Origin: Bacilli bacterium
GTDB lineage: Bacteria; Bacillota_I; Bacilli_A; RF39; UBA660
NCBI GenBank assembly: GCA_017938725.1
Contig: JAGBAW010000009.1
Location: 1-48,796 of the forward strand
Direction of reading: 5' to 3'
Length of the DNA stretch: 48,796 nt
This document shows, piece after piece, positions 1 to 48,796 of the stretch. The notes under the pieces are model-generated. The model was not told the DNA's origin. It did not search any database and saw only the letters and a program-made list of their open reading frames with translations. A program made the translations under genes and the position numbers. The stretch's first letter is position 1, and each line of letters begins with the position of its first letter.

Positions 1-1796
1 ATATATTAAAATTAGATAATGTAAATGGTTTAGATATATCTATACCAATATTATGTGTATTAAATTTAGTAATAGTACTTATAACTAGTAAATATAAAAA
101 TAATTTTTCTAACTCATTAATTAGTTTTATTTCAATAATACTATTTATAATGTCAACCTTTTTGTGTGCTTATTCATCTTATTATAATTCTTATGATTTT
201 AATATGATAATATCTACTTTAACATGTATACTTCATATAATTACAATATTAATATTTATGAAATTTAATACAAAAAATGGTTTAAAATATGTATACCCAT
301 ATGTTACATATTTACTTGCTTATGTACTTATTTCTTCATTTATTAATAAAGGTGAAAATATATATGTATTCATTTCGTCATTATCCGCTATAGTACTATA
401 TTTTATATTTAGTTTATATAATAGTAAGACCATTAAAATTACATCTTTTATATTAATGTTATTTGGCATATTCACAAGTATACTATATAATACAATTAGC
501 AATAAAACGATTTTTATTATTTCAATATTATTGCTTTTAGTTAGTTTATTTGAAATTAAAATAAATAACGAGGGTTTTGAAAAGAAAACATGCAAAATAT
601 TATTACCGATTATAACATTAATGTCTATAGCGTCTTTATCTAGAATATTTATAGATATAGAATATTCGGTTATATACATAATTGCTAGTATACTTTGTTA
701 TAGTATTTATACGATTTTATTTTATAAATTTAATAATAAAAAACTAAGCTTTATATTTGAATGTTTTTCATATATATATTTAGGATTATCAAGTATTTTA
801 ATAATATTTACTAATGTAAGAAGTCTAATATTTATAATAAACGAAATAGTATGGATTTATTATTTTATATCAAGAATGTTTATAAATAAAGAAATTGCAA
901 AGAATATATTCTTATTAATTATTTCTATATTGAATTTATTTATATGCTCAATAAAATTCAATATGCCACTATATTATTCAATATTATTTATATCCGTAAT
1001 ATTTACATTACTTGATATATTAAGTATTAAATTAAAAATAAAGAGTGAAAGTGTATATTTTTACATAGCGATAATATCTATAATAATTTCTATTATGTTT
1101 GATTTTATACAATATAGTATATTATCAATTTGCATAAATACACTTGTATACTGTATGATTTATTATATATTAGTAAGAAAAAAGGTACCATTTATAATTA
1201 AATACATTTATACAATATTTGGATTTTGCTTAATAAGTAAACTATTTAATTACTTTATAGATCAAAATGTAATTGCAAATATTATAACCTTAATAGTTTT
1301 TGTTATAATTATAATATCTATGTTCTTACTTAGAGTAGATACAGATAATAAAGTATTAAGCTATACACCTCTTATAGTATTCCCATATTCGTATATAGTA
1401 AATAATATAGAAATATTTTCACTATATAAAACTGAAGCAATAGTAATTTTATTAGTATCCTTAATACTTATATTTATGGAAAAGGTATTCATATTTAAAT
1501 ATGAAAATGATAGAACACTCTTAGAAATAATATTAATTTCAATATTGCATATATTTACAATATATACAAATATTATATTTAATATATTATTATCTATTTT
1601 CTATATATTCTTTGGTACATATAAAAAGAAAGATTCATTTATAATACTAGGTATAGTACTACTCATATTATCAATATTTATTAATTTATTCAAAATAATC
1701 GATAATCTATCTATAACATATATATTACTTGGAATAGGTATTATTTTAGTAACTTATGTATTTATAGTTGAAGCAAAAAAGAATAATAAGAAATAA
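1..1796 (+). CDS. Large polytopic membrane protein, 5' end outside window
   Basis: The frame is open from position 3 without a stop, so the ATG at 150 is probably internal and the gene begins before the window. About 597 codons are visible. Almost the whole product is strings of 18-22 hydrophobic residues (Ile, Leu, Phe, Tyr) separated by short charged loops with Lys/Asn, which suggests well over a dozen membrane helices. I see no catalytic motif and do not recognise the family. It ends in a Lys/Asn-rich tail. The proS promoter begins 16 bp after its stop codon, so the two genes are probably transcribed separately. Function unknown. Confidence 0.75.
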   Translation, partial: ILKLDNVNGLDISIPILCVLNLVIVLITSKYKNNFSNSLISFISIILFIMSTFLCAYSSYYNSYDFNMIISTLTCILHIITILIFMKFNTKNGLKYVYPYVTYLLAYVLISSFINKGENIYVFISSLSAIVLYFIFSLYNSKTIKITSFILMLFGIFTSILYNTISNKTIFIISILLLLVSLFEIKINNEGFEKKTCKILLPIITLMSIASLSRIFIDIEYSVIYIIASILCYSIYTILFYKFNNKKLSFIFECFSYIYLGLSSILIIFTNVRSLIFIINEIVWIYYFISRMFINKEIAKNIFLLIISILNLFICSIKFNMPLYYSILFISVIFTLLDILSIKLKIKSESVYFYIAIISIIISIMFDFIQYSILSICINTLVYCMIYYILVRKKVPFIIKYIYTIFGFCLISKLFNYFIDQNVIANIITLIVFVIIIISMFLLRVDTDNKVLSYTPLIVFPYSYIVNNIEIFSLYKTEAIVILLVSLILIFMEKVFIFKYENDRTLLEIILISILHIFTIYTNIIFNILLSIFYIFFGTYKKKDSFIILGIVLLILSIFINLFKIIDNLSITYILLGIGIILVTYVFIVEAKKNNKK

Positions 1797-1811
1797 TATT
1801 ATTCTTTTTCA

Positions 1812-1840
1812 TTGAAATTAATATATAATTTTGATATAAT
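1812..1840 (+). promoter_or_regulatory. sigma-A promoter of proS
   Basis: TTGAAA (1812-1817), a 17-bp spacer and TATAAT (1835-1840). The predicted start of transcription is near 1847, about 20 bp before the proS ATG. The TTG that could be read as an upstream start of proS is therefore more likely the -35 box. Confidence 0.65.
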
Positions 1841-1865
1841 TTATTTGATTTTAGGAAGTGAAATT

Positions 1866-3569
1866 ATGAAATTAAAAAATAGTTTCTTTTATACAATAAG
1901 AGAAAATATAAAAGATGAGGATAGTATAAGTGGGAACTTACTTGTTAGAAGTGGAATGATTAAAAAAACCTCTTCTGGTATTTATATGTATTTACCTCTT
2001 GGATTAAAAGTTTTAAAAAATATTGAAAATATTATCAGAGAAGAAATGAACAGAATTAATGCTGAGGAAGTATTGATGCCATCTTTAATAAATAAAGAGG
2101 TATATGAATCATCAAATAGATTATCTTCATTTGGAAATAGTATGTTTTCTTTAAAAGACAGATATGAAAAAGACTATGTGCTTGGTCCAACACACGAGGA
2201 AATGTTTACAATGGCTGCATTAAATAAAGTCAGATCATTTAAAGATTTACCTTTTAGCCTATATCAAATACAAACTAAATATAGGGATGAAGCAAGGGCC
2301 AGATATGGGCTTATCAGAGTTAGAGAATTTCTAATGAAAGATGCGTATTCTTTTGATAAAGATTTAGATAGTCTTGATATATCCTATAATGGTATGTTCA
2401 ATGCTTATAAAAAAATATTTACACGTCTTGGAATAAACTATAAGGTAGTAAAAGCAGATACCGGATCAATGGGGGGCCTTTTATCTGAAGAGTTCCAAGC
2501 AATAACAGATATAGGGGAAGATATTGTAGTATATTGTGATTCATGTGATTATGCATCTAATATAGAGGTTAGTGAATCAATAGTTTCTGAAAAAGAAAGT
2601 TCTGAGAAAAAGTTAGAAAAAGATTTAGTAGAAACTAAGGATGCTAAAACTATTGAGGAAGTTAGTGAATATTTAAACGAGGCACCATCTAAGTTAGTTA
2701 AAACATTAATATATAAGATAGATGGTAAGTTATATGCATTACTTGTTAAAGGAGATTCTGAAGTTAATGAGACAAAGGTCTTAAAGCTATTAAATGCAGA
2801 AAATATAGAACTTGCTAGCGAAGCAGAAGTTAAAAAAGTAACAAGATCTGAAATTGGTTTTGTTGGACCAATATCAATAGATGTTCCAATAATAATAGAT
2901 AATGAAGTATCAACTATGATAAACTTTATAGTAGGAGCAAATAAAAAAGATTATCATTACAAAAACGTTAATATAGATGATTTTAATTATATAATGGCAG
3001 CAGATATTAGAAATGTAAAAGAGGGGGATATGTGTCCTAAATGTGGATCACCACTTAAATTTAAAAAAGGAATAGAAATAGGTAATACTTTTAAACTTGG
3101 AACTAAATACTCTGAATGCTTAAATTTAAAATATAATGATATAGATAATGATCTAAAACCTGTTTGGATGGGATGCTATGGTATTGGTATAGGTAGATGT
3201 TTATCTGCAATCGTAGAGCAAAAAAATGATGATAAAGGTATTATATGGCCTATGAGTATTGCGCCATATAAAGTAGCAATTGTAGTAGTTGATATTAATA
3301 ATGAAAAACAACTAGAAACTGCAAACCACTTATACAATACATTTAAAGAAGCAGGAATTGATGTACTTTTAGATGATAGAGCTGAACGAGCAGGTGTTAA
3401 ATTTAATGATATGGACCTAATTGGTATACCTATTAGAATAACTATAGGTAGAAAAGTAGATGAGCATATTGTTGAACTTAAGAAAAGATGTGAAGAGGAA
3501 TTTACTGAAATATCTTTATTTGATGTTTTATATAAAGTGCAAGATATAATAGAAGAAGAAAATATATAA
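1866..3569 (+). CDS. proS: Prolyl-tRNA synthetase (bacterial type, with editing domain)
   Basis: Charges tRNA-Pro with proline in the cytoplasm. At 567 residues it matches the usual length of bacterial-type ProRS. The class II core is split by a YbaK-like insertion (about residues 230-390) that hydrolyses mischarged Ala-tRNA-Pro. Class II motif 2 is visible around the YRDEARARYG segment and motif 3 as GCYGIGIGR near residue 440; a C-terminal anticodon-binding domain follows. I chose the ATG at 1866 because an AGGAAGTG ribosome site lies just before it and because the family normally begins MKLKNSFF; the TTG at 1812 overlaps the promoter. No T-box leader fits in the short 5' region. Confidence 0.95.
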   Translation: MKLKNSFFYTIRENIKDEDSISGNLLVRSGMIKKTSSGIYMYLPLGLKVLKNIENIIREEMNRINAEEVLMPSLINKEVYESSNRLSSFGNSMFSLKDRYEKDYVLGPTHEEMFTMAALNKVRSFKDLPFSLYQIQTKYRDEARARYGLIRVREFLMKDAYSFDKDLDSLDISYNGMFNAYKKIFTRLGINYKVVKADTGSMGGLLSEEFQAITDIGEDIVVYCDSCDYASNIEVSESIVSEKESSEKKLEKDLVETKDAKTIEEVSEYLNEAPSKLVKTLIYKIDGKLYALLVKGDSEVNETKVLKLLNAENIELASEAEVKKVTRSEIGFVGPISIDVPIIIDNEVSTMINFIVGANKKDYHYKNVNIDDFNYIMAADIRNVKEGDMCPKCGSPLKFKKGIEIGNTFKLGTKYSECLNLKYNDIDNDLKPVWMGCYGIGIGRCLSAIVEQKNDDKGIIWPMSIAPYKVAIVVVDINNEKQLETANHLYNTFKEAGIDVLLDDRAERAGVKFNDMDLIGIPIRITIGRKVDEHIVELKKRCEEEFTEISLFDVLYKVQDIIEEENI

Positions 3570-3673
3570 CACATATTCTTATTGCTACAAAAAATTATTA
3601 AGTCTCGATATTGAACCAAAAAGATGTAAAGAATATCACAATAAAAGAAAAGCATAATAATGAAATTATGATC

Positions 3674-3705
3674 AAGGAAATTAATTTACTTAATTTCTTT
3701 TTTTT
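3674..3705 (+). terminator. Rho-independent terminator after proS
   Basis: GAAATTAA (3677-3684), loop TTTAC and TTAATTTC (3690-3697) form an 8-bp stem, extended by weaker pairs, followed by a run of eight T. Confidence 0.75.
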
Positions 3706-3753
3706 CGACATATTTTTCATAACCAAAGTAATAATATATTTTTAGGTGATAAT

Positions 3754-4215
3754 ATGAAAAAAAGCTCCATACTATGCGTACTTGGTGCAATTATAATTGG
3801 AATATTAATAGGCAAATACATTTATGGACAATATAAAGAGGAAACTAAAAGTGTATTTAATTATTCCAAGGATGAGGTAGTATATCTATTACAATATGGT
3901 GTATATAGTACAGAAGAAAATATGATAGAAAATGCAAAAAATTTGAAAAATTATTTTTATTATAAAGAAAACGATGGATATCATGTGCTTATTGGAATTA
4001 CAAAAAATAAAAAATTAAAACAAAAAATAGTGGATTCATATAAAATAAAAGATAATATTTATATGAAGGGAGTAAAAGTAAATAATCAAGAATTTTTAAA
4101 TTTACTAGAGCAATATGATAGTTTAGTTGAATCATCAGATGATAAAGACACTATAATAACATCTCAAAAACAAATACTCTCAAAATATGAGGAGCTGATA
4201 TTAGAAAGTGAGTAG
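3754..4215 (+). CDS. Membrane-anchored SPOR-like domain protein
   Basis: 153 residues. An N-terminal hydrophobic segment (about residues 4-23) looks like a signal anchor. After a short linker, residues 45-110 have the alternating pattern of a SPOR-type domain: LLQYGVYST, a helix with NAKNLKN, then GYHVLIGITKN and IYMKGVKV. SPOR domains bind denuded peptidoglycan at division sites or on the forespore. An AGGTGAT ribosome site precedes the ATG. The last codons overlap the radC start by 8 bp, so the two are translationally linked. The position before radC-mreCD and the spoIVF genes agrees with an envelope role. The SPOR assignment is from pattern only. Confidence 0.6.
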   Translation: MKKSSILCVLGAIIIGILIGKYIYGQYKEETKSVFNYSKDEVVYLLQYGVYSTEENMIENAKNLKNYFYYKENDGYHVLIGITKNKKLKQKIVDSYKIKDNIYMKGVKVNNQEFLNLLEQYDSLVESSDDKDTIITSQKQILSKYEELILESE

Positions 4216-4888
4216 TAGAACAATAAAAGATATTCCACTCGAAGAAAGACCAAGAGAAAGGTTTTTAAAATATGGAGTAGAAAATCTTTCTAATAATGAA
4301 TTAATAAGTATTATTTTAAATAACGGAACAAAAAATATGTCTGTAAAGGAATTATCAGATAATATATTATTTAAAATGAATGATATAAGTGAATTAAAAT
4401 ATATGTCGTTAAACAAATTAAAGAAAATAAAAGGAATAGGTGAAGTTAAAGCTATTAAACTATTATCATCTATTGAGCTAGGTAAAAGAGTATATTATGA
4501 AAAAAATTTGCCCAAAATAAAAATGAATTCTGCAGACAAAATATATGAATATATGAAAATCGAAATGAAAGATAAGAAGCAAGAATATTTTTATGCATTA
4601 TATTTAGATTCAAAAAAGAATTTGATAGATAAAAAACTACTATTTATAGGCACAATTAATAAAAGTGTAGTTCATCCAAGAGAAATATTTAAACATGCTT
4701 ATCTTTTAAGTGCAGCATCAATAATATGTGTACATAACCACCCAAGTGGTGACGTAAGTCCTTCAATCGAGGATATTAATTTTACTAAATCATTAGTTGA
4801 AATAGGTAAATTACAAGGAATAAATATAGTAGATCATATAATAATAGGAAATAACTATTATAGTTTTTTTGAAAACGGAAATATATAA
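4208..4888 (+). CDS. radC: RadC family JAB1/MPN-domain protein
   Basis: 226 residues, usual RadC length. The N-terminal part (1-80) carries the RPRERFLKYG opening and a helix-hairpin-helix (KLKKIKGIGEVKAIKL). The C-terminal JAB1/MPN metalloprotease-like domain has the hallmark HNHPSGD zinc-binding motif near residue 178 and a following aspartate. Once linked to DNA repair, its real role is unsettled. The start is GTG at 4208, inside the end of the previous gene; GAGGAG lies about 15 bp upstream. In many Bacilli radC is followed by mreB; here mreC follows directly. Confidence 0.93.
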   Translation: MSSRTIKDIPLEERPRERFLKYGVENLSNNELISIILNNGTKNMSVKELSDNILFKMNDISELKYMSLNKLKKIKGIGEVKAIKLLSSIELGKRVYYEKNLPKIKMNSADKIYEYMKIEMKDKKQEYFYALYLDSKKNLIDKKLLFIGTINKSVVHPREIFKHAYLLSAASIICVHNHPSGDVSPSIEDINFTKSLVEIGKLQGINIVDHIIIGNNYYSFFENGNI

Positions 4889-4900
4889 GAAGGTGATACA

Positions 4901-5683
4901 ATGAAGAAAAAGAAAAGGGGTAAATATAAAAAAATAATAGTATATATAATCATTATAGTATCAGTATTTTCATTACTATATTATTTTATTAATGATAACA
5001 GATCCAATAACTTTTTATTTAGTTCTATAAAGGATTTAAGTGCTAATATTTCTAAAGTTACAAGTTTTTCTTTCAATAGTAAGAAAAAGTTAGATAGTAA
5101 TCTATCCTATGAAATAAATAAAGATTATGAAAATGAGATAAAAAGCTTAAAAGAAACTCTTTCTTTAAATTCATTAAATAGCAACAAGAGTTTTATTAAT
5201 GCAACAGTTGTTAAAAGAAGTACAAACTATTGGTATGACATTATTTCTATAGATAAGGGTAAAAAAGATGGTATTAGAAATGGGCTAGCAGTTATTAATA
5301 ATAGGGGGCTTGTTGGAAAAGTTATAAAAACTAATAATAACACGAGTGATATTAAACTTTTAATATCTTCAAAGGAAGAAAATTATATATCTGCTATGTT
5401 TAATTATGAGGATAACAACTACTATGGATTAATAGATAACTATGATTTAATAAACAACGAATTAACATTAAAAAACGTAATAGGGGACTTTGACAAAGAA
5501 AAAATAAAAGATATAAATGTAACTACATCAGGACTAAGTGATTCATTCACATCGGGTTTATTAATTGGTAAAATTACAAATATTAAAAAAGATACTTTTG
5601 GCATTTCATATAACATAATAATTAAACCATCTGTAGACTTTAATAATATAAATATAGTTTCAGTTATAGTAGGTGATAAATAA
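4901..5683 (+). CDS. mreC: Rod shape-determining protein MreC
   Basis: MreC is a bitopic membrane protein of the elongation complex that organises cell-wall synthesis. The 260-residue product begins with a Lys-rich cytoplasmic stretch, one membrane helix (about residues 12-29), a polar region with a short coiled coil (about 66-90), and the double beta-barrel domain. The segment KGKKDGIRNGLAVINNRGLVGK is typical of MreC. AAGGTGAT precedes the ATG. Its stop overlaps the mreD start by one base. No mreB lies beside it. Confidence 0.88.
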   Translation: MKKKKRGKYKKIIVYIIIIVSVFSLLYYFINDNRSNNFLFSSIKDLSANISKVTSFSFNSKKKLDSNLSYEINKDYENEIKSLKETLSLNSLNSNKSFINATVVKRSTNYWYDIISIDKGKKDGIRNGLAVINNRGLVGKVIKTNNNTSDIKLLISSKEENYISAMFNYEDNNYYGLIDNYDLINNELTLKNVIGDFDKEKIKDINVTTSGLSDSFTSGLLIGKITNIKKDTFGISYNIIIKPSVDFNNINIVSVIVGDK

Positions 5684-6168
5684 TGATTTTTAATATTATT
5701 ATAGTTATTATAAGCATAATTTTAGAAAATATATTTAATTTATATTTAAATGAATTTAAATTATTATCGCCACTTTTTACATTAATGAGTCTAATTTTTA
5801 TATATCCATATTTTAAAAACTCAAAAAGAGATTATTTTTTGATATCTTTAATAGTGGGATTTATATACGATATATTCTTTACTAATTTTTACTTTTTAAA
5901 TCCTATTCTTTTTTTATTAAGCTCAATAATTATTTTTTACATATTTTCACATAAGAAATATAATATAATAACAATTATCATTGTGGCAACCATAATAATA
6001 TTTATATATAATATAGGTATTTACCTAATTTTAAGTTTTTTTAGCTACATAAAATATAATATATTTGAATTTTCATGGATAATAAAAAATTTCCTAATAG
6101 GAAATATTATCTATGTTTGTATATTATTTATAATATCTAATAAAGTTTATTTTAAGAATAAAATATAG
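5683..6168 (+). CDS. mreD: Rod shape-determining protein MreD
   Basis: 161 residues, almost entirely hydrophobic, with five or six predicted membrane helices, the normal size and make-up of MreD. The sequence itself is poorly conserved in the family, so the call rests on size, topology and the TAATG overlap with mreC. MreD partners MreC in the elongation machinery. Confidence 0.8.
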   Translation: MIFNIIIVIISIILENIFNLYLNEFKLLSPLFTLMSLIFIYPYFKNSKRDYFLISLIVGFIYDIFFTNFYFLNPILFLLSSIIIFYIFSHKKYNIITIIIVATIIIFIYNIGIYLILSFFSYIKYNIFEFSWIIKNFLIGNIIYVCILFIISNKVYFKNKI

Positions 6169-6199
6169 ACCTTTATCATATCATTTATTAGGTGATATA

Positions 6200-6814
6200 A
6201 TGGAAAAATTAGATGAAGTAAAAAATAGAATTAAAAATAAAAGTAATAATAAAAGTAATAGCAGTAATAAAGATAGTAAAAATTATTTAAAAATATGCCT
6301 AGTTAAATTCTTTATAGTAGTAATAATATTTGCATGTGGTACTATTTTGGTTAGAAAAGATGCAAAAATAAAAAATGCTGTATATAATCATGTATATAAT
6401 TCAACATTTTCATTCGCATATTTTAAAAATATATATAATAAGTATATTGGAAATATATTACCTTTTCAAAATATATTTCAAGATAAAAAGGTATTTAATG
6501 AAAAACTTGAATACAAGTCTTTATCTAAATATAATAAAGGTGTTAAATTAACACTAAGTGATAACTATGCAATTCCTATTATAAAAGGGGGAATTGTAAT
6601 ATTTGCTGGAGAAAAAGAGGGTATGGGTAAAACAATTATTATTCAGCAATCTGATGGAGTAGATGTTTGGTATGGTAATTTAGCAAATACTACTATGAAA
6701 CTTTACGATTATGTAGAAGACAATGCTATAGTAGGGGAAGCGAGTAATAATGAGCTTTATATGCTATTTCAAAAGTCGGGTGTAGAAATTGATTATAAAG
6801 AAGTTCTTAAATAA
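6200..6814 (+). CDS. spoIVFA: SpoIVFA-like protein (degenerate M23/LytM domain)
   Basis: 204 residues: a Lys/Asn/Ser-rich cytoplasmic start, one membrane helix (about 35-53), a linker, and a C-terminal LytM-like beta domain (about 110-200). The domain keeps the glycine-rich turns (IPIIKGGIVIFAGEKEGMG, VWYGNL) but has no HxH or HxxxD zinc ligands, so it should be inactive as a peptidase. That fits SpoIVFA, which in B. subtilis anchors and inhibits the SpoIVFB protease in the outer forespore membrane. The gene lies between mreCD and spoIVFB, as in Bacillus without minCD, and overlaps spoIVFB by 26 bp. Confidence 0.7.
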   Translation: MEKLDEVKNRIKNKSNNKSNSSNKDSKNYLKICLVKFFIVVIIFACGTILVRKDAKIKNAVYNHVYNSTFSFAYFKNIYNKYIGNILPFQNIFQDKKVFNEKLEYKSLSKYNKGVKLTLSDNYAIPIIKGGIVIFAGEKEGMGKTIIIQQSDGVDVWYGNLANTTMKLYDYVEDNAIVGEASNNELYMLFQKSGVEIDYKEVLK

Positions 6815-7559
6815 AATAAATATAAGTATTTATACTATTATTTTGGTATTTTTAGCCTTTTTGGCAGGTCTTTTTAAAGAAATAATAGTAATATCTATAA
6901 TTATAATTATTCACGAATTTGGACACTATTTAATGATATTAAAATATAAATGGAATATTAAAAAAATAACTATATATCCATTTGGGGGAGTATGCTTATT
7001 AGATGAGGAAATAGATAAACCTTTATTTGAAGAATTTATTATTACAGCAGCAGGTCCACTATTTCAAGAAATATTATTTATAATAATAGTATTTTTATAT
7101 AAATTTAATATTATTGATACTTATATATTTAATCTATTTAAAAACTATAATATTACTATATTGGTATTTAACTTACTTCCAATAATACCCTTAGATGGAT
7201 CTAAATTATTGAATATACTAATAAACAAAATATTTAACTTTAGACTATCGTATTTTTTAAATATAATAATATCTATAATATTTTTAAGTATATTTTTCAT
7301 TATATTTAAAAAGGATTCAAGCTACTATTTAATATTAATATTTTTAATGTCACAAATATTATATTATTATAAAAACAGATATATAATATTTAATAGATTT
7401 ATACTAGAGCGAAGTTTAAGAAAAAAAGATTTTACTAAATATAAAAAAATAAATAGTATTAAAAAAATGTATAGAAATAAAAAGCATTTATTTAAAAGAA
7501 ATGGTACATATATTACAGAAAATAATTATATGAGAATATTTAGAAAAGAAAAAAAGTAG
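6789..7559 (+). CDS. spoIVFB: SpoIVFB-like intramembrane zinc metalloprotease (M50, site-2 type)
   Basis: 256 residues. The HEFGH motif (residues 42-46) lies in a membrane helix and supplies two zinc ligands and the catalytic glutamate. The second M50 signature, NLLPIIPLDG (about residues 132-141), supplies the third ligand. In B. subtilis SpoIVFB cleaves pro-sigma-K in the mother cell. A stop at 6783-6785 closes the frame upstream and no ATG lies near, so TTG at 6789 is the likely start, nested in spoIVFA with a GGGTG site just before it. The C-terminal 70 residues are Lys/Arg/Asn-rich and cytoplasmic. Confidence 0.85.
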   Translation: MIIKKFLNKINISIYTIILVFLAFLAGLFKEIIVISIIIIIHEFGHYLMILKYKWNIKKITIYPFGGVCLLDEEIDKPLFEEFIITAAGPLFQEILFIIIVFLYKFNIIDTYIFNLFKNYNITILVFNLLPIIPLDGSKLLNILINKIFNFRLSYFLNIIISIIFLSIFFIIFKKDSSYYLILIFLMSQILYYYKNRYIIFNRFILERSLRKKDFTKYKKINSIKKMYRNKKHLFKRNGTYITENNYMRIFRKEKK

Positions 7560-7577
7560 GTAAAAACTACTTTTTAA
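7551..7577. terminator. Bidirectional terminator between spoIVFB and the 7574 gene
   Basis: AAAAAGTAG (7551-7559) pairs with CTACTTTTT (7567-7575) across a 7-nt loop. The A and T runs on both sides let it work for both converging genes, and it overlaps both stop codons. Confidence 0.75.
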
Positions 7578-7840
7578 AATGGTCTTGGTCCATAACCTGG
7601 TCCATAAAATGGAGGCCTATAAGGTCCTGGTTGATAATAATATGCTTGAGGTCTATTATATCCACCATAGAAGAATGGTGCAACTAAACCTCCTGTTATT
7701 CCACCAAGTACGAATGGCCCTAAAAATCCTCCACCAATTAATCTTTCATCATTTGAGTTACTATTTAAATTATATTGATAATTTCCTCTATAAGGCATAG
7801 AATTATTATTTTGATATCTATATATGTAATTATTATTCAT
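7574..7840 (-). CDS. Small Gly/Tyr/Pro/Asn-rich protein, possible spore coat type
   Basis: 88 residues from the ATG at 7840, which has an AAAGGAG site 9 nt upstream; the ATG at 7858 overlaps that site and is unlikely. The first 35 residues are Asn/Tyr/Arg-rich. The centre is a glycine-rich apolar stretch (LIGGGFLGPFVLGGITGG), and the end repeats Tyr, Pro and Gly (YYYQPGPYRPPFYGPGYG). Similar low-complexity Tyr/Gly/Pro tails occur in spore coat and exosporium proteins of Bacillota. It sits between spoIVFB and spoIIM. The coat role is inferred from composition and context. Confidence 0.7.
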   Translation of the reverse strand: MNNNYIYRYQNNNSMPYRGNYQYNLNSNSNDERLIGGGFLGPFVLGGITGGLVAPFFYGGYNRPQAYYYQPGPYRPPFYGPGYGPRPF

Positions 7841-7936
7841 ATTTATAGCTCCTTTCATAATAGTTTATGTAAATAATAAAATTTGGTTCTAAATTTGTAC
7901 AAGCATTAATATATTTTAACAAAGGAGAAATATATA

Positions 7937-8566
7937 ATGAAGGAAATGTACAATAATTATAAAAAAGAACTAAGTAAAAAAAATAATATATTAATATTAA
8001 TTTCTGTAGTGTTTATATTGGGTATTATATTTGGAAGCATATATATTACAATACTAGAAACAGAAGAGAAAACAACTATTTTAAATCAGGTAGAATCATA
8101 CTTTTTAAATAATAAAATTGGATTTGAAGATAAAATAGAAATATTCAAAAATACTTTAATATCTAATTTAACATATATTGCCAGCATGTGGGTTTTGGGA
8201 CTTTCAGTTATCGGTATGCCAATCGTATTTATAATGATTTTTTTTAAATCATTCGTACTTGGATTTTCAGTCAGTAGCATATTTGCTAAATATGGTTTTA
8301 AAGGTATTATAGGAGTATTGGTATATTTATTTCCATCATCAATAGTATTATCAATATTTTCACTTTTTTTAGCAACTTATAGTATAATTATTTCATTTAA
8401 AATCGCTAACAGTGCATTTACAAAAAAAACAATAAATTTTAAGACATTTATGGGTAGATATTTCTTTATATTATTAGTAGGTATAATACTATCCGTATTA
8501 TGTTCATTATTTGATACATTTTTATCTCCATATCTAACTAAAATATTTACTAATTTAATTAAATAA
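7937..8566 (+). CDS. spoIIM: Stage II sporulation protein M
   Basis: 209 residues with about five membrane helices; the first is near residues 19-39. SpoIIM is the membrane scaffold of the SpoIID-SpoIIP-SpoIIM complex that degrades septal peptidoglycan during engulfment. Typical features are an opening membrane helix ending GIIFGS, an extracytoplasmic loop, and the glycine-rich helices around GLSVIGMPIVF and FKSFVLGFS. AAAGGAG lies 10 nt before the ATG. The gene precedes mnmA. Confidence 0.85.
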   Translation: MKEMYNNYKKELSKKNNILILISVVFILGIIFGSIYITILETEEKTTILNQVESYFLNNKIGFEDKIEIFKNTLISNLTYIASMWVLGLSVIGMPIVFIMIFFKSFVLGFSVSSIFAKYGFKGIIGVLVYLFPSSIVLSIFSLFLATYSIIISFKIANSAFTKKTINFKTFMGRYFFILLVGIILSVLCSLFDTFLSPYLTKIFTNLIK

Positions 8567-8574
8567 TGTATAAT
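8546..8574 (+). promoter_or_regulatory. Probable promoter of mnmA
   Basis: TTTACT (8546-8551), a 17-bp spacer and TATAAT (8569-8574), at the very end of and just after spoIIM. The predicted start of transcription is about 18 bp before the mnmA ATG at 8599. Confidence 0.45.
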
Positions 8575-8598
8575 AACCAATAGATTGGAATGAAGTAT

Positions 8599-9702
8599 AT
8601 GAAGAAAGTAATTGTTGGTATAAGTGGTGGAGTAGATTCAGCAGTCGCAGCTTATTTACTTAAAAAAGAGGGATATTTAGTTGAAGGATTATTTATGAGA
8701 AACTGGGATAGTTCGGTTAATAACGATATTAATGGTAATCCTACACTAAATAATAATATATGCACGCAAGAAGAAGATTATAATGATGCAGTTAAAGTAT
8801 GTAAAAAATTAGGTATTAAACTTCATAGAATAGATTTTGTAAAAGAATATTGGGATTATGTATTTACATACTTTTTAGATGAGCTAAAAAAGGGTAGAAC
8901 ACCAAATCCTGATATAATGTGTAACAAATATATAAAGTTTGATATGTTCAAAAAAGAAGCTGAAAAATTAGGAGCTGACTATATAGCAACTGGTCATTAT
9001 GCAAAAATTAAAAAGGGTAAACTTTTAAGAAGCGTTGATACTAACAAAGATCAAACATATTTTCTATCGCAAGTATCAAAAAAACAATTAAGCAACGTAT
9101 TGTTTCCTATTGGAGATTATGTAAAATCTGATATAAGAAAAATAGCTCATGATCAAGGTTTAGTAGTTGCAGATAAAAAAGATTCAACTGGTATATGTTT
9201 TATTGGAGAAAGAAATTTTAAGGAGTTTTTAACTAATTATTTGCCTAACCAAAAAGGTGATATTGTAGATATTGATACTAATAAAAAAGTAGGGGAACAT
9301 ATAGGACTAATGTATTATACAATAGGTCAAAGAAGAGGTCTTGATATAGGTGGTAATGATAAAAGATTATATGTTGTAGGTAAGAATTTAGATGAAAATA
9401 TTCTATATGTTTCACTAGGAGACGATACTAAATATTTGCAAACCGATGAAGCAATAATTGAAGATGTTAATCTTATTAGTGATGAAAGACCAAATAAATG
9501 CACTGCAAAATTTAGATATAGACAAAATGATATAGATGTAAGTGTAGAATATTTAGATGATGACAAATTAAAGGTAAAATATAATAATGTTAAATCTGTT
9601 ACACCTGGACAAGCATGTGTATTATACTTAGGTGAAGAATGTCTAGGTGGGGGTATTATTAAAGAAGTTAGAAAGAATGGAAAAAAACTTTGGTATTTAT
9701 AG
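8599..9702 (+). CDS. mnmA: tRNA-specific 2-thiouridylase MnmA
   Basis: Inserts sulfur at C2 of the wobble uridine in tRNA-Lys, -Glu and -Gln. 367 residues, normal length. The PP-loop SGGVDSAV near residue 9 binds ATP. The two catalytic cysteines are in NPDIMCNKY (about residue 109) and DSTGICFIGER (about 203). FLSQVSKKQL and GLDIGG are further family segments. I start at the second ATG (8599), which gives the usual MKKVIVGISGG opening and has GGAATG upstream; ATG at 8590 would add three residues. In B. subtilis the homologue (trmU) lies in the same neighbourhood as rarA and aspS. Confidence 0.95.
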   Translation: MKKVIVGISGGVDSAVAAYLLKKEGYLVEGLFMRNWDSSVNNDINGNPTLNNNICTQEEDYNDAVKVCKKLGIKLHRIDFVKEYWDYVFTYFLDELKKGRTPNPDIMCNKYIKFDMFKKEAEKLGADYIATGHYAKIKKGKLLRSVDTNKDQTYFLSQVSKKQLSNVLFPIGDYVKSDIRKIAHDQGLVVADKKDSTGICFIGERNFKEFLTNYLPNQKGDIVDIDTNKKVGEHIGLMYYTIGQRRGLDIGGNDKRLYVVGKNLDENILYVSLGDDTKYLQTDEAIIEDVNLISDERPNKCTAKFRYRQNDIDVSVEYLDDDKLKVKYNNVKSVTPGQACVLYLGEECLGGGIIKEVRKNGKKLWYL

Positions 9703-9998
9703 GTTATAGTAAATAATTTTTTCTAAATAATATAGATATTTACTTACGCAAAAAATATATGAATCAAATTTATTAAAGAAATTGGTTTTTCAGTATAGTA
9801 ATAGTTAAGAAAAAAATAATTATGTTTAACAAGTGATATGGTATAGATAATTTTTTATAGTTCAGACATAGAAGATATATTATGTACTTTAAGAACTTAA
9901 CTTTCACGCAATTGAACATGTTTTTTTGCACTTTGCCAAAATCTCCAAAGGTATAATAAAATTGAATCAAATAAATGATTCTTTTTCTTTACTTATAC
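9703..9998. other. Intergenic stretch without a supported gene
   Basis: About 300 bp of AT-rich sequence after mnmA. A 65-codon frame on the minus strand (9773-9970) starts with TTG, has no ribosome site and an amino-acid make-up expected of random AT-rich DNA. A TATAAT at 9952-9957, preceded by a short CTTTG/CAAAG inverted repeat, could be a second promoter of the regulator that follows, but no -35 box is at the right distance. Confidence 0.4.
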
Positions 9999-10027
9999 TT
10001 GACACTACACCTGTAAAATGATAGAAT
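9999..10027 (+). promoter_or_regulatory. Strong sigma-A promoter of the 10061 regulator
   Basis: TTGACA (9999-10004), exactly 17 bp, TAGAAT (10022-10027). The -35 box is perfect and the -10 box has one mismatch. Transcription would start about 27 bp before the ATG. Confidence 0.8.
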
Positions 10028-10060
10028 AGTATTATAAATAGAGTAGGAGAGTGTATAATA

Positions 10061-10825
10061 ATGAAAAAACTAAATGATATATTAAGTGGGATAGGAATAT
10101 CAAAAGTTAAATTAGCAAAGTATTTAGGCGTTTCAAGACAAATGGTATATAATTATTTAGAAATGGATGATATTAATAATTGGCCACTTGAGAAAAAAAT
10201 GAAACTATTTAATTTGCTTCAAATAAAATCTGCTGATGAAATAGATGATTTAAAAATAACTAATGATTTTATTAAACATGCAAATAATCTAATAAATGAT
10301 AATAATTCAGTAATTGTAGAGAAGGGGAATATTTCATTTGATGGGCTTAATAGTAGCGATCAAGCATTGTTAAACGATATTATATTCTTGCTTAAAGAAG
10401 ATTTGGAAGAGGACGACTCCTCTACTACATCAACTATATGCAAATACTTATATTATTTCTTACAAGCAATTGAAAATACACCAGAAATTAAATATATGCT
10501 TGGTTACATTGCCAAAACAACTGGTTTTATTAATCCAAATGAATTTGCATTTGAAGAAGATAATCAATTCGCATTCGAAAGTATATTATACTCAGCAATA
10601 GTATTGTATAATAATGGTAGCGCATCAAAAGAAAAATTGATTGAATCACATAAGAAATTTGTACAAGAAATTGAAGCAAAACATGAAGAAAAATTATCTA
10701 GAACTCAGGAATTAACATCAGCTAGAGTTCAAGCATTGAAAGAACTAGGATATACTGAAATAAATGAAAATAATGTATCAGAAGTGTTTGAAAAAATGGC
10801 TGAAATCCAATCTAGAAAGATATAA
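10061..10825 (+). CDS. Helix-turn-helix protein of unknown target
   Basis: 254 residues. Residues 9-35 (GIGISKVKLAKYLGVSRQMVYNYLE) form a clear XRE-like helix-turn-helix. Residues 36-180 are mostly helical and acidic. The last 60 residues are a Lys/Glu-rich helix, possibly a coiled coil, ending in short turns (LKELGYTEINENNVSEVFEKM). No membrane segment or enzyme motif is seen. AGGAGAG precedes the ATG, and it is a single-gene unit with its own promoter and a terminator candidate. It is presumably a DNA-binding regulator; I do not recognise the family beyond the HTH. Confidence 0.75.
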   Translation: MKKLNDILSGIGISKVKLAKYLGVSRQMVYNYLEMDDINNWPLEKKMKLFNLLQIKSADEIDDLKITNDFIKHANNLINDNNSVIVEKGNISFDGLNSSDQALLNDIIFLLKEDLEEDDSSTTSTICKYLYYFLQAIENTPEIKYMLGYIAKTTGFINPNEFAFEEDNQFAFESILYSAIVLYNNGSASKEKLIESHKKFVQEIEAKHEEKLSRTQELTSARVQALKELGYTEINENNVSEVFEKMAEIQSRKI

Positions 10826-10888
10826 ATGTGATTTCATATAATAATTATTATGTAAACTAATATAAAATAGAACATAAGCAGATAATCA

Positions 10889-10925
10889 TTCCCCAATATA
10901 TTAATAATGAGGGGCTTTTTTATTT
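10889..10925 (+). terminator. Probable terminator after the 10061 regulator
   Basis: CCCC (10891-10894) pairs with GGGG (10911-10914) around a 16-nt AT-rich loop, followed by C and six T. The G/C runs stand out in this AT-rich region. The stem is short, so the call is moderate. Confidence 0.45.
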
Positions 10926-11093
10926 ATCATTATGTTCATACTTATTTTATTATTAGATTGGTACCAGTTTATTCAATACCAATATTAATAATATTTTATT
11001 ACATATTATTTTTACTTATATTCATATATAATAAGTGTTATTTACGTTATTTATTATAAATAATTTTATATCATCTTATTTTGCTATCAATTC

Positions 11094-11122
11094 AAAAGAG
11101 TAGGTTTCTTTCCTACTCTTTT
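11094..11122. terminator. Bidirectional terminator
   Basis: AAAAGAGTAGG (11094-11104) pairs perfectly with CCTACTCTTTT (11112-11122) across a 7-nt loop. It adjoins the stop of the minus-strand gene at 11123 and also closes transcription arriving from the left. Confidence 0.85.
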
Positions 11123-11554
11123 TTACGCAACCTTTGTTAAGTCGTCTTTATTTTTTCTTAGTAATTTTAATATTTTCTGTTTATCCTTGAGTTTATTATG
11201 TTCTTTACGTGGCAAATCAGTTACTAATTCAACTATATTTCCAATACTACCAATAAAGTTTTTTTCTGTATCATATCTTTCTATTACCATAACTGGAACT
11301 TCCTCGCCAGTTGCTGTTTTTTCTATAGTATCAAATGATTTAGCATTTTTATATTTTATATATGAAAATCTAATTCTATTATCCTCATATGAGTATATTT
11401 CATTTATTAAATATATATTATTATCTTTTTTCATAATATCTGCAATAGAATATTCAGATGAATAGCCATGAATAAATATATTCTTTCTCTCAATAGTATA
11501 TTTTTTATTTTCTTCTGTTGTAATTGTTAGAGTTTTATCAAATAATTTTTTCAT
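11123..11554 (-). CDS. Hypothetical protein, 143 aa
   Basis: A soluble protein with no signal peptide or membrane helix. It begins MKKLFDKTLTITTEENKKYTI and looks beta-rich for the first 80 residues; the last 30 are basic and helical (KEHNKLKDKQKILKLLRKNKDD). A strong GGAAGGAG site lies 9 nt before the ATG, and a terminator follows, so it is very likely a real single-gene unit. No family recognised. Confidence 0.7.
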   Translation of the reverse strand: MKKLFDKTLTITTEENKKYTIERKNIFIHGYSSEYSIADIMKKDNNIYLINEIYSYEDNRIRFSYIKYKNAKSFDTIEKTATGEEVPVMVIERYDTEKNFIGSIGNIVELVTDLPRKEHNKLKDKQKILKLLRKNKDDLTKVA

Positions 11555-11669
11555 ACAACTACTCTCCTTCCCATTTACAATAATCGCAAATGAGAATATT
11601 ATATAATTTTATAGAGAATTTGTCAATATTTTATAATTTTTTTTACATAATTTTTCCCCTTTGTAAGTA

Positions 11670-11794
11670 TTATTCAATAGCAATTACATAATTATCAAAT
11701 ATTCTTTGTTTGAGTTCATCTCTTATAAATGTCTCTAGTCTTTTATATTATTTTTATAGTGTTTTGCAACTATTCCAATTACTGTTTTTTCTTC
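11670..11794 (-). pseudogene. Possible small gene remnant downstream of the phosphohexomutase
   Basis: Directly after the stop codon at 11795, the minus strand reads a coherent peptide (KTVIGIVAKHYKNNI), then needs one frame change to continue as KRLETFIRDELKQRIFDNY and end at a stop (11670-11672). There is no start codon or ribosome site. The amino-acid make-up looks coding rather than random, but the stretch is short. Confidence 0.3.
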
Positions 11795-13411
11795 TTACCT
11801 ATTAAAAATACAATTAATTTCTTTTTTTACTTTTTCTAATTTTTCTTTTGCCCTATTTTCATCTTTATCTAAAGAACCAATATATATTTTAAGTTTAGGT
11901 TCTGTACCAGATGGTCTTATCATAATGTATAATCCATCATCATAATTATATTTTAATGCATTTGTATTATTCTCCCCTACTTCATTTAAATAATCCTTCT
12001 TAGTGTAATTTTTATTATTAAATTGTATAATATCTTTTCTAAAGTCATCCATATACTTTTGAATAATATTAGTATCCTCAAAAACTATATTTATTGTATC
12101 AAGAGCTATATATCCAAATTCTTTATATATATTTTGAATATAATCATTTAATTCAATATTTTTACTTTTTAAGTAGCATAATATTTCCAAAATCATTATC
12201 ATTGCAGAAAAACCGCATTTATCTAATATGCCTATATTAAACATATAACCAATACTTTCTTCATATCCAAAAATATAGTTTTCTTCTCTTTTATTTATTA
12301 TTTTATTAGCTATATTTTTGCAACCAGTTAAAACTTCATATACTTTAACATTATATTTTTTTGCTATTTTATCTATAAATGGTGATGTTACTATACTTCT
12401 TACTATATACGAATTATTTTTTATTTTTATGTTATTTAAAATATAATTTAAAAATAGACATCCTACAATATTACCATTTATATACTCATAAACATCATTA
12501 TTTTTATACATTATTCCAAGTCTATCTGCATCAGGATCAGTTGCAAGTATTATGTCTGAATTATTTTCTTTAGCATATTTGATGGCTAAATCATAATTTT
12601 TTATATATTCAGGATTAGGTTCTGGTGCCGTTTTAAAATTTCCATCATAAGTACATTGTTCTTTAACTATATTATAATTAAATCCATATTTATCAAATAT
12701 TTCTTTAGCAGTTTTTAGCCCTACTCCGTGCATTGATGTATATGTAACATTTATTTTACTTGCATATTCTTTAAATAAATCATTATTTAATATTACTTTT
12801 TCATTTTCAAGTAAAAAGTTTTTATGAACACTATCATCTACATAATTAAATAAATCATTATTTAAAGGTGCTTTTTTGATAGATTTAAAGCTTGTAATAC
12901 TATTTATCTCACTTATTATTAAATCATCTTCTGGGGGTACTATTTGATATCCTAAAGAGTTATATACCTTATACCCATTATATTCTTTAGGATTATGAGA
13001 GGATGTTATTACTATTCCACTTGTACAATTTAAATATTTAATAGAAAAAGCTAGTTCTGGTGTTGAAGTTACTTCTTTAAATAAATATGTTTTAATTTTA
13101 TAATAATTTAATATTAAAGCTGTTTCATAAGCAAATTCTTTTGAATTATTTCTTGTATCATACGCGATTACAACTGATGCACCCTTATTATTTTTATTTA
13201 AATAATTTGCAAGCCCAACAGTTACTTTACCTATTGTATATTTATTCATTTTACTACTTCCAAGACCCATCAAAGCTCTTATCCCCGATGTTCCAAATTT
13301 TAAATCTTCACTAAAAGAATTTTCTATTTCTTCTTTGGCCATATTTTTTAAATATTCTTTATCTATACTTTCTATATTTTCATCATTTAACCATTCATTA
13401 TATTTATCCAT
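11795..13411 (-). CDS. pgcA: Phosphoglucomutase/phosphomannomutase family (alpha-D-phosphohexomutase)
   Basis: 538 residues with all four family signatures: FGTSGIRALMG near residue 42 (phosphate contact), the catalytic serine loop ITSSHNPKEYNG near residue 135, the metal loop ATDPDADRLG near 290, and the sugar loop GYEESIGY near 395, with the phosphate-binding RPSGTEPK near the end. It interconverts hexose 1- and 6-phosphates, feeding envelope sugar synthesis. It resembles B. subtilis PgcA but is shorter by some 40 residues. AAGGAG precedes the ATG, and a promoter overlaps the preceding terminator. Substrate preference cannot be read from sequence. Confidence 0.88.
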   Translation of the reverse strand: MDKYNEWLNDENIESIDKEYLKNMAKEEIENSFSEDLKFGTSGIRALMGLGSSKMNKYTIGKVTVGLANYLNKNNKGASVVIAYDTRNNSKEFAYETALILNYYKIKTYLFKEVTSTPELAFSIKYLNCTSGIVITSSHNPKEYNGYKVYNSLGYQIVPPEDDLIISEINSITSFKSIKKAPLNNDLFNYVDDSVHKNFLLENEKVILNNDLFKEYASKINVTYTSMHGVGLKTAKEIFDKYGFNYNIVKEQCTYDGNFKTAPEPNPEYIKNYDLAIKYAKENNSDIILATDPDADRLGIMYKNNDVYEYINGNIVGCLFLNYILNNIKIKNNSYIVRSIVTSPFIDKIAKKYNVKVYEVLTGCKNIANKIINKREENYIFGYEESIGYMFNIGILDKCGFSAMIMILEILCYLKSKNIELNDYIQNIYKEFGYIALDTINIVFEDTNIIQKYMDDFRKDIIQFNNKNYTKKDYLNEVGENNTNALKYNYDDGLYIMIRPSGTEPKLKIYIGSLDKDENRAKEKLEKVKKEINCIFNR

Positions 13412-13436
13412 TTTAGTCTCCTTATCTTACAATAAA

Positions 13437-13465
13437 ATTATACTATCAAGAAAAAAAGAAGTAAA
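13437..13465 (-). promoter_or_regulatory. Promoter of the phosphohexomutase, overlapping the xerD terminator
   Basis: Minus strand: TTTACT (13465-13460), 17 bp, TATAAT (13442-13437). The -35 box is part of the 3' arm of the xerD terminator hairpin and the U-tract lies in the spacer. Confidence 0.6.
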
Positions 13466-13484
13466 CATAGATGGACATCTACTT
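13450..13484 (-). terminator. Probable terminator of xerD
   Basis: Minus strand: AAGTA pairs with TACTT around an inner GAT/ATC helix and a bulge, followed by C and seven T. It overlaps the xerD stop codon. The stem is imperfect. Confidence 0.5.
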
Positions 13485-14369
13485 GTCATCTTTATTACTT
13501 CTTGGATGTGATTTTTCATAATTTTCTTTTACATAATTATTTGACACATGAGTATATATTTGAGTAGTTTTTACATTCTCATGACCTAACATAGTTTGTA
13601 CGCTTCTAAGATCTGCTCCATGATTAATTAAATGAGTTGCAAATGAATGCCTTATTGTATGTGGTGATATATCTTTATTTATACCTTTTTCTAGAGCTAA
13701 TACCTTTAATATTTTAAAAAAGCCTTGTCTTGATAATTTATCTGCCCTAGAATTTAAGAATAATATATTTGTAACCTTATTTTTAGTTAATGTATTTCTA
13801 TATACGTATATATAATCATAAAGTGCCCTTGTAGCCATATCTGATAAAGGTACTATTCTTTCTTTGCTCCCTTTTCCAAAGCATCTAACTATATTCATAT
13901 CAAAATCTATATCATTTACCTCCAAGTTCAATAATTCTGATACTCTTAGTCCAGATGAATACATAAGTTCTAGCATAGCTTTATTTCTATAATCATAAGC
14001 ATTATTAAGTTGTATATCTAAAAGTTTATCTATATCCTTCTCTGATAATACACGTGGAATTGTTTTAGGCATTTTAAGCCCTACAATATCATCACATGGA
14101 TCATTTTTTATTAAATCTTTTTTTATTAAATATTTAAAATAGTTTCTAATAGATACAATATGTCTATTTACTGTTCTTGAATTTTTACTTTTGCTAATAT
14201 ACATAATATAATTAGTAATATCATCTCTTTTTATATCTTCATAATCTTTATTAATATACTCAAAAAAACTAACTAAATCTCTTTTATATCCATCTGATGT
14301 ATTTTTACTAAGCTGCCTTTCTATGTTAATATAATTCATATAACCTTCAATTTGTTTATTTATGTCCAT
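13479..14369 (-). CDS. xerD: Tyrosine recombinase XerD/XerC type
   Basis: 296 residues, normal length for XerC/D. The N-terminal SAM-like core-binding domain occupies about residues 1-90. The catalytic domain shows SSGLRVSELL (first Arg, about 148), the lysine in the CFGKGSKER hairpin, HTIRHSFATHL (His and Arg), LGHENVKTTQIYTHV (His and the nucleophilic Tyr). All RKHRHY residues are present. Together with a partner it resolves chromosome dimers at dif. Only one Xer is visible here, and XerD rather than XerC is a guess. AGGTGG precedes the ATG. In B. subtilis xerD (ripX) lies near a phosphopentomutase; here it is upstream of a phosphohexomutase. Confidence 0.88.
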   Translation of the reverse strand: MDINKQIEGYMNYINIERQLSKNTSDGYKRDLVSFFEYINKDYEDIKRDDITNYIMYISKSKNSRTVNRHIVSIRNYFKYLIKKDLIKNDPCDDIVGLKMPKTIPRVLSEKDIDKLLDIQLNNAYDYRNKAMLELMYSSGLRVSELLNLEVNDIDFDMNIVRCFGKGSKERIVPLSDMATRALYDYIYVYRNTLTKNKVTNILFLNSRADKLSRQGFFKILKVLALEKGINKDISPHTIRHSFATHLINHGADLRSVQTMLGHENVKTTQIYTHVSNNYVKENYEKSHPRSNKDDK

Positions 14370-14385
14370 GTTACCACCTAATATA

Positions 14386-14414
14386 ATTATACATTTTTAT
14401 AAAAGAAAAAACAA
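14386..14414 (-). promoter_or_regulatory. Promoter of xerD with -35 box inside a terminator-like hairpin
   Basis: Minus strand: TTGTTT (14414-14409), 17 bp, TATAAT (14391-14386). TTGTTT forms part of the 3' arm of the hairpin at 14404-14435. Start of transcription would be about 10 bp before the ribosome site. Confidence 0.6.
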
Positions 14415-14435
14415 TTAATCATTTAATTAATTGTT
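14404..14435 (-). terminator. Terminator-like hairpin upstream of xerD
   Basis: A perfect 10-bp stem, AACAATTAAT/ATTAATTGTT, with a 6-nt loop; on the minus strand it runs into TTTTTTCTTTT. No minus-strand gene lies directly upstream, because rarA is divergent. It may insulate xerD from antisense transcription or be left over from a lost gene. Confidence 0.55.
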
Positions 14436-14512
14436 AAACATGTTAAGTTGGTAACTAAAATTTTTAAATATTATGTTTACTTTTATTTCAGATAGTTACA
14501 AGTCAATAAATA

Positions 14513-14521
14513 TGGTATAAT
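14513..14521 (+). promoter_or_regulatory. Extended -10 promoter of rarA
   Basis: TGG followed by TATAAT (14516-14521), a TGN extended -10 element. There is no good -35 box. Start of transcription near 14528, just after which a GGATGTGA ribosome site begins. Confidence 0.55.
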
Positions 14522-14544
14522 ACTTATACATGGATGTGATTTTT

Positions 14545-15768
14545 ATGACAGAACCTTTAGCAATTAAATTAAGACCTAAAAATATTGATGAAATTATAGG
14601 ACAAACTCATTTAGTAGGAAAGGATGCTCCTATTAGAAACTTTATAAATAATAAAAGAATATTTTCAATGATACTATATGGTAATCCAGGTATTGGTAAA
14701 ACAAGTATTGCAACTGCAATAGCGGGATCTACTGATTTAAAATATAGGATGCTTAATGCCACAATTAACAATAAAAAAGATATTGAAGTAGTTATTCAAG
14801 AAGCAAAAATGTATGGTGGAATAATTTTAATTATGGATGAAATACATAGGCTTAATAAAGATAAGCAAGATATACTTTTACCTCACTTAGAAACTGGATT
14901 AATAACTCTAATTGGTCTTACTACATCTAACCCTTATCATAAAATAAACCCTGCAATTAGAAGTAGATGTCAAATATTTGAACTTATACCCCTTACTTTA
15001 GATGAAGTGAAAATAGGTTTAAAAAGAGCATGCAAATCTGAGGAACTAAAGAACATTAAAATAAAGAATGATGTACTTGAATATATTGCAAAATTATCAT
15101 CAGGAGACCTTAGAAGTGCATATAATTTACTCGAAATATGTTACTTTTCTACAAGTGATAAAAATATAACCATGGATGTGGTAACTAAAATTAATAATAA
15201 ACCCGCATTATTTGCAGATAAAGATGAAACAGGTCATTATGATTTACTTAGTGCTTTTCAAAAATCAATCAGAGGAAGTGATGTTAACGCTGCCCTTCAC
15301 TATTTAGCAAGGCTTCTTGTTATTGAGGATTTAGACAGTATTTATAGACGTATGACTGTTATCGCATATGAAGATATAGGGCTTGCTAATCCTTCTATTG
15401 GGCCTAAGGTAGATGCAGCAATAAATGCATGTGAAAGAGTTGGACTACCAGAAGCTAGAATACCTTTATCAGTAGTCGTTACGGAAATGGCTTTATCTCC
15501 TAAATCAAATAGTGCATATTCTGCCTTAAATGAGGCTATAAAAGATATTGAAAATGGTAATAACTACCCTATCCCAGAAACAATTAGAATAGACTCAAAA
15601 ATATATAAATATCCTCATGATTATAAAGGTTCATATGTAAAACAACAATATATGCCTGATAATCTAATTAATAGAAAATACTATAAAGCAAAAAATACTA
15701 GTAAATATGAAAAATTTCTAAATGAAATATATGAAAAAATAGAAAAAATAAATAAATCAGAAGACTAA
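14545..15768 (+). CDS. rarA: Replication-associated recombination ATPase RarA (MgsA)
   Basis: 407 residues. AAA+ ATPase of the clamp-loader clade that acts at stalled replication forks. Visible are Walker A GNPGIGKTS (about residue 50), Walker B ILIMDEIHRLN, sensor 1 GLTTSNP, the arginine finger region IRSRCQ, and the C-terminal tetramerisation domain with the conserved AYEDIGLANP and YKYPHDY segments. I start at the ATG at 14545 because GGATGTGA lies before it and the family opens with EPLA; ATG at 14530 would lie only about 2 nt after the predicted transcription start. B. subtilis has the homologue (yrvN) next to yrvM/tcdA and aspS, and here they are likewise close. Confidence 0.93.
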   Translation: MTEPLAIKLRPKNIDEIIGQTHLVGKDAPIRNFINNKRIFSMILYGNPGIGKTSIATAIAGSTDLKYRMLNATINNKKDIEVVIQEAKMYGGIILIMDEIHRLNKDKQDILLPHLETGLITLIGLTTSNPYHKINPAIRSRCQIFELIPLTLDEVKIGLKRACKSEELKNIKIKNDVLEYIAKLSSGDLRSAYNLLEICYFSTSDKNITMDVVTKINNKPALFADKDETGHYDLLSAFQKSIRGSDVNAALHYLARLLVIEDLDSIYRRMTVIAYEDIGLANPSIGPKVDAAINACERVGLPEARIPLSVVVTEMALSPKSNSAYSALNEAIKDIENGNNYPIPETIRIDSKIYKYPHDYKGSYVKQQYMPDNLINRKYYKAKNTSKYEKFLNEIYEKIEKINKSED

Positions 15769-15782
15769 TCTTCTGATTTTAA
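15754..15782. terminator. Terminator shared by rarA and the 15800 gene
   Basis: AAATCAGAAGA (15754-15764) and TCTTCTGATTT (15769-15779) form a perfect 11-bp stem with a 4-nt loop that overlaps the rarA stop. A T-rich tail follows on either strand. Confidence 0.75.
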
Positions 15783-15799
15783 AATATAATATATAATTA

Positions 15800-16264
15800 T
15801 TACAATACATAAGTTATTTTAAGTTTTTCGCTTTCCTCTTTTTCCTTTTCTAAAATATCATTTTTAATTGCATTTTCAAGAATATCATGATATCTTTTTT
15901 CTTCATTTGTTAACTCTCTTTCTTTTGGAATATCAAACTTAGATAATCCCATATCAAATTCTAAGAATATTTTATCAATATATAATATATTTGATAAATA
16001 TTCTTCTTCAGTCCCATTTGAAACAGAATTTTTAAATTCATTAATTCTTTTTAAACAAATTATTTTGTTTGCAATTTCAATTTTTTTAGCTAATTCTTTT
16101 TTACCATTTTCAACTAGATAAATATGCATAAGGATCCTTGTTGATTCATTCATATTAACGATTTTTTCAGCAAGTTCATCAGGGGTTAAACTGACTAAAT
16201 CTAACACTTCTAGAAACCCCTCTATAGATTTTGTAATTTTTTCATTTTTTAAAATTTTCCCCAT
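15800..16264 (-). CDS. Hypothetical helical protein, 154 aa
   Basis: Starts at the ATG at 16264, which has AAGGGGA upstream; the ATG at 16282 overlaps that site. The product is soluble, rich in Glu, Lys, Ile and Leu, and probably all helical (for example SLTPDELAEKIVNMNESTR and KKIEIANKIICLKRIN), ending in a charged Glu/Lys helix. No catalytic motif. It follows tcdA by about 50 bp on the same strand and may be cotranscribed. Family unknown. Confidence 0.65.
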   Translation of the reverse strand: MGKILKNEKITKSIEGFLEVLDLVSLTPDELAEKIVNMNESTRILMHIYLVENGKKELAKKIEIANKIICLKRINEFKNSVSNGTEEEYLSNILYIDKIFLEFDMGLSKFDIPKERELTNEEKRYHDILENAIKNDILEKEKEESEKLKITYVL

Positions 16265-16317
16265 AATATTTTCCCCTTTCAATAATGGTTAATATTATAC
16301 ATATTTTTTATTAATAA

Positions 16318-16998
16318 TCAAGTTTTATCAATAACATCTTTAATTATATAGTCTGCAATTAAAATACCAGCAATATTAGGCACTACGCTATAAGAACCTG
16401 GCGTTCTAACATTAGTCTTAATAGGTTCTTCTGTACTAGATAGAACCATAATTCTATCATTTATATTAAGTTTATTAATTTCTCTTCTAATTACTTTAGC
16501 AAGCGGATCATAACTGGTCTTTTTTAGTTCTAATACTTTTAATTTAGTGGGGTCAAGTTTATTACCCGTTCCCATAGATGAAATAAATTTTATATTTCTA
16601 TTTAAGCACTCTCTAATAAGCATTATTTTAGTCGAAATAGTATCACATGCATCTACTAAATAGTCTATATTATATTTAAATAGTTCCTTTTTAGTTTCTT
16701 CATTTAAAAATATATTTAGTGCGATTACATTACACTTTTTATTTATATCATTTATTCTTTCCTTAAATATTTGAACCTTGCTTTTATTAATAGTGGAGTC
16801 TAAAGCAATAATTTGTCTATTTTTATTAGTTATATCTACTACATCATTATCTACTATTATTATGTTTTCTATTCCATTACGTACAAGGGTTTCTATAGTA
16901 TATCCTCCAACTCCGCCTAAGCCTATAATAGCTACTGTTTTATTATGTAATTTTTCTATATTATTGTTACCAATCAATTCTTCTAATCGTTCAAACAT
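16318..16998 (-). CDS. tcdA: tRNA threonylcarbamoyladenosine dehydratase (TcdA/CsdL, E1-like)
   Basis: 226 residues. ThiF/E1-like enzyme that uses ATP to cyclise t6A37 of ANN-decoding tRNAs into ct6A. Residues 20-35 carry the nucleotide-binding VAIIGLGGVGGYTIETL, followed by the E1 acidic residue and NKNRQ. DACDTISTK is the next conserved block, and TGNKLDPTK matches TcdA. The start is the ATG at 16998 with GGTGATAA before it. The gene is the B. subtilis yrvM equivalent and, as there, neighbours aspS and rarA. Confidence 0.9.
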   Translation of the reverse strand: MFERLEELIGNNNIEKLHNKTVAIIGLGGVGGYTIETLVRNGIENIIIVDNDVVDITNKNRQIIALDSTINKSKVQIFKERINDINKKCNVIALNIFLNEETKKELFKYNIDYLVDACDTISTKIMLIRECLNRNIKFISSMGTGNKLDPTKLKVLELKKTSYDPLAKVIRREINKLNINDRIMVLSSTEEPIKTNVRTPGSYSVVPNIAGILIADYIIKDVIDKT

Positions 16999-17030
16999 AA
17001 TTATCACCATAAAAATTATATCACAAAATT

Positions 17031-17208
17031 AAAAAAATACCCATAAAGGTCAGGGACGATAAACCTACACATATGTGCAGGTGGGCACCCCGTAATAGAT
17101 ATTAGGATCCTCATATAAATATGAGTATTCAACACCATCTATTAGTTCTGGTTCCCTTATTAATCGTTTAGTCGGTTTTATGTTCACCTGATTGTTCCTT
17201 TATAGGCA
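17031..17208 (-). ncRNA. ssrS: 6S RNA candidate
   Basis: A non-coding stretch between aspS and tcdA. On the minus strand, TGCCTATAAAGG at the 5' end pairs over 12 positions (with G-U pairs) with CCTTTATGGGTA at the 3' end, which is followed by seven T. Inside, TAATAGAT/ATCTATTA and CTCATA/TATGAG stack into a long apical arm with internal loops, and CCTGCAC/GTGTAGG makes a small hairpin on the 3' side of a large central bubble. A long rod with closing stem, central bubble and 3' hairpin in about 180 nt is the 6S plan, in which the RNA mimics an open promoter and holds sigma-A RNA polymerase. The aspS-tcdA position matches the B. subtilis 6S-1 (bsrA) locus as I recall it. SRP, tmRNA and RNase P motifs are absent. 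Confidence 0.75.
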
Positions 17209-17213
17209 GTTTA

Positions 17214-17242
17214 ATTATATCATATAGACTACACAAAGATAA
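17214..17242 (-). promoter_or_regulatory. Promoter of the 6S RNA candidate
   Basis: Minus strand: TATAAT at 17219-17214, with TTATCT 17 bp upstream as a weak -35 box. It places the RNA start near 17208, exactly where the closing stem begins. Confidence 0.55.
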
Positions 17243-17264
17243 AGTGGTTTGACAAAACTTTACT

Positions 17265-19004
17265 TTATTTTTTTATATTAATTTTTAAATCATTAAGTTG
17301 CATTCCATCTACTCTACTTGGTGCATCACTCATAAGGCAGCTTGCAGATGATGTTTTTGGAAATGCAATTACATCCTTAATATTATCTGTTTCACATAAA
17401 AGCATAGTTAATCTCTCTAAACCTATAGCTAAGCCTCCATGTGGTGGAGTACCATACTTAAAGGCATTAACAAAGAAACCAAATTTTTCTTCTATTTCTT
17501 CCTTTGTAAGTTCTAATGCTTCAAACATTTTCTTTTGTACATCTGCCTTATGAATACGAATAGAGCCGCCCCCTACTTCATATCCGTTACAGACTATATC
17601 ATACGCTTTAGAATAACAATGTGCTTTATCTGTAAGTAATTTATCTATATCCTCATCCTTAGGAGCAGTAAAGGGATGATGACAAGATATGTATCTGCCT
17701 TCTTCTTCAGACCATTCAAATGATGGAAAATCCACTATCCAAAGAAGTTTATAATCACTATTTGAATATAAATTTAAATCCTTAGCAAGCTTACACCTAA
17801 GTGCGCCAAGTGCTTGTTTTACTACTAATCTTTCTCCTGCAGTTATTAAAATTAAATCATTGTTTTCAATATTTAATTTATCTATTAGCTTATTAGATAT
17901 CTCATCATCTAATATTTTAGCAATACTTCCAGTAAATTCATTATTATATTTTAAGAAAAATAAACCATTTGCCTTATATTTTTTTACAAAGTCTGTTAAT
18001 CCATCTAAATCTTTTCTTGAATATTTATCAGCTACATTTTTTACAATAATTGCATTAATAATCCCATTATTATCTACAATATTGTTAAATATTGAAAACT
18101 CACATTTGTTTAATATATCAGTTACATTATTAATTTTCATTTCATATCTTAAATCTGGTTTATCAGATCCATAATATTCTATCGCATCATCATATTTCAT
18201 TCTCATTAAAGGCAATTTAATATTAATATTTTTAATTGATTTAAATATTTTCTTAAATAGTTTTTCAGTTATATTCATTACATCTTCCTCTGAAACAAAG
18301 CTCATTTCCATATCAATTTGAGTAAATTCAGGTTGTCTATCAGCACGTAAGTCTTCATCTCTAAAGCATCTTGCTATTTGAAAATATTTTTCTATACCAC
18401 CTATCATAAGAAGTTGTTTATATATTTGCGGACTTTGAGGGAGTGCATAAAAACTACCTTTATTTATTCTACTTGGAACTAAATAATCCCTTGCTCCTTC
18501 TGGTGTTGATTTAGAAAGTATTGGTGTTTCAACTTCTATAAAACTATTATCATTAAAGAATTCCCTAGCACACATCATAATATTGTGTTTAGTAATTAAA
18601 TTATTTTTTAATGCCTCTCTTCTTAGGTCTAAATATCTATATTTAAGTCTAGTATCTTCAAGTACATCATCTTTATCAAGTTCAAAAACAGGTGTAACGG
18701 ATTCATTTAATATTTCTAAATCAGTTACAATAACTTCTATATCACCTGTCTTTAAATTAGAGTTTTTACTTGTTCTTTCTTCAATCTTACCATTAACTTT
18801 TAATACATATTCATTTCTAATTCTTTCGGCAATTTTATAACAATTATTATCTGGATTAATAACAAGCTGAATAATACCACTTCTATCTCTTAAATCTATA
18901 AATATTATCCCTCCTAAATTTCTAACCTTTGATGCCCATCCATAAAGTTCAACTTCTTCTTTGACATTATTTATATTAAAATCTGTATTATTATTCTTTT
19001 TCAT
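17265..19004 (-). CDS. aspS: Aspartyl-tRNA synthetase
   Basis: 579 residues, near the usual 590. An N-terminal OB-fold anticodon domain (about 1-110), then the class II core interrupted by the bacterial GAD insertion (about 285-410). Motif 2 reads RCFRDEDLRADRQPEFTQ and motif 3 ends GLAIGLERL, with Glu where many family members have Asp. QSPQIYKQ and GGGSIRIH are further signatures. GTGAGGTAAT precedes the ATG. The ribosome site and first codons lie in a 71-bp segment duplicated 628 bp away. Whether it also charges tRNA-Asn cannot be decided here. Confidence 0.95.
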   Translation of the reverse strand: MKKNNNTDFNINNVKEEVELYGWASKVRNLGGIIFIDLRDRSGIIQLVINPDNNCYKIAERIRNEYVLKVNGKIEERTSKNSNLKTGDIEVIVTDLEILNESVTPVFELDKDDVLEDTRLKYRYLDLRREALKNNLITKHNIMMCAREFFNDNSFIEVETPILSKSTPEGARDYLVPSRINKGSFYALPQSPQIYKQLLMIGGIEKYFQIARCFRDEDLRADRQPEFTQIDMEMSFVSEEDVMNITEKLFKKIFKSIKNINIKLPLMRMKYDDAIEYYGSDKPDLRYEMKINNVTDILNKCEFSIFNNIVDNNGIINAIIVKNVADKYSRKDLDGLTDFVKKYKANGLFFLKYNNEFTGSIAKILDDEISNKLIDKLNIENNDLILITAGERLVVKQALGALRCKLAKDLNLYSNSDYKLLWIVDFPSFEWSEEEGRYISCHHPFTAPKDEDIDKLLTDKAHCYSKAYDIVCNGYEVGGGSIRIHKADVQKKMFEALELTKEEIEEKFGFFVNAFKYGTPPHGGLAIGLERLTMLLCETDNIKDVIAFPKTSSASCLMSDAPSRVDGMQLNDLKINIKK

Positions 19005-19064
19005 TTATATTACCTCACTTATTTTTTATCTTCCCCTCTTGATAAGTTATATTTTTTTGCCTCA
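18994..19064. repeat. 71-bp direct repeat, copy A
   Basis: Identical to 19622-19692 except for three substitutions. On the minus strand it contains the last codons of the 43-aa gene (ending GEDKK), its stop, a GTGAGGTAAT ribosome site, and the first codons (ATGAAAAAGAA) of aspS. Confidence 0.9.
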
Positions 19065-19150
19065 TCATATCCTTTGACCTCAATCATTGCTCCTAGAATC
19101 TTTCTTTTATTTTTCAAAAGTTCAATTTCATCACTCAAACTTACATTCAT
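19019..19150 (-). CDS. 43-aa protein, ATGA-coupled to the 161-aa gene
   Basis: A small gene whose ATG overlaps the TGA stop of the upstream gene (ATGA), implying translational coupling. The 43 residues are highly charged and helical (DEIELLKNKRKILG) and end EAKKYNLSRGEDKK. This tail is nearly the same as the tail of the 154-aa gene at 19647 (EAKKYSLSPGEDKK), and the homology extends less clearly to a KR.IL motif. The size, the helix with KR, and the LS..ED signature recall Spo0E-like phosphatases (LSQELD motif), but the spacing is not clear enough to claim it. It could instead be a remnant of a duplicated longer gene. Confidence 0.55.
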   Translation of the reverse strand: MNVSLSDEIELLKNKRKILGAMIEVKGYDEAKKYNLSRGEDKK

Positions 19151-19632
19151 TTTTCATCTTTTATACATTTTTTAGTCATGTCGCTTGCAATATCACATGT
19201 CTTAATCATTATATCATCTGTTATATCCTCTGTTGTTTTTTCAACAGCCTTTTCATCTATATTTGATAATTCTTTCTGTTTACTACATTCTTCTAATTTC
19301 CTCTTAATTATGTTCTTTGGAATATCTATGTTAATATAAGGATACTCTTCTCTTAAAGATTTTATTTGCTTCAATTTTATGATATTGTATGCTACAAAGG
19401 AAATAGGCAAAGAGGTTGCAAACATAGAAAGTGGCATAAATTGTGCCAACGTATTTGGCATATTTTTTATTAAAAATATTGAAAGGATACATCCTGCAGC
19501 TAAAGAAATAGTATTAATTATTAATAATTTTAATTGATTATTATCATCTAAATCGCTTTTAGCTTCATATAATTCCTCATATCCCTTTAGATTTTCATCA
19601 TTAATAACCAATTCATAATCTTTCTTTTTCAT
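19147..19632 (-). CDS. Hypothetical protein with two membrane helices, 161 aa
   Basis: Residues 1-33 are charged and cytoplasmic. Two hydrophobic helices follow (about 36-57 and 67-87), then a long charged helical tail with several Cys and Lys (TCDIASDMTKKCIKDEK). GTGAGGTAAT lies before the ATG, within repeat copy B. The stop overlaps the start of the 43-aa gene. No family recognised. The helical hairpin plus charged tail suggests a small inner-membrane regulator or anchor, which is inference. Confidence 0.7.
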   Translation of the reverse strand: MKKKDYELVINDENLKGYEELYEAKSDLDDNNQLKLLIINTISLAAGCILSIFLIKNMPNTLAQFMPLSMFATSLPISFVAYNIIKLKQIKSLREEYPYINIDIPKNIIKRKLEECSKQKELSNIDEKAVEKTTEDITDDIMIKTCDIASDMTKKCIKDEK

Positions 19633-19692
19633 TTATATTACCTCACTTATTTTTTATCTTCCCCTGGTGATAAGCTATATTTTTTTGCCTCA
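19622..19692. repeat. 71-bp direct repeat, copy B
   Basis: Second copy of 18994-19064 with three base differences. On the minus strand it covers the last 12 codons and stop of the 154-aa gene, the ribosome site, and the first codons of the 161-aa gene. Confidence 0.9.
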
Positions 19693-20111
19693 ACACCCTC
19701 ATTAATTATTTTGCTTCTTTGTAATTCTTCTAAGATAGTTTCTCTTTTAATTAATGCAAGACACCTATAATCAAAAAGCTTCTTATCAATCATGAACTCA
19801 ATATTTTTAAGAAAAGATATAATATTAAGACATGGAAAAAATGAAGTAAAATTTTCACCTATTTTTAATTCGTCAAATTGATTGTAATCAGAAAAGTAAT
19901 CGCCATAAATATAGCGCATTTCCTCATTATAATTGTTTATTAAATAAGCGATAAATTTTTTTTTATTTTCATTTGTAATTGTATATCCATTTTCCAACAT
20001 CTGTTTTATCATTTTGTCAAATACAGTGTCATACTTATAATTTACTATCTCTTTATTTGTAATACTTATACCCATATATGATAAAATTAGTATTATTACT
20101 GAAATATTCAT
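19647..20111 (-). CDS. Hypothetical protein with N-terminal signal anchor, 154 aa
   Basis: The ATG at 20111 has a GGGAGG site 6 nt upstream; a TTG at 20117 overlaps that site and is unlikely. Residues 1-18 are hydrophobic (NISVIILILSYMGISI), a signal peptide or anchor. The rest is soluble with many Tyr, Asn and acidic residues, and the last 35 residues are helical, ending EAKKYSLSPGEDKK, shared with the 43-aa gene at 19019. It starts 12 bp after nth. Family unknown. Confidence 0.65.
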   Translation of the reverse strand: MNISVIILILSYMGISITNKEIVNYKYDTVFDKMIKQMLENGYTITNENKKKFIAYLINNYNEEMRYIYGDYFSDYNQFDELKIGENFTSFFPCLNIISFLKNIEFMIDKKLFDYRCLALIKRETILEELQRSKIINEGVEAKKYSLSPGEDKK

Positions 20112-20123
20112 AAACAACCTCCC

Positions 20124-20783
20124 TTATTTATATGTATTCTCAACAACCATATAACTTTCATTTTTTCTCTTTCTTTTACATATATCTTTTAACTTGCATT
20201 TATCACATTCTGGCTTTATTGCTTTACAATAGTACCTACCAAATAGTACTAATTGTTTATGCCTTTTATTCCAAGTATCCCTTTTAAATTTCTTTCTTAG
20301 TTTCATTTCAACATCTAAAACATTATCATTTTCTTTAGCAAGTCCTAGTCTTTTACTTACTCTTTCTACATGTGTATCAACTGCAATATTAGGTTCTATT
20401 TCAAGTTCACCAAATACTACATTTATAGTCTTTCTACCAACACCTGGCATAGATTCTAAATCAATCCTTTTTCTTGGCATAACACCATTATATTTATCAC
20501 ATATAATAGTAGCTATTTCTTTTATATAAAGTGCTTTTTTATTATATGAGCCAAGAGGTCTAACAATAGATTTTAAATCATTTAAATCAGCACTTTTTAA
20601 TTTTTGAATTGAATCATATTTATCAAATAATACTTTAGTTACCATATTAACTCTTTTATCAGTAGTTTGAGCACTTAACATAACCGCAATTAAAAGTTCA
20701 TAATCCTTAGAATAATTTAATTCACATTTTGGATCAGATATTAAATTATCAATATAATCTTCTATTATTTTTACTCTATCCAT
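20124..20783 (-). CDS. nth: Endonuclease III (DNA glycosylase/AP lyase)
   Basis: 219 residues, usual size. Removes oxidised pyrimidines and nicks abasic sites. LSAQTTDKRVN (about residue 33) is family specific. The helix-hairpin-helix SMPGVGRKTINVV carries the catalytic Lys, and the catalytic Asp is in AVDTHVERVSKRLG. The iron-sulfur cluster ligands are C-x6-C-x2-C-x5-C within about residues 190-206. The start codon overlaps the hisS stop (TAATG). Confidence 0.95.
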   Translation of the reverse strand: MDRVKIIEDYIDNLISDPKCELNYSKDYELLIAVMLSAQTTDKRVNMVTKVLFDKYDSIQKLKSADLNDLKSIVRPLGSYNKKALYIKEIATIICDKYNGVMPRKRIDLESMPGVGRKTINVVFGELEIEPNIAVDTHVERVSKRLGLAKENDNVLDVEMKLRKKFKRDTWNKRHKQLVLFGRYYCKAIKPECDKCKLKDICKRKRKNESYMVVENTYK

Positions 20784-22033
20784 TATAAATTCACATCAAA
20801 ATAATCAATTATATTATCAATAGTTACTTTAGTTTCTTCTTTAGTTATATTATCTCTAATAGTTACTTCATCATTAATAACTTCATCTTCACCAATTATA
20901 ATAATTTGTTTTGCTTTATATCTATCTGCTTCTTTAAATTTATTTTTCATATTTTTACCTGATAAATCTAAATCAATTTTAAAACCACACATTCTAAGTT
21001 TTTGAGCAAGTTCAAGTGCATAATCATTTTCTTTTTCTGTTATTGTTAAAATATAACAATCTAGTTCATCATTTAAGTTTAACTTAATTTCACTATTTTC
21101 AAGTTCAGAAACTATTCTATCAAGTCCAAATGCAAATCCAACCGCAGGAACATCTGGCCCATCAAGTGATTTTAATAAATTATTATATCTTCCACCACCA
21201 CCGATAGATCCAAATTCATTTGATTTTGTAACATATTCAAATACTGTATTTGTATAATAATCAAGTCCTCTAACTAATGAATCATCTACTTCATATTCAA
21301 TTTCAAGTGTATCTAAGTACTCTTTTACTTTTTCAAAATGTTTTACTTCATCATCATTTAAATAATCAAGTATTGATGGAGCATTTTTTATAAGTTCTTT
21401 ATCTGAATCAATTTTACAATCTAATATTCTAAGAGGATTTTTAGTAAGTCTTTCCTTGCAATCATCACAAAAATTATCAATATCAGATTTAAAATGTTTA
21501 ATAAGTGCATCTTTATATTTAATTCTTGTTTCTGTTCCTCCAATTGAATTTATTTTCACCTTTACATCTTTTAATCCTAGTTCTTTTAAGAAATTAATTC
21601 CTAAAGATATTACTTCTGCATCTGAAATAGGATCATTTGATCCATAAAATTCAACACCCATTTGTCTAAGTTCTCTATATCTTCCTTTTTGTGGTCTTTC
21701 ATATCTAAACATAGAACCTATATACCATAATTTCAATGGTAATGTATTATATAGTTTATCTTCTATAATTGCTCTTGCAATACCTGCGGTTCCTTCAGGT
21801 CTAATTGTATTTTCTCTATTTCCTCTATCTAAAAAGTCATATGTTTCTTTTGTTACTATGTCTGTAGTTTCTCCAACTCCTCTATGAAATAGTTCACTTC
21901 TTTCTATTAAAGGTGTTTCTATATAAGAATAATTGTAACTTTCACATACTGCCTGAAATAGTTTTTTTACATAATCATGCTTTTTAGCTAAATCTCCATA
22001 AACATCGTAAGTTCCCTTTAATTTTTGTATCAT
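20783..22033 (-). CDS. hisS: Histidyl-tRNA synthetase
   Basis: 416 residues from the third ATG (22033), which has AAGGA 9 nt upstream and gives the typical MIQKLKGTYDV opening; the ATGs at 22042 and 22039 are too close to that site. Class II motif 2 is MFRYERPQKGRYREL, the HisA signature is RGLDYYTNTVFEY near residue 255, and motif 3 is VGFAFGLDRI. A C-terminal anticodon domain follows. No T-box leader. As in Bacillus, hisS is upstream of aspS, but here nth and three small genes have come between them. Confidence 0.95.
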   Translation of the reverse strand: MIQKLKGTYDVYGDLAKKHDYVKKLFQAVCESYNYSYIETPLIERSELFHRGVGETTDIVTKETYDFLDRGNRENTIRPEGTAGIARAIIEDKLYNTLPLKLWYIGSMFRYERPQKGRYRELRQMGVEFYGSNDPISDAEVISLGINFLKELGLKDVKVKINSIGGTETRIKYKDALIKHFKSDIDNFCDDCKERLTKNPLRILDCKIDSDKELIKNAPSILDYLNDDEVKHFEKVKEYLDTLEIEYEVDDSLVRGLDYYTNTVFEYVTKSNEFGSIGGGGRYNNLLKSLDGPDVPAVGFAFGLDRIVSELENSEIKLNLNDELDCYILTITEKENDYALELAQKLRMCGFKIDLDLSGKNMKNKFKEADRYKAKQIIIIGEDEVINDEVTIRDNITKEETKVTIDNIIDYFDVNL

Positions 22034-22080
22034 TTTCATCATTCCTTATCATATATATTATAACATATATATTAATATTT

Positions 22081-22809
22081 TTATATATAATCGCCAATAT
22101 TTGTATCAGTATACATTAGAGATTTTTCTTTTAGATTATATATTTCTTCAAGTGTTGTAATTGTGAAATTAATCCAATCATTCATTCCTCTTTTTACCAT
22201 ATATACACTATTTTTATCAATTTTTTTATTTTCAATTGTTTTATCTACATATTTCTTCGCTAATTTTTTAAATCGTTTAATTTTTTCCTCTGGCATTATG
22301 ATTTCTGATTTTTCATCTATTATTATAATATTTTCATCAATTTCACAACTTTCCTCTTCTTCAATTTCATCTATTAATTCATCATATTCATAACTTGTAA
22401 AATCACAACAAACAGGTAATTCAACAATAGAACAATCCCTATTATCTAAATATTCATCTTCTGAATCCTCTTTAGAATAGCCTTTATACCCCCATAAACT
22501 AATTTTAGGAATTAAGACAATATTCTCATCCAAATATTCTTGAAAATCTATTATGTCATCAAAGTTAATATAATCATCCGCATATATTAGTCCTTTTATA
22601 TAATTAATTCTTGCTAATCTATTATATTTTCTATTTAAAATATAAGATCTAATTATATATTTTCTAATACTTTCAGTATTAGGCACTACTTGTAAATAAT
22701 ATTTTTCTATTTCTTTCGCTTCTTTGACCTTTCTTTCAAATAATTTTATATTTTCAAAATCGAATAAGTTTCTTTTATAAAACTCTAATGCATAACTAAA
22801 TTTTTCCAT
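22081..22809 (-). CDS. Hypothetical acidic protein, 242 aa
   Basis: Soluble, with a basic helical N-terminal half (KVKEAKEIEKYYLQVVPNT, an Arg/Tyr-rich stretch near 50-70) and an acidic middle (many Glu and Asp around 120-160, with a CC pair). The C-terminal half has KRFKKLAKKYVDKTI and ends in DTNIGDYI. GGGTGGTAAT precedes the ATG, and the promoter reuses the pgsA terminator arm. No family recognised. Confidence 0.65.
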   Translation of the reverse strand: MEKFSYALEFYKRNLFDFENIKLFERKVKEAKEIEKYYLQVVPNTESIRKYIIRSYILNRKYNRLARINYIKGLIYADDYINFDDIIDFQEYLDENIVLIPKISLWGYKGYSKEDSEDEYLDNRDCSIVELPVCCDFTSYEYDELIDEIEEEESCEIDENIIIIDEKSEIIMPEEKIKRFKKLAKKYVDKTIENKKIDKNSVYMVKRGMNDWINFTITTLEEIYNLKEKSLMYTDTNIGDYI

Positions 22810-22839
22810 ATTACCACCCTTATTTAAATATTGTTTATT

Positions 22840-22868
22840 ATAATACTCTAAAATTATAAAAAAAACAA
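22840..22868 (-). promoter_or_regulatory. Promoter of the 22081 gene, overlapping the pgsA terminator
   Basis: Minus strand: TTGTTT (22868-22863), 17 bp, TATTAT (22845-22840). TTGTTT is in the 3' arm of the terminator that closes pgsA. An alternative TATAAT starts 3 bp further on. Confidence 0.5.
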
Positions 22869-22884
22869 GATTTATTTCTTGTTT
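22856..22884 (-). terminator. Terminator of pgsA
   Basis: Minus strand: AAACAAGA, 6-nt loop, TCTTGTTT, then more T. Perfect 8-bp stem overlapping the pgsA stop. Confidence 0.75.
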
Positions 22885-23375
22885 CTAAGTATTTTTAATA
22901 TAGAGAAAATTTCAGGTATAAATAAAAGTATTGCAATAATTAGTAATATAGCTGATGCTAAATTCCAATTACCTATTAAAAGTGTTAATGCTATAGATAA
23001 TATATGTAGTGTTGCTTTTAAATTTCCAAATATATTAGATTTTATAATAATACCTGTTTTTTTAATATATAAAATTGCAAAAATACAAGATGATATATCT
23101 CTTATAAATATTAGTAATGTCCAATATGGAATAATATTCTTAGCAAGCAATACTATAGTTACTGAAAGCATTAAAAACTTATCTGCAATGCCATCTACTA
23201 CCTTACCAAAATTTGTACATTTGTTATATTTTCTAGCAATATATCCATCTAGGAAATCAGTTATCCCTAAAAATATAAATAATAATGAGCTTGAAAGACA
23301 AAGTCCATTCTTACCTATAATTACTACTAACGGAATTGTACCAATAAGTCTAATGATTGTTAAAATATTAGCCAT
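22872..23375 (-). CDS. pgsA: CDP-diacylglycerol-glycerol-3-phosphate phosphatidyltransferase type
   Basis: 167 residues with about five membrane helices. The CDP-alcohol phosphatidyltransferase signature is complete: DFLDGYIARK followed after eight residues by G, then D and D (FGKVVDGIADK), near residues 40-66. These aspartates bind the metal and CDP. PgsA makes phosphatidylglycerol phosphate, the precursor of the main anionic phospholipid. AGGAGGG precedes the ATG. Other members of the superfamily cannot be fully excluded, but length and the NILTIIRL opening favour PgsA. Confidence 0.88.
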   Translation of the reverse strand: MANILTIIRLIGTIPLVVIIGKNGLCLSSSLLFIFLGITDFLDGYIARKYNKCTNFGKVVDGIADKFLMLSVTIVLLAKNIIPYWTLLIFIRDISSCIFAILYIKKTGIIIKSNIFGNLKATLHILSIALTLLIGNWNLASAILLIIAILLFIPEIFSILKILRNKK

Positions 23376-23383
23376 AAACCCTC

Positions 23384-24436
23384 CTATATTTTTTCTTTTA
23401 TATTTCCAATCTTTTTAGAAATATCGTTTTTATAATGATTATATATAGTTCTAAGTATAATTGTTATAGGAAGTGCGATTAAAATCCCAATAAATCCTCC
23501 AAGTACTCCACCTGCGAATACAGCAAATATTGTTAAAAGTGGTGATATATTATTTGTTTTACCATATATTTTTGGACTAATTATATAACCATCAACATTA
23601 GGAAGTATAAGAGCTACTATAAGTGTTAATATAAATAATTTTGGGCTTATTACGTAAGCTATCATAAGTGCGATTACATTAACAATAAATCCTCCAAAAT
23701 AAGGTATTAACGTAGAAATAGATGATAATACTCCAAGGAGTAAAAAGTTAGGATGTCCTATTAAATAATAAATTATAGTATATTCAAAAAATTGTATAAT
23801 TAATGTTAAAGATAATCCTTTAAAATATTGGGTTGTTTCATGATCCACCTTAGTTATTAAATTAAATGTTTTTTTGCCCTTTTTTCTAAAATAAAATTCA
23901 ACATTTTCTCTAATCTTTTCCATATCTATTAAAAAATATATAAAGCATACAAATATTATTACAAAATTACTTATAAAACTAATCGATGCATTTACTAAAC
24001 TAACTGCACCATCAGAGATATACTTTCCTATATTATATGAAATTTTATTAAAAATATCAGATAAAGTATTCCTAATTGGTTCTATATCAATATCATATCT
24101 ACTACTTATATCACTTAAGAATGTCATTATACTGCTAAACAATGATATTAATTGTTCAGTAAATATTGGTATTAAGGAATATATAATTAATGTCAAAAAT
24201 AAAACCATAAAAGTTACAATAATAATAATGGCTAATGTTTTTGGTACTTTCTTCTTTTGAAGCCATTTTAACAATGGATAAAATGCATATGCTATTGCAA
24301 ATGCTACAATGAATGGTTTTAAAATTGCTAACATTTTTACAAATACATTACCCCATAATCCTCTTAGTAAAAATAAAACATACACTATAAGTAATATTAA
24401 TAATATATTAACTAATTTATAATTTGTTCTTTTCAT
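23384..24436 (-). CDS. AI-2E family (YtvI/PerM-like) membrane protein
   Basis: 350 residues with about eight membrane helices: two at the N-terminus (12-55), one near 68-90, an extracytoplasmic region, then five C-terminal helices. The ends match the family, with FAVAYAFYPLLKWLQ-like residues early and GGVLGGFIGILIALPITIILR late; the latter is the conserved glycine-rich block. Members are permeases or antiporters (TqsA, PerM, sodium/proton antiporters), so the substrate is unknown. It follows dtd with no gap and precedes pgsA. Confidence 0.82.
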   Translation of the reverse strand: MKRTNYKLVNILLILLIVYVLFLLRGLWGNVFVKMLAILKPFIVAFAIAYAFYPLLKWLQKKKVPKTLAIIIIVTFMVLFLTLIIYSLIPIFTEQLISLFSSIMTFLSDISSRYDIDIEPIRNTLSDIFNKISYNIGKYISDGAVSLVNASISFISNFVIIFVCFIYFLIDMEKIRENVEFYFRKKGKKTFNLITKVDHETTQYFKGLSLTLIIQFFEYTIIYYLIGHPNFLLLGVLSSISTLIPYFGGFIVNVIALMIAYVISPKLFILTLIVALILPNVDGYIISPKIYGKTNNISPLLTIFAVFAGGVLGGFIGILIALPITIILRTIYNHYKNDISKKIGNIKEKI

Positions 24437-24440
24437 ACCC

Positions 24441-24884
24441 TCACCTTGCCTTTGAATCTATTATTATTGTTACTGGTCCATCATTTATAAGACTTACTTT
24501 CATATAGGATTTAAATTTACCTGTTTGTATTTTTAAATTACTTTTAAATAATTCTTCTTTAAATATATCAAATAATTCATTTGCTAAAGATGATTCTAAT
24601 GCATTCGTAAATGATGGTCTATTTCCTTTTCTACAATCAGCATATAATGTAAATTGTGGAATTAATAATATTTCTCCATTTATATCTTTAACAGATAAAC
24701 CCATTTTATTATTTTTTTCAAATATTCTTAAATTTAAAATCTTATTAACTAAATACTTGATATCTTCTATAGTATCATTATATGTCATACCAAGTAAAAT
24801 CATTAAACCTTCATTAATATATTTTTCTTCATTTTCATCAATTAAAACGCTAGATTTTAATACCCTTTGAATTATTACCCTCAT
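24441..24884 (-). CDS. dtd: D-aminoacyl-tRNA deacylase
   Basis: 147 residues, exact family size. Removes D-amino acids and glycine from mischarged tRNAs. The usual SQFTL catalytic loop here reads PQFTLYADCRKGNRPSF (about 77-93), and the cross-subunit Gly-cisPro motif is NDGPVT (about 135-140). MRVIIQRV is the typical opening. It lies just downstream of relA, as in B. subtilis, but a terminator and a new promoter separate the two. GAGGTTAGT precedes the ATG; the stop codon sits in the ribosome site of the next gene. Confidence 0.93.
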   Translation of the reverse strand: MRVIIQRVLKSSVLIDENEEKYINEGLMILLGMTYNDTIEDIKYLVNKILNLRIFEKNNKMGLSVKDINGEILLIPQFTLYADCRKGNRPSFTNALESSLANELFDIFKEELFKSNLKIQTGKFKSYMKVSLINDGPVTIIIDSKAR

Positions 24885-24902
24885 ATTACTAACCTCGAAA
24901 AT

Positions 24903-24931
24903 ATTTTATCATTTATATAAGAAAAAAACAA
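24903..24931 (-). promoter_or_regulatory. Promoter of dtd, overlapping the relA terminator
   Basis: Minus strand: TTGTTT (24931-24926), 17 bp, TAAAAT (24908-24903) with TG one base before it (extended -10). The -35 box is in the 3' arm of the terminator. Confidence 0.55.
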
Positions 24932-24948
24932 GAATTTACTTCCTGTTT
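24920..24948 (-). terminator. Terminator of relA
   Basis: Minus strand: AAACAGGAA, loop GTAAA, TTCTTGTTT (9 pairs, one G-U), then T-rich sequence. It overlaps the relA stop. Confidence 0.75.
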
Positions 24949-27088
24949 AATTATATATTCTTTCTACATTAATTACACTAGATAACTGTCCTAATGAATT
25001 TATATATTTATTTAGTGCTTCTAAGTTCTCAACTTGTAATATAATGTTATAAATAATATTATCATCATATTCTTTTGTATCTACTTTTGTTATATTTATT
25101 CCACTACCTGATGTTTTAGTTATGATATCTAGTAATAAATTATCTTTTTTTATACATAGTACACTTATTTTTGCTTGAAATTTAGTACTAATTTCTTCAT
25201 TCCACGAAACATCTATCATTCTTTCATCCATATACTTTAAATTATGACAATTCTTACTATGAACAATTATACCATTTCCCCTTGAAATATACCCAACTAT
25301 TTCATCGCCTTTTATAGGCTTACAACAATTTGCTAAAGTTACTTTAATTTGGTCTATACCATTTACAAGTACGTCATTTTTTAAATCAATCTTTTTAATT
25401 TCCTTATTAGTTAATTTATTTAAAACATATTCCTCTTTATCAAGTTCATCATTCAATAATGAATTTATAATAGTATTTGGTGAGAATTTACCAGTTCCTA
25501 TTGACAAATATAACTCATTTTCATCATTCAATTTTAAACTTTTTAATAAATCAGGAATGCTATCATTAAAATCATTAATAGTAATCTTTTTTCTTCTAAG
25601 TTCTTTTAAAATTAGATTTCTACCTTTTTCAATAGCCTGTTTTTTATCAACTTTAGAAAAGAAAGCCCTTATTTTATTTTTTGTCTGATTAGATTTAACA
25701 ATATTTAACCATTCCTTAGACGGAGTTGATGCCTTATTAGTATTTATTTTTACTATATCTCCTGTTTGAAGTTCATAATTTAATGGTACGATATTATCAT
25801 TTACAATTGCTCCTACCATAGTTTCACCTATTTTAGTATGAACTCTATATGCAAAATCTATTGGAGTTGCACCTACTGGAAGCTCATACACATCTCCCTT
25901 TGGTGTATAAACGTATACATTTTCACCAAGTACATCACTTTGTACCGATTTTACAAATTCTTCATCTGAGACATCATCATTATTTAATTCCATAATATTT
26001 CTAAATAGTTGCAACTTTTGTTCCATAGAATTTTGTATTTTCTTACCCTGTTCTTTGTAAGACCAATGTGAAGCAATTCCTCTTTCTGCTACTTTATCCA
26101 TATCAAACGTTCTAATTTGTATTTCATATGGCTTACCATCAAAACCAAAAACTGTCGTATGGAGTGATTGATACATATTTGTTTTTGGATTAGCTATATA
26201 ATCTTTAAATCTTTTTGGTAATGGTTTATATTTTGCATGTATTAAACCTAATACTTGATAACATTCTGCCTTAGTATTTACTATAACTCTAAGTGCATAA
26301 ATATCATATATATCTGAAAGCTTTTTACCTTTTTGTAGTTTATTATATATAGAATAAATACTTTTTGCTCTACCTTTTATCTCAAATTCAATATTATTTT
26401 CAACTAATATATTTGATACCCTTCTTTTCATTTCATTTACAGAGGCATCTCTTTCTTCCTTTGTATTATTCAACTCTTCTTCAATAGAGTTATAAGCCTC
26501 TGGTTTATAATATTTTAAAGATAATTCCTCAAGTTCTGCTTTTATATAAGATAATCCTAACCTATGTGCAATAGGCGCAAGTATTTCAAGTGTCTCTTTG
26601 GCTTTTAAAGCCTGTTTTTCTTTAGGTATTGCCCATAATGTTCTCATATTATGGCATCTTTCCGCAAGTTTTATTATAATAATTCTAACATCCTCAGTTA
26701 AACCGACTAATATCTTTTTATAATAATTTATCATGTTCTCGTTTTCAGCAGATAGACTAAGCCTATTTATAGTTGTTATGCCCTCTAGCAAATATACTAT
26801 TTCATCTGAAAATTCTTTTTTAATATCATTAATATCGGCATTACCAATATGAATTGTATCATGGAGAAGTGCAGATGCTAGCGTATCACTATCTGCATTT
26901 AAACTAGTTAATATATATGCGACATTAAGAGGATGAAGAATATAATCTTCACCAGATAATCTTACGCTATCCTTATGAATTTTTTTGGCATAATCGTACG
27001 CTTTTCTTATAGTATTAATTTCATCAGGATCTGTTATATAAGATGCCGATGAAATTAACTGCTCTATTGTACTTATTTCTTTTTTCAT
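24947..27088 (-). CDS. relA: Long RelA/SpoT homologue, (p)ppGpp synthetase with impaired hydrolase motif
   Basis: 713 residues. Domains in order: HD hydrolase (about 40-190), synthetase (about 230-380), TGS (about 390-455), helical region, zinc-finger-like segment with NCCKP, and ACT (about 635-713). The synthetase keeps the GxxKS region, RFKDYIA with the RFKD form seen in bifunctional Rel enzymes, and YQSLHTTV. The HD domain has the first histidine (ILHPLNVA) and HNMRTL, but HDxxED reads HDTIHI at residues 76-81, so the catalytic Glu-Asp pair is lost. It may therefore make but not degrade (p)ppGpp. AAGGAATG precedes the ATG; the gene follows secDF by 15 bp. Confidence 0.93.
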   Translation of the reverse strand: MKKEISTIEQLISSASYITDPDEINTIRKAYDYAKKIHKDSVRLSGEDYILHPLNVAYILTSLNADSDTLASALLHDTIHIGNADINDIKKEFSDEIVYLLEGITTINRLSLSAENENMINYYKKILVGLTEDVRIIIIKLAERCHNMRTLWAIPKEKQALKAKETLEILAPIAHRLGLSYIKAELEELSLKYYKPEAYNSIEEELNNTKEERDASVNEMKRRVSNILVENNIEFEIKGRAKSIYSIYNKLQKGKKLSDIYDIYALRVIVNTKAECYQVLGLIHAKYKPLPKRFKDYIANPKTNMYQSLHTTVFGFDGKPYEIQIRTFDMDKVAERGIASHWSYKEQGKKIQNSMEQKLQLFRNIMELNNDDVSDEEFVKSVQSDVLGENVYVYTPKGDVYELPVGATPIDFAYRVHTKIGETMVGAIVNDNIVPLNYELQTGDIVKINTNKASTPSKEWLNIVKSNQTKNKIRAFFSKVDKKQAIEKGRNLILKELRRKKITINDFNDSIPDLLKSLKLNDENELYLSIGTGKFSPNTIINSLLNDELDKEEYVLNKLTNKEIKKIDLKNDVLVNGIDQIKVTLANCCKPIKGDEIVGYISRGNGIIVHSKNCHNLKYMDERMIDVSWNEEISTKFQAKISVLCIKKDNLLLDIITKTSGSGINITKVDTKEYDDNIIYNIILQVENLEALNKYINSLGQLSSVINVERIYN

Positions 27089-27103
27089 TAAATCATTCCT
27101 TTT

Positions 27104-29680
27104 TTAAGAATTAATTCCCTTTATTAAAAGTTCGTCAGGAGCTTTCTTTACTTTTTTATTTTCAGTTTTGCCATTTTTTTTATCTTTTAATTCAATTCTA
27201 AGCCATATTTGTGATGATAAGAATACTGATGAATAAGTACCTGCAACTAACCCAAATAATATTGCGATATCAAATTCAAATATTTCTCTTGCTCCAAAGA
27301 ATAATAACATAATAATTGGAAGCATTGTTGTAATTGTAGTATTAATCGTTCTAAATAATGTTTGCTTAATACTCTCATCAACTTTCTTTTCATATTCTTC
27401 TTTTGTACGTTTAGTACTATGAGAAATATTTTCTCTTATTCTGTCAAATATAACTATTGTATTATTGATTGAATAACCAACTATAGTAAGAATAGCTGCA
27501 ATAAACATTGTATTTATCTCTACATTAAATATTGAGAATAAACAGATCATCATTATAACATCATGTAAAAGTGCAAGTATAGCACTAATAGCATAACTAA
27601 ATTTATATCTTATAGAAATATAAACTGATATACCTAGGAATGCTATTAAAAGAGCAATCAAGGCATTTTTTATTAAATCTCTTTTTACTACATTTGATAC
27701 AACAGCTATTTCTGTTTTAGCATCATATTTTTCCTCTATATGATTTTTAGTATCTTTTATCTCATTTTCCTCAAGTACTTCATTTACTTTTACGTATAAA
27801 GTATTATCACTTGTAATTGTTACATCTGAAACTGTATAACCTAATTTTTCTATATCCTTTTTAATCACTTTTTCTTCTATATTGGATTTTGGTACTATAG
27901 TTATATCAGATCCACCTTTGAAATCTACACCTAAATTTATTCCTGTTATAATTGTTACTATAATGGCAAGTACAAAACATATTATTGGTAATATAAAATG
28001 CTTTTTAAAGTTATTAACAAAATTAAATTTAGTAACCTTTTCTTTTTTATTTTCAAAATAATTAACAAAAGTCTTAGTCTTATTATCAAAATATTCAGTA
28101 TTTACAAATAACTTCATAATATATCTATTAATCATAATTATTATAAACATAGTCATTAAAATATTTATAATTAACATTGTAGCAAATCCCTTAACAGAAC
28201 TTTCACCAAATGCAAATAATATAAGTGCAATTATTAATGTAGTAACATTTGAATCAAATATTGATGAGAAGGAATTTTTATTACCATTTATAAATGCTGT
28301 TTTTAAACTTCTCCCTTTTTTTAATTCCTCTTTAATTCTTTCATTAGTAATAACACATGCATCAACAGCCATACCAATACCTAGTATTAAAGCCGCTATT
28401 CCTGTTAAAGTAAGTACACCATCTATTAAATAAAATATCAAAAGTACAAAGCATGTATAAACAAGTACTGATAATGACGAAATAAATCCTGAGAATTTAT
28501 AACATGAAATCATAAACACAATTATAAGCAAAATACCTATTACACCGGCAATTGCAGTTTTATTTAAAGAATTTTCACCAAATGCAGCAGTTACTGTTTT
28601 AGATGATATTTCTTTATATTTTACGTTTGATGATCCAGAATTAATTAAATCAACAAGACTTTTAGCTTGATCATATGTAAAATTTCCTTGTATTATTACA
28701 TTGCTTGAAAATCCTTCACTAACTGTAGCTGCTGACAAACACTTAACTGTATTTTCATCTTCAAAATTACCACAATCTGCTGTCTTATAACTATCACCCA
28801 TTGATTTATCAAAATCAAGCCATATAACTATAAGTTTATCATTAGTTTGGCTAATACTACTAGTTACCTCATAAAATTTATCTTTATCTTTTACATTAAG
28901 AAGTATTGCAGGATTACCATTTTGATCTTGTGATATTTTAGCACCAGATATTACATCTTTATCCATTAGTTTATTATCACTACTATCTCTAAATGTTAAC
29001 TCTCCTGTAATAGTAATATAATCCCTTGCAGTATCTGGATCTGTAACACCCGCAAGTTTTACTCTTATTTTATCATTTCCTTCAATTGATATTTCAGGTT
29101 CTGAAACACCTAATTTATCAATTCTTCTCATCATGGTTTTATAGGCACTTTCTAAATCGTCTTTAGTAAGCTTTTTACCCTCTTCTGCTGATGATACTTG
29201 ATATAATATTTCAAATCCTCCAGCAAGATCTAAACCTTTAGTTATACTATTAAATATAAATGGAATGGAAATACTGCATATTAATGTAATAGTTAAAACA
29301 CTAACTAAAACAGTAGTTAATTTAAATCCTTTTTTATCGTACTCATCATTCTTATTAAAATCATCTTTGTTAAATGCAAGTATTATATAAAATATTATTG
29401 GTAATATAATCATACCAAATATAAAACTATTTGATTTATTAAATTTCTTACCTAATTTTATATTCAAATATATCCAAAGCCATATATTTATAGGACTAAT
29501 AATAAATCCAAAAATATAATACCATTTTAAGTTTGTTAAACTTAATAATTTAATAAAATTAAATATTGGTATATATGCATATACTTTCTTTATCTTTGCT
29601 TTAGCAAATATTTTGGAAACAACAAAACTTGATAACAAATATATAATTAAACTACTTAATATTATTACTACTAAATTCAT
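27104..29680 (-). CDS. secDF: SecDF fusion with extra N-terminal membrane domain
   Basis: 858 residues. SecDF uses the ion gradient to help SecYEG release exported proteins. SecD starts near residue 120, with GLDLAGG at 149-155 and the P1 periplasmic domain to about 360, then GIGMAVDACVITNERIKEEL in TM4. SecF follows from about 545, with GVDFKGG and GYSINNTIVIFDRIREN. The usual SINDT aspartate is Asn here. Residues 1-105 are not part of normal SecDF: three or four helices with YIPIFNFIKLL, INIWLWIYLNIKLGKKF and a glycine-poor tail, resembling the DUF5684 type of small membrane protein. AGGAAGGTG precedes the ATG. Neighbours comN and relA match Bacillus. Confidence 0.92.
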   Translation of the reverse strand: MNLVVIILSSLIIYLLSSFVVSKIFAKAKIKKVYAYIPIFNFIKLLSLTNLKWYYIFGFIISPINIWLWIYLNIKLGKKFNKSNSFIFGMIILPIIFYIILAFNKDDFNKNDEYDKKGFKLTTVLVSVLTITLICSISIPFIFNSITKGLDLAGGFEILYQVSSAEEGKKLTKDDLESAYKTMMRRIDKLGVSEPEISIEGNDKIRVKLAGVTDPDTARDYITITGELTFRDSSDNKLMDKDVISGAKISQDQNGNPAILLNVKDKDKFYEVTSSISQTNDKLIVIWLDFDKSMGDSYKTADCGNFEDENTVKCLSAATVSEGFSSNVIIQGNFTYDQAKSLVDLINSGSSNVKYKEISSKTVTAAFGENSLNKTAIAGVIGILLIIVFMISCYKFSGFISSLSVLVYTCFVLLIFYLIDGVLTLTGIAALILGIGMAVDACVITNERIKEELKKGRSLKTAFINGNKNSFSSIFDSNVTTLIIALILFAFGESSVKGFATMLIINILMTMFIIIMINRYIMKLFVNTEYFDNKTKTFVNYFENKKEKVTKFNFVNNFKKHFILPIICFVLAIIVTIITGINLGVDFKGGSDITIVPKSNIEEKVIKKDIEKLGYTVSDVTITSDNTLYVKVNEVLEENEIKDTKNHIEEKYDAKTEIAVVSNVVKRDLIKNALIALLIAFLGISVYISIRYKFSYAISAILALLHDVIMMICLFSIFNVEINTMFIAAILTIVGYSINNTIVIFDRIRENISHSTKRTKEEYEKKVDESIKQTLFRTINTTITTMLPIIMLLFFGAREIFEFDIAILFGLVAGTYSSVFLSSQIWLRIELKDKKNGKTENKKVKKAPDELLIKGINS

Positions 29681-29692
29681 TTTTTCACCTTC

Positions 29693-29911
29693 CTAATTAT
29701 TAAATACATCTTCATTAACATTAATAATGTCACTAACAATATCACTTAAAGTTAAATCAAAACCCTTCGACCATTTTTCCTTTACTAAATATTCAAATAT
29801 TTGTTTTTCATTCACATTTATACCTTTTTTAAGTAAAATTCTCTTTTTAGTTCTTAAAGCAGGTATAACCCTTTTATATAATTCTTTTGCACTTTTAAAC
29901 TCAATATTCAT
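29693..29911 (-). CDS. comN: Post-transcriptional regulator ComN/YbzG-like
   Basis: 72 residues, small and helical. The pattern L-x-PAL-x-K near residues 15-23, G...NEKQIFEYL, the Trp in KEKWSKG, and LTLSDIVSDIINV matches the small Bacilli family that includes ComN, which in B. subtilis controls localisation of comE mRNA. The position between spoVB and secDF is the same as that of comN (yrzD) in Bacillus, which strengthens the call. AAGGTGAC precedes the ATG. It is probably the first gene of the comN-secDF-relA unit. Confidence 0.65.
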   Translation of the reverse strand: MNIEFKSAKELYKRVIPALRTKKRILLKKGINVNEKQIFEYLVKEKWSKGFDLTLSDIVSDIINVNEDVFNN

Positions 29912-29945
29912 AAATAGTCACCTTATTTTTTTGCTTCACACTATA

Positions 29946-29974
29946 ATTATACAAAAAAAATAGATTTTTTTAAA
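29946..29974 (-). promoter_or_regulatory. Possible promoter of comN-secDF-relA
   Basis: Minus strand: TATAAT (29951-29946) with TTTAAA 17 bp upstream. The -10 box is perfect, the -35 box weak. Confidence 0.35.
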
Positions 29975-30021
29975 GTATTAAAACATATATTTATTATGTA
30001 AAAATATATATGGAGAAAAAA

Positions 30022-31311
30022 ATGAGAAAAAGTAAATTTATAAAAAGTACAATTATATTATTAATTGGCGGGTTTTTAACAAAAATACTTGGGATGTTTA
30101 TAAAAATTATAACAACTAGACTTATAGGAACAAAAGCCATTGGACTTTATATGATGATCATGCCCACATTTAATTTATTTATAACCCTAGCACAGGCTGG
30201 ATTTCCTATTTCTATTAGTAAAATAGTGTCAGAAGATAAAAAAGAAAATAAAAAAATAGTATTTTCTAGTATATTTATGTCAGTAGTAATAACTTTTATT
30301 CTTATGATAATTTTGATTTTAACATCCCCCATCATCGCGAAATTTCTACATAATGATAATTTGCGTTTTCCAATTATGTCAATTGGTTTTACACTACCAT
30401 TTATTAGTTTATCAGGTATTATTAGGGGATATTTTTTTGGTAAAGAAAAAATGCTCCCACACGTAATATCAAATACATTTGAGCAAATAGTTAGAATAAT
30501 ATTAAACATAATATTTTTACCAATACTTTCCTCATTTAAGGTTGAAGTTATAATAACATTCTTAATATTATCAAATGTAATAAGTGAAACTATGTCCATT
30601 ATAGTACTTTACTTTTTCTTGCCTAAAAAAATTAAGATAACAAAAGATATGATTAAACCTGATCATCAAATTATGAAAGATGTACTTAACATTTCTCTTC
30701 CAACAACTGGTTCTAGATTAATTGGTACTATAGGATATTTTTTTGAACCTATTATACTTACCACATTTTTACTACTTAATGGATATACATCAGATTATAT
30801 AACTTTTGAATATGGAATAATTACAGGATATGTTATGCCACTTCTTATGCTGCCATCCTTCTTTTCAATGGCAATAAGCCAAGCAGTCATTCCAGTTATA
30901 AGTAATGGATATGCTAACGGAAAAATTAAATATATAAAATCAAAAATAAAACAATCTTTAACTTTATCATTCATAATAGGGTTAGTATTTACAATATTAA
31001 TTATGATATTCCCTGAATTTTTTATGAATTTTATTTATAATACAAATGAAGGTGTTGATTATATTAGAATAATAGCGCCATTCTTCCTATTTTACTATGT
31101 TCAAGTACCACTAACTTCAGTGCTTCAATCATTAAATAAAGCAAAGGAAGCAATGATGAGTACACTTGTTGGTATATTTATTAAAATAGGGTTAATTATC
31201 ATTTTATCATTTTTAAAGATAGGATTATATCCACTTATAATTGCAACTATAGTCAATATGATATATGTAACAATATTTAATTATATTAAAATAAAAAAGG
31301 TATTTAAATAA
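30022..31311 (+). CDS. spoVB: Stage V sporulation protein B / MOP-type lipid II or polysaccharide flippase
   Basis: 429 residues with about 12 membrane helices, shorter than B. subtilis SpoVB (518). The opening KSTIILLIGGFLTKILGM and TRLIGTKAIGLYMMIMPTF are typical of SpoVB, a member of the MOP exporter superfamily needed for spore cortex synthesis. I start at the ATG at 30022 with GGAG 6 nt upstream; ATG at 30010 includes that site. Vegetative relatives (MurJ-like, YtgP) share the fold; the adjacent comN and secDF, as in Bacillus, favour SpoVB. Confidence 0.82.
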   Translation: MRKSKFIKSTIILLIGGFLTKILGMFIKIITTRLIGTKAIGLYMMIMPTFNLFITLAQAGFPISISKIVSEDKKENKKIVFSSIFMSVVITFILMIILILTSPIIAKFLHNDNLRFPIMSIGFTLPFISLSGIIRGYFFGKEKMLPHVISNTFEQIVRIILNIIFLPILSSFKVEVIITFLILSNVISETMSIIVLYFFLPKKIKITKDMIKPDHQIMKDVLNISLPTTGSRLIGTIGYFFEPIILTTFLLLNGYTSDYITFEYGIITGYVMPLLMLPSFFSMAISQAVIPVISNGYANGKIKYIKSKIKQSLTLSFIIGLVFTILIMIFPEFFMNFIYNTNEGVDYIRIIAPFFLFYYVQVPLTSVLQSLNKAKEAMMSTLVGIFIKIGLIIILSFLKIGLYPLIIATIVNMIYVTIFNYIKIKKVFK

Positions 31312-31314
31312 CTA

Positions 31315-31680
31315 TTATAAGGTTTCTATCTCTTCCTTTCGTTTTTCTAGTTTTCTTTCTATACATTCTTTTATTCCAGTTTCAATTTTATATTTTGTTA
31401 TTTCTTTATTCCCATTGTTAAAATTATCTAGGTTTATTTGTATTATTTTACTTTCACTTTCTGTTATACTTACTAGTTTATATAGGTATTTATTATTTCT
31501 GAAGTTTTTTTGCTTTTTTTATATTTTCTACTATATATTCATTTGACTATATTACTGCTTTAAATAGTAAAATATATGTTCTGTTACTACTTTTGTTTTT
31601 CTTCTTGTAAATATGTCCTAGGCATATTCCACCTTTCTTTATAATTATTCTCTTTTTATTTTCATCTTCTCCTATATCAA
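31315..31680 (-). pseudogene. Decayed gene of unknown family
   Basis: On the minus strand from about 31680, one frame reads a coherent basic peptide (RIIIKKGGICLGHIYKKKN, then YILLFKAVI), broken by an in-frame TAG, continuing SNEYIVENIKKAKK. A frame change then gives NKYLYKLVSITESESK, IIQINLDNFNNGNKEI and a charged helix ending EKRKEEIETL with a TAA at 31315-31317. No start codon fits. Composition and continuity look coding, with at least one stop and one frameshift. IIQINLDNFN slightly resembles a strand of PD-(D/E)XK transposase-type nucleases, but I would not assign it. Confidence 0.55.
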
Positions 31681-31711
31681 AAAAAAAATTATCTATTTTC
31701 TAGATAATTTT
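31680..31711 (-). terminator. Terminator of the calcium ATPase gene
   Basis: Minus strand: AAAATTATCTA (31711-31701), loop GAAAA, TAGATAATTTT (31695-31685), then T. An 11-bp perfect stem overlapping the stop codon. Confidence 0.85.
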
Positions 31712-34334
31712 AAACGCCCTCTTCATTATACATTTTTCTATATATTAATTTTCTAAATAAATCTACTGGTACTACTGTAAATGCGAATAAAAGCATAATT
31801 ATAAATTCTTTAAGTGTTAATGATGTTGTTCTAAACATATCACCACCAAAGTATATTAAAAGTATTTGCACTACTGTTATAAATAACATTATACCAATAA
31901 AAGTTTTATTCTGTTTTATATTTGATAATATATTAATTCTTGATGTTCTTGCTGAAAAACTATTAAATATATCTATGAATATAAATAGTCCAAAGAATGC
32001 ACTCATTAAATATGCATTATTACTACTACTTCTAAATAAATTAGCTATAAAATCAGATTTCAAAAATATTAAACAAATAATAGCTGAATATAGACCTGTA
32101 AAAATAATTTCACTAAACATATATTTATTTATTATTGATTCATTTCTTTTCTTTGGTTTTTCTTTCATATAAGATAAAAGTGGTGGTTCAAATGCAAATG
32201 CAAGACCTGCAAGAGTATCCATTATCATATTTACCCAAAGCATTTGTATTACAGTAACAGGGGTATCCACTCCAATAAAAGGACATATTATTGATAATGT
32301 TATTGCACATAAGTTAATAGTAAGTTGTACTATCATAAACTTTCTTATACTTTTAAATATAGTTCTTCCATATAATATTGCTTTTGATATAGATAAATAA
32401 TTATCATCCAAAATAACTATATCACTTGCTTCTTTAGCAACTTCAGTCCCAGATCCCATCGCAAAACCAACATCAGCCTTTTTAAGTGCAGGTGCATCAT
32501 TTACCCCATCTCCTGTCATACCTGTAACAAGTCCCATCTTTTGCGATATTCTAACTAGTTTACTTTTATCGGTTGGAAGACTTCTAGCAACAACTTTTAA
32601 TCTTGGAAGTATTTCTTTAATTTCATCATCAGTTAATTTATTTAAATCTTCACTATCAATTGCAATATCATTTTCATTATCAATTAATCCTATTTCTTTT
32701 GCAATATTAATCGCAGTTTTTCTATTATCCCCTGTAATCATGATAGTTTGAATACCTGCTGATTTAGTTAGTTTAATTCCCTCTATTGCCTCTTTTCTTA
32801 TTTCATCTTTTAAAAATATTACTGATACTAATGTAGAGTTTTTAAAGTTATTTGGATCTACATTTGTATTTATAATAAATGCAATTGCCCTAATACCTTT
32901 ATTAGTCATAAAATCTATTTTTTGCTTTAATTTATCATTATTTTTTAACTCTTTTTTTTCACCATATTCATCATAATAAAATTTACAATAGTCAATTAAT
33001 TTTTCGGGAGCTCCTTTTACCAAATTTAACTTACCATTCTTATCTACAGTTGTTACTGCATACTTATTCTTACTATCAAATTCAATAGTATTTAATTTTC
33101 TTATACTATATGTTTTTTCTATAGAAAAATCTAAAAGCGCCCTATCTGTTATATTACCTGCAAATACACATTTTTTATCATAGTCATAATTAGATGCATT
33201 ATTTACTATTATAGACATTTTAAATATATCATGATACTTTTTATAATTATTTAGTTCAAATTCCTCATTAAATTCTTTTAGGTTACCTAAAATAAATGAA
33301 TTTACCTCTAATTTTCCTTTAGTTAAAGTACCTGTTTTATCAGTAAATAAAATATTTAAACTACCTGATGTTTCTATTCCCACAAGTTTTCTAACTAAAA
33401 CATTATCTTTAAGCATTTTTTTCATATTACTAGAAAGAACAAGTGTAATCATCATTGGAAGTCCTTCAGGTACCGCAACTACAATAATAGTTACACAAAG
33501 TGTTAATGCATATAGTAATTTATCAAGTACAAGTGGGATATCTGTTATAGATTTTTTTATAAGTTCAATATTAAAATTATTATCGATTATGAATTCTGAA
33601 AAAAGATATGAAAAAGCACAAACAAAAGCACAGATATACCCTATTTTACTTATTATTTTAGCAAGATGTGATAATTTAATTTTTAAAGGACTATCTGGTG
33701 CTTTATCAGTAAGTTCTTTAGTAATTGATCCATACATTGTATCAAGACCTACTTTATCTACCTTCATTATTCCTTTATTAGAATAAACAACAGTCCCTCT
33801 AAATACCCTATTTTTATCAGTCACATTCCCATTTACCTTATACTTATATACTTCCTTACTCTCACCAGTTAAAGATGATTCATCTATCGATACTTCACCA
33901 TCAATTAAATAACCATCTGCAGGAATCTTATCTCCTGATTCTAATATAACTAAATCATTTACTACTACATCATCTATATTAACTTCAAAAATCTTTCCAT
34001 TTCTCTTAACCTTACATTTTATTTTACTTGCATCTTCTTGCATTTTATTAAACGCTTTTTCTGAACCATACTCAGAAAGTGATGATATAAATGTTGCAAC
34101 AAATATAGCAATCACTATACCGAGTGTTTCAAAAAAATCAAAATCCTTAAATAAGAATATTACTTTTATGGCAAGTGCAATTAATAATATTTTTATTATT
34201 GGATCCGCAAGTGCATCAAGTAAAAAATTAATAAATTTATTTTGTTTTACAATTGAGATTGAATTACTACCATGTTTTTTTCTAGATTTAACTACTTCCT
34301 CATCACTAAGACCATTACCTATATAATTGCTCAT
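31710..34334 (-). CDS. P-type calcium-transporting ATPase (PMCA-like)
   Basis: 874 residues with the full P-type layout: N-terminal cation ATPase domain, TGES near residue 160, PEGLP in TM4, the phosphorylated aspartate in DKTGTLT near residue 332, KGAPE in the nucleotide domain, and MTGDGVNDAP near 605. The TM6 ion-site sequence NMIMDTLAGLAFAFEPP follows the plasma-membrane (IIB) pattern rather than SERCA's NLVTDG. It should export Ca2+ from the cytoplasm. AGGAGGA precedes the ATG. It is transcribed alone and ends in a strong terminator. Confidence 0.88.
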   Translation of the reverse strand: MSNYIGNGLSDEEVVKSRKKHGSNSISIVKQNKFINFLLDALADPIIKILLIALAIKVIFLFKDFDFFETLGIVIAIFVATFISSLSEYGSEKAFNKMQEDASKIKCKVKRNGKIFEVNIDDVVVNDLVILESGDKIPADGYLIDGEVSIDESSLTGESKEVYKYKVNGNVTDKNRVFRGTVVYSNKGIMKVDKVGLDTMYGSITKELTDKAPDSPLKIKLSHLAKIISKIGYICAFVCAFSYLFSEFIIDNNFNIELIKKSITDIPLVLDKLLYALTLCVTIIVVAVPEGLPMMITLVLSSNMKKMLKDNVLVRKLVGIETSGSLNILFTDKTGTLTKGKLEVNSFILGNLKEFNEEFELNNYKKYHDIFKMSIIVNNASNYDYDKKCVFAGNITDRALLDFSIEKTYSIRKLNTIEFDSKNKYAVTTVDKNGKLNLVKGAPEKLIDYCKFYYDEYGEKKELKNNDKLKQKIDFMTNKGIRAIAFIINTNVDPNNFKNSTLVSVIFLKDEIRKEAIEGIKLTKSAGIQTIMITGDNRKTAINIAKEIGLIDNENDIAIDSEDLNKLTDDEIKEILPRLKVVARSLPTDKSKLVRISQKMGLVTGMTGDGVNDAPALKKADVGFAMGSGTEVAKEASDIVILDDNYLSISKAILYGRTIFKSIRKFMIVQLTINLCAITLSIICPFIGVDTPVTVIQMLWVNMIMDTLAGLAFAFEPPLLSYMKEKPKKRNESIINKYMFSEIIFTGLYSAIICLIFLKSDFIANLFRSSSNNAYLMSAFFGLFIFIDIFNSFSARTSRINILSNIKQNKTFIGIMLFITVVQILLIYFGGDMFRTTSLTLKEFIIMLLFAFTVVPVDLFRKLIYRKMYNEEGV

Positions 34335-34355
34335 AATATTCCTCCTAAGAAATAT

Positions 34356-34369
34356 TACTTATGTAAGTA
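34356..34369. repeat. Short palindrome upstream of the calcium ATPase gene
   Basis: TACTTA-TG-TAAGTA lies 22 bp before the ATPase start codon, close to its ribosome site. It could be an operator or a small hairpin; AT-rich palindromes this short also occur by chance. Confidence 0.3.
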
Positions 34370-34467
34370 TATATTTATTACTAAAATAATTCGACAATTA
34401 TATTTTTATAATTATGGATGAGTTCTAAAATACATTATAAATTCATTTAATTTAGTAGGTGAAATAA

Positions 34468-35214
34468 ATGAATATTGGTTATAGTTTTTTAATTACATCT
34501 CTTGCAGGATTATCAACTATGCTTGGAATGGTAGTACTTTTATTTAATAAGAAAAGTAAAAATAAAATAATAGCGGCATCACTTTCTTTTGCAGCAGGTG
34601 TAATGCTTTGTGTATCTCTTTTAGATTTAATACCAGAATCAATTAATCTTCTAACTAGTAGATATAAAAATTTTGTTAGTATTATGTTTTTCTTAATATT
34701 TTTATGTATAGGTGTATTAACATCTATGTTTATTGATAAAAAAATGCCTGAAAATAAGGATAATAATGGATTATATAGAGTTGGAATTATATCTATGCTT
34801 GCAATAATTCTTCATAATATTCCTGAAGGAATTGCAACCTTTATGGCATCAAGTTTGGATACTAAACTTGGATTATCACTTGCAGTTGCGATTGCGATGC
34901 ATAATATACCTGAAGGAATAAGTATATCTGTTCCAATTTATTATTCAACTAAAAATATAAGAAAATCATTATTATATACACTTGTATCTGCTTTATCTGA
35001 ACCATTAGGAGCAATACTTGCATTTTTATTTTTACAAAACTTTGTAACTGATTCATTTATGGGAATGTTATTTGCATTTATCGCAGGTATAATGACCCAT
35101 ATATCATTTTATGAACTTCTTCCTACTTCTAAAAAATATAATGAAAATAAATTAACATCATTATTCTTTATAATAGGTATTATATTTATGTGTATTAATT
35201 TATTTATACTATAA
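34468..35214 (+). CDS. ZIP family divalent metal transporter (ZupT/GufA-like)
   Basis: 248 residues, eight membrane helices, usual size for the GufA/ZupT group. The two metal-binding helices carry HNIPEGIATF (about residue 113) and HNIPEGISIS (about 148), forming the binuclear metal centre in TM4 and TM5. Probably imports Zn2+ or another divalent metal. TAGGTGA precedes the ATG. It is divergent from the calcium ATPase with a 133-bp gap. Confidence 0.88.
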   Translation: MNIGYSFLITSLAGLSTMLGMVVLLFNKKSKNKIIAASLSFAAGVMLCVSLLDLIPESINLLTSRYKNFVSIMFFLIFLCIGVLTSMFIDKKMPENKDNNGLYRVGIISMLAIILHNIPEGIATFMASSLDTKLGLSLAVAIAMHNIPEGISISVPIYYSTKNIRKSLLYTLVSALSEPLGAILAFLFLQNFVTDSFMGMLFAFIAGIMTHISFYELLPTSKKYNENKLTSLFFIIGIIFMCINLFIL

Positions 35215-35215
35215 A

Positions 35216-35252
35216 AATGCAATATCGTAATGATATTGCATTAATTATTTTA
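35216..35252 (+). terminator. Terminator of the ZIP transporter gene
   Basis: AATGCAATATC (35216-35226), loop GTAAT, GATATTGCATT (35232-35242), followed by a T-rich but interrupted tail. Confidence 0.65.
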
Positions 35253-35290
35253 ACTACCAAATCCAAATAAATTATTACTTCCATATTTCC

Positions 35291-35452
35291 TTAGTTATTT
35301 ATTAAAGAATACCACTTATACAGTAAACCAAAATATAATACATCATATCCTGCATTATAACTCATAGTATCAAATCACTTTGTAGTTTCTCTTAATACTA
35401 ATAATCATTCGCTTTTAGTATATATAAACTAAGTTTATTTATAAAATCACCA
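35291..35452 (-). pseudogene. Decayed small gene downstream of the VirD4-like gene
   Basis: A good ribosome site (GGTGGTGAT) is followed by ATA instead of ATG at 35452, then NKLSLYILKANDY and a stop. After a frame change the reading resumes as LRETTK, a TGA, then DTMSYNAGYDVLYF and GLLYKWYSLINN up to a TAA at 35291-35293. A real gene that lost its start codon and frame is the simplest reading. The original function cannot be told. Confidence 0.4.
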
Positions 35453-35479
35453 CCAATCTTTTTAATATTTAATTAAATG

Positions 35480-35611
35480 TTAAAATCTATAGTTATCGGG
35501 TAATTTTAAAATCAACATTTTACCTTTTTCTTCTTTTTTTATTTGTCCCTTTTTATTTATTAGTAATTGTTTTTCTAAATTATATAAATATTTAAGTACT
35601 TGTTTTCCCAT
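35480..35611 (-). CDS. Small ORF, 43 aa, following the VirD4-like gene
   Basis: ATG one base after the stop of the VirD4-like gene, 43 codons, basic and Leu/Lys-rich, ending GKMLILKLPDNYRF. There is no ribosome site of its own, so it would depend on coupling to the upstream gene. It may be a real small partner, or part of the decaying tail of this operon; the sequence just downstream is clearly decayed. Confidence 0.35.
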   Translation of the reverse strand: MGKQVLKYLYNLEKQLLINKKGQIKKEEKGKMLILKLPDNYRF

Positions 35612-35612
35612 A

Positions 35613-36659
35613 TTATTTTAATAAATTAGTAAAGTCAAAATAACTATTTTTAGTACTGTCTTGTTTAGGATATTTTGAGTAATTATTAAGCTTTACTTCT
35701 TCCTTATCTCCTTTACTATTTACATTAATTACTTCTTCTATTTTATCTATTATAAACTTACCATACTTAGAGTTAATATCTTCAATATTTCTTGATACAA
35801 TATATATCTTATTTTTTAATTCAACTGAAGTTTCTAATAAATCTTCAAAATTAGTTATTTTCATTAAGGAATCAAAATTATCCAATATGAAATTAAAAGG
35901 TATTTTATTTAACTCAGTTATTTTAAATATTTCATTAATAACTGAATTAGTTAATTTTGCATATTCATTATTTCCTAATACAAAAATAGCTGTTTTCTCA
36001 TTTACTTTACTTAAATTTATCTCATTTGAACATAATAAATTTAATAAATTCTCAGTAATAATATATTTATTTAATTCTTGTTTTAAAACAGATATTATAC
36101 CTCCTCTTGTTTCTATAGGAGATAATGCAGTTCCAGATACTAGCATATATTCAGGACTCATAATATCTAGATTACTTACATACTTCTGAAACTTATCATA
36201 GTTATCCTTATTTAAACCTGAAACCATTAATTGAATGCTACCTAAATTTATTTTATTTTCATCATTACATTCATTAAATAGAATTAAAATTAATCCTGAT
36301 AAATAATCCGCAGCTGAATCTTGCCAAAATGGATCCATTACATTCTGTATGCTCATAATACTGCGTGAAAAATCTTTTATTAATTTAATTGCAATATCTT
36401 TTTTTCCATTTTTATAATATTTATATGGTAATAATAATGGATTAAAACCATTTGATAAAGTAGAATCTTTAAAATTAATAACATATGCCTTATATCCATT
36501 ATCAATTAACTCTTGCATATAATTTTTATAGTATTCTTCTTTATTATCTACTATTAATAAATTTTCGTTATTTTGTATTAATTTATTAACTTCTTTAAAC
36601 ATAATATCTTTTGTTTTACCAGAAGATATTTTTCCTAATATTAAATTTGTATTTTTCAT
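35613..36659 (-). CDS. Orphan VirD4/TraG-like ATPase, soluble, with altered Walker B
   Basis: 348 residues. Walker A is GKISSGKT at residues 9-16. The following strand LLIVDNKEEYY, the NGFNPLLL motif near residue 70, and PFWQDSAADYLSGLILILF near 110 are typical of VirD4/TraG coupling proteins of type IV secretion. The block aligned with the family Walker B (LLDEFANLG) reads FILDNFDSL near residue 260, so the catalytic Glu is Asn. The N-terminal membrane helices of VirD4 are absent. No relaxase or other conjugation gene is nearby. It follows the MerR gene by 4 bp with AGGAGAGG before the ATG, so the two form an operon. Confidence 0.75.
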   Translation of the reverse strand: MKNTNLILGKISSGKTKDIMFKEVNKLIQNNENLLIVDNKEEYYKNYMQELIDNGYKAYVINFKDSTLSNGFNPLLLPYKYYKNGKKDIAIKLIKDFSRSIMSIQNVMDPFWQDSAADYLSGLILILFNECNDENKINLGSIQLMVSGLNKDNYDKFQKYVSNLDIMSPEYMLVSGTALSPIETRGGIISVLKQELNKYIITENLLNLLCSNEINLSKVNEKTAIFVLGNNEYAKLTNSVINEIFKITELNKIPFNFILDNFDSLMKITNFEDLLETSVELKNKIYIVSRNIEDINSKYGKFIIDKIEEVINVNSKGDKEEVKLNNYSKYPKQDSTKNSYFDFTNLLK

Positions 36660-36663
36660 ATAT

Positions 36664-37050
36664 TTATCCTCTCCTTTTAACCTTTACCGGTTCAATATTT
36701 ATCTTTTTATTTAAGATAATTTTATTATTTACTATATTACTTCTTAAATAGTCAATTTTTCTAATATTATCTTGAATTATATCTGCCTGTTTTAATAATT
36801 GCTTTCTTTTAAGAAGCATAACATCATTTGTAAAATTATCCCAATTTTGTTTTATTTCTTCTAAAGAAAACCCTACTTCTTTAAGCATTAATATTAATTT
36901 TAAATCATCAATTTGTTCATCACTATAATATCTATATCCAGTATATAAATCTACTTCTATAGGTTTAAATAAATTGATTTCATCATAATATCTAAGCGTT
37001 TTAACAGGTACATTAACTTCTTTAGAAAAATCTCCTATTTTATATAACAT
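36664..37050 (-). CDS. MerR family transcriptional regulator
   Basis: 128 residues. The winged helix-turn-helix is typical: MLYKIGDFSKEVNVPVKTLR, then YYDEINLFKP and TGYRYYSDEQIDDLKLILMLKEVGFSLEEI. A dimerisation helix follows (about 78-110), then a short Lys-rich end. There is no effector domain and there are no metal-binding cysteines, so the inducer is unknown. GAAGGAGGG precedes the ATG. Its own promoter has the 19-bp spacer of MerR-controlled promoters, so it probably regulates itself and the VirD4-like gene behind it. Confidence 0.9.
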   Translation of the reverse strand: MLYKIGDFSKEVNVPVKTLRYYDEINLFKPIEVDLYTGYRYYSDEQIDDLKLILMLKEVGFSLEEIKQNWDNFTNDVMLLKRKQLLKQADIIQDNIRKIDYLRSNIVNNKIILNKKINIEPVKVKRRG

Positions 37051-37068
37051 TTTCCCTCCTTCGAATAC

Positions 37069-37099
37069 ATATTAACATTATAGTTAACTGGAAAGTCAA
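37069..37099 (-). promoter_or_regulatory. MerR-type promoter/operator with 19-bp spacer
   Basis: Minus strand: TTGACT (37099-37094), a 19-bp spacer, TAATAT (37074-37069). The spacer is centred on GTTAAC in the imperfect dyad AC.TT..AGTTAACT..AA.GT. Overlong spacers carrying a dyad are the hallmark of promoters that MerR proteins untwist to activate. Confidence 0.75.
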
Positions 37100-37152
37100 T
37101 ACTTATTTTAAGATATATATTTATTTTTACAAATTCAAAACAATATTTGAAA

Positions 37153-37644
37153 TTATATTTTTACCCTCTCTATAATTCTAATTTTCATTTTTTTGTTCGC
37201 TACATCATATGAACAAATATCACCTATTTTCTTTTTATATATTGCTTTCCCAATCGGACTATTTAATGTTATTTCACATATATCTAGCTCCTCATTAGGA
37301 ATAAATTTACCAGTTAATTTAATAATTTCATTTTCTATATCATCTTCTGAATATATAAATTCAATTTTAACAATATCATTTATATTTACAAGATTTTCAT
37401 CATATGTATCATTTATAACTTTTAATTTTTTTGATTGTTCTAGCATTGTTTTAATATTATTATCTATCATTCTATTAACTCGCATTGCTTCTTCATATGC
37501 AGGGTTATCATGCCAGCCATCTCCAACATAATCATTATAAGCTTTGCTTAAAGTGTTTGCATTAGTTAAACTTGAATTTTTAAGATCTTCAAATTTTTCA
37601 TAGAATTGCTTATATCCTTCTTCAGTAACTAATATTTCGTTCAT
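37153..37644 (-). CDS. GreA/GreB-family transcription factor
   Basis: 163 residues, the size of GreA. The N-terminal coiled coil (about 1-75) has at its tip GDGWHDNPAYEEA in place of the GreA GDxxENAEY; acidic residues are kept but spaced one residue further apart. The C-terminal domain has the FKBP-like ending NSPIGKAIYKKKIGD typical of Gre factors. Gre factors enter the RNA polymerase secondary channel and stimulate cleavage of backtracked RNA. This variant tip suggests a paralogue rather than the housekeeping GreA. AAGGAAGTGAT precedes the ATG. Confidence 0.8.
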   Translation of the reverse strand: MNEILVTEEGYKQFYEKFEDLKNSSLTNANTLSKAYNDYVGDGWHDNPAYEEAMRVNRMIDNNIKTMLEQSKKLKVINDTYDENLVNINDIVKIEFIYSEDDIENEIIKLTGKFIPNEELDICEITLNSPIGKAIYKKKIGDICSYDVANKKMKIRIIERVKI

Positions 37645-37668
37645 AAAATCACTTCCTTGTATGTTAAC

Positions 37669-37677
37669 ATTATACCA
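37669..37677 (-). promoter_or_regulatory. Extended -10 promoter of the greA-like gene
   Basis: Minus strand: TGG followed by TATAAT (37674-37669), the same TATGGTATAAT form as before rarA. No convincing -35 box. Confidence 0.5.
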
Positions 37678-37739
37678 TAAACTTTATATCATCCGCTAAC
37701 AAAAAAGATATCTATGTTTATTGTTTACATCACATTATT

Positions 37740-37780
37740 AAAAAAAACTCTTTTTATGAGTCATTCATCTAAAGAGTTCT
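37740..37780 (-). terminator. Terminator of the XRE-DUF4097 operon
   Basis: Minus strand: AACTCTTT (37778 end) pairs with AAAGAGTT around an inner ATGA/TCAT helix, followed by six or more T. Confidence 0.75.
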
Positions 37781-38686
37781 TTAATTTTCAATTTCTATAT
37801 CTCCACAATCATTTTCTATCTTTAAAGTAATATCTGACTTATGATAATTATTATTTATTTTAACATCTCCTAAATCAGTTTTAGCATCTATATATACATC
37901 TTTAATATTATTTATTCTTATATCACCATAATCATTAACTATTTTAGAGTTTTCAGTAAGACTAATTGTATCAATTTTAATATCACCACAATCATCTTTT
38001 ATATCTAAATATTTATTTATTTTTTTAATTATTATATATCCATAACTATTTCTAACATTTAAATTATTTACAGTTCCGATTTTAACATCTCCGCATTCTT
38101 CCTCAACTTTAGCATTATTTGCATTATTAATTTCTATGTCACCATAATTATTTTTAACATTAATTTCAGATGCTGATTCAATAATTACATCACCACAATC
38201 TTCCTCAATATCTAGTTTTGCATTATTAAAACTTTCTACTTTTATGTCGCCATAATTATTATTTATTATAATATTTTTATCGAAATTTTCTGGAATATAA
38301 ATAACTAATTTTGATTTTCTATTAAAACAAAAACCAATACATTTTTTATTTTCAACATTAACTTCTAATATTCCACCATCATTTTTTACATCATGTTTTT
38401 TTAATTTATCTTCATCACCATATATCATTGTTTTTATATTATTATTAGTATTTCTTTTAATTTCTATATCTGATGAATCAACATTTATTTTTATATCAGT
38501 AAAATTATTATCATATTCTTTTTCAAGTAATAAATTAGTACTTGCTTTATCATTAAAATCAAATCTAAAATTTTTTAATCCACCTAATCCACCTTTTAAT
38601 GCAAATATTAAAAATGTAATAAAAAATAAAACTATGATTGATAATAAACATATTAAAGTTATAATTAATGGTTTATTATTCTTCAT
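37781..38686 (-). CDS. Membrane-anchored DUF4097 beta-helix protein with Tyr/Cys ladder
   Basis: 301 residues from the ATG at 38686 (AGGTGGTGAT before it), overlapping the upstream regulator by 11 bp. One membrane helix near residues 9-30, then a DUF4097-type domain. From about residue 140 it consists of repeats of about 18-20 residues, each holding a turn of the form [N/D]-x-[YC]-GD-[IV]. The third position alternates: NNYGDI, EDCGDV, NNYGDI, EECGDV, NSYGYI, DDCGDI, NDYGDI, TDLGDV, NDCGDI. A parallel beta-helix outside the membrane would stack Cys and Tyr on alternate rungs. DUF4097 proteins often pair with XRE or LiaR-type envelope stress regulators, as here. Confidence 0.8.
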   Translation of the reverse strand: MKNNKPLIITLICLLSIIVLFFITFLIFALKGGLGGLKNFRFDFNDKASTNLLLEKEYDNNFTDIKINVDSSDIEIKRNTNNNIKTMIYGDEDKLKKHDVKNDGGILEVNVENKKCIGFCFNRKSKLVIYIPENFDKNIIINNNYGDIKVESFNNAKLDIEEDCGDVIIESASEINVKNNYGDIEINNANNAKVEEECGDVKIGTVNNLNVRNSYGYIIIKKINKYLDIKDDCGDIKIDTISLTENSKIVNDYGDIRINNIKDVYIDAKTDLGDVKINNNYHKSDITLKIENDCGDIEIEN

Positions 38687-39287
38687 TTTTATCACCACCT
38701 TTTAACATAAATATAAGTTTTACTATTTCTTCAACTAATCCATTTATTATAAATATAATCCATGTAATATGCCATGCCATTGTTATAAAACTTACAAGAA
38801 AGTATATTATTACAGATATTATACCTATAATTTCGTTTATTTGTTTTATAGTTTTTTCTTCTTTAGTAAGTTCATGTTTTTCTTTTTTATTTACTATAGA
38901 ATTATATACTATAATACCAGTTGCTACTGCGATTATAATAAGAAATATACAGAATCCTAAAATTGGACTATTTAATATTGTTGAAGAAAATATTAACCAT
39001 ACTACTGAAAAAATATATAAAAATACAGATATACCTATATTCCTTGCACTATTTATCTTTACATTTTTATTTGCATTTTCAATAATATCTTTTTTACCTG
39101 TTAAAAGTTCATCAGTTGTAATATTATAAAATTCACATATTGGAACTATTTTATCAAAATCAGGGGTTGATTGATCTGTTTCCCATTTTGATACAGTTTG
39201 CCTTGTTACATTTAAAACATTTGCAAGTTCTTCTTGTGATAAATTTTTTTCTTTTCTTAATTTTAACAATCTTTCTCCAATTGTCAT
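38676..39287 (-). CDS. XRE-type HTH regulator with membrane domain
   Basis: 203 residues. Residues 1-62 are a classic HTH_3 domain (LLKLRKEKNLSQEELANVL, then VTRQTVSKWETDQS). After a linker come four membrane helices in two pairs (about 82-130 and 152-195). Regulators of this make-up in Bacillota often control envelope genes from the membrane. AGAGGTGT precedes the ATG; its stop overlaps the start of the DUF4097 gene, so the two are translated together. The DUF4097 protein may be its sensor or target, which is inference. Confidence 0.85.
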   Translation of the reverse strand: MTIGERLLKLRKEKNLSQEELANVLNVTRQTVSKWETDQSTPDFDKIVPICEFYNITTDELLTGKKDIIENANKNVKINSARNIGISVFLYIFSVVWLIFSSTILNSPILGFCIFLIIIAVATGIIVYNSIVNKKEKHELTKEEKTIKQINEIIGIISVIIYFLVSFITMAWHITWIIFIINGLVEEIVKLIFMLKGGDKNEE

Positions 39288-39357
39288 AATAACACCTCTT
39301 TCAAATAAAATTATAATATTTTTTTCAGTTGCAATCTACCAAACATACTTTGAAATT

Positions 39358-39385
39358 TGTCAACCATGCTTAACATATTATATTT
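39358..39385 (+). promoter_or_regulatory. Probable promoter of the 39456 gene
   Basis: TTGTCA (39358-39363), 16 bp, TATATT (39380-39385). The same bases read as TTGACA on the other strand, in front of the divergent XRE gene. Confidence 0.4.
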
Positions 39386-39455
39386 TATCATAAAAATTTG
39401 GCTAAAAAAAGATGTTGTGATAATCTATTATTACATTTTTAAAGGAGGTTTTCTT

Positions 39456-39839
39456 ATGGATGAAACTACAATTAAAAAGCATAAATTATTGTTTGAATTG
39501 GTGAACGAAGTAGATAATATTAAACAAACTGATGAGATTATAGATATTGATTTTAATTTAGGTTTTAAAGAAAGTATAAGTGACTTTGAAAGACACAATG
39601 ATAAAGTATTTAATATTAACGTATATATAATCACAAGATTATTTAAGGGCGAATATGAAAAAATAAAAGAAGAAAAAGGAAAATTTACTTTAGAAGAATA
39701 TTATGAATTTATTGATGGATTAGATTTACCAGACATAATTCAGGAATATTATATAAAGATGCCTCAAATGGTTGCGCAAAATAAAATATTATCTTATGTA
39801 ACTGATATACCTAGTTATCTAGATATTATAAAAGGCTAA
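39456..39839 (+). CDS. Hypothetical acidic protein, 127 aa
   Basis: The ATG at 39456 has a perfect AAAGGAGG site 8 nt upstream; the frame extends 33 codons further, but with no site and through the promoter. The product is soluble, acidic and helical, begins MDETTIKKHKLLFELVNEV and includes GFKESISDFERHNDKV and LDLPDIIQEYYIKMPQM. No family recognised. A strong terminator follows. Confidence 0.7.
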   Translation: MDETTIKKHKLLFELVNEVDNIKQTDEIIDIDFNLGFKESISDFERHNDKVFNINVYIITRLFKGEYEKIKEEKGKFTLEEYYEFIDGLDLPDIIQEYYIKMPQMVAQNKILSYVTDIPSYLDIIKG

Positions 39840-39859
39840 TTAGTTAGCCTTCTTTTTTT
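39831..39859. terminator. Bidirectional terminator
   Basis: AAGGCTAA (39832-39839), loop TTAG, TTAGCCTT (39844-39851), then C and seven T. It serves the hypothetical gene on the plus strand and the DUF421 gene on the minus strand, overlapping both stops. Confidence 0.8.
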
Positions 39860-40479
39860 ATTATATAAATTTCATTATCTTTATAAAATGCATAAAATAT
39901 TTGTTCAATATCTATATTCTTTTTTCTTAAAATTGTTTTAATCCATTTTCTATTTTTATTTATATATTTTAAATTTTTTTCTTCTATAACTCCATCAAGT
40001 ATTAAAGGAAGAGGAAAAACATTATTATCATTATCTTGTTTTTTAAATACTGATAACTTACCATTTGTTTCTAAAATTGCAAAATCTACTTCTTCTATTG
40101 TTCTTATTCCTTTATCTCTAAGTTGAAGAAGTAAATCATTTAAATTATATTTTTGATTTCTCATTTCACTAAAGTTAAGTTTACCATTTGAAATTATCAC
40201 ACTCTCTTTACCATCAAGTACATCCCTAAATTTATTACTTTTTAATGATAGTCTTGCAAATACAATTTGAAATGTAACAAGTGTTACTGCAGGAACAATA
40301 ACATACCATATAGGATCTTTATAATTTTCAATACTAATTGCAATTAATTGTGAAATAAGCATAGATATTATAAAATCAAATACCCCAAGTTCCCCAACTT
40401 CTCTTTTACCCATCACTTTATATGAAATTACTACGAGAAAATAAAAGAATATTGTCCTAAAAAATATAGTTAATAACAT
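39844..40479 (-). CDS. DUF421 (YetF-like) membrane protein
   Basis: 211 residues from the ATG at 40479, preceded by AGGTGATAA; a GTG at 40488 overlaps that site. Three N-terminal membrane helices (about 3-85) with the family motif KVMGKREVGELGVFDFII, then a soluble domain with IISNGKLNFSEMRNQKYNLNDLLLQLRDKGI and EVDFAILETNGKLSV. All are hallmarks of YetF/YrbG proteins. Some relatives are expressed in Bacillus spores or under membrane stress; function unknown. Confidence 0.85.
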   Translation of the reverse strand: MLLTIFFRTIFFYFLVVISYKVMGKREVGELGVFDFIISMLISQLIAISIENYKDPIWYVIVPAVTLVTFQIVFARLSLKSNKFRDVLDGKESVIISNGKLNFSEMRNQKYNLNDLLLQLRDKGIRTIEEVDFAILETNGKLSVFKKQDNDNNVFPLPLILDGVIEEKNLKYINKNRKWIKTILRKKNIDIEQIFYAFYKDNEIYIIKKEG

Positions 40480-40553
40480 ATTTATCACCTATTTTATTTT
40501 GTTTTAAATCATATTATTTTATACATTTGAATAATATTTATTAAGGTGATTAT

Positions 40554-40907
40554 ATGAAATATTTAAAAACAATTATTTTTGAATTTATTATTCTAATTAC
40601 ATTAACCCTAATAACAACAATATTATATTATTTTGATTTAACTAGTTCAAATGCAAATAATATATTTAAGATTATAAGTTTTGTAATTATATTTGTATCT
40701 ACTGGTATTTATATAGGCAAAAATAGTAATAAAAAAGGATGGTTTGAAGGATTAAAAATATCTGGAATAAACATATTATTATTTCTAATTATAGCACTAC
40801 TTTTTAAATATGATTTTAATATAAAACAATTTATTTATTACTTAATAAGTTCTTTTACAGTAGTACTAGGTAGTATGATTGGTATAAATTTTAGAAAGAA
40901 AAAATAA
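40554..40907 (+). CDS. TIGR04086-type small membrane protein
   Basis: 117 residues with four membrane helices. The spacing of helices, the GIYIGKNSNKKGWFEGLKIS loop and the end GSMIGINFRKKK match the TIGR04086 family of Bacillota, found near tgt, yajC and secDF in many genomes; tgt lies close by here. AAGGTGATT precedes the ATG. Function unknown. Confidence 0.75.
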   Translation: MKYLKTIIFEFIILITLTLITTILYYFDLTSSNANNIFKIISFVIIFVSTGIYIGKNSNKKGWFEGLKISGINILLFLIIALLFKYDFNIKQFIYYLISSFTVVLGSMIGINFRKKK

Positions 40908-40928
40908 AAAAATGCGATCCGTATTTTT

Positions 40929-40931
<3 letters not shown>
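40907..40931 (+). terminator. Terminator of the TIGR04086 gene
   Basis: AAAAAATGCG (40907-40916) pairs with CGTATTTTTT (40920-40929), including one G-U, across a 3-nt loop and ending in a T run. Confidence 0.6.
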
Positions 40932-42793
<1,862 letters not shown>

Positions 42794-42800
42794 TCATTTC

Positions 42801-43922
42801 CTATAATTTATTTCTTTTTATATTGTTATAACAATATAACCTATTTAGTATATTATCATTATTAATTGTATTATTATTTATTCTTATATGCATCATACTA
42901 TCAACATCCTTTGGAAAATTTACAATATGCACATCTCCTAATTGATACTCTAACCTTCTAAAATTTCTCATAAATTTATCAGTAATATTAGTTTGTATAT
43001 TATAATGTTCCTCCTTAGCAGATTCTTCAATTTTTCTAAATTCCTCCTGTGACACTTTATCCTTAAACTTATTAACCCGATAATCAATAGCCTTCTCTTT
43101 TGCTTTATATCTTATCGGCATATAATCTATTACCCTTATATCATTAATATTAATTTCTTTTAATTTTTTAATAAATATGGTTAATGATACTAATGCACTT
43201 GGAGTAACATCCTTTATATTATCTAATGCATAGTCATCATAAATTTCTTTATTTACTCTATACAATATTCTATTTACCTTTTTTGTATATTCATTTTTTT
43301 GCACTTTCTCAATCCTTTGAATAGCATATATATAACATATACCTTCACTTATACCATAAAATATTTCAGGAAGCTTAAATACTTCGTTATTACTCCTATC
43401 TCTTACAATATAACTACTAAATGAATATGGTGTTTCAAGTATTGGATTATTTAGCTTTATTTCATATTCTATATTACTATATTCCAGAAAATCTATATCA
43501 GTTAAATAAACTATTTTAGAATTTTTATCATATAATGTATCATCTAAAAAATTTATTCTCATTCTTAAAAAATTTATTGGATTAATTAAATCCATATCAG
43601 TTACATTATTCCATAAATTTGAAATAATAAAATCAATTATATAAGTTTTATTACCATTATAATATACGTAATCTATGTTTTTTAAACTTGAATTTAGGAT
43701 AATATCTATCATTTTCTTAGTATACTGCACAAGTAATTGATTAAATAAATCTATATCAGATATAATAAGTGTTTCTGAAACATCATAATTTGTATATTTT
43801 TTATTATCATTTAATAATGTTTGAAATTCTATATTAAAGTTCCAACCATCTATCTTTAAATTATCATCTCTGATGGCAGGCAATATTTTATTATAAAATT
43901 CATTTAAAATTAATTCATCCAT
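42801..43922 (-). CDS. Hypothetical protein between queA and tgt, 373 aa
   Basis: Soluble, with no membrane helix or signal peptide. Rich in Asn, Ile, Tyr and Asp, alpha/beta, with FRMRINFLDDTLYDKNS, LPEIFYGISEGICYIYAIQR and a basic C-terminal part (RYKAKEKAIDYRVNKF, then RRLEYQLGDVHIVNFPKDVDS). No motif recognised. AGGAG precedes the ATG, and it lies 8 bp after queA and 16 bp before tgt, so it is part of that operon. Confidence 0.7.
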   Translation of the reverse strand: MDELILNEFYNKILPAIRDDNLKIDGWNFNIEFQTLLNDNKKYTNYDVSETLIISDIDLFNQLLVQYTKKMIDIILNSSLKNIDYVYYNGNKTYIIDFIISNLWNNVTDMDLINPINFLRMRINFLDDTLYDKNSKIVYLTDIDFLEYSNIEYEIKLNNPILETPYSFSSYIVRDRSNNEVFKLPEIFYGISEGICYIYAIQRIEKVQKNEYTKKVNRILYRVNKEIYDDYALDNIKDVTPSALVSLTIFIKKLKEININDIRVIDYMPIRYKAKEKAIDYRVNKFKDKVSQEEFRKIEESAKEEHYNIQTNITDKFMRNFRRLEYQLGDVHIVNFPKDVDSMMHIRINNNTINNDNILNRLYCYNNIKRNKL

Positions 43923-43930
43923 ATTAACTC

Positions 43931-44953
43931 CTATTTAATAAACATTGAATCGCCAAAAGAGAAAAATCTATATTTATTTTTAACTGCTTCCTCATATGCA
44001 TTCATTATGTTTTCTTTAGATGCAAATGCGCTTACAAGCATAACAAGTGTTGACTTTGGAAGATGAAAATTAGTTATTAATGAATCAATAGCCTTAAATT
44101 CATATCCGGGATATATAAATATATCAGTCCATCCAGAGCACTGTTTAAATTCATTATATAAATTCATTATTGTCTCTAGAGTTCTAGTAGTAGTTGTACC
44201 AACGGAGATTATTCTTCTTCCGTCCATTTTTGCTTTATTTAGATTATCAGCAGTTTTTTTATCCATTTCATAATATTCACTATGCATTTTATGTTTAGAG
44301 ATATCATCTACTTGAACAGGTCTAAATGTACCAAGTCCAACATGTAGGGTTATCTCTTCAATTTCAACACCCTTATCCTTTAATTTTTCTAAAAGTTCAT
44401 TAGTAAAATGTAGTCCCGCTGTAGGAGCAGCTGCACTACCACTTTTTTTAGCATATACAGTTTGATATCTATTTTTATCTTCTAACTTTTCGTGTATGTA
44501 TGGTGGAAGTGGCATTTCACCTAATTTATCTAGTATTTCAAGTAAGATACCATCATAAATAAATTTAAATCTTCGTATTCCATCTTCCCCTTCGTAAATA
44601 CACTTTAATTTTAATATATTAGAAAAATTAATGATTGTACCTATCTTTACTCTTTTAGCTGGTTTACATAAACATTCCCAAGTGTTAGAATCTATCTCTT
44701 TTAGCATCAATACTTCAATAACTGCACCTGTTTCTTCTTTTATACCTATTAATCTCGCAGGTAACACCTTTGTATTATTTAAAACAAGTACATCTCCCTT
44801 ATTTAAATAATTAATTATATTATCAAATCTTTCATGGATTATTTCACCTGTTTTTCTATCTAAAACTAATAATCTAGAGTGATCTCTATTCTTAAGTGGA
44901 GTTTGTGCAATTAATTCTTCAGGTAAATAATAGTCAAAATCATTAGTTTTCAT
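43931..44953 (-). CDS. queA: S-adenosylmethionine:tRNA ribosyltransferase-isomerase
   Basis: 340 residues. QueA transfers the ribosyl part of SAM to preQ1 at position 34 of tRNA, the step after Tgt, giving epoxyqueuosine. Family segments: [15 protein letters not shown] at the start, [15 protein letters not shown] near 55, [13 protein letters not shown] near 170, [11 protein letters not shown] near 200, and NFHLPKSTL near 295. All are present. AAGGAAGT precedes the ATG. Confidence 0.95.
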
Positions 44954-44975
44954 TTTATCGACTTCCTTTTTTTAA

Positions 44976-44984
44976 ATTATAACA
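44976..44984 (-). promoter_or_regulatory. Extended -10 promoter of the queA operon
   Basis: Minus strand: TGT followed by TATAAT (44981-44976), between the ruvB terminator and the queA ribosome site. No clear -35 box. Confidence 0.45.
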
Positions 44985-44985
44985 T

Positions 44986-45014
44986 AACAAAAGAGATTTT
45001 TAAATAATCTCTTA
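44986..45014 (-). terminator. Terminator of ruvAB
   Basis: Minus strand: AAGAGATT (45013-45006), 7-nt loop, AATCTCTT (44998-44991), then TTTGTT. It overlaps the ruvB stop. Confidence 0.65.
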
Positions 45015-46016
45015 ATCAAATATACTTTTTTGATAATCTATTCCTAGATGGTCATAAGCCTTTTGGGTTACTACTCTTCCTCTATTCGTTCTTTTTAAAA
45101 ATCCATTTTGAAGTAAATATGGTTCATATACATCTTCAATGGTCGATACTTCTTCTCCAATAGAGGCCGCTAGAGCATCTATTCCAACAGGCCCACCATT
45201 AAATTTATATATTATTGATTTAAGTAAATTATGGTCTGTATCATCTAACCCTTCAGAATCAACCTTTAACCTATCTAATGAATCCTTAGTTATATTTAAA
45301 TCAATATTACCATTACCATTAACAAGTGCAAAATCTCTAACTCTCTTAAGTAATCTATTAGCTATTCTTGGTGTACCTCTTGCCCTTTTAGCAAGTTCAA
45401 TTGCAGCATTTTCTTCAATCGTTACTTCAAATACTTCTGATGTTCTTTTTATAATATTACATAAATCTTCTTCATTATAATATTCAAGTTTTGATATTAT
45501 TCCAAACCTATCTCTAAGTGGGGATGTTAAATCACCAACCCTTGTAGTTGCTCCAACAAGTGTAAATGGAGGCAAATCAATTTTTATACTTCTAGATGAT
45601 CCATCATTACCAATTATTATATCCAAAGTAAAATCTTCCATTGCAGAATATAGTACCTCTTCAACAACTCTTGGCATTCTATGAATTTCATCTATAAAAA
45701 GTACATCGCCTGGTTCTAAACTTGATAATATAGCTGCTAAATCACCTGTTTTTTCAATCGCAGGACCACTAGTTGTTTTTATATTACTAGATAACTCATT
45801 TGCAATTATAAAAGCAAGTGTTGTTTTACCAAGCCCTGGTGGACCATATAATAAAGTATGATCTAAAGGTTCATCTCTCATTTTAGCTGCTTTAATAAAT
45901 ATATCAATATTTTCCTTTACGTCATTTTGGCCTATGTATTCTTTTAAAAACTTTGGTCTTAGGGAAAGTTCAAACTCATCTTCTAATTTTTTTTCTTCAT
46001 CAAGAATTCTATCCAT
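45012..46016 (-). CDS. ruvB: Holliday junction branch migration ATPase RuvB
   Basis: 334 residues. Hexameric AAA+ motor of the RuvAB complex. Walker A is [12 protein letters not shown] near residue 60, Walker B is [10 protein letters not shown], sensor 1 is GATTRVG, the arginine finger is LRDRFG, and the C-terminal winged helix ends [29 protein letters not shown] precedes the ATG; it starts 10 bp after ruvA. Confidence 0.96.
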
Positions 46017-46025
46017 ATATCCTCC

Positions 46026-46580
46026 TTATTTAAGTAGTAATTTTAGTGCTTCTTTTATTTGATCTTCTATTGTTAAACTTGAATCAACCTTAGGTGTAAT
46101 CTTTTTAATATCAGCATTTTTATATCCAAGTGATACTAAGGCCTCCGTAAGTTCATCATTTATAATATCATTTTTATTTATTTGACTACTAACTAATTTA
46201 CCTTTTAAATCTAATATAATCTGTCTTGCTACTTTATCCCCAATTTTAGGAAATTTTTTCAAATACAATATATTTTCCCTTTCAATAGCATCAATTATCC
46301 CAGAAGTTGAACCAGTTGCAAGCATAGGAAGAGCCATTTTAGGACCAAGACCTTTTACATCTATAAGTTTTAAAAATAAAGACTTATCTTCTTTTGTTTT
46401 AAATCCAAATAGTGTATTTTCATCTTCTCTAATATGCTGATAAATATATACCTTATATTCATCACCTTCATTAAATGAATATGGCAAAGCGGTATATATT
46501 TTAAATCCAATATTATTAGTTTCAAGCACTATATAATTACTTTCTATTGCATTTATCCTTCCTTTTAAATATTCGAACAT
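46026..46580 (-). CDS. ruvA: Holliday junction DNA-binding protein RuvA
   Basis: 184 residues. Domain I is an OB-fold (MFEYLKGRINAIESNYIVLE), domain II has two helix-hairpin-helix motifs (LIDVKGLGPKMALPML and LKKFPKIGDKVARQIIL), and domain III is the C-terminal UBA-like helix bundle that contacts RuvB. RuvA holds the four-way junction open for RuvB. AGGTGATAAC precedes the ATG, and a TATAAT (46603-46598, minus strand) sits between the obgE terminator and this site. Confidence 0.93.
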   Translation of the reverse strand: MFEYLKGRINAIESNYIVLETNNIGFKIYTALPYSFNEGDEYKVYIYQHIREDENTLFGFKTKEDKSLFLKLIDVKGLGPKMALPMLATGSTSGIIDAIERENILYLKKFPKIGDKVARQIILDLKGKLVSSQINKNDIINDELTEALVSLGYKNADIKKITPKVDSSLTIEDQIKEALKLLLK

Positions 46581-46603
46581 ATGTTATCACCTATTTAATT
46601 ATA

Positions 46604-46637
46604 ACAAAAAAAAAAGAATAAATAAACATTATTCTTT
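46604..46637 (-). terminator. Terminator of obgE
   Basis: Minus strand: AAAGAATAA (46637-46629), 7-nt loop, TTATTCTTT (46621-46613), then at least eight T. It overlaps the obgE stop. Confidence 0.75.
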
Positions 46638-47897
46638 AAATTCAAATTCAAAATCGAGTATTCTTACTATATCTCCTTCTTTAGCCCCAATTTCTTTAAG
46701 TTTATCGTCTACTCCCATCTTACGTAATTTATTAGCAAATCTTCTTGCACCTTCATCTGTAAATTTAGTCATTTTAAGAAGTTTTTCTATTTTTTCACCT
46801 TTTACAACATAACAGCCATCTTCCTTATATATATCAAAAGGTATTTCTTCCATAAATTTATATAATACATGACTTTCAAATGCTTCTTCTTCATATAAAG
46901 GTTTATCTTCTATACTATCAAGTATATCTGCTATTTTGATTAATACTTCATCAATACCCTCATTATTTAGTGCAGATATTTCAAACACTTCTTCTTTAAC
47001 TTTTTTCTTAAACTCTATCAAATTTTCTTTGGCATTTTCCATATCCATCTTATTTGCAATTATTACTTGCGGTTTAGACAATAATTTTTTATCAAAATCA
47101 GAAAGCTCCTTATTAATAGTAATATAATCTTCATAAGGGTTTCTTCCCTCAAGTGCGCCCATATCAATTATATGTGCAATTACTTTTGTTCTTTCAATGT
47201 GTCTTAAAAATTGATCACCAAGTCCTTCACCAAGTGATGCACCTTTAATTAACCCTGGAAGATCTGCCGCAACAAACACTCTTTCATCTTTAGTTTTTAC
47301 AACTCCTAAGTTTGGAGATAATGTTGTAAAATGATATGCTGCTATTTTAGGTTTTGCTTTAGATATTTTTGATATTAATGTACTTTTCCCAACACTTGGC
47401 ATACCTACAAAACCTACATCGGCAAGCAGTTTAAGTTCTACTTTTAATTTTCTTTCTTCGCCAGGTTCTCCATTTTCAGAAAAGTTTGGAGCTGGATTAT
47501 TATGAGTAGCAAATGCTGTATTCCCTCTTCCACCTCTTCCACCTTTTGCAACTACAACTTGATCTTCCTTACCTGTTAAATCTGCAAGTATTAAACCTGT
47601 ATCCATATCTGTTACAACAGTTCCTTGAGGTACTTTTACTATTACATCTTCTGCTCCTTTACCATTCATATTTTTACCAAGCCCATTAGATCCCTTTTCA
47701 CCTTTTATTTGTTTTTTATATCTTAAATCCAAAAGAGTTTTAAGTCCTAGATCTACTTTAAAAATGATATCGGCACCTTTACCACCATTTCCACCGAACG
47801 GTCCACCCATTGAAACATATTTTTCTCTTCTAAATGCTGTACATCCATCTCCACCATTACCAGCTTTAACATTAATTATAACCTCATCTACAAACAT
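46629..47897 (-). CDS. obgE: Obg family GTPase
   Basis: 422 residues. The glycine-rich Obg fold occupies residues 1-158 ([34 protein letters not shown]). The G domain has G1 [10 protein letters not shown] near 165, G3 [11 protein letters not shown]4 NKMD and G5 SAL. A C-terminal OCT domain (about 345-422) is present, as in Bacillus Obg. Involved in late ribosome assembly and stress signalling, and needed for sporulation in B. subtilis. GAAGGTGAC precedes the ATG. Confidence 0.96.
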
Positions 47898-47933
47898 AGA
47901 TAGTCACCTTCTTTCAGTATTTATTATAAATTA

Positions 47934-48572
47934 CTAATTTTTAAATGATGCATCCACATAATATATTACGCGATGTTCTTTAAAGTATTGCTTTTCAAAA
48001 TCAGTCATAATATTTTCTATCTTTCTTTCGTCTTTATGTAAGTCTAAACTTACCTTATCAAATGAGTACCAATATTTACTTAGATTTTCAAGTGCTGATG
48101 CAAATAATATCTTATTATCCGTCTTTAAAATTATGTGCTTATCTTTCTTAAATATTCTATCATATAGTTTTAAATAACTTTCATGAGAGAATCTTTTCTT
48201 TTCATCTTGTTTTTTTGGCCAAGGTTCTGAAAATGTTAAATATATTGTATTAATTTCTTTACCAAAATAATTAATAATATTTCTAGCATCTGCACAGATC
48301 ATTTTTAAATTATTTAGTTTCTGACCTCTTATATTACTAATTGCAGTTGCTGTTTGAGATTTATCAATCTCAAGACCAATATAATTAATATTTGGATGTG
48401 CTTTTGCCATTTCAATAATAAAACTTCCTCTTCCCATTCCAAGTTCTAAACATATTGGATTATTGTTATTAAAAACTTCATTCCATTTACCCTTATAATT
48501 TTCTGGATTTTTAATAAGATATGAGCTACTATCTATGATACTATCAGCATTCTTTATTACATTATAACGCAT
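47934..48572 (-). CDS. trmB: tRNA (guanine-N7-)-methyltransferase
   Basis: 212 residues from the ATG at 48572, which has GAGGTGTAATT before it; the frame extends nine codons further without a site. Methylates G46 of tRNA with SAM. SAM-binding motif LELGMGRGSFIIEMA near residue 40, YIGLEIDKS, and the family signature FSEPWPKKQDEKKRF near 115, where most homologues read FSDPWPKK. YYVDASF ends the protein. Confidence 0.92.
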   Translation of the reverse strand: MRYNVIKNADSIIDSSSYLIKNPENYKGKWNEVFNNNNPICLELGMGRGSFIIEMAKAHPNINYIGLEIDKSQTATAISNIRGQKLNNLKMICADARNIINYFGKEINTIYLTFSEPWPKKQDEKKRFSHESYLKLYDRIFKKDKHIILKTDNKILFASALENLSKYWYSFDKVSLDLHKDERKIENIMTDFEKQYFKEHRVIYYVDASFKN

Positions 48573-48631
48573 AATTACACCTCTAGAGTATTTTATCATA
48601 ATTTATATAAAAATAATAGATATTAAAAAAA

Positions 48632-48654
48632 GAAAAAATCATCTTAAAGATGAT
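48632..48654 (-). terminator. Terminator of a gene beyond the right edge
   Basis: Minus strand: ATCATC, loop TTTAA, GATGAT, then six T. No minus-strand gene lies to its right within the window, so it must belong to one outside or to a lost gene. Confidence 0.5.
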
Positions 48655-48796
48655 ATCAGAGTGTTGACAAACTACCTATTTTTAAAAATTTAATATTTTA
48701 GTGAATTGAAAGTGGTAGAAAAATGTCAAAATATAAGTAATTTTAGATATTAAAACCCTAAAATTGCTATTTTTTTGCTCTTTTGTGGGTGATATA
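48655..48796. other. Right-edge non-coding DNA, possible mobile element end
   Basis: No open frame. On the minus strand the sequence reads GGTAGTTTGTCAACACTCTG just before the terminator; such a block is reminiscent of the 3' part of some insertion sequences, but the partner end would be outside. On the plus strand TTGACA occurs at 48664-48669 without a -10 box at 16-18 bp. Confidence 0.25.

Follow-up and report, generated by a model that had tools for sequence, protein, structure and literature searches.

A conserved Tyr/Cys ladder in a Toastrack (DUF4097) protein encoded beside a membrane XRE regulator in uncultured Bacilli

Toastrack (DUF4097, PF13349) proteins have been described as right-handed, single-stranded beta-solenoids that are anchored in the membrane and associated with membrane-proximal transcription factors (Ravi et al. 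2024, PMC11237479). In the Listeria operon lltR-lmo0600-lmo0601 (PadR-DUF1700-DUF4097), the PadR protein is autorepressing, and its mutant shows 100-150-fold derepression (PMC6624303). LiaG, from an envelope-stress locus, is a DUF4097 protein with a membrane anchor, and the Lia/PSP systems include PspA and PspC. Two publications disagree on the side of the membrane on which the DUF4097/Toastrack domain lies (PMC9239133 and PMC11237479). Interior Cys ladders are known from the beta-helix of the fucoidan lyase FdlA, where they occupy consecutive coils 4-8 and have a structural role (PMC9410043).

Here we analyse a Toastrack gene in a 48,796-nt stretch of DNA (the window; contig JAGBAW010000009.1) from a 1.07-Mb assembly that is 90% complete. 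The UBA660-type family behind our comparisons is represented by metagenome assemblies alone. Our overall reading, which we hold at a probability of about 0.66, is that the Tyr/Cys ladder of this protein serves core packing and that the protein and its XRE-4TM partner form a PspA-free, one-component envelope-stress module, autoregulated through a conserved promoter element.

The Toastrack gene and its XRE-4TM partner

37781..38698, minus strand: Toastrack (DUF4097) membrane-anchored protein, 305 aa (ORF, Pfam PF13349, AF2, Foldseek)
38597..38674, minus strand: its N-terminal transmembrane (TM) helix (AF2 helix 5-30 of the 301-aa form; hydropathy)
38676..39287, minus strand: XRE-family regulator, HTH_3 at residues 8-61, C-terminal membrane domain of about four TM helices (Pfam HTH_3 4e-16, hydropathy)
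38697..39050, minus strand: C-terminal TM domain of the XRE protein, residues 80-197 (homology to the L102 membrane protein)

The Toastrack reading frame starts at GTG 38698, with an in-frame ATG at 38686. An earlier note, made from the letters of this DNA, had assigned the product to DUF4097, and PF13349 bears this out with 92.4 bits against a cut-off of 22.9 (E 3.7e-26). Because searches of PDB sequences with phmmer and with a profile gave no sequence relative, we relied on fold comparison. The AF2 model (pLDDT 90.3) was matched by Foldseek to 4QRK (probability 1.00, E 4.8e-08) and 3PET (TM 0.66, target), and the closest solved folds, 4QRK, 3PET and 4OPW, are all of DUF4097 type. The protein is thus placed among the single-stranded beta-solenoids, in which equivalent positions stack as had been supposed. 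The earlier note also put the solenoid outside the membrane; charges flanking the TM helix are ambiguous on this topology, since 47 of 82 proteins have the more positive charge on the N-side.

The membrane-bound XRE regulator that had been predicted directly upstream is present, and the Toastrack gene begins before the XRE gene has ended. Among 81 homologous loci with enough upstream DNA, an XRE-4TM gene lies immediately upstream in 78, with an overlap of mostly ~11 nt. The remaining three are L020, L102 and L103; L102 and L103 have another membrane protein at this place, and in L102 its gene is preceded by a PadR gene. The TM domain of the window XRE protein is homologous to the C-terminal TM domain of this membrane protein (L102:2248-2859; E 7e-22, with 40% identity across 126 columns), which makes the XRE protein look like a fused stand-in for PadR and a HAAS-type protein. 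"HAAS-type" refers here to position and layout, the Pfam HAAS model giving no match to the L102 protein.

Like the Listeria lltR operon and other PadR-HAAS-Toastrack loci (PMC6624303, PMC11237479), the window pair joins DNA-binding, multi-TM and Toastrack parts under autoregulation, which is putative on the window's side, and the TM domain is homologous to that of L102. It differs in joining HTH and TM domain in a single protein, leaving two genes instead of three. The pair lacks the PadR wHTH and a HAAS match, carrying an HTH_3 of XRE type instead, with the TM part alone in common. XRE partners are absent from the main text of the Toastrack study (PMC11237479), and XRE pairing was not clearly seen among Toastracks outside the family, one of which (L113) belongs to a PadR-HAAS arrangement. 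Our search of the literature on XRE proteins with DUF4097, LiaG or BceAB found nothing further. The window's genome does contain a second Toastrack gene (contig C5, ladder YCYAYCLLC), and an XRE gene precedes that one too.

The likeness to LiaG extends to the membrane-anchored DUF4097 domain, but the LiaG model matches the window protein weakly (equivalog NF049997, 88 bits against a cut-off of 285). Furthermore, PspA_IM30 (PspA/LiaH) was detected in none of 40 genomes, including the 90% complete genome of the window, while the control was positive in 9 of 14. No PspC domain was detected in the window's genome or the family relatives searched; an XRE-PspC fusion exists in G032. The window's genome and the sampled family relatives therefore differ from Lia/PSP systems, which have both proteins.

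It should also be noted that a divergent GreA-like gene (37153-37644) and a lone conjugative coupling-protein-like gene (T4SS-DNA_transf, 35613-36659) lie just 3' of the Toastrack gene. Neither has a tie to the findings reported here.

The promoter element and its distribution

39328..39376, minus strand: conserved 50-bp promoter element, putative XRE operator, ATGTTAAGCATGGTTGACAAATTTCAAAGTATGTTTGGTAGATTGCAAC (75 aligned sites)
39310..39315, minus strand: -10 hexamer TATAAT, 12-13 nt 3' of the element (sequence)

The element has the consensus ATGTTAA-N4-(A/G)GTTGACAAATTTC-N11-GGTAGA-N2-GCAAC, in which TTGACAAATTTC and GGTAGA-N2-GCAAC are the conserved blocks, and its dyad symmetry is only weak. 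A distance of 12-13 nt to the -10 hexamer is the most frequent among the 75 sites. With up to two mismatches allowed, 66 of the 386 family genomes carry the element (reversed-pattern control, 0). A Toastrack match is present in 107 genomes, and 62 of the 66 are among these; in two of the other four the site is at a contig end. The model R1, applied to 79 genomes of which nearly all are Toastrack-positive, detected the element in 78. The lone exception, G110 (locus L103), is a locus without the XRE gene.

This conservation and co-occurrence suggest that the XRE-4TM protein binds the element and most likely autoregulates the XRE-Toastrack operon. We infer that repression is the more likely direction of control; activation is possible as well, since the element stops 12-13 nt short of the -10 hexamer and reaches upstream from there. 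The Toastrack protein, made from the same message, would be anchored beside the XRE protein and would sense or scaffold at the membrane, such that an envelope disturbance would presumably alter XRE activity.

We scanned the window's genome for the element by patterns and a sequence model, which returned exactly three sites: 39328-39376, one on contig C37 and a partial one on contig C38. The second (C37:17779-17828, L179) stands before a MacB-type ABC exporter of 763 aa (ABC_tran + FtsX). The third (C38:37950-37986, L129) is a partial or related element before an XRE-multiTM gene, as is also seen in G001 (L132). MacB-type ABC exporters with a site occur in G262 and G272 too, and the element precedes DrrA-type ABC operons in G026, G283 and G378. 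In some genomes, including that of the window, the same XRE control may thus reach antimicrobial-resistance-type ABC exporters. Such a wider regulon would be a feature of a minority, as most genomes have the self site only.

The single element copy in most genomes with the XRE-Toastrack pair, together with the name "putative adhesin" given to relatives in PDB entries, would also suit a structural or adhesin locus whose element serves its own promoter and that has no stress regulon. We regard this as unlikely, given that several genera have further sites ahead of ABC exporters, that such sites also precede XRE-PspC and other XRE-membrane regulators, and that the literature places DUF4097 proteins in Lia/Psp-type loci.

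Several further arrangements were observed in the course of these scans. The C38/G001 protein has at least 486 aa, with an XRE HTH, several TM helices and a C-terminal domain, and a pyruvate-kinase-like gene lies upstream. In L171 (G032:C18) an XRE HTH-PspC fusion follows a variant of the element, tying XRE regulators to PSP-type parts, and in L161 (G338:C13) a copy of the element has a LiaF-like gene and another DUF4097 gene in the 2 kb downstream of it. A sister element, ATGTTAAAA-N3-TTTGACAAATTTCCAAAG, precedes separate XRE genes with TM segments (L173-L177, L216, L221, L223-L226). Half-element matches of the form ATGTTAAAA..TTTGACAAATTTCC precede a different set of TM-bearing XRE genes and were not counted as members. 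The sister element suggests that membrane XRE regulators may be a family of self-controlled proteins with diverging operators.

Conservation of the Tyr/Cys ladder

37805..38254, minus strand: nine-rung ladder Y149 C168 Y185 C202 Y219 C237 Y257 L276 C298
38327..38341, minus strand: C-x3-C loop CIGFC, residues 120-124, in the N-terminal cap, conserved (relatives)

The order Y-C-Y-C-Y-C-Y-L-C over nine turns is exactly as the earlier note wrote it. Its turn motif, (Y/C)-G-D-(I/V), fits seven of the nine to the letter, the exceptions being rung 5 (YGYI) and rung 8 (LGDV). If seven places hold four Tyr and three Cys, the chance of strict alternation in a single protein is 1 in 35. Since the pattern recurs across relatives, we do not attribute it to chance.

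We read 84 distinct relatives, of which 57, all from uncultured Bacilli, are of Y/C type (51 complete). Alternation is conserved among them, and 20 of the 51 have YCYCYCYLC exactly. In the complete set, the odd rungs of the first part are mostly Tyr (rung 1, Y48/F3; rung 3, Y47, otherwise L/F; rung 5, Y42, otherwise F/L), and the even ones are, with rare deviations, Cys or Ala (rung 2, C39/A8; rung 4, C38/A12; rung 6, C50). Rung 7 is more varied (Y26/L16/F8), rung 8 is nearly always Leu (L48) and rung 9 mostly Cys (C48). Across all 57 proteins, Cys is found at rung 6 in 56 and at rung 9 in 53, and neither Cys nor Ala ever occurs at rungs 1, 3, 5, 7 or 8. Mutual information between parity and residue at the ladder position is 0.93 bit, compared with at most 0.12 bit for each of nine alternative splits of rungs 1-6.

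The ladders of other relatives, from the family and the rest of the class, are uniform Ser or Thr, or rarely Met/Leu, from which the alternating ladder of the window protein differs. In a quick tree with many weak forks, for which the ladder columns were left out, the Y/C proteins cluster together and 3 changes are required, a number as low as this being reached in 0 of 500 shuffles. Inside the cluster, two lineages have uniform A/V (AA-AAAVVV) or M/L (CM-MMMLLM) ladders, a concerted change. The ladder codons TAT, TGT, TTT and TTA (Y, C, F and L) are mostly single-base neighbours.

Packing versus chemistry in the ladder

The alternation looks like an interior packing ladder of big and small residues that would fill a column of constant width in the core. 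Ahead of each G-D turn, at the inner corner, Tyr (with Asn at position -2) would alternate with Cys or Ala (often with Glu at -2). Positions -6, -4, -2 and 0 have inward parity, position 0 sharing that of the hydrophobic -4 and -6. Parity and composition of the ladder side chains, as read from the sequences, would fit interior stacking. The proposed column resembles that of FdlA in being a structural Cys column inside a beta-helix, with the interior location predicted for the window protein, but the Cys of FdlA sit on consecutive coils whereas those of the window alternate with Tyr (PMC9410043).

Position -2 alternates too, being Asn on odd rungs and mostly Glu on rungs 2 and 4 (parity signal, 0.51 bit). 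We looked for coupling of this Glu to the neighbouring Tyr in the ladder relatives and found none that was clear. A Glu here is odd for a core, and solvent exposure at the corner could account for it. The polar -2 residues (N/E) of the Y/C clade, with an often acidic -1, raise the alternative that the ladder is a surface stripe of Tyr/Cys with Asn/Glu, an adhesin or receptor face that binds glycan or lipid II, as ligand-binding solenoids can have Tyr stripes. The residue at position 0 makes this improbable: it is hydrophobic practically always in the Y/C clade and uncharged in every class, it has the parity of the core positions, and its C/A swaps match volume, not binding. In S/T-type proteins, charge never occurs at either 0 or -2.

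A two-rung repeating unit, as the earlier note proposed, did not emerge from the comparison of rungs. No clear parity signal appears at positions other than -2 and 0. In a given protein, rungs of the same parity are hardly more alike (identity 0.233) than rungs of opposite parity (0.223), while orthologous rungs reach 0.381. With the parity signal confined to these two positions and rungs hardly alike at period two, we conclude that there was no recent two-rung duplication. Unit duplication is a common growth route of repeat proteins, and L037 lacks two rungs in phase (YC--YCFLC); even so, relatives have lost single rungs, and it is very unlikely that the alternation is a mere trace of recent tandem duplication, free of selection for alternation itself.

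The idea of a metal, disulfide or redox function, also put forward in the earlier note, fares no better. On the tree, the ladder residue switches among Cys, Ala and a large one, in either direction, at least 12 times at rung 2 and at least 10 times at rung 4. The L069 ladder (YAYAYATIV) has no Cys, and its AF2 model (pLDDT 90.3) has a strand layout much like that of the window protein. Beta-solenoids usually rise 4.8 Å per coil. One repeat is one coil, judged from single-rung losses in relatives and from solved folds (PMC11237479), so like residues two rungs apart would be separated by ~9.5 Å; Cys at this spacing should be too far apart for a disulfide. No relative has Cys on every rung, and S/T-type proteins, which lack ladder Cys, have the same XRE partner and element. 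Because proteins with Ser, Thr or Met ladders share this partner and element, the type of ladder is not needed for the regulatory link. Taken with these observations, chemically active ladder Cys, whose stacked thiols would bind metal, form disulfides or sense redox and signal to the XRE protein, are highly improbable, even with four of the protein's seven Cys in the ladder, those of rungs 6 and 9 nearly invariant, and a conserved C-x3-C loop in addition (kept in 54/57 Y/C-type, 11/16 S-type and 1/8 T-type relatives). The Cys of rungs 6 and 9 appear constrained beyond what packing alone demands; that they and the C-x3-C loop form a thiol/metal switch inside the solenoid, altering Toastrack and hence the XRE regulator, is the reading to which we give the least credence, though if true it would make the protein a redox-responsive envelope sensor in gut Bacilli.

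Read as core packing, the ladder is a clear natural case of a packing rule for beta-solenoid cores, in which a column is all Ser, all Thr, mostly Met, or big/small. The column changes as a whole, which would be of use in solenoid design and in reading repeat proteins. For this uncultured Bacilli family, the analysis defines a compact XRE-4TM and Toastrack module with a sequence-defined control element, itself a ready marker for such regulatory modules. With its candidate exporter targets, this module makes the role of DUF4097/LiaG-type proteins directly testable.
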